Source: Actinomycetes bacterium (GTDB lineage Bacteria; Actinomycetota; Acidimicrobiia; Acidimicrobiales; Palsa-688). From it: a DNA stretch of 37,648 nucleotides. Below are positions 1-37,648 of this stretch, one piece after another. The notes under the pieces were generated by a model. The model did not search any database. It had not been told where the DNA came from and was given only the letters and a program-made list of their open reading frames with translations. The position numbers were made by a program, and so were the translations under genes. The stretch covers positions 1,782 to 39,429 of the forward strand of contig JAJZMF010000005.1 of NCBI GenBank assembly GCA_021850325.1. Reading direction: 5' to 3'. Each line of letters starts with the position of its first letter. Within the stretch, counting starts at the first letter, position 1.

Positions 1-72
1 ACGCCGGCCCCGGTTACTACGGCGCCTCCGACCACGGCCGCACCACCCGTCACCGGGAACGGCCACCCCTGA
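1..72 (+). CDS. C-terminal tail of an unidentified protein (partial, 5' end outside window)
   Basis: Frame 1 is open from the first base and stops at TGA 70-72. The 23 codons give a Pro/Thr/Ala-rich tail ending in VTGNGHP. Such low-complexity tails are common at the ends of secreted or wall-associated actinobacterial proteins, but nothing identifies the family. It is called coding only because the frame is open with high GC at third positions; it could be chance. Confidence 0.35.
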   Translation, partial: TPAPVTTAPPTTAAPPVTGNGHP

Positions 73-198
73 CCAGGTACCCGCCGACGTCCTTCAACCG
101 GCCTTAAGGTCGGTGTGGGAGGATACTTCGATGCCCAAGACCGTCCGACAGCCACAGGACCAGGCCGCCCGCAGCCCTTACGCCTCACCGGCTGGACG

Positions 199-954
199 AT
201 GAGCACTCCGGCGCAGGCACAGAGCCCGGGAGCAGCAGGGGGGCGGGACGGCAGGCCAGAGCCGTTCACCAGCCGGCTCCAGAGGTTCGTGTGGGACAGG
301 AGGGCCCAGTCCTGGGACCACGGAGGGGTCCTCGGCCTCGAGAAGATCATCAATGCGGTCCTGGACGCAGCCGAGGTCGGCGAGGGTGCTGCTGCCGTTG
401 ACCTCGGCTGCGGGACTGGCCAGCTGAGCCTTCCATTGGCCCAGCGAGGTGCCCGGGTCACTGCGGTCGACATCAGCGCCAACATGATCGACCTGCTCAA
501 CCAGAAGGCCCGCGCTGCCGGCGTGCCCAACGTCACGGGCATGGTCAGCACGGTCGAGCAGTTGGACCTCCCGGCGGGGAGCGTCGACCTGGTCGTCTCC
601 AACTACGCGCTGCACCACCTGCACGACAGGGACAAGGAGAGGGCGGTCGCAGCGGCCTACCGGTGGCTCAAACCGGGAGGGCGGCTGGTGATCGGCGACA
701 TGATGTTCGGCCGGGGCGGCACCGCCCGAGACCGGGCCATCATCGGCTCCAAGGTCACCACCATGGTGAAGCGGGGGCCGGGAGGTTGGTGGAGGCTGGC
801 GAAGAACGTCGGGCGCTTCACCCTCCGCTTCCAGGAGCGCCCCGTCTCCATCGAGACCTGGAAGAGCTACTACGCCAGGGCGGGCTTCCGTGACATCGTG
901 GCGGTCCCCGTCGTCGCCGAAGCCGCAGTCGTGGCGGGGACCAAGCCTCTTTGA
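199..954 (+). CDS. Class I SAM-dependent methyltransferase
   Basis: About 251 residues with the Rossmann-type methyltransferase core. Motif I is DLGCGTG (residues 68-74). The acidic end of beta-2 is VTAVDIS, motif II/III lies in VDLVVSNYALHHLHD, and WLKPGGRLVIGD is the usual post-core strand. These features place it with ubiE/Methyltransf_11-type enzymes that transfer a methyl from S-adenosylmethionine; the substrate cannot be read. The ATG at 199 is preferred because the preceding 28 codons (from GTG 115, with an AAGG about 5 nt upstream) look unconserved; GTG 115 remains possible. It stands alone, with a hairpin downstream and an SDR gene 75 nt further on. Confidence 0.85.
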   Translation: MSTPAQAQSPGAAGGRDGRPEPFTSRLQRFVWDRRAQSWDHGGVLGLEKIINAVLDAAEVGEGAAAVDLGCGTGQLSLPLAQRGARVTAVDISANMIDLLNQKARAAGVPNVTGMVSTVEQLDLPAGSVDLVVSNYALHHLHDRDKERAVAAAYRWLKPGGRLVIGDMMFGRGGTARDRAIIGSKVTTMVKRGPGGWWRLAKNVGRFTLRFQERPVSIETWKSYYARAGFRDIVAVPVVAEAAVVAGTKPL

Positions 955-979
955 GGCAGGTGGGGCGGGCCCCTGCCCA

Positions 980-1002
980 CCCGGGCCACCGTCGGTGCCG
1001 GG
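980..1002 (+). terminator. Strong GC hairpin between methyltransferase and SDR genes
   Basis: CCCGG and CACC pair with GGTG and CCGGG around a GTC loop, with a two-base bulge. There is no T tract, so it would be a Rho-independent terminator only in the loose sense used for GC-rich actinobacteria. Confidence 0.3.
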
Positions 1003-1029
1003 TAGGGACGGGCCATTAGAGTCTGGCCC

Positions 1030-1800
1030 ATGGAGCCAGTCCCTGATTTTTCGCTGCAGGGCCGCGTCGCCCTGGTGAGCGGCGCCGCAAGGGGCCTCGG
1101 GCGGGCCATAGCCGTGGCACTGGCTGCCCAGGGGGCAGACGTTGCGGTCGGGCTGCGGTCCATGAGCGACGACGCGGGGGTTGTCGACGCCGTCCGGGAG
1201 ACCGGTCGGGCCTGCCTGCCGGTGCCCATGGACGTGAGCGACCTTGGCCAGGTGCGTTCCGCGGTGACGGCGGTCGTCGAGCATTTCGGCCGGCTGGACG
1301 TACTGGTCAACAACGCCGGCATCGCACCGGAGAACATGGCCCTGGACGTCACCGAGGAGGACTTCGACCGCACGGTGGCGGTCAACCTCAAGGGGACGTT
1401 CTTCGCCAGCCAGGCCGCCGCCCGCGCCATGGCCGCCCAAGGGTACGGCCGCATCGTGAACGTAGGGAGCCAGGCGGGTTTCGTTGCCCTGCCCACGGAG
1501 TCGGTCTACTGCATGACCAAGGCCGGCATAGCCCACCTCACCAAGTGCCTGGCAGTGGAGTGGGGCCCTTACGGCATCAATGTGAACGCCGTGGCCCCGA
1601 CCTTCGTCCGCACCCCGGGCACGGCTGAGGTGCTCGCAGACCCCGCCTTCGAGCAGGACGTGGTCGACCGCATTGCCGCCCTTCACCGTGTAGGCGAGCC
1701 GGTGGAAGTGGCCGGCGCAGTGGTCTTCCTCGTTTCGCCTGCCGCGTCCCTGGTGACGGGGGCCACACTGCTGATCGACGGAGGCTGGACCGCCCGCTGA
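1030..1800 (+). CDS. SDR-family oxidoreductase (FabG-like)
   Basis: A 256-residue classical short-chain dehydrogenase/reductase. It has the cofactor motif GAARGLG (18-24), the NNAG motif (94-97), catalytic Asn119, Ser147 (NVGSQ), Tyr160 and Lys164 (YCMTK), and the C-terminal DGGW seen in FabG-like enzymes. The length fits a tetrameric NAD(P)-dependent cytoplasmic enzyme reducing a ketone or oxidising an alcohol; the substrate is not predictable. There is no Shine-Dalgarno before ATG 1030, so translation may be leaderless. Its stop lies only 3 nt from the stop of the convergent sigma factor gene. Confidence 0.9.
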   Translation: MEPVPDFSLQGRVALVSGAARGLGRAIAVALAAQGADVAVGLRSMSDDAGVVDAVRETGRACLPVPMDVSDLGQVRSAVTAVVEHFGRLDVLVNNAGIAPENMALDVTEEDFDRTVAVNLKGTFFASQAAARAMAAQGYGRIVNVGSQAGFVALPTESVYCMTKAGIAHLTKCLAVEWGPYGINVNAVAPTFVRTPGTAEVLADPAFEQDVVDRIAALHRVGEPVEVAGAVVFLVSPAASLVTGATLLIDGGWTAR

Positions 1801-1803
1801 AGC

Positions 1804-2754
1804 TCAGCTGGCCAGCAGGTCCCTCGCCTCCACCTTTGTCGACGGATGGCGCAATTTGGACAAAGCCGACCTTTCGATCTGGCGGATACGCTCCCGGGTG
1901 AGGTTGAGGGCGGCACCCACTTCCTCCAGTGTCCGAGGGTCACCGCGGTCGAAGCCGTAGCGAAGGCGGAGGATCTCCTGCTCCCGCTCATCGAGGCCGG
2001 CCATGAGCCGCGCCACGTCCTCGCTCAGCATGGAGTCGGCGACCGTCTCGAAGGGCGACTTGGAGGACATGTCGGCAACGACGTCGCCCAGCTCGCTGTC
2101 GCCCTCAGGGCCCACCTTGGCGTCGAGGCTGACCGGGTCTGCACTGTGCCGGAGCAGGTCCGCCACCTGCACCTCCGAGAGGCCCATGGCGCCGGCCAGC
2201 TCGGCGTAGGTGGGCGAACGCCCCGTCTGGCTCTCCAGCTGCCGCCGGGTACGCAGCAGACGTCTCACCTGGTCACCGGCGTGGACGGGCAGGCGCACGG
2301 TCCGGGCTGTGTTGTCCACGCCGCGGCTGATGGCCTGCTTGATCCACCAGGTGGCATAGGTCGAGAACTTGAACCCTTTACGCCAGTCGAACTTGCCAAC
2401 TGCGTGTATGAGGCCGAGGTTGCCCTCCTGGACCAGGTCGAGCAGGGGGAGGTCAGCCGACTGGTAGCGCTTGGCGATCGACACGACCAGCCGGAGGTTG
2501 GCGTTGACGAACTCCTCGGTCGCCCGCTCGCCCGCCCTCACCTTGCGCAGCAGGCCGGCACGCCGAGCCGAGCGCGGGCCGAGCTCGGCCAGCTGCAGCG
2601 CCGCCTCCCGGCCCTCCTCGATCACCCTGGCCAGCCGCCACTCGTCCTCCTTCGTGAGCAGAGGGTACTTGCCGATGCTGTCCAGGTAGAGGCGGACGAG
2701 GTCCTCATCGCGCCCCTCCCCCCTTGCCTTGCCACTGGGCTCCCTACGGGCCAT
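1804..2754 (-). CDS. RNA polymerase sigma-70 factor, RpoD/SigB (group 1/2) type
   Basis: A 316-residue primary-like sigma factor. Region 1.2 is DLVRLYLDSIGKYPLLT. Region 2 has NLRLVVSIAKRY, DLVQEGNLGLI and the -10 recognition helix FKFSTYATWWIKQAI. Region 3 starts at RLPVHAGDQV, and region 4 ends in the -35-reading helix LTRERIRQIERSALSKLR. It lacks the long acidic region 1.1 of the housekeeping factor, so a group 2 (HrdB/SigB-like) factor is most likely. ATG 2754 is chosen over an in-frame TTG at 2823, which would bring the coding region to 15 nt from the tRNA-His gene. No clear SD is visible. Confidence 0.92.
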   Translation of the reverse strand: MARREPSGKARGEGRDEDLVRLYLDSIGKYPLLTKEDEWRLARVIEEGREAALQLAELGPRSARRAGLLRKVRAGERATEEFVNANLRLVVSIAKRYQSADLPLLDLVQEGNLGLIHAVGKFDWRKGFKFSTYATWWIKQAISRGVDNTARTVRLPVHAGDQVRRLLRTRRQLESQTGRSPTYAELAGAMGLSEVQVADLLRHSADPVSLDAKVGPEGDSELGDVVADMSSKSPFETVADSMLSEDVARLMAGLDEREQEILRLRYGFDRGDPRTLEEVGAALNLTRERIRQIERSALSKLRHPSTKVEARDLLAS

Positions 2755-2837
2755 GCTGGAAGTATCGGCTGTTAGGTGTGCCTTGCTTAGTTTTCCTCGT
2801 GGGCACGTCCCCGGCTGTGCCAAACTGGGAAGTCCGT

Positions 2838-2915
2838 GGTGGCCGTAGCTCAGTTGGTTAGAGCGCCAGGTTGTGGCCCTGGAGGTCGGGGGTTCAAGTC
2901 CCCTCGGTCACCCCA
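2838..2915 (+). tRNA. tRNA-His (anticodon GTG), CCA encoded
   Basis: The acceptor stem GTGGCCG (2839-2845) pairs with CGGTCAC (2905-2911). The anticodon stem CCAGG/CCTGG encloses TTGTGGC, with GTG at 2873-2875, and the T arm contains GGTTCAAGTC. G at 2838 and C at 2912 give the extra G-1:C73 pair typical of tRNA-His. CCA is encoded at 2913-2915. Confidence 0.97.
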
Positions 2916-2997
2916 CCAACCCTCTCGTCGGGCTTCACCCCCGGTCCGGCCTGCCGGTGTGCCAAGCGGGCCCGCGAGTAGGTACTATCACTACCCT

Positions 2998-3069
2998 GCG
3001 CCTCTAGCTCAATGGCAGAGCAACGGACTCTTAATCCGCAGGTTCTGGGTTCGAATCCCAGGGGGCGCA
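2998..3069 (+). tRNA. tRNA-Lys (anticodon CTT)
   Basis: The acceptor stem GCGCCTC (2998-3004) pairs with GGGGCGC (3062-3068), with A3069 as discriminator. The anticodon loop is CTCTTAA, so the anticodon is CTT. The T arm is CTGGG-TTCGAAT-CCCAG. CCA is not encoded. The 3' part recurs at 15036-15071, which suggests this gene served as an integration target. Confidence 0.96.
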
Positions 3070-3158
3070 CTGCAAAAACGCTGGTAGAGGCCACAAAGTA
3101 CCAGTGGGAGCCGGTATATTGAGTGGCCCACTGCTCAAGAGTGGCTCATATACCGGTC
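3038..3158 (+). repeat. attL-like direct repeat: tRNA-Lys 3' end plus flank (copy A)
   Basis: It starts at GCAGGT in the tRNA-Lys variable region, covers the T arm and acceptor, and continues 89 nt beyond the tRNA. It aligns collinearly with 15036-15155 with one 1-nt gap, in the G run of the acceptor. The first 37 nt differ at two bases plus that gap. The last 47 nt (from CGGTA) match at 34 positions and both copies end in ACCGGTC. Together the copies bracket the accessory region. Confidence 0.7.
3111..3156 (+). repeat. Inverted repeat just downstream of tRNA-Lys
   Basis: CCGGTATATTGAG (3111-3123) is complementary to CTCATATACCGG (3145-3156) apart from one bulged base. A nested CCACT/AGTGG hairpin sits in the loop. 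It could be a processing or termination structure for the tRNA transcript, or recombinase arm sites in an att region. Confidence 0.5.
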
Positions 3159-3343
3159 GCATAGAGGCTCGCGGTTATCGCCGAGCACCCTTCCCCGCCA
3201 CCACGGACCTTGACCGGGTGGTCCGCAGGGTCATCGAGCGTGGCGGTCTAACGCCCAGCAGCTCACCGCGAGACGAGCATCAGGACTACTTGTGCCCGCC
3301 AACCACCCCACCTGCGCGCGTGACGGTACCGATGGTCCGCCGG

Positions 3344-3754
3344 CTATCGCTCGAGCTCCTCCCGGGCACGGTCGACGAGCTGGGTGGCCCAGCGCAAGGC
3401 CTGTTTGGACTCGGGCTGGCTCACGAGACTGGCGCCGTAGTGAGCCGTGTCCTTGAGGCCGAGGAGGCGCGTGAGGCGAACTGCGAGCTCCCGACCGTCG
3501 GGGGTGGCAATCTGGAGGAGCTCGGCGGCCTGGCGATGATCGTCCCCCCGGTGATAGCGACCGAGGCGTATGCAACAGATGGCGTCGCAGGCCGCGATCC
3601 CGGCCAGCACTGCCAGGCTGGCGGTGACGTTCGAAAACCCTTCCCGGCGCTCGCTGTCGGCGAGCTGAGCCGTCTCCAGGTAGGCATGGGCCATGCCAAG
3701 ACGGGCGGTAGCCTCCCTGCGCCCTCCGCGAGCCGACCGGGCTTCGCTAGGCAC
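3344..3754 (-). CDS. HEPN-domain protein, putative toxin of a HEPN/MNT pair
   Basis: A small, alpha-helical protein of about 136 residues beginning at GTG 3754, which overlaps the stop of the upstream MNT gene by 8 nt. It contains RYHRGDDH, an R-x6-H arrangement like the HEPN ribonuclease motif (R-x4-6-H), between helices rich in Ala and Leu. HEPN proteins beside minimal nucleotidyltransferases are typically RNase toxins kept inactive by AMPylation or binding by the partner. The open frame continues upstream to 3790, but that start would overlap the MNT gene by 44 nt. Family placement rests on motif and context, not on a search. Confidence 0.65.
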   Translation of the reverse strand: MPSEARSARGGRREATARLGMAHAYLETAQLADSERREGFSNVTASLAVLAGIAACDAICCIRLGRYHRGDDHRQAAELLQIATPDGRELAVRLTRLLGLKDTAHYGASLVSQPESKQALRWATQLVDRAREELER

Positions 3755-4469
3755 GAGCGCCGATCGTTGGCGGGTTCGCTGTACCGGCAACGACTACCCC
3801 GTCCCGGCGCAGGTCGTGGTAGAAGGCGGGGTCACGGCTCGGCAGCATCGTCCACTGCCATGCGGAAAGCTCGACCGTGTGCAGCGGGTTACCCGTCCAG
3901 CGCTGCACACGGCGGTGTAGCTCATCGACCGCGGTGTGCCAGGCCTTCGTGTCCGCGACCTCAACCGTTGGGCTGCCAGGCGTACCCGTGGCCGCCCAGG
4001 CGACGCCTTGCAGGACCCTGAGCCACCCGGAGCTAGGGAGCTGTGGCGTTTCATCCCCAGGGAAGGGCCGGTGGACCAGTAGCAAGTCGATGTCACTGGC
4101 GGGGCCCCCGTCGCCGCGCGCCGCCGACCCGAAGACGGTCGCGTGCACGGGCTTCTCGGCCCACCCCGCCAGCTCCGAACGCAGCCGCTTCCAGAGCTCG
4201 AGCCGCAGGCCCGCCAGCAGTGCAGCGGCCGGAGCCGCCACATGGTCCCGGTTGAGCTCGTGGACGACGTTGCGGCCCATCTGGGTGGCCGTGACGATAC
4301 CTTGGTCGACCAACCGGGCGACGCTGCGGCGGATCCCGATCTCCGAGCCCCTGGCCGCCTGTTGCGCGATCTCCCCCACAGTCAAGGGGCGCCCGGCTCC
4401 CGCCAGCACGGCCAGAACCGGCCCGTCCAGCGTCGGCACCAGTGCCCGGGTCGGGTCGCTCAGGTCCAT
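3747..4469 (-). CDS. Winged-helix plus MNT nucleotidyltransferase, putative antitoxin
   Basis: 240 residues. Residues about 15-70 (VLAVLAGAGRPLTVGEIA and ARLVDQGIVTATQMGRN) form a winged-helix DNA-binding domain. Residues about 108-135 hold the minimal nucleotidyltransferase signature: VFGSAARGD (Gly114, Ser115) followed by DIDLLLV (Asp126, Asp128). In HEPN/MNT modules the MNT protein is the antitoxin and can AMPylate the HEPN protein. The fused winged helix would let it repress its own promoter. The gene is first in the pair and its stop overlaps the HEPN start. Confidence 0.8.
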   Translation of the reverse strand: MDLSDPTRALVPTLDGPVLAVLAGAGRPLTVGEIAQQAARGSEIGIRRSVARLVDQGIVTATQMGRNVVHELNRDHVAAPAAALLAGLRLELWKRLRSELAGWAEKPVHATVFGSAARGDGGPASDIDLLLVHRPFPGDETPQLPSSGWLRVLQGVAWAATGTPGSPTVEVADTKAWHTAVDELHRRVQRWTGNPLHTVELSAWQWTMLPSRDPAFYHDLRRDGVVVAGTANPPTIGARA

Positions 4470-4476
4470 TGATCAT

Positions 4477-4506
4477 ATTGTATAACTAGCTCTCTCTTAG
4501 GAGCAA
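4477..4506 (-). promoter_or_regulatory. Candidate promoter of the MNT/HEPN pair
   Basis: On the minus strand, TTGCTC (4506-4501) lies 18 nt before TACAAT (4482-4477). The -10 box ends 7 nt before ATG 4469, which predicts a leaderless message. The stretch is AT-rich in GC-rich surroundings and includes a TGATCA palindrome beside the start codon. Confidence 0.45.
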
Positions 4507-4519
4507 TACCTATACCTTC

Positions 4520-5302
4520 CGATACCAGCACCTACGGCTGGGAAGGTTGAGAAGGCGAGCAAGTCCTCGGCCGCGTCGGCGAGCATCCCGGCGGCGTCAG
4601 GGAAGCGGCCTTCAGGCCCTGGTGGTCGTCGGAGACGACGAGCGACACCCCCCGACAGGCCCCGGGCCACCAAGGAGCGCAGGAACGCCGTCCAGCCCGC
4701 CCCGTCCTCGGTGGTGATGACGTCGAAGCCGAGGCTCTCGCGTCTGCCCTCGTTGTTGACCCCGGTGGCGATGACCACGGCCACGTTCACCACCCGGCCG
4801 CCCTCGCGCACCTTCTGGGTCAAAGCGTCGAGCCAGACGTAGGTGTAGGGCCCGGCCTCGAGCGGAACGCGTCCAGCTCCTTGGCCATGACGGAGACCTG
4901 GGACTTGGAGATGCCGTCGATGACCATGGCCTTCACCACGTCGTCGACCCGGCGGGTGGAGACGCCCTCCACGTAGCACTGGCACACGACCTGGACCAGG
5001 GCGCGTCCTGCTCTCCGGCGGGGCTCCAAGAGCCAGCCCGGGAAGTAGCTGCCCTCCCGGAGCTTGGGCACGGCCAGGTCGATCGTGCCCGCCCGGGTGT
5101 CGAGGTCCCGGTGCCGGTAGCCGTTGCGGCTGTTCACCCGCTCGGGGGACCGTTCCCCGTAGCCGGCCCCGCAGATGGCGTCAGCCTCGGCCGCCGTCAA
5201 GGTCTCGGCGAACGCCTTCACCATGTCACGGACCAGGTCAGGGCTGTCTTGCTCCAGGTGGTTGCGCAACCAGCTGAGCGCGTCCAAGCTGTCTATGGCC
5301 AC
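4520..5302 (-). pseudogene. IS256-family (mutator) transposase, decayed
   Basis: The 5' part reads MAIDSLDALSWLRNHLEQDS, then NSRNGYRHRDLDTRAGTIDL and SKSQVSVMAKELDAFRS, typical of IS256 transposases. Near 4860 a small deletion shifts the frame; the other frame continues as YTYVWLDALTQKVREGG, VNNEGRRESLGFDV and TEDGAGWTAFLRSLVARGLS, which includes the catalytic core. After SDDHQGLKAA (about 4605) the frame jumps to GRFPDAAGMLADAAEDLLAF, which belongs roughly 60 residues later in intact relatives. The product then ends where WSNNP would be expected. SD GAGAGGAGAA precedes the start. The gene is not functional. Confidence 0.85.
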
Positions 5303-5435
5303 TGCATTCTCCTCTCGGTTCTTCGTGATGGACTTCCAAGAGGTTGGTGCGGTGGTCGTCGCGAGTGGTGGGCCCTCAGCCCCGTCTGGGGCCCGAGGCT
5401 CACCGGCTCGTACACCACTCGGCTGGACTCAAACC
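4520..5435 (-). mobile_element. Remnant of an IS256-family insertion sequence
   Basis: It covers the broken transposase and the 5' noncoding end up to about 5435, where GTACACCACTCGG resembles the termini of IS256-family elements. The opposite end is missing because the transposase is cut short near 4520, so no inverted-repeat pair or target duplication can be shown. Both boundaries are approximate. Confidence 0.6.
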
Positions 5436-5448
5436 GGGACGCCTGCTC

Positions 5449-5643
5449 CTATGGGATGAGTCCCGTTGCTGGTGGGTAGTGCACGAGCCAGATCTTGAGC
5501 TCGCCGTCATCTGCGCCCCACATGGCATTTTCCGCGAGGAGCCGGACCAACTGTCTTGGTGGCACTTCGGAACTGCCGAGGGGCGCCAAAAGGTGGAGCA
5601 GCTCAGGGTACGCTACGGCATAATCGGCGAGAGACGACAGCAC
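5449..5643 (-). CDS. Small hypothetical protein beside a nucleotidyltransferase
   Basis: Starting from GTG 5643 with AGGGAG about 4 nt upstream, it encodes 64 residues, with VLSSLADYAVAYPELLHLL near the start and a C-terminal KIWLVHYPP. No family is recognised. It lies 50 nt downstream of the nucleotidyltransferase gene on the same strand, as expected of a co-transcribed partner. The frame also extends upstream to 5736, overlapping that gene, but that part looks like out-of-frame translation. Confidence 0.4.
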   Translation of the reverse strand: MLSSLADYAVAYPELLHLLAPLGSSEVPPRQLVRLLAENAMWGADDGELKIWLVHYPPATGLIP

Positions 5644-5693
5644 CGGCTCCCTGAGTGGGGGATATGGGCGCCGCCCACCCGACCTGCATCGCG

Positions 5694-6374
5694 TCACTGG
5701 CCCGTCGCGCTCATGGCCTGCCGGATAAGCGAGCAACGGTGGCCCAGGCCGCGCGAGGCGGCCACCGCCAGTTGCACCCCCAACCGGGGGACCGGGATCG
5801 CCCGGCCGCGCCAGTTCACCAGCTCCAGATGCTCCCCGGCGGCCGGCTCCTGCTCATGCGGCGGCGACAGGCCGGTCGGATGAGCTCCTGAGAGCCACTC
5901 GATGATCGCGCCGTGAAAGGCGCGCCCACCTGCGTCGGCTACCCATCCGGTCATCTGGGTGACCGGCTCCACCAGCAGGTCCCGCATGGCCTCGCCGACG
6001 ACCCGCGAGTCCTCGACGGCAAGGTCGACGTCACCCGGCGTCACTTCGATCCCGCGCACGGCCAGAGCAGCGCTGCCGTACAGCCACCAGCCGGTCCCGG
6101 TTTCGCCTATACGGTCCACGAACGCCTCCAGCGCCGACTGCCAGTCGACGGGACGCAGACCTGCGCTCTGTAAGACCATCAGCTCGACGTGGTCGCTGAA
6201 CCGTCGAAAGATTTCTTCGATGCCGGCTTCGTCGGACAACCGGCGCGCGAACAGTCCCGGCTGCACCTGTTGCCACCCCATCTTCGTCAGCCGGTCAGCG
6301 CCAAGCAGGTCCCCTGTCTCCACCACGAACTCGACCCAACCGGCGCCCCGCTCCAGCCTGGTTCGCAAATCCAC
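5694..6374 (-). CDS. Nucleotidyltransferase-fold protein
   Basis: About 226 residues from GTG 6374 (GAGG just upstream); ATG 6422 is an alternative start. The middle carries WWLYGSAALAVRGIE then DVDLAVED, the G-S-(x)n-D-x-D signature of the DNA polymerase beta-like nucleotidyltransferase fold, as in AbiEii-type and other toxin or resistance proteins. The N-terminal half (RTRLERGAGWVEFVVETG) is an unfamiliar alpha/beta region. The C-terminal LVNWRGRAIPVPRLGVQLAV resembles the tail of such enzymes. It may act with the small gene downstream. The substrate is unknown. Confidence 0.6.
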   Translation of the reverse strand: MDLRTRLERGAGWVEFVVETGDLLGADRLTKMGWQQVQPGLFARRLSDEAGIEEIFRRFSDHVELMVLQSAGLRPVDWQSALEAFVDRIGETGTGWWLYGSAALAVRGIEVTPGDVDLAVEDSRVVGEAMRDLLVEPVTQMTGWVADAGGRAFHGAIIEWLSGAHPTGLSPPHEQEPAAGEHLELVNWRGRAIPVPRLGVQLAVAASRGLGHRCSLIRQAMSATGQ

Positions 6375-6633
6375 TGACCTCACCCCCCATCTGCGTCTCG
6401 CGAACGAAGCCGGCTCTCCCATCTGCGCCCAAGGCCGCAAGCTGCAGCGGCACCGAGAGACACGCGGATCGACGCTACAAGCGGATCGGATAGCCACGGC
6501 AGCGGTGGCGGTGGGTTGCCGTCGGGATCCGGCCGCCTCCGGTCATGGTGGCCGACGAACGGCTCGGGCCCCCATCTCGAGGCTCCCTGCCGGATCCGCT
6601 CCGCCCCCGCTTGCGAGGCACCCGTGGTTACGT

Positions 6634-6646
6634 CCAGGTTGCCTGG
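6634..6646 (+). promoter_or_regulatory. Short inverted repeat upstream of the ArsR-like gene
   Basis: CCAGG-TTG-CCTGG is a perfect 5-bp arm repeat 29 nt before the start codon. Together with the palindrome at 6652 it could be a second regulator half-site, but it is short enough to occur by chance. Confidence 0.25.
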
Positions 6647-6651
6647 ATTTA

Positions 6652-6669
6652 CGGTATTACGTCATACCG
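6652..6669 (+). promoter_or_regulatory. Near-perfect 18-bp palindrome overlapping the SD of the ArsR-like gene
   Basis: CGGTATTACGTCATACCG is symmetric except for one pair, centred on ACGT. It ends 6 nt before ATG 6676 and overlaps the GGAGG. The position and symmetry suit an autorepressor site for a dimeric winged-helix regulator. Confidence 0.5.
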
Positions 6670-6675
6670 GAGGTT

Positions 6676-7212
6676 ATGATAACCGAGGAGGGCGGCTCAG
6701 AGGCGAGCGTGGCCCTCGAGCAGGTAGAGGCACGGCTGGCCGCGCTCGAGGCTGTCGTGTTCCGTGGGCGACGGGAGAGCCCCGTTAGTGCCCTCGTCGG
6801 GGAGGACGAAGAGCGCTTCTGGGCCCTGAGCGGGCTGAAGGCGAGGGCAGGCGAGCGCAGTGTCGTCATCTTTACCGGTCGTGTGGCCCGGGAAGGTGCA
6901 CCGGTCTACGAATGGCAGCAAGGAGCTGACGTCGATGGGCTGCTCGAGATGGGCCCCGACGATGCCGCCAGCGCGTTGGCTGCCCTCGGGCACCCCGTGC
7001 GCCTCCACCTGCTCCAAGCAGTGCTCCGAGGCCGGCGTGGCGCGAGCGAGCTCGGGGGGGAGGAAGGCCTCGGGACATCGGGGCAGCTCTACCATCACCT
7101 GCGCGAGCTCCAGGCAGCCGGGTGGCTCAGATCAGCCGGACGCGGCCATTACGAGGTGCCCCCGGCTCGCGTGGTGCCGCTGCTCACAATCCTGGCAGCG
7201 GCACAACGTTGA
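6676..7212 (+). CDS. ArsR-like winged-helix transcriptional regulator
   Basis: 178 residues from ATG 6676. The N-terminal third (EQVEARLAALEAVVF) is probably a coiled coil, followed by a variable domain. The C-terminal 90 residues are a winged helix: SALAALGHPVRLHLLQAVL, then SGQLYHHLRELQAAGWL as the recognition helix and GRGHYEVPPARVVPLL as the wing. This matches ArsR-type repressors, but there are no metal-binding cysteines, so the signal is not arsenic-like metal. A palindrome overlaps its SD. A small membrane-protein gene with a strong SD follows 36 nt later and is probably co-transcribed. Confidence 0.8.
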   Translation: MITEEGGSEASVALEQVEARLAALEAVVFRGRRESPVSALVGEDEERFWALSGLKARAGERSVVIFTGRVAREGAPVYEWQQGADVDGLLEMGPDDAASALAALGHPVRLHLLQAVLRGRRGASELGGEEGLGTSGQLYHHLRELQAAGWLRSAGRGHYEVPPARVVPLLTILAAAQR

Positions 7213-7248
7213 TGGCATATTGACCAACAAACCAGGAGGGAGATAATC

Positions 7249-7497
7249 ATGGCAACCGCTCCTAGCAATGACATTGGCCGCAAGGTGGCAGTCACTTCAT
7301 TGACCGCTGGCGTGGCGTTCGTGTGCGGTTGGAGCGCGGGAGGTTGGGCTCAAGGCCTGGGCCTCGCTGTCGCTCTGGGGGCCGCTGGCGGTATCGCTGC
7401 CTTTAGCGACAAGCAGGGCGGACGCTTGTCCTGTGCGGCTTGGGGGCGCCGGAGGGGTGGCCCGACGAGGAGGGCGGCGGGCCAAGAGAGCGCTTAG
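7249..7497 (+). CDS. Small membrane protein downstream of the ArsR-like regulator
   Basis: 82 residues with an excellent SD (AGGAGGG, 8 nt from ATG). Residues about 15-50 (VTSLTAGVAFVCGWSAGGWA and LGLAVALGAAGGIAAF) give one or two membrane segments. The tail from residue 53 is Arg-rich and looks unselected, so the original C-terminus may have been lost by frameshift. Its role is unknown; pairing with the regulator suggests it is a target. Confidence 0.5.
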   Translation: MATAPSNDIGRKVAVTSLTAGVAFVCGWSAGGWAQGLGLAVALGAAGGIAAFSDKQGGRLSCAAWGRRRGGPTRRAAGQESA

Positions 7498-7832
7498 CTC
7501 AGGTGCCGCACCCGCCCTGCCAACAGTGGGTATGCCACGTTGCGTACCTCGGAGCTGCTTCTCGGAGAGGGGTGGCGGCCTTCTATCTAGCCGCCATTGG
7601 GGGCCAACACTTGGCCACTGGCGGGGGAGCTTTGCAAGGCTATGGACAGCCTACGTCGACCAGATGGCCGGAGGTGCCCGCCGCATCGGGGTACCGCTGT
7701 GGGCGACCCGGCCATGTCCTACGACGACATCACCAAGGTCCTGGGCGCACACCCGACCTTGTGGGCGACGACGGCTTCCCCACAGGCCACCGTTGAGCGC
7801 CTCGCGCTCCTCGGGCCCGGGCGAACTCGGGC
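7498..7832. other. Intergenic stretch with a degraded coding fragment
   Basis: No intact gene is visible. The only recognisable content is a short HTH-like fragment near its right end, listed separately, lying tail-to-tail with the NAD-salvage operon. Confidence 0.4.
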
Positions 7833-7836
7833 CTAG
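7714..7836 (+). pseudogene. HTH-like coding fragment, copy 1
   Basis: ATG 7714 opens MSYDDITKVLGAHPTLWA, a helix-turn-helix-like start matching two other fragments (ATG 14108 and 15233). The similarity fades after about 18 codons and the frame runs into the stop region of the convergent hydrolase gene. It is probably the remnant of a small DNA-binding gene. Confidence 0.4.
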
Positions 7837-9275
7837 AGCCCCCGGCTGGCGCGGCGGCGAATTACCTCTTGTTGAGCCGTAGTCTCGGGGATTGGGCGGG
7901 AGCCCTTACGGGTCCCGCTGCGCAGCACGGCAAAGCGCTCCATGATCTGATCGTAACCTAGCCCTTCATCGGCCAGCAGGCACCCGATAACCGTCCCGGT
8001 GCGGCCGACGCCACCCCAGCAGTGGACGTAGACGCCACCCCGGGGGAGCGACCCGTCGATGGCATTGCAGATCTGCTGGTAGACCCCGTCGTCGACGGTA
8101 CCGAGATCGGGGATCGGGAAGACGAGACGTCGGAGGTCGAGCCGGCGGTTGGCCCCGAGCTTCTCCAGCAGGGACTCGTACGGGGAGAGCCTGTCTGCCG
8201 GCGTGGTCAAGTCCACGAACGTCCGGATACCGACGTCCACCAGGAGATTGACCTTTGTCTCGGCTCCTGCCTGGTCCTCGTGACCGGGGTACTCGCCTGC
8301 CAGGACCTGGCCGGGCCGGGCCCACCAAGCGTGGACGAGATCGTCGTCGCTCCACATGGTGGGGCTCTTGCCGACCCCGGCCAAGTAGAGCCCACGGGCG
8401 AGCGAGACGATCCGGTCGGCGTGGGCGATCTTGTCTCGCCAAGGCCCCGGAACACCCCCGGCGCCCCAGCGGGCACCGGCCAGCTGGCCAGCGATGGCCG
8501 CGGTCGTATCCGCGTCGTCTCCCAGATTGGCAGCCCGCAGCACAGCGGAGCGGAAGTTGTCAGCGCCTCCCACCGCCCACAGAGCTGCCTCCAGGGCGTC
8601 GATGCAATAGCCCGTACCCCTGATCTGCGGGGGCTGCTTGCTCTTCCATGTGCCGTGCGCTATTTCAGCGACCTCTGGGTGGAGCGTGCCGAAGCTCCAG
8701 AAGGCGGGCGAGGTCACTTCCTCGAACGAAGCGCCACCGACCAACGCCGCGACCATTGCACCGAGCAACCGGCAAGCGTCGACGGGCCGATCGGCGGGAT
8801 GGGTCGTCAGGCTCGACCGGCCGCTCTCCTGCGCTGCTTGTCCGACGTCTGAGCACCAGCGGACCGGTACCGCTGCCAACCGCATGAGCGACCCGTTGGC
8901 GGCCGAAGCCTGATCGGGGTGCGGGTCGACCACCTCTCCGCTCCTGCGGAACCGCTCGAGCTGGCTGCTGGTCGTGTTGCCGATGTCGAAAAGACGGCCG
9001 TTGGACGAGAGATAAGCCTGGTCCCGCCACAGCAGGTAGCGCCGCAGCTGGTCTGATAGGTCCATCCCGCCCCTGTCGAGGACCGACTCGGCCAGGCAGA
9101 GCGCCATCGAGGTGTCGTCGGTCCATTCGCCGGGCTTCAGCCTGAACGGCCCACCACCGACGAGGTCGTCTATGGGCGTGAAGTGACCAGGGCGCTCGAA
9201 CTCCAGCGTCGTCCCGACTGCGTCCCCGGCAGCGAGGCCCAGTAGTGCACCGATGGCCCGGTCCAGTTCAGTCAT
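7833..9275 (-). CDS. ADP-ribosylglycohydrolase fused to a Cys-based (dual-specificity-like) phosphatase
   Basis: 480 residues. Residues 1-300 are an ADP-ribosylglycohydrolase (DraG/ARH): LLGLAAGDAVGTTLE, the metal ligands WTDDTSMAL (Asp53, Asp54, Thr55) and NLGDDADTT (Asp253-Thr257). This family removes ADP-ribose from proteins, nucleic acids or small molecules. Residues about 325-480 are a protein-tyrosine/dual-specificity phosphatase-like domain with the P-loop HCWGGVGRTG (Cys419, Arg425), preceded by VDLTTPADR and VFPIPDLGTVDDG. Both active sites look intact. It is last in a four-gene operon; ATG 9275 overlaps the nadR stop by 4 nt and has GAGGG just upstream. The phosphatase substrate is unknown and could be a phosphoprotein, RNA or a phosphorylated ADP-ribose. 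Confidence 0.9.
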   Translation of the reverse strand: MTELDRAIGALLGLAAGDAVGTTLEFERPGHFTPIDDLVGGGPFRLKPGEWTDDTSMALCLAESVLDRGGMDLSDQLRRYLLWRDQAYLSSNGRLFDIGNTTSSQLERFRRSGEVVDPHPDQASAANGSLMRLAAVPVRWCSDVGQAAQESGRSSLTTHPADRPVDACRLLGAMVAALVGGASFEEVTSPAFWSFGTLHPEVAEIAHGTWKSKQPPQIRGTGYCIDALEAALWAVGGADNFRSAVLRAANLGDDADTTAAIAGQLAGARWGAGGVPGPWRDKIAHADRIVSLARGLYLAGVGKSPTMWSDDDLVHAWWARPGQVLAGEYPGHEDQAGAETKVNLLVDVGIRTFVDLTTPADRLSPYESLLEKLGANRRLDLRRLVFPIPDLGTVDDGVYQQICNAIDGSLPRGGVYVHCWGGVGRTGTVIGCLLADEGLGYDQIMERFAVLRSGTRKGSRPIPETTAQQEVIRRRASRGL

Positions 9276-10474
9276 GTCCCTCTACTTTCACTTTGTACAA
9301 AGGGAACGTGCGCTACGGTTGCCGGATCGCTCGGGCGGGGCCGATGACCTGCGCGCTTCGGTGCCGAAGCCTCGAAGCCAGGTCCCCTCAGCGGGTCGGC
9401 CCATGTCATCCTCCTACCGAGGACCCCGTCGATACAGCGAACAGCCAGTTCGGCACGCTCGGCAAGCGTCCCCTCGAGCATGGCCCACGGGTGGCCGCCA
9501 GCGGTCAGCGCGTCAGCGAACCACTCGGTCATGGCCGCCCGCACCGCCTGGTCGCCCTCGCGCATGCCGTCGTCGGCCCAAGGGACGCCGACGTGGCTGG
9601 TGACCAGGTAAAGGTGGTGTATGGGCAGTACCGGCGGCTGGGCCCACGGCGGCCTCAGCGGGGCGCGCTCCCCCAGGTAGCGCCGGGCCCATATCGAGGT
9701 GGCCAGAGCGTCGGTATCACATACCAGCAAGGGCGAACCTGCTCCGGCCGCCTCCTCCTCCATCGCTGTCTGGCGCTGGGCTATCGCATCGAAGTCCGCC
9801 GGTGACCACACGACGTCGGTAAGCGCCGGAGTGGCTTGGGCGGCCCACAGCGCAGCGGTGTAGTCCCGGCCGTACTCTTCGACCAGGCGGGTGGCGGCCC
9901 ACGGCCCACCCAGCGACCGGTACCGATCGGCCACCGCGGCAGCGACGGTCGAGGTGCCGGTCGACTCGGCACCGACGAAGACGACCCGTGTGGTGAGGCT
10001 TCGGCGAGCTGCCGGGCTCAAGTCATGCCAGCGGCCAACAGGGTCCGCCCGGATCGCCGTGGCCGACAGGGGGAAGTTGTCCCGGTCGACGCGGACGTTG
10101 TCGGCACCCAGGCGGGCGGCCAGTTCCTCGCCGTAACCCTCACCAGAGACCACCACGTCGAACGGGCCGAAGTCGGGGCCTGCCACCCGCGAGGCGGAAC
10201 GCACAGCGGCCACCTGAGCAGCCCACACGTTGGGGTCGTACAGGTCGACGGGCGACTCGCAGACCACGCCCGTGACGCGTACCGCGCCCGACGCCAAGTC
10301 CCCCCGGAGCCAATCGACCCGGTCAGCGACCGGGATGGTCTCGACCCCCGTGGCCATCACCACAACGGTGACGCGGCTGGCCACCTCGGCCGCCTTCCCG
10401 ACCAGCCGCAGATGGCCACGGTGAGGTGGGTAGAACTTGCCGATGACCAACGCATGGCGATAAGACGCGGTCAC
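9272..10474 (-). CDS. nadR: NadR-type NMN adenylyltransferase / nicotinamide riboside kinase
   Basis: 400 residues from GTG 10474, which overlaps the pnuC stop by 4 nt. The N-terminal domain is a nucleotidylyl transferase: GKFYPPHRGH (12-21) and FPLSATAIR (135-142) form the NMN/ATP site that makes NAD from NMN. The C-terminal domain has a P-loop-like VVFVGAESTGTST (164-176), then LVEEYGRDY, and resembles the ribosyl-nicotinamide kinase half of NadR. The Walker A lysine is replaced by Thr174. There is no N-terminal HTH, so this is the enzyme form rather than the enterobacterial repressor. With PnuC it converts imported nicotinamide riboside to NAD. Confidence 0.9.
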   Translation of the reverse strand: MTASYRHALVIGKFYPPHRGHLRLVGKAAEVASRVTVVVMATGVETIPVADRVDWLRGDLASGAVRVTGVVCESPVDLYDPNVWAAQVAAVRSASRVAGPDFGPFDVVVSGEGYGEELAARLGADNVRVDRDNFPLSATAIRADPVGRWHDLSPAARRSLTTRVVFVGAESTGTSTVAAAVADRYRSLGGPWAATRLVEEYGRDYTAALWAAQATPALTDVVWSPADFDAIAQRQTAMEEEAAGAGSPLLVCDTDALATSIWARRYLGERAPLRPPWAQPPVLPIHHLYLVTSHVGVPWADDGMREGDQAVRAAMTEWFADALTAGGHPWAMLEGTLAERAELAVRCIDGVLGRRMTWADPLRGPGFEASAPKRAGHRPRPSDPATVAHVPFVQSESRGT

Positions 10475-11139
10475 GCCACGACCTCCAAGACGGCGTCCGG
10501 CGTGGCGGGCGTCCCTTGACGGCGGTAGACGGTCAACCAGCCCCGCGCTCCGAGCACGCACATCCCCAGGAACAGGACGTACACGATGCCGGTCAGGTCA
10601 AGGCGTTTCACGAAGTACAGCGGTATGTATATGCAGTCAGCTGCCATCCACCAGGCCCAGTTCTCCAGCTTCTTCGCGTTGAGCAACCATTGGGCCGCGA
10701 CCGACAGCATGGTTGTGAGAGCGTCCCAGACCGGGGCGATGTCATGGGCTTGGCGCAGGACTACGGCCAGGCCCCAGGTACCGGCTGCGACCAATAGACC
10801 AAGCACTGCCAGGGTGACCGGACCGGCACGGCCCACGACCAGGCGCGTCCGGTTGGCCCCGCCGTGCAGCCACTGCCACCAGCCCAGGAAGCCGAGCATG
10901 ATGTACATGACCTGCAAGCTGGAGTCGGCCCACAAACGGGCACTGGCGAACAATACGAGGAAAAAGGCCGAGTTGGCGATACCAACCGGAAAGTTGGAGA
11001 TGCGGCTCTTGACTGTCAACCACACGCAGGTCGCACCGGTGAGAAAGCCGAGCAGCTCGGCCCAGGAGACGGCATCGGCGCCGAGGTGGAACAGGACCTG
11101 GTCCAGGGGGGCAACAAGGTGAGCCAGCCAGCTGGTCAT
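10471..11139 (-). CDS. pnuC: PnuC-type nicotinamide riboside transporter
   Basis: 222 residues from ATG 11139, which overlaps the nrtR stop (ATGA). It has about seven hydrophobic helices, PnuC hallmarks such as WLTVKSRISNFPVGIANSAF, the tryptophan-rich GFLGWWQWLHGG and the C-terminal WWMAADCIYIPLYFVKR. PnuC proteins move nicotinamide riboside by facilitated diffusion, with intracellular phosphorylation trapping it; NadR encoded next supplies that step. The frame stays open far upstream of ATG 11139, but that part only shadows nrtR. Confidence 0.93.
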   Translation of the reverse strand: MTSWLAHLVAPLDQVLFHLGADAVSWAELLGFLTGATCVWLTVKSRISNFPVGIANSAFFLVLFASARLWADSSLQVMYIMLGFLGWWQWLHGGANRTRLVVGRAGPVTLAVLGLLVAAGTWGLAVVLRQAHDIAPVWDALTTMLSVAAQWLLNAKKLENWAWWMAADCIYIPLYFVKRLDLTGIVYVLFLGMCVLGARGWLTVYRRQGTPATPDAVLEVVA

Positions 11140-11915
11140 GGCCGCTTCCCCGGTCGTCGGACGAAGCGGTAGAGCTCGGCCGGGCGGTAGGCGACGTCGG
11201 CCTCCCGCCGCCCGGTGGCCACCAATTGACCGCCAGCCAGCATCCGCCGACGGAACGAGTCCTTGTTGAGCGGCCGGCCGAGCACCGCCTCGTGGATGAC
11301 CTGCAGCTGTCTCAGTGTGAAATCCCCGGGCAGAAGCTCGAAACCAACCGGGGCGTAGTCCAGCTTTCCTCGCAACCGCAGGACGGACGTGCCGAGAATA
11401 TGAGAGTGGTCGAAGGCCAGCTCCAACGGTTGGCCGTCCGGGCCGAGCGCGTCGACCGGACCGCCGGCCTGACCCGTCCAACCGACGCGAAGAGGGGCGA
11501 CGTACCTCGCATCACCTGGCCGGGCGACGGCTTCCTCAACCCGGCGCAGGTCCGCGAGGGCCATGTAGGCGACCGAGATCACCCGGGGCGGGCGGGGATC
11601 GCGGCCGGGCTCGCCGAACGTGTAGAGCTGCTCCAAGTAGGGCTCGTCGAGGCCGCCCTTGTCCATCAGGACATCGCGGGCCGCGTCGTCGAGCCCTTCG
11701 TCGCCGCGAAGGAACCTGCCAGGCAGCGCCCAGACACCCAAGAACGGACGGTAGCGGCGGCGGCACAGCAGGGCGCAGAGCTGCGCCTCCCTCACCGTGA
11801 GCACCACCACATCGACGGTGACCGAGGGCCGCTCGTAGTCACCCGGGCGGAAGTGGGCCAGGAACGCTTCATCGCTTTCGAACTCGCCCGGCTCGGGCTT
11901 TGCGACCACACACAT
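11136..11915 (-). CDS. nrtR: NrtR-type Nudix transcriptional regulator of NAD metabolism
   Basis: 259 residues. An N-terminal Nudix fold (VTVDVVVLTVREAQLCALLCRRRYRPFLGVWALPGRFL) is followed by a winged helix (TLRQLQVIHEAVLGRPLNKDSFRRRML). The Nudix box GDEGLDDAARDVLMDKGGL lacks the catalytic R-E..EE residues, as in NrtR regulators that bind ADP-ribose or related nucleotides instead of hydrolysing them. It heads the pnuC-nadR-hydrolase operon and probably represses it. ATG 11915 is the longest plausible start. If the promoter at 11917-11945 is used, the message would start near 11910 and translation would begin at GTG 11909. Confidence 0.9.
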   Translation of the reverse strand: MCVVAKPEPGEFESDEAFLAHFRPGDYERPSVTVDVVVLTVREAQLCALLCRRRYRPFLGVWALPGRFLRGDEGLDDAARDVLMDKGGLDEPYLEQLYTFGEPGRDPRPPRVISVAYMALADLRRVEEAVARPGDARYVAPLRVGWTGQAGGPVDALGPDGQPLELAFDHSHILGTSVLRLRGKLDYAPVGFELLPGDFTLRQLQVIHEAVLGRPLNKDSFRRRMLAGGQLVATGRREADVAYRPAELYRFVRRPGKRP

Positions 11916-11921
11916 ATATGT
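11912..11921. promoter_or_regulatory. Perfect 10-bp palindrome, candidate NrtR operator
   Basis: ACATATATGT is self-complementary and covers the downstream part of the predicted -10 box and the first possible start codon of nrtR. A repressor bound here would block initiation. It is short, so occurrence by chance is possible. Confidence 0.45.
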
Positions 11922-11945
11922 AGCACGTCGCTAAGTGGGAGTCAA
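11917..11945 (-). promoter_or_regulatory. Candidate sigma-70 promoter of the NAD-salvage operon
   Basis: On the minus strand, TTGACT (11945-11940) and TACATA (11922-11917) are separated by exactly 17 nt. The predicted start of transcription is about 11910, giving a leaderless nrtR message. Confidence 0.55.
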
Positions 11946-12115
11946 GGGTGGCGGCGAGGTGATGGCGGTGGTAGCACCGACGGACGAAGTGGGCCAACCC
12001 GAGCAGCAGCCCGCCGCGAACCCTCCGCCGTTCTGGCCGCCACCACTGGGCCGACCGGCTCGGCGCTGCGGACCATCGCGGTGAGTTGCCGACGGCAGCG
12101 CTCGCGACGGCGTGT

Positions 12116-12640
12116 CTACAGACGCTGGGTGTGCCGGCAGGCCGGGAACGCTGAGCAGGCGAGGAAGGTACCCCAGCGGCCCTTGCGCCGGACCATAGTC
12201 CCCTTGCCACACTCGGGGCAGACCTCGGCTCCGGCGCTGCCGGCTCCGAGCAGCTGGACCTTGGTGCCGTAGCCACCGTCGATCAGCTCAACGACGAAGG
12301 GGGATATGCGTCCGGCGGTGGTGAGGAGCACGACCTCTCTCCTCGCCCGGGTGAGTGCGACGTACAGCAGGCGCCGCTCTTCAGCGTGGGGGAAGATCTC
12401 GGGCGCAGGCATCGCCAGGCACAGGACGGGGTCGTCGGCGATATTGCTCGGGAAGCCGTAGCTGCCGGTGATCATGTTCACCACCACGACGTAGTCGGCT
12501 TCGAGCCCCTTGGAGGCATGGGCAGTGGCGAAGCTGACGTCCAGGTTGGTCGGCCGGCGCCCCGGCACTAGGTCCCGGTCGAAGTGGTAACGACCCAGCA
12601 CCTTGACACTGACCCTGCCCGAGGCGCCCACGGGAACAAG
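12116..12640 (-). pseudogene. 5'-truncated UvrD/HelD-like DNA helicase with C-terminal zinc ribbon
   Basis: Only the last ~175 residues of a superfamily 1 helicase remain. They include motif V (ATAHASKGLEADYVVVV) and motif VI (RRLLYVALTRARREVVLL), then a topoisomerase-type C4 zinc ribbon (CPECGKG, CSAFPAC). Helicase similarity begins near SVKVLGRYHFDRD (about 12610). The walker A and B parts that should lie upstream are absent and unrelated sequence replaces them. The protein cannot be an active helicase. The truncation point suggests a deletion during island decay or assembly. Confidence 0.75.
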
Positions 12641-12820
12641 GCCCGACGCCACCCCGGCTGACAGCTCTCCCGCGGCGAGGGTGGCCCATTGCCTAGGTCC
12701 AGCCACCGCCGGCCTCCGCTCCTGCGGCGCCGACGGTAGGTACGATCGGGTTGGCAGGACAACCGAAGTACCGACCGCCGGCCCCCAGCTCCAACTGGGG
12801 GCTGCGTCGCACAAGGGACC

Positions 12821-13045
12821 TCATTTCGCTGCTGCCGTCTTTTCGACGGGAGCCTGGTACCGGCCGAACGGCCCGCGGGTGCGGCGGAAGCGCTCCACCT
12901 CGTCTGGGTCGAACAGGCGGCCAAGAGGGCTCATGACGTAGTGGATGCGACCCTCGTCGGCCAACGCCCGCACCCGTTGGGCGGAGAGCTCCAGGCGGCG
13001 GGCCGCCTCGGAGATGGAGAGGAGCCTTTCTAACTCGGGCGTCAT
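12821..13045 (-). CDS. Excisionase-like MerR-type helix-turn-helix protein
   Basis: 74 residues from ATG 13045 (MTPELERLL). SISEAARRLELSAQRVRALADEGRI, then SPLGRLFDPDEVERFRRTR, is the short winged HTH_17/AlpA-type domain of excisionases and phage or plasmid regulators. Such proteins bend DNA at att sites or control mobile-element genes. It sits 2 kb inside the right boundary of the putative island with no integrase left nearby. It could instead be an ordinary small regulator. Confidence 0.65.
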   Translation of the reverse strand: MTPELERLLSISEAARRLELSAQRVRALADEGRIHYVMSPLGRLFDPDEVERFRRTRGPFGRYQAPVEKTAAAK

Positions 13046-13081
13046 ACAGCCGAGCCTTGATCCCTTCCACGTGCTGATCAA

Positions 13082-14164
13082 TACCTAAACACCCGCTGGC
13101 CCTGCACCGCTCGACGAGCTGGAACGGGCCCGCTTGCTGTGCCTGCACGGCATCAGGAGCTACTCAGCCGAGCGCAGCCAGCTGCTGGCCAGCCCTATCA
13201 GGCCCCAGGACAACAAGATGTGGGACGATCTCGCGACGGAGCACCTGATGAGCCACGCTTGCTTCTACGTGTCGGTCATCCTGGGCGGCTTTGCCCGGCA
13301 CGGTACTGGCGGTAGTGCGCTTGGCTAAAGAGCGGGACATGACGCTGTTCCCGTGTGCCGTCGTGCAACATCGACGTTACAGAGGGATACGTTCGACCAC
13401 TGGCTCGATGTCGATGAGGCGGACGCTCCCGACTGGCCCCTTCAGCTGGACCCCAACCCGATCCAACATGCCCACGTCCTATTTCTCAAGTGGTTGACCC
13501 CGGATTCGGTGGCTGCGGCTTGGCACTGATCAGCGCTCGTTTTGCGGTTAACACACCAGCCTAGCCCTTCTGCCATGCCCGTGCTTGAGCGATGTCGGCA
13601 ACCGGTGCAAGTTCGGTGCCCTTCCGTGCCGGCGGCCTCCCGTCTGTGCCGTCTGCCCCCCCTCCGCCTTTCGCCTCTCGGCGCTTCCGGCCCGTCCCTC
13701 GTCCCCCGTTGCCCGCCGGGTCCTTTGCCCTTCTCCCGGTCCCTGTCCGGTCCCTTCTCCTGTCCGCGGTCCTGCTCTTCCCCCTCTCTCCCCACTGCAA
13801 CCGGCAAGTTCAAGGCCGCTGGGACCAGCCCGGTCATTGCCTGGCAGCCCAGGGCGACAGGCAACGTGCCCACCACACCGGGGTACCGCTGCGCCCGGGC
13901 TCGTTCATCTTCAGCGACACGTCCGACTGCCCCGCTCCGCTACAGCCCGCCCAGGGGACCGTACGCCTGGCGGTGTTGAAGCGGCCACTTGGCGTCGAGG
14001 ACAAGTGGTCGCGAGCATCACCCTGGAGGACCAGGCCCTGCGCCCGCGCGGCGAAGGCCCTGTCGCCCGCTCCAACCGGCGTGGCCCAGGCCGCCAACGG
14101 GGCGTCAATGTCCCACACCAACATCGGCAAGGCCCTGGGTTGCACCCAGATGCGGGGCAGCCCG
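13082..14164. other. Gene-poor, degraded stretch
   Basis: It contains fragments that look formerly coding but no intact gene. A plus-strand piece at about 13134-13300 reads RSYSAERSQLL, then DDLATEHLMSHACFYVS. Another at 13374-13529 reads DTFDHWLDVDEADAPDW, then HAHVLFLKWLTPDSVAAAWH before a stop. An adenine-free tract follows at 13611-13793, and a third HTH-like fragment at 14108. The frames change between pieces, as expected for decayed genes. No family was recognised for the first two. Confidence 0.35.
13611..13793 (+). repeat. 183-nt adenine-free, pyrimidine-rich tract
   Basis: No A occurs from 13611 to 13793, and about three quarters of the bases are C or T. Short repeats such as CCGGTCCCT occur twice (13736 and 13747). 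The composition differs from every other part of the window. Confidence 0.8.
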
Positions 14165-14200
14165 TCAGATCATTGCGACTTGGACGTTGCCCGCCTGGCG
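14108..14200 (+). pseudogene. HTH-like coding fragment, copy 2
   Basis: ATG 14108 opens MSHTNIGKALGCTQMRGS, matching the fragments at 7714 and 15233 in reading frame and spacing. After about 18 codons it meets the convergent PIN gene. It is most divergent at codons 3-5. Confidence 0.35.
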
Positions 14201-14566
14201 AGCCAGCTGTTCGAGGTCAGCTTTGTCCACAGTCGCTACGATCGCCCCCCCGACGAGGTCGGCGACAGCCACGACGAACGCGTCAACAGCCTTCTCCGAG
14301 CCGAAGCCGGCACCGCCGAGCAACTGTCCAGCTCGCACCCCGACGCGTACATCGACAGGGTGCACTTCGACGCGCTCGCGACGCAGCCCGGCGAAGACGG
14401 CAGTGTCCCGGGAGCGGCCCCGGACAACTTCCGCCAACACCGCGGCGACGGTAGCCACCGGGAGCTCCCGCCGTCTCATCTCTGTTATGAGCGCCCGCAC
14501 CCGGTCACGTCGGGCTGCCGGACCATCAGCGAGGCAGGAGATCGCCTCGCTGTCAAGCAGGAGCAT
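14165..14566 (-). CDS. PIN-domain protein, VapC-like toxin
   Basis: 133 residues from ATG 14566, overlapping the antitoxin gene by 14 nt. It has the acidic PIN residues Asp5 (LLLDSEA), Glu46 (VLAEVVRG), Asp95 (KAVDAFVV) and Asp114 (ATVDKADL). This is the usual arrangement of VapC endoribonucleases that cut tRNA or rRNA. The length is normal, so it may be active. The downstream end lies in the degraded zone. Confidence 0.82.
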   Translation of the reverse strand: MLLLDSEAISCLADGPAARRDRVRALITEMRRRELPVATVAAVLAEVVRGRSRDTAVFAGLRRERVEVHPVDVRVGVRAGQLLGGAGFGSEKAVDAFVVAVADLVGGAIVATVDKADLEQLARQAGNVQVAMI

Positions 14567-14840
14567 CGGTTGCAGAACGCGAAGGCAGGGTTTGGCCACG
14601 CCCGGAGCCCCAGCGCTCAACAAACTGGGCGGCCCACTCCAATGTCTCCGGCGGCACCGGCCCATGGTCACGTTCGAGCTCAGCCAGCCAGTCATCGACC
14701 GCGGCCAGGTGCCTCCACTTCGCGAGGTAGGCAGACACCGCCCTGTCGACGGCCGCAGAGACGCTCCGCGCGCCCGCCAAACGACGAAGCTCTTCGAGTT
14801 GACCGGCGTCCAGGGTTAGGGTCACCTTCTCCTTGGTCAT
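14553..14840 (-). CDS. VapB-like antitoxin
   Basis: 95 residues. KVTLTLDAGQLEELRRLAGARSVSAAVDRAV resembles a ribbon-helix-helix DNA-binding half. The acidic/aromatic C-terminus (DDWLAELERDHGPVP, LEWAAQFVERW) would clamp the PIN toxin. It precedes and overlaps the PIN gene, the standard VapBC order. A TACTAT -10-like box and the CACCA/TGGTG repeat lie just upstream of ATG 14840. Confidence 0.78.
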   Translation of the reverse strand: MTKEKVTLTLDAGQLEELRRLAGARSVSAAVDRAVSAYLAKWRHLAAVDDWLAELERDHGPVPPETLEWAAQFVERWGSGRGQTLPSRSATDAPA

Positions 14841-14861
14841 GACCCGATAGTAGTACCTTCA

Positions 14862-14873
14862 CACCACTTGGTG
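14862..14873. promoter_or_regulatory. Inverted repeat upstream of the VapBC-like pair
   Basis: CACCA-CT-TGGTG has perfect 5-bp arms 21 nt before the antitoxin ATG, beside a TACTAT -10-like hexamer. It is positioned as an autoregulatory operator. Confidence 0.4.
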
Positions 14874-15035
14874 CTCACCAGCGCGCCCTGCCTACCCGGA
14901 GGTCCTGGCACCCGCTCGGCAGCCGTAGAGCCGGCTCGGTGCAGCCTTCGCGCGGCCGCTCGTGCGACGCAACCACGCCCGCAGGCCGGGCCCACAGGGC
15001 CCGGCCTGCGGGCACCCCCTGTTGGCCGTTGGTGA

Positions 15036-15155
15036 GCAGGTCCTGGGTTCGAACCCCAGGGGCGCACTGCAGCTGTCGCGGTAGAGGGCGGCACGGCCGG
15101 TGGCCGGTCGGTACAGCGGCTGGCTCACCGGTCGAGAATGGCTCGTGCACCGGTC
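15036..15155 (+). repeat. attR-like direct repeat: partial tRNA-Lys plus flank (copy B)
   Basis: GCAGGTCCTGGGTTCGAACC continues into the acceptor-stem equivalent and GCACTGCA, copying the 3' part of tRNA-Lys but with no 5' half. The collinear similarity to 3038-3158 extends to ACCGGTC at 15155, through GGTAGAGG and TGGCTC. It cannot fold as a tRNA. Confidence 0.7.
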
Positions 15156-15232
15156 AAATACCCGCCGGCGCGCTCCCCGAAAGGGCCGAGCCCCCGGATG
15201 ACCCGGGCCCCAAGCCGGCCGGCGAGGCAGCC

Positions 15233-15388
15233 ATGTCCTGCGACGATATCGCCAAGGCCCTGGGGCGCACCCGGATGTGGGCCAGGTGGGCCTGTGACGC
15301 CGCCCTGCACCGGGAGCAGACCGCTGAGCACAGGGTCACGGGCCGGCAGTTGCAGCCATTGCCACCATGCCTAACCGGTGCAATTTGA
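15233..15388 (+). pseudogene. HTH-like coding fragment, copy 3
   Basis: The 51-codon frame starts MSCDDIAKALGRTRMWARW and continues CDAALHREQTAEHR. The DDIAKALGRTR part resembles a helix-turn-helix. It lies 78 nt beyond the partial tRNA-Lys copy and is the longest and least damaged of three related fragments (others from 7714 and 14108). It may be a very small intact gene or the last exemplar of a lost one. Confidence 0.4.
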
Positions 15389-15456
15389 CCCAAGTACCAT
15401 CTCCATCCCACCTTCACGCCTCCTGCACTGCCGGCTCAAGGGCGCACTTTATTCTC

Positions 15457-15486
15457 CTGCGTTGGCCTTGCATTTTGAGAACGCAG
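15457..15486 (+). promoter_or_regulatory. Stem-loop upstream of the secreted repeat protein
   Basis: CTGCGTT (15457-15463) pairs with AACGCAG (15480-15486) around a 16-nt loop. It ends 19 nt before ATG 15506, just ahead of the AAAGGT SD. It could be an operator or a leader structure. Confidence 0.35.
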
Positions 15487-15505
15487 TAGGCACGAAAGGT
15501 AGAAC

Positions 15506-18500
15506 ATGAGGATCAAGACGCTCACGCGAGGACCGCTCGCAGCCGCAAGCGTCATCGCCGCTCTGGCCATGTTGTCCTCCCCGGCGATCGCCGCCAACGG
15601 CGCGGGCGGCAGTGGTAGCGGCGGGACCGGCGGTGGTGGTGCCAGTGGCGGTGGTGGTAGCGGATCAGTTTATGCCGACCTCAACGTCGTTCTGCGTGCG
15701 GACAATGGCACGCCTGTTCTGAAGAAGTACGTTGTCCCCCCGAGCACCGAGACGGGACAGGCCACCACCGAGTACTGCGTGCAGCCGGTGTCCTACAGCC
15801 CGATCACGGGGGTAGCGCCCACTGTCAACCCCGTCGACGGACGGACCGTGTGGGTCGTCCCGCTGCAGGGCGAGTGGGCCGGGGCACCGCCGAGCCCGCT
15901 CCCAGTCGAGGAGATCGAGGCGTGTGACCCGCAGCCCCAGTACGCCATGTTCGTGTCCGCAGTCGACCTGGAGCGGCTGAACTTGGCCCGCACGTCTGAT
16001 ACCGTCATCGCCCAGAAGCTGGCCTCTGTCCAGGAGAAGCTCCAGCTCGGGACCAACATCACGCTGGAGCCGACCGGTCGCATAAGTATTGACGGCGTGC
16101 CCGTCGACGCCGCGCCAGAAAACGCAGCGATCTACGAGTCGCTCATGACCAGCGGGACGGTACCGGGCCTTCCAGCCGGCATGGCCGGGCCCCCGGCTGT
16201 GATCGGGCCTCCGCCAACAGGTTCGGACGCGCATAGCCAGTTCCAGGGGATGGAACTGGCCGCCATGGCCATCGGCGCTTCGGCTGACAAGGGGACACCC
16301 CTCAGCATTGACGCGGTCGAGTACTACAACCAGGTCATTGGCTTCCCGCCTGCGACCGATGGCACAGGGGTGCCCTACACCTCGCCCTGGGGAGTGCACT
16401 TCCTCACGTCGACCGACCCCGGCACTGGCCAGCCGATGAGCAGCGGCCAGCAGTACGTCGACTACAGCACCTTCAGCTACAACCGGTCGCAGACTTTCAA
16501 GGGCAGCGTCACCTGGCTGGACGTCCCTACTCTCACGTGGAAGGTGAGCAGGATAACCGAAGTGGTGCCGTTCACCAACTTGTCCTCGTACCCGGAGATC
16601 GGTGAGCAGACCTTGCACGGGGTGACCGCGTTCGCCCAGTTCGCAGATGACGTGCGGGCACTGTGCGACTTCATCCCGGACAACACGTACATTCCCGGCT
16701 ACTACATGGACGTCCCAGGGGTAGACACCACGGCCGCTCAGATGAAGGCGGTCACCGACCCCGCCGTCGACCTGGGCAGCCTACCGGCGAGCGTCTTCCA
16801 GACGTACCCGTTCCAGATGACCGCATCGTTGTTCAACCCCTTCGGTGGCACCCTGATCGACGGTGCCCGGCTGCGGGTCACCGTCCGAGCCCCGGGCGCT
16901 CTGACGCCGGGCGCCCTGACGGCGACCGCCACGGACGGGCAAGTTATCGGGTTCACTACGGCCGGTGACAGCCTGACAGGATGGTGGGGCCCGGAGACCG
17001 GCTTCCCGGTGAACCCTGGCTACAGCCAGTCAACGACCTTCGATGTCACGGTCGCAGAGGGCGCGCCCACGGGTGACTACGACGTCACCCTGGACTTGGT
17101 CAAGGCAGACGATCCCCTTGACGTCCTCGCCAGCGGTACGGGCACCGTGCCGGTGCTCCCGGACCGCACGACGGTGCTCTGGGGTGAAGCGGTGCCCAGG
17201 CTCGCGACCGAGGATGAAGCGATGTCACTCCCGCTCGTGATCTACTCGCCCTCCGAGGGCACCGGTCAGCTGACGCTGACCGTGACCGGCCCAGGCGACA
17301 ACCCCGCCACTCCGGAGAGCGAGGCGCTCGCGCCGGGTGATATACGCATCTACGCGAGCAATGGTACCGACATGGTGGCCATGCCCCTTGCGCTCAACGA
17401 AGAGAGCCAGCTGGTTGGCACTTGGGGCCTGGCACTGGCGGCCGGCTATACCCCCTTGACCTGGTTTGTCACTGTCACCAACGGGTCGCCGGTCGGCAAC
17501 TACAGCTTCGACGTCAGCATGCAGGGTGCCGGCAGCCCGGAGCCCATCACCGTGCCCGTCGCCGCGCCGGAGAGCCACGGCCAGCGACCCCCGGGGACGG
17601 GTGATGACACCACAACGCCGGTAGTCACGCTGGCACCGATCGGCACCGTGGGCTCAACGGCGTCGTTCACGCTCACCGCCGACGTGCACAATGTGACTTT
17701 CACCTGCCAACTGTTCAGTAATGGCGTGGCCAGCCCGGCGCAGGCGTGCGCGACACCTGTGACGTTCACCGACCTGCAGCCCGGGACCTACGTGCTGTCC
17801 GTGGTCGGCACCGATAGAGCCGGCGCCTCCTCCGACCCGGTGACCTACAGCTGGACGGTGGGGTCGTCCCCGTCAAGCGTCCTCATCACCAGCGCCAGTG
17901 GCACCACCCTCACCGCTGGCCACGGCACCTCGTTCACCGTCAAGGCAACCGGCACCTCGACACCGAAGCTCGCCCTGGTCGGCACCCTGCCCCAAGGCGT
18001 GACGTTCGCCGACAACGGCGACGGGACGGCCACCCTCGGCGGCGTCCCGGTGGTGACTGCGGCAGGCACCTATGCCCTCACGGTCCTCGCCTGGGACGCC
18101 ACGTCCTCAACGGTGCAGACCTTCGAGCTGACTGTGCTTCCAGACCCTGGTGCGGCCCCCACGATCACCAGCCCGACAACCGCTTCGTTCCAAGTTGGTA
18201 ACCGCTCCACGTTCACGGTGACTGCGACCGGTGCGCCAACCGTCAGGCTCGCCGTGGCCGGTGACCTCCCCAACGGCGTCAGCTTCACCGACAATGGTGA
18301 CGGCACAGGCGTCCTGTCAGGGACACCTGCTGCGGTCGGCGTCTACCAGTTGACCGTCATCGCTGCCAATGGCGTCCTCCCCGACGCCACCCGGGCCCTG
18401 ACGGTGACCGTCACCGCGGTACCAATGGGTGACGGCACCACGACACCCGCGCTGCCATCACCGAACGTGACGCCCGACGTCACTGGGTCACCGGCTACCT

Positions 18501-19213
18501 CCCAGGGCGTGCCCCCCGACGCTACGGGAGGCGCACCGGTGACTGTCACCCCGACCGGGCCCGCTGGCCAACCAAGCGTCGCGCCAACCCGGTACTGGCT
18601 GGCGAGCCGCGACGGAGATGTCTTTGCTTTCGCAGCAGGCCAAGGCTCCTACCGCTCGACTGGCACTATGCAGTTGCACGCACCGCTGGTGGGCATGGCT
18701 ACCACCGCGGGCGGTCACGGCTACTGGCTTGTTGCCTCCGACGGAGGGATCTTCTCCTTCGGTGACGCCCGGTTCTACGGCTCCACCGGCAACAAGGCCC
18801 TGAAGCACCCTGTGGTCGCCATGGCGGCGACGCCCAGCGGTAACGGCTACTGGCTTGTTGCCTCCGACGGAGGGATCTTCTCCTTCGGTGACGCCCGGTT
18901 CTACGGCTCCACCGGCAACAAGGCCCTGAAGCACCCTGTGGTCGCCATGGCGGCGACGCCCAGCGGTAACGGCTACTGGCTTGTTGCCTCCGACGGAGGG
19001 ATCTTCTCCTTCGGTGACGCCCGGTTCTACGGCTCCACCGGCAACAAGGCCCTGAAGCACCCGATCGTCGCCATGGCGGCGACGCCCAGCGGTAACGGCT
19101 ACTGGCTTGTTGCCTCCGACGGCGAGGTGTTCGGCTTCAATGCCCCCCTGCTCGGTTCGCTCGGTGCCACCGCCCTGACGCAACCGGTCATCGGCATGGC
19201 ATCTGGCGCCTGA
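15506..19213 (+). CDS. Large secreted protein with Ig-like domains and C-terminal 42-residue repeats
   Basis: 1235 residues with a Sec signal peptide (SVIAALAMLSSPAIA, cleavage near residue 30) and a Gly/Ser linker. Residues to about 780 form a large extracellular beta-rich region of unknown family. Two putative-Ig (He_PIG-like) domains follow at about 790-880 and 885-970; each contains NGVSFTDNGDGT-like or QGVTFADNGDGT-like sequence. After a Pro/Thr-rich linker (970-1030) come five repeats of about 42 residues built on YWLVASDGGIFSFGDARFYG. Such repeats occur in many acidimicrobial surface proteins and may fold as a beta-propeller. No membrane anchor or sorting signal closes the protein. An AAAGGT SD precedes ATG 15506. 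Confidence 0.9.
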   Translation: MRIKTLTRGPLAAASVIAALAMLSSPAIAANGAGGSGSGGTGGGGASGGGGSGSVYADLNVVLRADNGTPVLKKYVVPPSTETGQATTEYCVQPVSYSPITGVAPTVNPVDGRTVWVVPLQGEWAGAPPSPLPVEEIEACDPQPQYAMFVSAVDLERLNLARTSDTVIAQKLASVQEKLQLGTNITLEPTGRISIDGVPVDAAPENAAIYESLMTSGTVPGLPAGMAGPPAVIGPPPTGSDAHSQFQGMELAAMAIGASADKGTPLSIDAVEYYNQVIGFPPATDGTGVPYTSPWGVHFLTSTDPGTGQPMSSGQQYVDYSTFSYNRSQTFKGSVTWLDVPTLTWKVSRITEVVPFTNLSSYPEIGEQTLHGVTAFAQFADDVRALCDFIPDNTYIPGYYMDVPGVDTTAAQMKAVTDPAVDLGSLPASVFQTYPFQMTASLFNPFGGTLIDGARLRVTVRAPGALTPGALTATATDGQVIGFTTAGDSLTGWWGPETGFPVNPGYSQSTTFDVTVAEGAPTGDYDVTLDLVKADDPLDVLASGTGTVPVLPDRTTVLWGEAVPRLATEDEAMSLPLVIYSPSEGTGQLTLTVTGPGDNPATPESEALAPGDIRIYASNGTDMVAMPLALNEESQLVGTWGLALAAGYTPLTWFVTVTNGSPVGNYSFDVSMQGAGSPEPITVPVAAPESHGQRPPGTGDDTTTPVVTLAPIGTVGSTASFTLTADVHNVTFTCQLFSNGVASPAQACATPVTFTDLQPGTYVLSVVGTDRAGASSDPVTYSWTVGSSPSSVLITSASGTTLTAGHGTSFTVKATGTSTPKLALVGTLPQGVTFADNGDGTATLGGVPVVTAAGTYALTVLAWDATSSTVQTFELTVLPDPGAAPTITSPTTASFQVGNRSTFTVTATGAPTVRLAVAGDLPNGVSFTDNGDGTGVLSGTPAAVGVYQLTVIAANGVLPDATRALTVTVTAVPMGDGTTTPALPSPNVTPDVTGSPATSQGVPPDATGGAPVTVTPTGPAGQPSVAPTRYWLASRDGDVFAFAAGQGSYRSTGTMQLHAPLVGMATTAGGHGYWLVASDGGIFSFGDARFYGSTGNKALKHPVVAMAATPSGNGYWLVASDGGIFSFGDARFYGSTGNKALKHPVVAMAATPSGNGYWLVASDGGIFSFGDARFYGSTGNKALKHPIVAMAATPSGNGYWLVASDGEVFGFNAPLLGSLGATALTQPVIGMASGA
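18719..19096 (+). repeat. Three 126-bp tandem repeats within the secreted protein gene
   Basis: Units start at 18719, 18845 and 18971. The first two are identical over all 126 bp. The third differs at three bases, near CCCGATCGTC. A partial, diverged unit follows at 19097, and a diverged one precedes at about 18592. Confidence 0.95.
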
Positions 19214-19313
19214 CTCTCCCGCCCTCCGGTGGTCAGCGCGAAGAGACTACCGTCACCATCACTTGGGCGAGGCACCGGGCAGGGGCCGCATGGCAGGGGC
19301 GGGTTGGCACAGT

Positions 19314-20681
19314 TCAGCCCGCCACGCGTGGAAGGTCGATGCGCACCAGCGCTCCACCGGCGGGAGCATCACCGATCGTGATGCTCCCGCCGTGCGCGTC
19401 GGCTACCTCCTTTGCGATAGCCAGGCCGAGGCCGCTCGTCCCGCTCCCGCGTTCGCGGCTCGCGTCCAGCCGGACGAACCGGTCGAACACGCGCCCGCGG
19501 TCCTCTACCGCGATCCCGGGACCGTCGTCGGCGACCACGATGCCGACGGTCCCCGGGGCCGAGCCGTCGATCAGCAGGTCGACGCGGTGGCGGGCGTAGC
19601 GGACCGCGTTGTCCAGCACGTTGCGCACCATCCGCTCCAACTGCTGAGAGTCGCCGAGGACCCGACAACCCTCGGCTGGGCCGGCTGCGCCGCGCAGCTC
19701 GACCGGTACCCGCGGCTCGGGCATCGCCGCCCGGGCGTCCCGGACGAGCGCGGTGACCGGGACGATGTCCCGGCGGTGCGCCAGGTGCCCGTCGTCAGCA
19801 CGGGCGAGCAGGAGCAGGTCCTGCAACAGGGTTTCGAGGCGCGTGGACTGGCGCACGGCGCGTTCGGCGATCTGCGGCCACGGAGCGCGGTCGGGATGGG
19901 CGAGCCCGACCTCCAGCGCCGTGCGCACGGCCGCGAGAGGGCTGCGCAACTCGTGCGAGGCGTCAGCAACAAAGCGGCGCTGCCGCGCCGCCGAGCCCTC
20001 CAGGCGGGCGAGCATGCCGTTCATCGTGCGGGCCAGTTCGCCGACCTCGTCGCGGCCGGCTGGTTCGGGCACGCGCCGCGAGAGGTCGGCGGCACTGATG
20101 TCGGTGACGGTACGGCGGATCCGTTCGACCGGCCGCAGCGCGCCGCCCACAACAAGCCATATCGTGGCGCAGGCGAGCAGCAGGAGCCCGGGCACGCCGA
20201 TCAGGAGCAGGCGGCTGAAGGTCTCGTTGACCTGGTTGAGCGCGTCAGTGCTCGTCCACGTGATGATGCTCACCGCATGGCCGCCGACGACGGCGCGCGT
20301 GCCGACCACACGTACTTCACCCTGAAGGGCCGGGCCCGCGGCGGCCCCCCGGACCGGAGAGGGCCCGCTCTCCCGAAGCGCGTAGAGAGCACCGAGCCCT
20401 TCCAGGGCACGGGTCGAAGCCAGGACCTTCGTGCTGCCGGCAGCCAGTACCTGCGCCTGGGCGTTGGCGTCCAGCGGGAAGGCCGGGAGCGGACGCGGCC
20501 AGCCGCGCTGCTGGGCTGACCGTACTGACTGCTCGATCTGCGCGGCGTAGGTGCGCAGCTGGTCCTCGGTGGTGCGCTGCGCCGAGCCGACCTGCACCAG
20601 GTACATGACGACCAGCCCGAGCGCGACCGCAGCAGTGAGTGCCACGCCCGCCACGGCGGTCACGCGTGCCCGGACGGTCAT
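19314..20681 (-). CDS. Sensor histidine kinase of an OmpR-type two-component system
   Basis: 455 residues. TM1 (7-30) and TM2 (157-180) flank an extracytoplasmic sensor of about 125 residues. A HAMP domain follows (180-232), then HisKA with ASHELRSPLA (His243). The ATPase has the N box NVLDNAVRYA, G1 DDGPGIA, F box FDRFVRL and G2 GTSGLGLAI. ATG 20681 overlaps the response regulator stop by 4 nt. The signal is unknown. A membrane protein gene lies upstream on the same strand. Confidence 0.95.
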   Translation of the reverse strand: MTVRARVTAVAGVALTAAVALGLVVMYLVQVGSAQRTTEDQLRTYAAQIEQSVRSAQQRGWPRPLPAFPLDANAQAQVLAAGSTKVLASTRALEGLGALYALRESGPSPVRGAAAGPALQGEVRVVGTRAVVGGHAVSIITWTSTDALNQVNETFSRLLLIGVPGLLLLACATIWLVVGGALRPVERIRRTVTDISAADLSRRVPEPAGRDEVGELARTMNGMLARLEGSAARQRRFVADASHELRSPLAAVRTALEVGLAHPDRAPWPQIAERAVRQSTRLETLLQDLLLLARADDGHLAHRRDIVPVTALVRDARAAMPEPRVPVELRGAAGPAEGCRVLGDSQQLERMVRNVLDNAVRYARHRVDLLIDGSAPGTVGIVVADDGPGIAVEDRGRVFDRFVRLDASRERGSGTSGLGLAIAKEVADAHGGSITIGDAPAGGALVRIDLPRVAG

Positions 20682-21355
20682 CGTTGTTCCTCGCGGATGA
20701 TGTAGCCCTCGCCGCGCACCGTCTCGATCACCTGCGGCCCCCCACCGGCCTCGATCTTCCGCCGGAGCCGGTGTACGTGGACCTCGACCACCGACGGGCT
20801 TCCGTCATATAGCGCGTCCCAGCAGTGCTGGAGCAGTTCCGTCTTGGAGGCGACATGCCCCTTGTGCCGTAACAGGTGCTCGAGGACGGCTACCTCCCTC
20901 GACGACAGGTCCAGCTGCCGGCCGCCGCAGGTGACCGTCCGGCCCGCCGGGTCGAGCACCAGGCCGGCCGCTTCGAGGACCGCCGGCCTGGCACCGAAAC
21001 CCCGCCTGGCCAGTGAGCGGAGATGAGCGAGGAGCACCGGGTAGGAAAACGGCTTGACCAGGTAGTCGTCCGCCCCGGAGTCGAGCCCCTCGGCGTGGTC
21101 GAGATCCTCGTCCATCGCGCTGAGCATCAGGACCGGGGCCCAGTGGCCCTGCTCGCGGAGCGTGCGGCACAGCTCGTAACCGTCCATCCCGGGCAGCATC
21201 ACGTCGAGGATGATGACGTCGGGGTTGGTCTCCTGCGCTTTCCACAGGCCCTCGACACCGTCAGCGGCCACGTCGACCACATAACCCTCCGCTTCCAGGC
21301 CCCAGGCCAACGACGCCGCCATGTCCTGCTCGTCCTCTACCACCAGCACCCGCAT
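20678..21355 (-). CDS. OmpR/PhoB-family response regulator
   Basis: 225 residues. The receiver domain has Asp51 (IILDVMLPG) as phosphoacceptor, Glu7/Asp8 and the K of VKPF. The C-terminal winged helix contains LDLSSREVAVLEHLLRHKG, VVEVHVHRLRRKIE and RGEGYII. It is translationally coupled to the kinase gene downstream. Possible targets include the upstream membrane-protein gene on the same strand. Confidence 0.95.
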   Translation of the reverse strand: MRVLVVEDEQDMAASLAWGLEAEGYVVDVAADGVEGLWKAQETNPDVIILDVMLPGMDGYELCRTLREQGHWAPVLMLSAMDEDLDHAEGLDSGADDYLVKPFSYPVLLAHLRSLARRGFGARPAVLEAAGLVLDPAGRTVTCGGRQLDLSSREVAVLEHLLRHKGHVASKTELLQHCWDALYDGSPSVVEVHVHRLRRKIEAGGGPQVIETVRGEGYIIREEQR

Positions 21356-21395
21356 CTATCCACCAGCTCCGGGCGGCAGTAGCCCGGCTGGCAGC

Positions 21396-21720
21396 TCAGC
21401 GCCTGCCTGCGCCGTGCCTGGACCGGGCCTCAGCGGCCGGCCCACCTGCCCGGGCACCCACCGGTGGAGGCGGCCAGGGAGCAAGGCCGGCGGAGGCAGC
21501 ACCCGCACCACCCCGGCGTGCGGCAGCTCGAATATCGGCACGGGCGCGAGCGTACCGACCGCGCCACGGGCCCGGGCGGCCCGCGGCGCCTGCGTCCCTC
21601 CACCCTTCCGGTGCCGGTGCTCCGGCGCGACCGGGCCGTGGGGGGGCCACGACCCGCACCGGGTAGCAGTGGTCAAGTGGCAGCCTTTCGGTGTCGGCGA
21701 CGACCGCCGGTGAGGACCGG
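21396..21720 (-). pseudogene. Possible remnant of a molybdopterin (sulfite oxidase-like) oxidoreductase end
   Basis: This 365-nt gap between the membrane protein and the response regulator contains, on the minus strand, ERLPLDHCYPVRVVAPPRPG. It resembles the C-terminal YPVRLIAPxRPG region of sulfite-oxidase-family molybdoenzymes, whose genes often follow b561-like membrane proteins. A run of seven C lies within it. Beyond it the frame becomes Arg/Ala/Pro-rich, while another frame looks more protein-like (VPIFELPHAGVVRVLPPPAL), as if frameshifted. The evidence is a short motif only. Confidence 0.3.
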
Positions 21721-22341
21721 TCAGCGGTGCTTGGGGAACAGCACCAGGTAGCTTCCGGCATGACCGGAGAGGGCGACTGCCAGGAGCGTGCCGAGAGCGA
21801 GCGCGCCCAGGACAAGGGCACGCCTCGCCGCTGCGCCGCGCACGCGGGCACCGGCTCGACCGAGCAGGTCGGCCGCGGCCTGGCTCACGGCTTCCAGGAA
21901 GTGCGGGACGACATGGGCCACTACGGCCACGGACCACAGGTAGAAGCTCACCTTGTGCACGCCCAGGGAGAGCGCGTGCAATGAGTGCGGGCCGGCGTAG
22001 GTCATTATCCCGCTCCCGACGAGTGCTACGGTCAGCGCGGCGATCACAGGACCGAGGAGGCGCAAGTAGGGACGCGGGGCGCCCCTATGACGGTAGGCCG
22101 GGTCGCCACGGTAGTACTTGGCGATGCGCCAACCGGTGCTGCCGAGCTTGACGAGCACCGGCGGGGCGAGCAGGTACCCGATGACCACGTGCGCCGTCAG
22201 CACGTGGCGCACGCCGAGGACCGCGGTGGCGATCTCGGCGGCGAACAGGACGAGCAGCACCACGCCGGTGAGGGCAGTGAGGCGTCCGTTCTGCTCGGCC
22301 GGACCGGTGCCTCTCGTCACGGCCGGGTCTGGCTCCCTCAT
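21721..22341 (-). CDS. Multi-span membrane protein, cytochrome b561-like
   Basis: 206 residues from ATG 22341, chosen for the strong GGAGGG SD 5 nt upstream; the longer frame to 22464 has none. It has about five hydrophobic helices. Histidines sit in helices in LTAHVVIGYLLAPPVLVKLG, then LHALSLGVHKVSFYLWSVAVVAHVVPHF. These paired membrane histidines suggest a haem-b electron carrier. A possible molybdoenzyme remnant follows. The exact family is uncertain. Confidence 0.65.
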   Translation of the reverse strand: MREPDPAVTRGTGPAEQNGRLTALTGVVLLVLFAAEIATAVLGVRHVLTAHVVIGYLLAPPVLVKLGSTGWRIAKYYRGDPAYRHRGAPRPYLRLLGPVIAALTVALVGSGIMTYAGPHSLHALSLGVHKVSFYLWSVAVVAHVVPHFLEAVSQAAADLLGRAGARVRGAAARRALVLGALALGTLLAVALSGHAGSYLVLFPKHR

Positions 22342-22483
22342 CGTGACCCTCCAGACGAAGCCCGGGACCTCGACCACGATGGGGCGGAGGTCGGGACGAG
22401 GCTGTCCGATGGTGGCAACTGGTCGACCGCTACGACGCTCATGCGGGCAAGCTATGAAACGCACGCTTTCAGTACGCTTACCG

Positions 22484-23101
22484 TCAGGCCCGGACGCCGT
22501 CGACTACCAAGTGAACGAGGCTCTCCACGAAAGCCACGTCCCGGGCGGCGGGCTTCAGCCTCACCCTGAAGAACAGCGCAGTGACCACGACGTCGGCGAC
22601 CAGCGCAGGGTCGGTCGCCGGTTTGAGCTCCCCCCGGGCCGCAGCCCGCTCGAGGATGCGGCGCACGAGCCGGCGCCTGTCCGGGAGGAAGTGTTCCTCC
22701 AGGGCCGCCAACAGGTCAGGGTGGTCCTGAGCAGCCGCAGCGACCGCTTCCACCATCCTGCCGCCGGGCGAGCTGGCCGTGGCGAGCAGCGCCCCGAGCA
22801 CCACGTCGACGTCGCCTTGGAACGACCCTGTGTCCGGGTCGGGCGTGCTGTCATCCGCAAACCGGCCCATGGCCTCGGCTACCAGTTCGGTCTTGTTGCG
22901 CCACCACCGGTAGACGGTGGCCTTGCTCACGCCGGCACGGTCCGTAACGGCGTCGATGGACAACCCCTCGAAGGTGCCCTGCCCCAGCAGCTCGACCGTG
23001 GCCGCCATCACGGCCTGTCTGGAGCTCTCGCTGCGGGGGCGCCCTCGGCTGCGGGCGCGGACGGTCGCAGGCGCTCCGGGCCACGGGGACGGCGTGCTCA
23101 C
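22484..23101 (-). CDS. TetR-family transcriptional regulator
   Basis: 205 residues from GTG 23101, overlapping the MFS stop (GTGA). The HTH at about 48-70 reads LSIDAVTDRAGVSKATVYRWWRNK, preceded by RGRPRSESSRQAVMAAT. The C-terminal ligand domain is TetR_C-like (LVRRILERAAARGEL). It is the second gene after the efflux pump and probably represses it through the inverted repeat at 24762-24784. Confidence 0.93.
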   Translation of the reverse strand: MSTPSPWPGAPATVRARSRGRPRSESSRQAVMAATVELLGQGTFEGLSIDAVTDRAGVSKATVYRWWRNKTELVAEAMGRFADDSTPDPDTGSFQGDVDVVLGALLATASSPGGRMVEAVAAAAQDHPDLLAALEEHFLPDRRRLVRRILERAAARGELKPATDPALVADVVVTALFFRVRLKPAARDVAFVESLVHLVVDGVRA

Positions 23102-24750
23102 AGGGCCTGAGCCGATTGGGCCGGCCCGTCCCCCTCCCCGGGAGCGCGGGCCTTGGCGGGGAGGAAGACCAGGGCCAACAGCGCCCCAGCGATAGCGACC
23201 GACATGCCCACCAGGTCGGCGATGTTCACACCGCCCACGAACGCCGCCTTGGCCGAGGAACTGAGGGCCGCGGCCGGTAGACGCGGGAGGTGGGTAGCAA
23301 CAGCCAGGGCGCCACCCAACGAGGACCGGGCGCTTTGGGCCAGCGCCGGCGGGAGGTGCAAGGAGCCCAGCGTCCCGGTCAGGGCACCCCGGTAGTGCTC
23401 GTTCAGGGCACTTCCGAGGACGGCTACGCCCAGTGCCCCACCGACCTGGATGTCCGTCCCGTTCATGGCAGAGCCGACACCCGCCTGGCGGGGAGGGAGG
23501 CTGCCCATGATCGCCTCGGTCGCCGGCGAGACGGTGAGGCCCATGCCGGCGCCGGCCACAAGGATGGTCACCAGGACGGGGCCGTAACCCGAACGCACGG
23601 TGAGGTCGCTGAGCAGGCCCAGGCCGAGCGCCACGGTGGCCAAGCCTGCCACCACGACAGACTTCGTCCCCACCTTCTCGACCACCAGAGAAGCCACAGG
23701 GGCACCGGCGATGATGGTGAGGGCCACGGGAGAGATGCGGGCGCCGGCGGCCATCGGGCTGTAACCCAGCACGGACTGCAGGTACTGGGTGAGCAGGAAC
23801 ATGGCCCCGAAGAGGGCGAAGAACACGAAGCTCACCGAAGCACTGGCGGCCGAGAAGCGCGGGTTGGCAAAGAAGTGCACCTGGAACATCGGGTGGTCGC
23901 TGTGCAGCTCCCAGAACACGAAAACGCTGAGGACCAGGGCCGCCGCGGCGAGGGCGAGCACAACCCGGCCGTTGCCCCAACCGTCGATGGGGGCCTCGAT
24001 GATCCCCCACAGGAGCGCACCCAGGCCCAGTACCGAGAGCCCCGCTCCTACCGGGTCCGCCCTGGGCGCCCGGTCGTCACGTGATGTCGGCACCACAAGG
24101 GCGATCGCCACGAGCCCCACGACGACTATGGGCACGTTCACCAGGAACACGGACCCCCACCAGAAGTGGGACAGGAGCCAGCCACCGAAGATGGGGCCGA
24201 TCGCCACTCCGAGGCCGGTTGTGCCCGACCAGAGCCCTATGGCCCGGGCGCGCTCCTTGGGCAAGGTGAACACGTTCGTGAGCACGGACAGCGTCGCCGG
24301 CATCACCAGTGCTGCGCCGGCGCCCATGAGGCACCTGAAGCCGATGAGCTGGTCCGGGGAGGACGCGAAGGCCGACAACGCCGAGCCGCCTGCGAACACC
24401 GAGAGCCCGGACATCAGTGCTCCGCGCCGCCCGGCCCGGTCGCCCAAGCTCCCGAACGTGATCAGCAGCCCGGCGAACACGACGGTGTAGCCGTCCACGG
24501 TCCACTGGAGCTGACTGTCAGTGGCATGCAGGTCCCTCACCAGCGTGGGGAGGGCCACGTTCAGGATCGTGTTGTCCAGCGAGACCACGAGCAGGCTGAG
24601 GCACAGAACGAGCAGCACGGCCCAGCGCCGTCGGCCAGGCAAGGCGGCAGGGCCGGCGACGCTGCTGTACGGCGGCGGTGCTTGCCCGGCCGGTGCTCCG
24701 CTCGGGGCGCCACTGCTGGTCGCTCCCGGGGTTGTAGGTTCAGGGTTCAT
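23098..24750 (-). CDS. MFS drug:H+ antiporter, DHA2 (EmrB/QacA) type
   Basis: 550 residues with about 14 membrane helices. It carries the motif LDNTILNVALPTL (helix 1), GDRAGRRGAL (loop 2-3, motif A), an antiporter motif region GLGVAIGPIFGGWLL, and the QTYL-like LTQYLQSVLGYSPMAAG. It would export hydrophobic drugs or metabolites with proton exchange. A Pro/Ser-rich tail precedes helix 1. It is followed by a coupled TetR gene and preceded by an operator-like inverted repeat. Confidence 0.95.
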   Translation of the reverse strand: MNPEPTTPGATSSGAPSGAPAGQAPPPYSSVAGPAALPGRRRWAVLLVLCLSLLVVSLDNTILNVALPTLVRDLHATDSQLQWTVDGYTVVFAGLLITFGSLGDRAGRRGALMSGLSVFAGGSALSAFASSPDQLIGFRCLMGAGAALVMPATLSVLTNVFTLPKERARAIGLWSGTTGLGVAIGPIFGGWLLSHFWWGSVFLVNVPIVVVGLVAIALVVPTSRDDRAPRADPVGAGLSVLGLGALLWGIIEAPIDGWGNGRVVLALAAAALVLSVFVFWELHSDHPMFQVHFFANPRFSAASASVSFVFFALFGAMFLLTQYLQSVLGYSPMAAGARISPVALTIIAGAPVASLVVEKVGTKSVVVAGLATVALGLGLLSDLTVRSGYGPVLVTILVAGAGMGLTVSPATEAIMGSLPPRQAGVGSAMNGTDIQVGGALGVAVLGSALNEHYRGALTGTLGSLHLPPALAQSARSSLGGALAVATHLPRLPAAALSSSAKAAFVGGVNIADLVGMSVAIAGALLALVFLPAKARAPGEGDGPAQSAQAL

Positions 24751-24761
24751 GTGAGCACTAC

Positions 24762-24784
24762 CAAAACGCGACCGTTTCGTTTTG
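24762..24784. promoter_or_regulatory. Inverted repeat upstream of the MFS-TetR operon
   Basis: CAAAACG (24762-24768) and CGTTTTG (24778-24784) form perfect 7-bp arms with a 9-nt spacer, 11 nt before the MFS ATG. The size and place suit a TetR dimer site for the co-transcribed repressor. Confidence 0.6.
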
Positions 24785-24810
24785 ATTGTACTCAGGGCCT
24801 CGAGAGCGTC

Positions 24811-24827
24811 AAAATCGCCTTTCGGCG
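24811..24827 (-). terminator. Terminator of the deazaflavin oxidoreductase gene
   Basis: On the minus strand the sequence is CGCC-GAAA-GGCG followed by ATTTT. A second, larger GC stem (GTTGCCGGCC with GGCCGGGCAAC) directly follows the stop codon at 24878. It would separate this gene from the MFS operon further downstream. Confidence 0.55.
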
Positions 24828-24877
24828 CCCCGTTGCCCGGCCCCGGCGTTCAGCGCCCGCCCGTCGACGGCCGGCAA

Positions 24878-25291
24878 CTACGCCGGGTCGAGCACCACCA
24901 CGGGGATCTGGCGGTCCGTCTTGGTCTCGTACTCCGCGAACTGGGGGTAGTCCTGCTTCTGCTTGGCCCAGATGCGCTCCCGCTCCTCCCCTGAGGCCAA
25001 GCGGGCCAGGTAGGGCCCGGTTGCGGCGCCCACCTCAACGGTCACCTCGGGATGCGCTACCAGGTTGCGGTACCAGTCGGGGTCGGACGGGGCCCCTGCC
25101 TTGGAGGCGAACACTGCGAGCGGGCCGCCGAGGTCCTGGTACATCATCGGGTTGACGCGCTCGGCACCCGAACGGGCTCCCGTCGTGTGCAGAAGCAGCA
25201 GAGGCGCACCGGCAAAAGCACCGCCCACGTGCCCCCCGTTGGCCCGGAACTCCTCGATCACCTGCCGGTTCCAGTCGTTTACGTCGCTCAT
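24878..25291 (-). CDS. Nitroreductase/deazaflavin-dependent oxidoreductase (Ddn-like)
   Basis: 137 residues of the split-barrel family typified by mycobacterial Ddn. It has LLLLHTTGARSGAERVNPMMYQ, ASKAGAPSDPDWYRNLVAHPEVTVEVG and a closing QIPVVVLDP. These proteins use reduced F420 (some use other flavins) to reduce nitro compounds or quinones. F420 use fits an actinobacterium. It is monocistronic, with a terminator downstream. Confidence 0.93.
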   Translation of the reverse strand: MSDVNDWNRQVIEEFRANGGHVGGAFAGAPLLLLHTTGARSGAERVNPMMYQDLGGPLAVFASKAGAPSDPDWYRNLVAHPEVTVEVGAATGPYLARLASGEERERIWAKQKQDYPQFAEYETKTDRQIPVVVLDPA

Positions 25292-25407
25292 CTTCCTCCT
25301 CGGGTGGTCACGGGCACTCTACCGGGCGACCGGTCCGTAGGACCGGGCGAGCAGCGGGCACGCCCATGCCGCGCCCGCGGCGGCGCGCCGGGCAGGGGCC
25401 GGGCCGC

Positions 25408-25839
25408 TCAGTCCGTCCCGGACGGCGGAAAGCCGCTGCGGCGTTCGGCCTTGACCTCGGACCGCTGACGTTTGGCCTGCAGGCGCCTCTCGGTCGACCC
25501 CCGGGTCGGTGAGGTCGGCCGGCGCGGGGCCTGCACCTCGAGGGCCTTGCGCAGGCGGTCGGCCAAGCGGGCAGACGCGAGGGCGCGGTTGCGCGCCTGG
25601 GAACGCTCGTCGCTCACCACGACCTGGACGGTCTCGCCCAACCGCTCGACCAGGCGGGCCCGCTGGGCCGGGCTCAGAGCGGCCGAGGAGGCGATGTCGA
25701 AGGCAAGCTCGACGCGGGTGTTCGAAGTGTTGGCGTGCTGGCCACCCGGGCCACCACTGGCCGTGAAACGCCACTTGAGCTCGGCCACGGGCAGGACCAG
25801 TGACCGGTTGACCCGCAGCCCCTCGTCCTCAGCCTTCAC
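25408..25839 (-). CDS. arfB: ArfB-type peptidyl-tRNA hydrolase (RF-1 domain)
   Basis: 143 residues from GTG 25839. The catalytic GGQ loop is ASGGPGGQHANTSNTRVEL (Gly32-Gly33-Gln34), with the basic C-terminal tail (RRLQAKRQRSEVKAERR) that enters the mRNA channel. ArfB rescues ribosomes stalled on non-stop mRNA by hydrolysing peptidyl-tRNA. The longer frame to 25878 is discounted because the family starts close to this GTG. Confidence 0.92.
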   Translation of the reverse strand: MKAEDEGLRVNRSLVLPVAELKWRFTASGGPGGQHANTSNTRVELAFDIASSAALSPAQRARLVERLGETVQVVVSDERSQARNRALASARLADRLRKALEVQAPRRPTSPTRGSTERRLQAKRQRSEVKAERRSGFPPSGTD

Positions 25840-25931
25840 AGGGGCCAGCCTAACCCGGCACCACCAACCGGCGGCCACGCAGGGCGCGCGGCACGACCGC
25901 TCGCAGCCGCATCGGCTACCTTCAGTGGGCG

Positions 25932-26004
25932 GCCCCCGTAGCTCAGTGGACAGAGCGGCCGCCTTCTAAGCGGATGGTCGCAGGTTCGAACCCTGCCGGG
26001 GGCG
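25932..26004 (+). tRNA. tRNA-Arg (anticodon TCT)
   Basis: The acceptor stem GCCCCCG (25932-25938) pairs with CGGGGGC (25997-26003), with G26004 as discriminator. The anticodon loop is CTTCTAA, and the T arm is GCAGG-TTCGAAC-CCTGC. CCA is not encoded. There is no sign of a second partial copy in the window. Confidence 0.96.
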
Positions 26005-26078
26005 CCGAGCGGTCCACCTCGCCCACCTGCGGCGCGGTCAGCTCCCTGACTTGGGCACGGAGGCTAGTTTGGCCTCCG

Positions 26079-27437
26079 ATGACCGAGCACCGCGCCAGCG
26101 GTGAGGGCGACCTCAACCTTTCCGCCGCTCGGCTGGCCTGGACGCGGGAACTGGGCCAACGGGCCAGGACCGTGCTGGCCGACGACGAGCGCTACTTCCT
26201 GCGCCAGGCGCTTTCCACTCCGTGCATGGACGTGGTGGAGCAGGCCTCGGGGGCGGTCCTGGTGGACAGCGACGGCCGGGAGGTGCTGGACTTCCACGGC
26301 AACAGCGCACACCACATCGGCTACGGCCACCCGAGGGTGGTGGCCGCCGTCAAAGCCGAGCTCGACCGCTTGCCGTTCTCACCCCGTCGGTACACCAACG
26401 CCCCTGCTGTGGCGCTGGCACGCAAGCTGGCCGAGATAACCCCCGGGGAGCTCTCCAAGAGCCTGTTCGCTCCCAGCGGCGCCGCGGCCGTCAGCATGGC
26501 CCTCAAGCTGGCCCGTCACGCCACGGGCCGGCACCGGACCCTGTCGATGTGGGGGTCCTTCCACGGGGCGAACCTCGACACCATCTCGGTCGGAGGTGAG
26601 GCCATCTTCCGGGCCGGGGCCGGCCCGCTGCTGAGCGGCGCCGAGCATGTGCCGCCTCCGGGCCTCGCCAGCCGGTTCTTCGGCTCCGACGGCCTGCAGT
26701 ACGAACGGCTGGCCGACTACATCGACTACGTGCTCGAGGTCCAAGGCGACGTGGCAGCCGTCATCGCCGAGCCCGTGCGCTGGACGACGGTCGACGTCCC
26801 ACCGCAGGGCTTTTGGCAACTGGTACGCCAGAGCTGCGACAGGCACGGGGCCCTGCTGGTGTTCGACGAGGTGCCCGGGGGGCTCGGGAGGGCAGGCTCC
26901 TGGACGATCTGCGAACAGTTCGGCGTGGTCCCCGACATCCTGGTGCTGGGCAAGGCCCTCGGTGGTGCCGTCATGCCTATGGCAGCCATGGTCGCCCACC
27001 CCCGTCTGGACGTGGTGGCCGATGGCGCCCTGGGGCACTACACCCACGAAAAGAGCCCCGTGGGCGCAGCGGCGGCCCTGGCGACGATCGACGTCATCGC
27101 CTCGGAAGGCCTCCTGGAGAGGGCGCAGGCCACGGGCAGGTCCACGCTCGCCGCCCTACGGGAGCTCGCCGCCGCCCACCCCCTGTTCGCAGGTGCACGC
27201 GGCATAGGCATGTTCTGGGGCCTGGACGTCACCCCCGGGAGGGGTGCCACGGCGGCGGCCCGGGCCGAACGGCTCATGTACGAGTGCCTGGCCCGCGGCC
27301 TGAGTTTCAAGGTCGGCGGGGGCAACGTCGTCACATTGTGCCCTCCGCTGAACATCCCCCAGGAGCAACTGGACCGGGCCCTCGGGGCCCTGCAGGCATC
27401 AGCCGACGTTGTCGCGGGCGGGCACCGCCACAGGTAA
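26079..27437 (+). CDS. Class III PLP-dependent aminotransferase family protein
   Basis: 452 residues from ATG 26079; the open frame upstream overlaps the tRNA and is not coding. The fold type I features are SGAAAVSMALKLAR, SMWGSFHGANLDT, Asp263 (LVFDEVPGGLGRAG), which holds the pyridine nitrogen, and Lys292 (VLGKALGG) as Schiff-base lysine. The region FLRQALSTPCMDV and SVGGEAIFRAGAGPLLSGAEHV recalls proteins annotated as (R)-1-hydroxy-2-aminoethylphosphonate ammonia-lyase (PbfA). No phosphonate genes are nearby, so the substrate is left open. Confidence 0.85.
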   Translation: MTEHRASGEGDLNLSAARLAWTRELGQRARTVLADDERYFLRQALSTPCMDVVEQASGAVLVDSDGREVLDFHGNSAHHIGYGHPRVVAAVKAELDRLPFSPRRYTNAPAVALARKLAEITPGELSKSLFAPSGAAAVSMALKLARHATGRHRTLSMWGSFHGANLDTISVGGEAIFRAGAGPLLSGAEHVPPPGLASRFFGSDGLQYERLADYIDYVLEVQGDVAAVIAEPVRWTTVDVPPQGFWQLVRQSCDRHGALLVFDEVPGGLGRAGSWTICEQFGVVPDILVLGKALGGAVMPMAAMVAHPRLDVVADGALGHYTHEKSPVGAAAALATIDVIASEGLLERAQATGRSTLAALRELAAAHPLFAGARGIGMFWGLDVTPGRGATAAARAERLMYECLARGLSFKVGGGNVVTLCPPLNIPQEQLDRALGALQASADVVAGGHRHR

Positions 27438-27602
27438 GGGGCCCCTGCCCAACCCACAGCTCGGGTGCCGGTGGCAGCGGTGGCTAAGGCCAGGCCCTCT
27501 CCAGCCGACTCAAGATCGTGCGGGCCGACGCCTGGCACTGGCAATGCCCGGCGCGGTCGCCAGGAGCCGCGGGAACGGGAACGGACAGGACGGAGGCATC
27601 GT

Positions 27603-30104
27603 ATGGGCGGAGTGGACGACTCGATGGACGAGGTGGTCCAGGAGTTCCTCGTCGAGAGCGCCGAGAACCTCGACCAGCTGGACCGAGACCTGGTCAGCCT
27701 CGAACGCGACCCCGGCTCCCGGGAGCTCCTGGCAGGGATCTTCCGCACCGTGCACACCATCAAGGGCACGACCGGTTTCCTCGGTTTCCGGCGCCTCGAG
27801 GCACTGGCCCACAAGGGCGAGAACCTTCTGAGCAAGCTGCGGGACGGCCTGCTCGTCCTCGATGCCGAGCGCACCACGGCCCTGCTGGAGCTGGTGGACG
27901 CAGTACGCCACATGCTCGCCCACATCGAGGCGACCGGCAACGACGAGGACGGCTCGGACCTTACCGAGCTCATGGACCGCCTGGTGGCCCTTCAGGAACC
28001 CGGTGCGAGCCAGGTGGCGACACCACCTGCCGCCGCGGACGACGGTACGAGCGCCCGAGCGCGAGCCGGCGCGCCCGCCGTGCCCTCGGCGGCCCGGGAG
28101 GCACCTCCGGTCACCCCCTCCTCCAGCGAGGAGCCGCCCGGTGCGGCCGCCACGAAGCCGGCCAGCCCGAAGCCGGCGGCTGCCAAGCGACGGCCCAAGG
28201 CAGCGCGTCCCGGTAGTGGGGCCGCAGGTGCAGCCGAGGTGACCGCACCCCCGTCCGTCGGCCCCATCGACGAGCCGCAGGACAGCCACCTGTCCCCGGG
28301 CCCGGCCGTCCCGGCACCACGGGCAGTAGCCGATGCCCCGCAGCCCGGCACCCCCGACCGGGGCCCGGGCGAGGGCACCCAGGCCCAGCACACCGGCCCG
28401 GCTGCCGCGGACCGCTCGGTCAGGGTCGACGTGGAGCTCCTCGAGACCCTCATGCGCCAGGTGGGCGAGCTCGTGCTGGCCCGGAACCAGCTCCTCTCGC
28501 ACGCCGCCGAGCTGGCCGACAGGGGCCGCGCCATGCAGCGCCTGAGCCTCATCGTCAGCGAGCTGCAAGAGGACGTCATGCGCACGCGCATGCAGCCGGT
28601 CGAGCAGCTGTGGTCCAAGCTGCCCCGGGTGGTCCGGGACCTGGCCAAGCAGTTCGGCAAAGAGGTCGAGCTGGCTCTGAACGGCGGTGACACCGAGCTC
28701 GACCGCTCGGTGCTGGAGGCCGTGAAAGACCCCCTGACCCATCTGGTGCGGAACGCCATGGACCATGGGATCGAGGCGCCGGACAAACGGGCGGCCATGG
28801 GCAAACCCCGCGCCGGTTCGCTCTCGCTCAGCGCCTCCCACCAGGGTGGGCTGGTGATACTGGAGATGACCGACGACGGCGCCGGGATCGACCCCGAGAG
28901 GGTGGGCGCCAAGGCGCTCCAGAAGGAACTGGTCACCGAGGCCCAGCTGGCGGCCATGAGCCAGCGCGAGATCATCGACCTCGTCTTCCGGCCGGGCTTC
29001 TCCACCGCCGAGACGGTCACCAACGTGTCGGGCCGCGGTGTCGGCATGGACGTGGTGCGCACGAACATCGAGCAGATCGGCGGGACCGTCGACCTGCTCA
29101 GCACCCCCGGGAGGGGCACCACGGTACGGGTCAAGATCCCTCTCACCCTGGCCATCATCCCCGCCCTCCTGGTCGTCTGCCGCGACGGCCGCTACGCGAT
29201 ACCCCAGTCGGGGGTCCAGGAGCTGGTCCGGTTGGAGGGCGACGCTCTCCACACCCAGGTCGAAGCGGTCGACGGTGCCCTGATCTACCGGCTGCGCGGC
29301 CGCCTTCTCCCACTGCTGCGCCTCGACGCCATGCTCGGCCACACCTCCGCCTCGCTCTCGGAGCGCAGCTCGCTCGACGTGGTCGTGGTGCAGGCCGACG
29401 GTGAGCCCTTCGCCCTGGCCGTCGACTCGATAGAGGGGACACAGGAGATCGTCGTCAAACCTCTGGCCAGGGTCCTCAAGCACCTGAGCACCTACGCCGG
29501 TGCCACCATCCTCGGTGACGGAGGAGTGGCACTGATCCTCGACATCGGGGGCCTGGCCCGGGCCGGGGTCGTGAGCGACGGCCGTTCCGCCGTGCACCAA
29601 CAGGACGACAAGGGGGCCAGCGGCGAGGGCACGAGGTCACTGCTGGTACTGAGGGTGGGACCGGACCGGCGGGTCGCGGTGCCCCTGGAGCAGGTCGCCC
29701 GCCTCGAGGAGCTCGACGCCTCGACGGTCGAGCATGCCGGGTCCCACAGGACGGTCCAGTACCGGGGGGCCCTGCTGCCCCTGGTATGGCTGGGGGATGT
29801 CATAGGGGTGCCGTCCGATGCGGGCAGCAACGGAAGGCTCCCGGTCGTGGTGTGCGGGGAGGGGAGCGGGTCTGTCGGCCTTGTTGCCGACCAGATCCTC
29901 GATGTCGTCAATGAAGTTGTGGCTGTCAACGAACTGGGCCGGGGGACAGGCGTGCTCGGCACCACGGTCGTGCAGGGCCGGGCGACGGACCTTCTCGACC
30001 TGCCCACCGTCGCCATGTACGCCGGGGTGGCTATGGCCCGGACGCTCGACCTGAGCCTGGCCGCCGCCCCCGAAGAAACGGAGGTTGCCCTAGATGCCAG
30101 GTGA
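27603..30104 (+). CDS. cheA: CheA chemotaxis histidine kinase with two CheW-like domains
   Basis: 833 residues from ATG 27603, with GGAGG 6 nt upstream. P1 Hpt has His51 (HTIKGTTGF). Residues about 140-270 are a Pro/Ala-rich linker with no evident P2 domain. P3 dimerisation begins at DVELLETLMRQVGEL (272). The P4 kinase has NAMDHGIE, DDGAGIDPERV and GRGVGMDVVRTNIE. P5 (about 516-650) is followed by a second CheW-like domain (about 680-820: VAVPLEQVARLEEL, QYRGALLPLVWL, GLVADQILDVV). The gene overlaps cheW by 11 nt. Confidence 0.95.
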   Translation: MGGVDDSMDEVVQEFLVESAENLDQLDRDLVSLERDPGSRELLAGIFRTVHTIKGTTGFLGFRRLEALAHKGENLLSKLRDGLLVLDAERTTALLELVDAVRHMLAHIEATGNDEDGSDLTELMDRLVALQEPGASQVATPPAAADDGTSARARAGAPAVPSAAREAPPVTPSSSEEPPGAAATKPASPKPAAAKRRPKAARPGSGAAGAAEVTAPPSVGPIDEPQDSHLSPGPAVPAPRAVADAPQPGTPDRGPGEGTQAQHTGPAAADRSVRVDVELLETLMRQVGELVLARNQLLSHAAELADRGRAMQRLSLIVSELQEDVMRTRMQPVEQLWSKLPRVVRDLAKQFGKEVELALNGGDTELDRSVLEAVKDPLTHLVRNAMDHGIEAPDKRAAMGKPRAGSLSLSASHQGGLVILEMTDDGAGIDPERVGAKALQKELVTEAQLAAMSQREIIDLVFRPGFSTAETVTNVSGRGVGMDVVRTNIEQIGGTVDLLSTPGRGTTVRVKIPLTLAIIPALLVVCRDGRYAIPQSGVQELVRLEGDALHTQVEAVDGALIYRLRGRLLPLLRLDAMLGHTSASLSERSSLDVVVVQADGEPFALAVDSIEGTQEIVVKPLARVLKHLSTYAGATILGDGGVALILDIGGLARAGVVSDGRSAVHQQDDKGASGEGTRSLLVLRVGPDRRVAVPLEQVARLEELDASTVEHAGSHRTVQYRGALLPLVWLGDVIGVPSDAGSNGRLPVVVCGEGSGSVGLVADQILDVVNEVVAVNELGRGTGVLGTTVVQGRATDLLDLPTVAMYAGVAMARTLDLSLAAAPEETEVALDAR

Positions 30105-30570
30105 CGAAGGCCCCGAGCGGACGTCGCTCTACTGCACGTTCCGGCTGGGGGCCCTGCTGGTCGGGATAGACGTGCGACGTGTCCAGGAAGTCCTCAAGCA
30201 GGACCGGATGACCTCGGTGCCCCTGGCACCGGCGGAGGTGAAGGGCCTGATAAACCTCCGGGGCGAGATCGTGACCGCCATCGACCTGCGCCCCCAGCTC
30301 GGCTTGCCGACCGACGAGGAGCTCAACGCCAACGTGGTGATACGGGCCGAGCCCGACACCTTCAGCCTTCTCGTGAACGAGGTGGGTGACGTGGTGTCAC
30401 CGGCTTCGGATGACTGGGAGCCCGTCCCGGCCGGGGTACCGCGCCGGGTGCGCCAGGTGGTGAGCGGCACCTTCAAGCTGGAGGGACGGCTGCTGCTCGT
30501 ACTGGACCTGGAACGGGTGCTCGCCCTGCTCGACCAACGCCAGGAGATGGCCGGCGTCAGGGGGGCATAG
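30094..30570 (+). CDS. cheW: CheW coupling protein
   Basis: 158 residues. It contains the CheW core: CTFRLGALLVGIDVRRVQEVL, VKGLINLRGEIVTAIDLR, SLLVNEVGDVV and LEGRLLLVLDLERVL. It would bridge receptors to CheA. It starts inside the cheA end and abuts cheB, so the three are one operon. Confidence 0.95.
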   Translation: MPGDEGPERTSLYCTFRLGALLVGIDVRRVQEVLKQDRMTSVPLAPAEVKGLINLRGEIVTAIDLRPQLGLPTDEELNANVVIRAEPDTFSLLVNEVGDVVSPASDDWEPVPAGVPRRVRQVVSGTFKLEGRLLLVLDLERVLALLDQRQEMAGVRGA

Positions 30571-31977
30571 GTGGCGTGGCCGCTCGGGACCGCGCCGTCC
30601 ACTGCGGTGGCGCCAGCTGCCGGCCGGCCCCCGGTACGCGTCCTGATCGTCGACGACTCGGGAGTCGTCCGCCGGGTGGTGGGGACGGTCGTCAGCACCA
30701 CGCCCGGCCTGGTGCTCGCAGGACAGGGCACGGACGGGAGCCAGGCCGCGGGCCTGGTCGAGTCCCTCAAGCCCGACGTGGTCGTGCTCGACGTGGAGAT
30801 GCCCGTCCTGGACGGCCTCGGGGCACTGAAGGAGCTGAAGAAGAGGTGGCCGGCGCTGCCGGTGATCATGTTCAGCACCCTGACCGAGCGTGGGGCCACC
30901 GCCACCCTTGACGCGTTGGCCCTGGGGGCCGACGACTACACCCCCAAGCCGGTCTCGTCCACCGGGCCGGCGGGGGCGTTCGATGCCGTACGCCAGGACC
31001 TGGTGCCACTGCTGTTCGCCTGGGGCGAGATGGCACGCAAGAGGGCCATGGCCTCCGGTGCCCGTGCCCTGGCGCCGGCGCGTTCGCCATCCGGGCCGGC
31101 TCCGGAGGGGACGCAGGGCGCCGGTCGCACCCCTGCCGGGCCGGTGGGAGCGCCGACGGCACCGGTGCCACCGGGCCGGCCGGTCGCACCCCGGGCCCCG
31201 GCCGGCCAAGAGGGCCCCGCTCCCGTGCGGCGGGCGGGCGCTCAGAGCCCGGGAAGGCCGGCCGAGGACCGGCGGCGGGGGGCGAGCCCGGCCACCGGGT
31301 ACCCCGCCCGTGGCGTTGCCCCCGACCCCGGCCCCCAGAGCGCGGCCAGCTCCCGGTCACCGGCTCCCACGAGGGCCCTGTCGCCCGGCCGTACCCCGGC
31401 CGTTGTGGTGGGCTCCTCGACAGGGGGCCCGAACGCGCTCGGCACGGTCCTCCCCGCCCTGCCGGCGACGCTCGACGTACCCGTGCTGGTGGTCCAGCAC
31501 ATGCCGCCCGTGTTCACCAGGCTCCTGGCGGAGAGGCTCGATTCCCAGAGCCAGCTCAGCGTCCTGGAGGCGGCCGACGGCATGGCGGTCTCAGCCGGGA
31601 ACGTCTACATTGCGCCCGGGGGCAGCCACATGCTCGTCCGCCGCTCGGGCGATGCCGTCGTGATAAGCCTCAGCGACGCCCCGCCGGAGAACTCGTGCAA
31701 GCCCTCCGTGGACGTCCTGTTCCGCTCGGCGGTCGCCGTATGGGGCGCGGGCCTGCTGGCCGTGATGCTCACCGGGATGGGCTACGACGGGCTCAAGGGC
31801 TCCCAGGCCCTGGTTGCTGCCGGCGGCTCACTGCTCGCCCAGGACGAGGCCAGCTCGGTGGTATGGGGGATGCCGGGCGCGGTAGTCCAGGCCGGGATCG
31901 CCAACGAGGTGCTGCCCATCGGCGACGTGGCCGCCGCCATAGTCAACCGGGCCCGTCGTCGGGACCTGGCGAGCTGA
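30571..31977 (+). CDS. cheB: CheB protein-glutamate methylesterase
   Basis: 468 residues from GTG 30571, directly after the cheW stop. The receiver domain has Asp74 (VVVLDVEMP) and KPVS. A long low-complexity Pro/Arg/Ala linker (about 150-275) follows. The esterase triad is Ser283 (GSSTGGP), His310 (VQHMPP) and Asp406 (TGMGYDG). CheB removes methyl or amide groups from chemoreceptors. No cheR, cheY or receptor gene is in the window. Confidence 0.95.
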   Translation: MAWPLGTAPSTAVAPAAGRPPVRVLIVDDSGVVRRVVGTVVSTTPGLVLAGQGTDGSQAAGLVESLKPDVVVLDVEMPVLDGLGALKELKKRWPALPVIMFSTLTERGATATLDALALGADDYTPKPVSSTGPAGAFDAVRQDLVPLLFAWGEMARKRAMASGARALAPARSPSGPAPEGTQGAGRTPAGPVGAPTAPVPPGRPVAPRAPAGQEGPAPVRRAGAQSPGRPAEDRRRGASPATGYPARGVAPDPGPQSAASSRSPAPTRALSPGRTPAVVVGSSTGGPNALGTVLPALPATLDVPVLVVQHMPPVFTRLLAERLDSQSQLSVLEAADGMAVSAGNVYIAPGGSHMLVRRSGDAVVISLSDAPPENSCKPSVDVLFRSAVAVWGAGLLAVMLTGMGYDGLKGSQALVAAGGSLLAQDEASSVVWGMPGAVVQAGIANEVLPIGDVAAAIVNRARRRDLAS

Positions 31978-32005
31978 GCGGCGCCCCCACCCGAGCCTGC
32001 CGGCT

Positions 32006-33091
32006 TCACCTCCCTGCCCCTGCGGCGAGGCGGTCGAGCCGCACCAGCAGGGCCTGCAGGGCCAGGACCTCGCCGGGGTTGTAGGCCAGGTCGGCTGCCA
32101 ACCCGTCGACCAGGGCCAGGGCCTGCCAGGCAGCCTCGGCCGGCAACGCACCGGAGACGGCCCGGTCCCGGTAGGCACCTGCCAGGGCAGCGAGCCCGGA
32201 GCGCAGTTCATCGGTACGTTGCCGGCGCTGCTCCCTCTTGTGCCTGTCCTCCAAACCCTTGGCTGCAGCCTTGCCGGGCGAGCGGCCGGCCCGCCCGGGC
32301 ACCCGGGGCATGGCCTGCGCCGCGGCTTCTGCGGCCTCCTTGGCCTCGGCTTCCTGGCGGGCCAGCAACGGCCCGGCGCTCGCCTCGAGCATCCCGACCA
32401 GTTCGTCGACCAGCTTGGCCACCGTTGCACCGCTGCCGTCGAGGCGGGACGGGACGGCCCGCCACGCCTCCCAGCGCTCCGCCGCGCCGGGGTCGGCCAC
32501 GAGCAGGCGGGCCCTGTCCAGTCGGCCACCTGCAGCGCGCGCGGCACCGGCAGCTGCTGACGGTGCCGCGCCCTCCCGCACGAGGCTGGCTGCCACCTCG
32601 TCCTCGCCCAGCGACCGGAACCGGACCGCTTGGCACCGGCTGGCCACCGTGACCAGTTCCGGTGGGACAAAGTCGGCGAGGACGATGAACACGGTCTGGC
32701 CAGGTGGCTCCTCGATCGTCTTCAGCAGGGCCGGTACCGCATCTCTCGCCAAGTGGAGGTCGGGGAGCACAACCACGGACCGACCGGCCTCCAGAGGGGT
32801 GCGGGCTGCCACGCGGCCCACCTCCCGGGCCTGGTCGATACTGAGCGAGGCGCCCTCCCGCTCGAAGACAGTGACGTCGGGATGGACGCCGCTTTCGGCC
32901 CTCACGCAGGTGCTGCACGAGTCCCCACCACCGTTTGGGCACACCAGCATCGCCGCGAACGCCATGGCGGCGGTCATCCTGCCCGAACCCGGCGGCCCGA
33001 CCAGCAGGTAGGCGTGCCCCGGGCGACGTGCGGACGCCTGGAGGGCACGGACGGCCTCCTCCTGCCCGACGAGCTCCGAGAAGCCGGTCAC
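32006..33091 (-). CDS. holB: DNA polymerase III delta' subunit
   Basis: 361 residues from GTG 33091, overlapping the tmk stop (GTGA). The clamp-loader AAA+ fold has a Walker A-like GPPGSGRMT (32-40, with Arg38 for Lys), Cys51, Cys59 and Cys62 of the zinc module, ALLKTIEEPPGQTVFIVL, and sensor 1 VASRCQAVRF. Walker B is degenerate (VVLPDLHLA). The linker PGRAGRSPGKAAAKGLED is unusual. The arrangement tmk-holB is common in actinobacteria. Confidence 0.93.
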   Translation of the reverse strand: MTGFSELVGQEEAVRALQASARRPGHAYLLVGPPGSGRMTAAMAFAAMLVCPNGGGDSCSTCVRAESGVHPDVTVFEREGASLSIDQAREVGRVAARTPLEAGRSVVVLPDLHLARDAVPALLKTIEEPPGQTVFIVLADFVPPELVTVASRCQAVRFRSLGEDEVAASLVREGAAPSAAAGAARAAGGRLDRARLLVADPGAAERWEAWRAVPSRLDGSGATVAKLVDELVGMLEASAGPLLARQEAEAKEAAEAAAQAMPRVPGRAGRSPGKAAAKGLEDRHKREQRRQRTDELRSGLAALAGAYRDRAVSGALPAEAAWQALALVDGLAADLAYNPGEVLALQALLVRLDRLAAGAGR

Positions 33092-33687
33092 CTGGCACCC
33101 GGCCCGACCGCAGCGGCGACCGCGTCCGCGACCTCCTCCACTGACCCGGACGCATCGACCACCCGCCAGCGGGCGGGGTCGTTACGTGCCAGCTCCAGGA
33201 AGCCGGCCCGGACGCGCTCCAAGAACGAGTCCTCCTCGTGCTCGAAACGGTCGCGGGGCCCCGCCGGCCTGCGTCTCCGGCCTGCCCCCACGGCAAGGTC
33301 CAGGAGCACCACCATGTCCGGCTCGCACCCGGCCCGCGCCCAGGCGTCGAGCCCGGCCAGTTCCCCCAGTTCGAGCCCCCGGCCATAACCCTGGTAGGCG
33401 AGGGTCGAGCCGGAGAAGCGGTCGCAGACCACGTCCCGGCCCTCCTCCAGCGCCGGGCGGATGACCTCCTCGACGTGCTGGGCACGGGCCGCCAGCATCA
33501 GCAGCGTCTCGGCTCGGGCGTGGAGGTGGCGGTGCGAACGGTCCAGCACCAGGTTGCGCACGTCCTCACCCGTCGAGGTGCCCCCGGGCTCCCTGGTGAG
33601 GACCGCGCCCAGCGCCCCGGCCAGCAACGCGGCCTGGGTGCTCTTACCCACGCCCTCTCCCCCTTCGAGAACGATGAACCGGCTCAC
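33088..33687 (-). CDS. tmk: Thymidylate kinase
   Basis: 199 residues. The P-loop GGEGVGKST (9-17), TREPGGT, the DRF motif in VVCDRFSGSTLAYQGYGRGL, and the LID-like PRDRFEHEEDSFLERV identify dTMP kinase, which makes dTDP for DNA synthesis. It is coupled to holB downstream. Confidence 0.96.
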   Translation of the reverse strand: MSRFIVLEGGEGVGKSTQAALLAGALGAVLTREPGGTSTGEDVRNLVLDRSHRHLHARAETLLMLAARAQHVEEVIRPALEEGRDVVCDRFSGSTLAYQGYGRGLELGELAGLDAWARAGCEPDMVVLLDLAVGAGRRRRPAGPRDRFEHEEDSFLERVRAGFLELARNDPARWRVVDASGSVEEVADAVAAAVGPGAR

Positions 33688-33758
33688 CCGGTCGAACCTA
33701 GCGACAACACCACCAGGCCCGCCCGGCCCACCCCGCCCGGTCGGGCCGGTGGCACAGC

Positions 33759-34418
33759 TCAGTAGTCCTCAGGGGGCACCAGGCGCCGTTGGATGGCCCA
33801 GCGGGTGAGCTGGTGACGGTTCGAGAGCTGCAACTTACGGAGCACGGCTGACACATGGCTCTCCACCGTCTTCACCGAGATGTAGAGCTCCCGGGCCACC
33901 TCCTTGTAGGCGTAGCCCCGGGCTATGAGACGGAGCACGTCCCGCTCGCGCCCGGTCAGCTGGTCCAGCTCGTCACCCAGGTGCACGCTCACCGGCTCCG
34001 GGGACCCGGCGAAGGCGTCGAGCACGAAGCCGGCCAGGCGAGGCGAGAACACGGCGTCGCCAGCAGCCACGGTCTCCAGTGCGTCGAGCAGTTCCGGCGT
34101 CGAGATCGTCTTGGTCACGTAACCCCTGGCCCCCGCCCGGATGGCCTCGATGACGTCCTCGGCCGCATCGGACACCGACAGGGCAAGGAACCTGACCCCG
34201 GGCGCCACTGCCAGGACCTGGCGGACCACCTCCGGCCCACCCCCGTCGGGCATGTGGACGTCCACGAGCACCACGTCGGGCGACGACCCGAGCACCCCGG
34301 CGACGGCCCCGGCCACGTCCCCCGACTCGCCCACGACCCGCACGCGCCCGGTAGCCGACAGTTCGTGGCGCACCCCGGCGCGGAACAACTGGTGGTCGTC
34401 GACCAGGAACACGTCCAT
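33759..34418 (-). CDS. NarL/LuxR-family response regulator (LiaR-like)
   Basis: 219 residues from ATG 34418, with GGGGGG upstream; the longer frame to 34484 overlaps the kinase. The receiver domain has Asp53 (VLVDVHMPDGG) and LVDDHQLFRAG. The C-terminal LuxR HTH contains LTGRERDVLRLIARGYAYKEVA and SVKTVESHVSAVLRKL. It lies 38 nt after the PspC-kinase and is its likely partner. Confidence 0.95.
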   Translation of the reverse strand: MDVFLVDDHQLFRAGVRHELSATGRVRVVGESGDVAGAVAGVLGSSPDVVLVDVHMPDGGGPEVVRQVLAVAPGVRFLALSVSDAAEDVIEAIRAGARGYVTKTISTPELLDALETVAAGDAVFSPRLAGFVLDAFAGSPEPVSVHLGDELDQLTGRERDVLRLIARGYAYKEVARELYISVKTVESHVSAVLRKLQLSNRHQLTRWAIQRRLVPPEDY

Positions 34419-34456
34419 GGGCTGCCCCCCCGGCAAGCCTGCTCCGGGCCCTGGGC

Positions 34457-35650
34457 TCACGTCGCCCTGCCCCGGGGCACCCACAACGAGACCTCCGTCC
34501 CCTCACCCGGCGCGCTCCTGACGCTGGCCGTCCCCCCGTTGCGGCGGGCACGGCCGAGCACGGACTCGGCCAGGCCCCGGCGGTCGGGGGCCACCCGGGA
34601 GGGGTCGAAGCCCCGCCCCCTGTCCCGCACGAACACCGATACCGAGCTCTCCTCCACCTCGGCGTAGACCGACACGACCTCGGCGCCCGACCACTTAGCC
34701 GCATTGACAGCGGCTTCCCGGGCTGCCGCGACCACGGCCCGTAGCCCGTCGTTGTCGAGCGGCACATCGCCCACGGTCACCACGTCCACTCGGAGCCCAT
34801 GGTCCTGCTCGACCTCCTGCTGTACGGAGCGCAGGGCCTGTACCAGGGTCTCCGCCCCACCGGCTGCCGGTGGGGCGTCCGGCCCACCGTGGTCGAACAG
34901 CCAGGTGCGCAACTGGCGTTCCTGTGCTCTCGCCAGGCGCTGCACCTGGCCGGGGTCGGAGGCGGTCCGCTGTATCAGGGCCAGGGTCTGCAGCACGGAA
35001 TCATGCAGGTGGGCGGCCATCTCCGCCCGCTCCTCGGCCCGCGCCCTCTGCCGGCGCTCAGCCGCCAGGTCCCGCCCCAGGCGCAACCACCAGGGGGCGA
35101 GGACGAGCGAGACGCCACCGACCACGCCCACTGCGGCGAGGGCCACGAGCAGGTCGGCGCGGTTGAGGTGCCTGGGCGCCAGGAGCGTCGAGGTCCCGGC
35201 CACCACCAGTACCAGGCCTGTGACCAGGCGCAGGAGGGCAAAGGCGAACCTGCGACGGGTCGGCACGGCTCCGCCCGCCGCGCTCAGGAGACCGGCAGCC
35301 CGGTGGAGCGCCGCCCGGTCGGCCGCACCTGCGTGCCGCCACACCACGACGCCAAGGGAGGCAGCGACGGCGCCCGGGAGGAGGGCGGCGAGAGGCCCGG
35401 GCAGGCCGACCACCGTCCCGGCCACCATGAGCGCTCCCAACATGCTCGCCGCGGCCGCAGTCAGCCCGATCGTCCGGCCGTCCGCCAGTGCCGACCGGTA
35501 GAGAGGTGGCCCTCCCCCTTCGGGCGGCACGACCAGCCAGGCAGCCAGGTAGAGCGCGATGCCGATGCCACCGCAGAAGCTGAGCGCCACGAAGGCGGCC
35601 CGGGCGGCCAGCACGTCGACACCCAGCTTGCCGGCCGCCAGGGGCGCCAC
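34457..35650 (-). CDS. Histidine kinase with N-terminal PspC domain (LiaS/DesK-like)
   Basis: 397 residues from GTG 35650. Its first 45 residues (LGVDVLAARAAFVALSFCGG, LYLAAWLVVPPEG) are the end of a PspC membrane domain. More hydrophobic helices follow (65-105, 136-190). HisKA_3 has HLHDSVLQTL (His216), and the ATPase has AAREAAVNAAKWS, VRDRGRGFDP and RRGLAESVLGRARRNGG. The PspC similarity continues upstream of GTG 35650 (RPSEGRVLAGV), so the true start probably lies further out. It is transcribed divergently from a PspC/LiaF-like gene. Confidence 0.88.
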   Translation of the reverse strand: MAPLAAGKLGVDVLAARAAFVALSFCGGIGIALYLAAWLVVPPEGGGPPLYRSALADGRTIGLTAAAASMLGALMVAGTVVGLPGPLAALLPGAVAASLGVVVWRHAGAADRAALHRAAGLLSAAGGAVPTRRRFAFALLRLVTGLVLVVAGTSTLLAPRHLNRADLLVALAAVGVVGGVSLVLAPWWLRLGRDLAAERRQRARAEERAEMAAHLHDSVLQTLALIQRTASDPGQVQRLARAQERQLRTWLFDHGGPDAPPAAGGAETLVQALRSVQQEVEQDHGLRVDVVTVGDVPLDNDGLRAVVAAAREAAVNAAKWSGAEVVSVYAEVEESSVSVFVRDRGRGFDPSRVAPDRRGLAESVLGRARRNGGTASVRSAPGEGTEVSLWVPRGRAT

Positions 35651-36010
35651 GCCGGCCAGTACCCGGCCTTCGGACGGCCTCTGCCAGGCCTCCCAGGGCC
35701 GTGACCGCCCGGCTCCTGCACCGCCCGGGCCGGCCCGCTGGCGCCGCCCGGTTACCGCGCCGCCCGGTGCAGCACCTGCGCCGCCGGCCCCGGGCGGGGC
35801 AGGAGGGGACGGCTGGCCCGCGCCAACCGGTTCACCGCCGCTGCAACTGGCCGCACGATAAGCGATGGCCCCATCGTCGCGCCGGACCGGTCCCCTGCGT
35901 CACCAGGCCGGCCCCGGGCCCGTCCCGGGCCCGGCAGCGACACCGGGTCAGGGTCGCAACGGGGTGTTCCCCGGTACCCTGACGGCTCCGGGCGCACGAA
36001 GATCGCAGGT
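35651..36010. other. Divergent intergenic region between the two PspC genes
   Basis: The kinase frame stays open from 35650 out to TGA at 35902-35900 (83 codons), encoding a Gly/Ala/Pro-rich stretch and then the start of PspC. It contains no ATG, GTG or TTG. The promoters of both operons should lie here, but none could be picked out with confidence. Confidence 0.5.
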
Positions 36011-37327
36011 ATGCAAGAAGGCCACCTCCCTCCCTTCCCTCCGGGGCCTGCCCGCACGCGGCCGCCAGCCGGCGGCCCAGGACGGCGGCTGCACCGCAGC
36101 ACCCACAACCGCCGCATCGGCGGCGTCATCGGAGGTCTGGCCGAGTACCTCGGCATGGACGCCACCGCCCTGCGCGTGGGCTATGTCTTCGTCTCGGCGC
36201 TCTTCCTGGCCGGCATCGGTGGCGTCGTCGCCTACCTGGTCGCATGGGCCGTGCTGCCGGACGAGCTCGGTCGGCCCTACGGCCCCGGTGGCTGGGCACC
36301 CCAGGCCCCGTCAGCCGGCACCCAGGGGCCCCAGGTGGGAGCGCCCTGGGGGGGCATGTTCTCCGGCCGCCCGTGGCAGGACTGGGACGTCCGGGCCCGG
36401 TCCTGGGCGCTGGTCCTGGGAACTGTTGCCCTGGCCATCATCTGGTCGGTCGGTCCCGGCCCGGGCTTTTCCTGGCCCGCCGGGCCCGTGCTCGCAGTGG
36501 CCATCTGGTGGTTCGTCGCCCGGCGCCGACGCGGCTGGGTGGCGCCGCGGCCTCGGTACTGGGCACACCCGGGGGCCTCCTACCCGGGCAGCCCGTACCC
36601 GGGGGCGCCGCACGCGGGCGCAGAGCAGGCCGGCTGGACCGGCTCCGGAACGGTCCCCCGGCCCGGCCCTGCCGCGCCGGGGGAGTGGGTGGGCGACCAG
36701 GCGCCGGGCCCTGTGGCCGGCGACGGCGAGGACGGGCACCCGGGCGGCCCTCGGGTGACCGCTGGGAGGGCCGACCCCGACGACGCCGACCGGCGCGCCG
36801 CTCAGGCAGCCGCGGCCGGCTGGGCCGCCGACCAGCTTGCTGCGGCGGGCGTACCCGCCCAACCACCTGCCGGCCCGCCGCCCCCGGCCCGTCAGCGGTC
36901 GCGCCACCCCGTGAGCCTCGTCCTCGCCCTCTTCATGGGCCTGGTCCTCCTCGGCGTGGTGTCCCTCGTCGGCCTCACGCTGGTAAGCGGGTCCTCCCTG
37001 CGAGGCGGTTACGGTTACGCCCGCTTTGCACCGGCCAGCTTGTCCCAGGTCCGAGCCGACTACAGGCTCGGGGTGGGAAGGCTGCAGGTCGACCTGTCCG
37101 GCCTACGGGCCCCGGCCACCTACCGGCCCCGCACGGTGGACCTCACGGTCGGGGTGGGCAGGCTCGACGTACTGGTGCCCCCCGGCCTCCCCGTCTATGT
37201 CACCGCTGCCAGTACGGGCTTGGGCAGGTCCCAGGTTGGCGTCCCTGAGTCCCGGCGCCCCGTGCTCTACATCGACGCCCATGTCGGCCTGGGAGCGTTG
37301 GACATCGTCCCCTCACCCGCTCCCTGA
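36011..37327 (+). CDS. PspC-domain membrane protein with LiaF-like C-terminal domain
   Basis: 438 residues from ATG 36011. The PspC domain (about 30-85: RRIGGVIGGLAEYLGMDATA, FLAGIGGVVAYLVAWAVLPDE) is followed by a Pro/Gly-rich stretch, two helices (about 135-170), a further linker and a last helix (about 300-325). The C-terminal 110 residues (YRLGVGRLQVDLSGL, DLTVGVGRLDVLVPPGLPVYV, HVGLGALDI) match the beta-stranded domain of LiaF/DUF2154 proteins. In Firmicutes LiaF holds LiaS inactive until the envelope is stressed. The divergent PspC-kinase suggests the same role here. Confidence 0.85.
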   Translation: MQEGHLPPFPPGPARTRPPAGGPGRRLHRSTHNRRIGGVIGGLAEYLGMDATALRVGYVFVSALFLAGIGGVVAYLVAWAVLPDELGRPYGPGGWAPQAPSAGTQGPQVGAPWGGMFSGRPWQDWDVRARSWALVLGTVALAIIWSVGPGPGFSWPAGPVLAVAIWWFVARRRRGWVAPRPRYWAHPGASYPGSPYPGAPHAGAEQAGWTGSGTVPRPGPAAPGEWVGDQAPGPVAGDGEDGHPGGPRVTAGRADPDDADRRAAQAAAAGWAADQLAAAGVPAQPPAGPPPPARQRSRHPVSLVLALFMGLVLLGVVSLVGLTLVSGSSLRGGYGYARFAPASLSQVRADYRLGVGRLQVDLSGLRAPATYRPRTVDLTVGVGRLDVLVPPGLPVYVTAASTGLGRSQVGVPESRRPVLYIDAHVGLGALDIVPSPAP

Positions 37328-37384
37328 CCTACCGGCCTCAGGTCGGCGCACCCGGTCCCGTGGTCCCGGGCACGCCGGGGCGGC

Positions 37385-37648
37385 TCAGGCGTCGCCGTCC
37401 GGGCCGGGGCCTGCCGCCGGGCCGGGCCGGGGGGCCGGGGACTTCCTGACCGCCTTGACCGGTGCCGCCTTCTTGACCGGTGCCGCCTTCTTGGCCACTG
37501 GCGCCTTCTTGGCCGGTGCCGCCTTCTTGACCGGTGCCGCCTTCTTGACCGGTGCCACCCTCTTGGCCACTGGCGCCTTCTTGGCCCCGGTGCTCTTGGC
37601 CCCGGTGCTCTTGGCCCCGGTGCTCTTGGCGGCGGTGCTCTTGGCGGC
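37385..37648 (-). CDS. Lys/Ala/Pro-rich C-terminal tail, probably DNA topoisomerase I (partial)
   Basis: The minus strand is open from the window edge to TGA 37385. It encodes tandem KKAAPV/KKAPVA and KSTGA units, then a Pro/Gly-rich end (PRPGPAAGPGPDGDA). Actinobacterial topoisomerase I ends in such a basic tail, and topA lies close upstream of tmk and holB in relatives, all on the same strand here. HU-like or histone-like proteins also have such tails, so the identity is inferred from neighbours. Confidence 0.6.
   Translation of the reverse strand, partial: AAKSTAAKSTGAKSTGAKSTGAKKAPVAKRVAPVKKAAPVKKAAPAKKAPVAKKAAPVKKAAPVKAVRKSPAPRPGPAAGPGPDGDA

Follow-up and report, generated by a model that had tools for sequence, protein, structure and literature searches.

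The best start of the PspC-histidine kinase gene described here, which encodes a membrane-stress sensor in a sparsely studied actinobacterial group, is an ATC codon at positions 35864-35866 on the minus strand of the window (the whole stretch of 37,648 nucleotides that was analysed), and the same non-canonical codon is kept at this place in 25 of the 29 clade members that could be assessed. We propose, with a probability of about three in four, that the kinase mRNA is leaderless, that transcription would begin at or next to A 35866 and that the first codon, AUC, would be read by the initiator tRNA. This proposal is drawn from sequence comparison.

The window lies on contig C11 of a genome assembled into 49 contigs (3,177,012 bases) and has a G+C content of approximately 70%. 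From ATC 35866 to the TGA that ends at 34457, the proposed full coding sequence (34457-35866, minus strand) encodes 469 amino acids, an assignment based on its frame and length, Pfam matches and ten aligned orthologues. A PspC domain (PF04024, 35519-35683) and a HATPase_c domain (PF02518, 34472-34744) sit in this one frame on the minus strand, so that PspC is fused to a histidine kinase. Downstream of the kinase on the same strand is its partner, a LuxR-type response regulator frame (provisionally 33759-34484) with Pfam matches to both Response_reg and GerE, that is, a receiver and a helix-turn-helix domain. On the other side lies a divergent gene (36011-37327, plus strand; open reading frame list and Pfam) with an N-terminal PspC domain (PF04024). 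No Pfam match to LiaI-LiaF-TM, Toastrack or PspA was found at E 0.001 in the three frames searched. The kinase as a query matched 16 of 32 genomes of the family (E ≤ 1e-60), and the alignment of ten orthologues as a query matched 107 of 397 genomes of the order (E ≤ 1e-50).

An earlier note on this DNA had reported that the kinase frame lacks an ordinary start, and direct reading bears this out: in the minus-strand frame 35899-34457 there is no ATG, GTG or TTG over the 83 codons from the in-frame stop TGA (35900-35902), which is 11 codons before the ATC, to a GTG at 35648-35650, the first ordinary start codon of the frame. The note had also allowed only rare options such as ATC or CTG. A scan of the interval for CTG, ATT, ATC and ATA found ATC 35866-35864 and CTG 35659-35657 and no other near-cognate codon. 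Both the GTG and the CTG lie within PspC: PF04024 matches frame residues 73-127 (35683-35519; profile positions 4-58 of 58, E 6e-13), so that the similarity does extend upstream of GTG 35650, as had been noticed, and a start there would remove approximately 11 of the 55 matched residues. We rejected GTG 35650 and CTG 35659 as starts, as conserved PspC residues lie upstream of both. A start at GTG 35650 is unlikely because these upstream residues are conserved in ten orthologues and because, in close pairs of relatives, coding signals reach back to the ATC. An ATG at 35872-35874 was correctly described as opening a different frame, which ends at TAA 35754-35752. On base composition alone, the chance of 83 codons without ATG, GTG or TTG is approximately 5.6%, so this single gene proves little, and the weight of the argument lies with its relatives.

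We aligned ten orthologues from the family, including that of the window (L001), upstream of PspC; the nine others are 60-72% identical to the window's kinase protein. A -10-like box, CGCGACGAT (35873-35881, minus strand), with the core GACGAT at 35878-35873, ends 6 nt before the ATC and is conserved in relatives; it would act as a promoter element. The core reads GACnAT in the close orthologues and CACCAT in L008. The codon that follows the box after 6 or 7 nt is ATC in eight of the ten (L001, L004, L005, L006, L007, L009, L011 and L012) and GTG in the other two (L008 and L010). In all ten this codon is in frame with PspC, at nine distinct distances of 147 to 396 nt and with no in-frame stop in between, and in seven of the ten at least one other frame contains stops. 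No Shine-Dalgarno sequence shared among the aligned orthologues was seen by eye. The counterpart of ATG 35874, which overlaps the box, shares the kinase frame in L008, L009 and L011 but not in L001, L004, L005 and L006, and gives way to ATA in L007 and L012; in L010 it is followed directly by a TAA of the kinase frame, two codons ahead of the GTG. This ATG therefore cannot be the common start, being out of frame, ATA or blocked by TAA in several orthologues.

The comparison of homologous 5' ends that the earlier note had suggested was extended to a tree of 98 kinases (rows of at least 110 bits and at least 180 residues; a substitution model without mixture), in which 33 form one clade with a support of 100/100 (SH-aLRT 99 in a quick tree). 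Four members of the clade (L016, L018, L134 and L144) have too little upstream sequence and were left out, which leaves 29 that are assessable. All 29 carry a start-like codon 6-7 nt after the box in the kinase frame: ATC in 25, ATA in one (L149), GTG in two (L008 and L010) and ATG in one (L021). A binomial probability for 29 of 29 carries no weight in the argument, since it would take related rows to be independent. In three of the 25 ATC loci (L141, L143 and L146) the box is a variant, and the pattern was relaxed once these had been inspected; a stricter pattern gives 22 in-frame ATC codons within 150 codons, with L014 lying further out. For L011 we used the frame of L129, which is the same place. 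Start-like codons that follow such a box in the other frames number three in the whole clade. Members with ATC span six families of the order, as judged by group codes, and at least five changes between ATC and other known states are needed on the tree.

As a control for reading frame, we counted the triplets located 6-7 nt after the strict box [TC]Gn[CG]AYnAT and no more than 150 codons upstream of PspC in distinct loci, after removing thirteen duplicates. The kinase frame was located in 146 of 150 loci; some low-scoring ones may represent the PspC of the divergent gene, and loci below 200 bits were excluded, except for one set of short loci. Among 78 triplets in the kinase frame, ATC occurred 22 times, GTG 18 times, ATG 13 times and any other codon at most three times, whereas ATC made up three of the 121 triplets in the other two frames (Fisher p 1.1e-7, a guide only, as related rows are not independent). 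The ATC thus follows the reading frame and is more than a component of a DNA motif.

How far an ordinary start could replace the ATC differs among the clade members. In seven of the 29 there is no ATG, GTG or TTG at all from the upstream stop to the PspC motif; six of these have ATC (L001, L006, L007, L014, L137 and L152) and one has ATA (L149). Downstream of the codon, none of the three is present in 12 of the 26 ATC or ATA members. In 19 of these 26, some ATG, GTG or TTG is found elsewhere in the interval, so that, taken singly, an ordinary start is possible for each of those 19. L001, L004, L005, L007, L017 and L137 have an in-frame stop 4-11 codons ahead of the codon (four in L004, L005 and L007), and in L149 a stop is found one codon before the ATA. 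We considered an ATG approximately 12 codons before the ATC, which is present in several clade members, as a common start and rejected it, because in L001, L004, L005, L007, L017, L137 and L149 these stops intervene and no ATG, GTG or TTG lies between stop and codon. The ATA of L149, 73 codons before PspC, follows the box in an interval with no ordinary start.

The stretch between the ATC and PspC (35684-35863 in the window, minus strand) is rich in proline, glycine and alanine, and in the relatives it has features of coding sequence. It contains no in-frame stop in any of the 29 clade members; over their 1,851 codons the kinase frame has none, whereas the other two have 6 and 14, and its length takes 24 distinct values. 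G+C contents at the three codon positions are 0.783, 0.758 and 0.814 across the 29 members. Substitutions in five disjoint close pairs number 45 at the first codon position, 40 at the second and 76 at the third (p 8e-4). Gap lengths are 39 nt for L004/L005 and 39, 24 and 12 nt for L011/L012; between L006 and L007 the alignment has one gap of 5 nt and one of 16 nt, and the frame is preserved only if both are taken together. The coding signal is weak in the window's own stretch, with G+C contents of 0.82, 0.85 and 0.72 by codon position and no excess of third-position substitutions relative to L004.

Outside the clade of 33 kinases, ATG or GTG is usual at the place after the box. For this wider comparison the best 80 of 325 places were kept, and among 65 more distant relatives drawn from them, 30 have a similar box that precedes an in-frame ATG, GTG or TTG by 5-8 nt, a count made without a shuffled control, for which the out-of-frame counts of the frame control stand in. 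Several relatives deviate from this arrangement. L024, which lies outside the main clade, has CATCAT followed after 7 nt by an in-frame ATC, 23 codons before PspC, perhaps of independent origin. In L157 and L159 the codon 6 nt after the box is ACC and the next is TTG or GTG, respectively, so the start seems to have shifted three bases downstream. L104 has CACCAT and, after 6 nt, ATT followed directly by GTG, 15 codons before PspC; its start could be either codon. L060 (upstream of 3001) is a more distant relative without an in-frame ATG, GTG or TTG before PspC, in which a GACCAT box lies 5 nt before a GTG of another frame, and it may reflect a frameshift, an assembly error or another odd start.

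We surveyed a 337-kb sample of this genome, made up of 300 kb from contigs C17 and C43 together with the window and containing 183 predicted genes, for -10 elements close to start codons. In 19 of the 183 genes a TANNNT precedes the start by 6 or 7 nt (11 and 8 genes, respectively), whereas each other spacing from 1 to 19 nt is found in 0 to 3 genes. Because of this sharp peak, leaderless genes seem to be common in the window's genome. Near coding onsets in the sample, the codons that follow TANNNT include 19 GTG (2.3 expected) and 9 ATG (0.6 expected). ATC was not enriched in this position in the 337-kb sample (1 found, 0.57 expected), which leaves a general usage of ATC starts in this genome unsupported by the sample. 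In the whole genome, the box pattern occurs exactly 6 nt before ATC three times, compared with none for a reversed-pattern control: once at the kinase, once inside a longer open frame and once at the opening of a 27-codon frame. Forty-three tRNA genes were found, including one tRNA-Ile(GAU) and three tRNA-Met(CAU). A special initiator tRNA for AUC was considered and rejected, as none was present among the 43, nor was a second isoleucine (GAU) tRNA.

The divergent promoter region (35905-35973) contains GGG-N-CCC motifs, one towards each gene. We located CGGGGAACACCCCG (35960-35973) in the aligned region as a possible operator copy nearer the divergent gene, and GGGACGGGCCC (35916-35926) as a possible copy upstream of the kinase box. 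Of the 29 clade members, 24 carry GGG-N4-6-CCY at a distance of 22-62 nt upstream of the codon; 200 shuffles that preserve base composition only gave 4.45 on average and 11 at most. This element may be an operator of the neighbouring response regulator.

Taken together, comparison supports the frame, the box, the conserved codon and the coding signals. On the leaderless reading, a promoter with the -10-like element GACGAT (35878-35873) would drive the kinase gene, transcription would begin at or beside A 35866 to give an mRNA without a leader, and the initiator tRNA would decode the first codon, AUC, as (formyl)methionine; translation would then pass through the stretch of approximately 57 residues and on into PspC and the kinase. 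As a weak initiator, AUC would hold the kinase at a low, fixed yield relative to the response regulator. We infer where transcription starts, that the initiator tRNA decodes the codon and that the yield is low; a low yield is likely because IF3 discriminates against triplets other than AUG, GUG and UUG, AUC included (PMC4611024).

An AUC start could also be used on a leadered mRNA that comes from a promoter further upstream, with the box acting as an operator or another element. The window's GACGAT departs from TANNNT, which would fit such an arrangement, and AUC is known as a rare start of leadered mRNAs (PMC9094748, PMC4611024). That GACGAT is also without the TG present in many relatives counts against the leaderless reading. 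We nevertheless consider a leadered AUC start unlikely, as the spacing of 6-7 nt between box and codon is that of the leaderless peak in this genome, the box is placed likewise before ATG or GTG in relatives, and a Shine-Dalgarno sequence shared by orthologues was not seen by eye. Very unlikely, in our judgement, is that translation begins downstream of the ATC, at CTG 35659 or GTG 35650 in the window, and leaves the N-terminal stretch as an untranslated leader. No ordinary start codon precedes GTG 35650 within this open frame, and the poor codon signature of the window's own stretch would agree with a leader, but conserved PspC residues lie upstream of both codons, relatives keep the frame of the stretch over 24 distinct lengths with no stops, and close pairs show the third-position excess.

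Two further readings were weighed. Translation could start at ATG 35874 and shift by one base into the kinase frame, since L008, L009 and L011 have this ATG in frame and, in L009 and L011, one more base separates it from the ATC. This ATG overlaps the box and is not common to the orthologues: L007 and L012 have ATA instead, and in L010 an in-frame TAA comes directly after it. We therefore rejected it as a start and judge such a shift highly improbable, nor does the link to the kinase frame through an indel, which the earlier note had raised, hold up. Still less credible is that the window's gene is broken or that an assembly error hides an ordinary start. The odd G+C by codon position in the window's stretch would fit damage of this kind, but an intact kinase is encoded, with 60-72% identity to nine orthologues, and an assembly error is unlikely because separately assembled genomes carry the same ATC at the same place. 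Among a non-standard start, an error or frameshift and a truncated domain, the options that had been left standing, the non-standard start gives the best fit.

A broader idea, which we put forward tentatively and at somewhat less than even odds, is that these actinobacteria can initiate at a 5'-terminal AUC, against the AUG/GUG rule for leaderless mRNAs, and have long retained this in a single gene as an inherent restraint on a membrane-stress kinase, perhaps aided by some property of their ribosomes or initiation factors. The rules for leaderless start codons rest on few model species, and a deeply conserved AUC start, if true, would mean that the AUG/GUG rule is not general. Gene finders limited to ATG, GTG and TTG would then mis-start this kinase, and the gene would offer a natural test case of what allows ribosomes to initiate on an AUC with no leader in front of it.

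In E. coli, infC reportedly starts at AUU, which is said to limit or regulate its expression on a leadered mRNA under autocontrol by IF3. The kinase would resemble infC in having a non-canonical AUN start that limits or regulates expression, and differ from it in that the codon is AUC, the mRNA is apparently leaderless and the product is a sensor kinase. ATC starts have reportedly been found by proteomics in Deinococcus deserti, which is likewise said to be rich in leaderless mRNAs; if a leaderless ATC start has already been demonstrated there, the novelty of the present case is smaller. No description of a conserved leaderless AUC start was recognised in the literature searched, as far as the available texts extend.

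The gene system itself is already known; the conserved ATC as a start would be what is new. A Lia-like PspC-histidine kinase system without PspA and with this gene arrangement has been described in Actinobacteria (PMC11237479), and the window matches it in the PspC-kinase fusion, the receiver-HTH partner and the divergent PspC gene across a shared promoter region; the available portion of that description is silent on the start codon, which is the point added here. AUC is listed among rare starts (PMC9094748), and leaderless mRNAs are described as depending on AUG, with GUG efficient in some species (PMC5622118, PMC9031893). For leaderless translation in mycobacteria, it is both necessary and sufficient that the mRNA begins with ATG or GTG, and a leaderless AUC would be surprising because ATC served as the negative control for leaderless initiation in Mycobacterium smegmatis (PMC4633059). 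As in the mycobacterial leaderless genes, the start codon of the kinase would stand directly behind a -10 element with no leader; the spacing of 6 nt agrees with this, but the sequence GACGAT does not conform to TANNNT. Those genes use ATG or GTG only (PMC4633059), whereas the kinase has ATC here, as do 25 of the 29 clade members with the window's own included.
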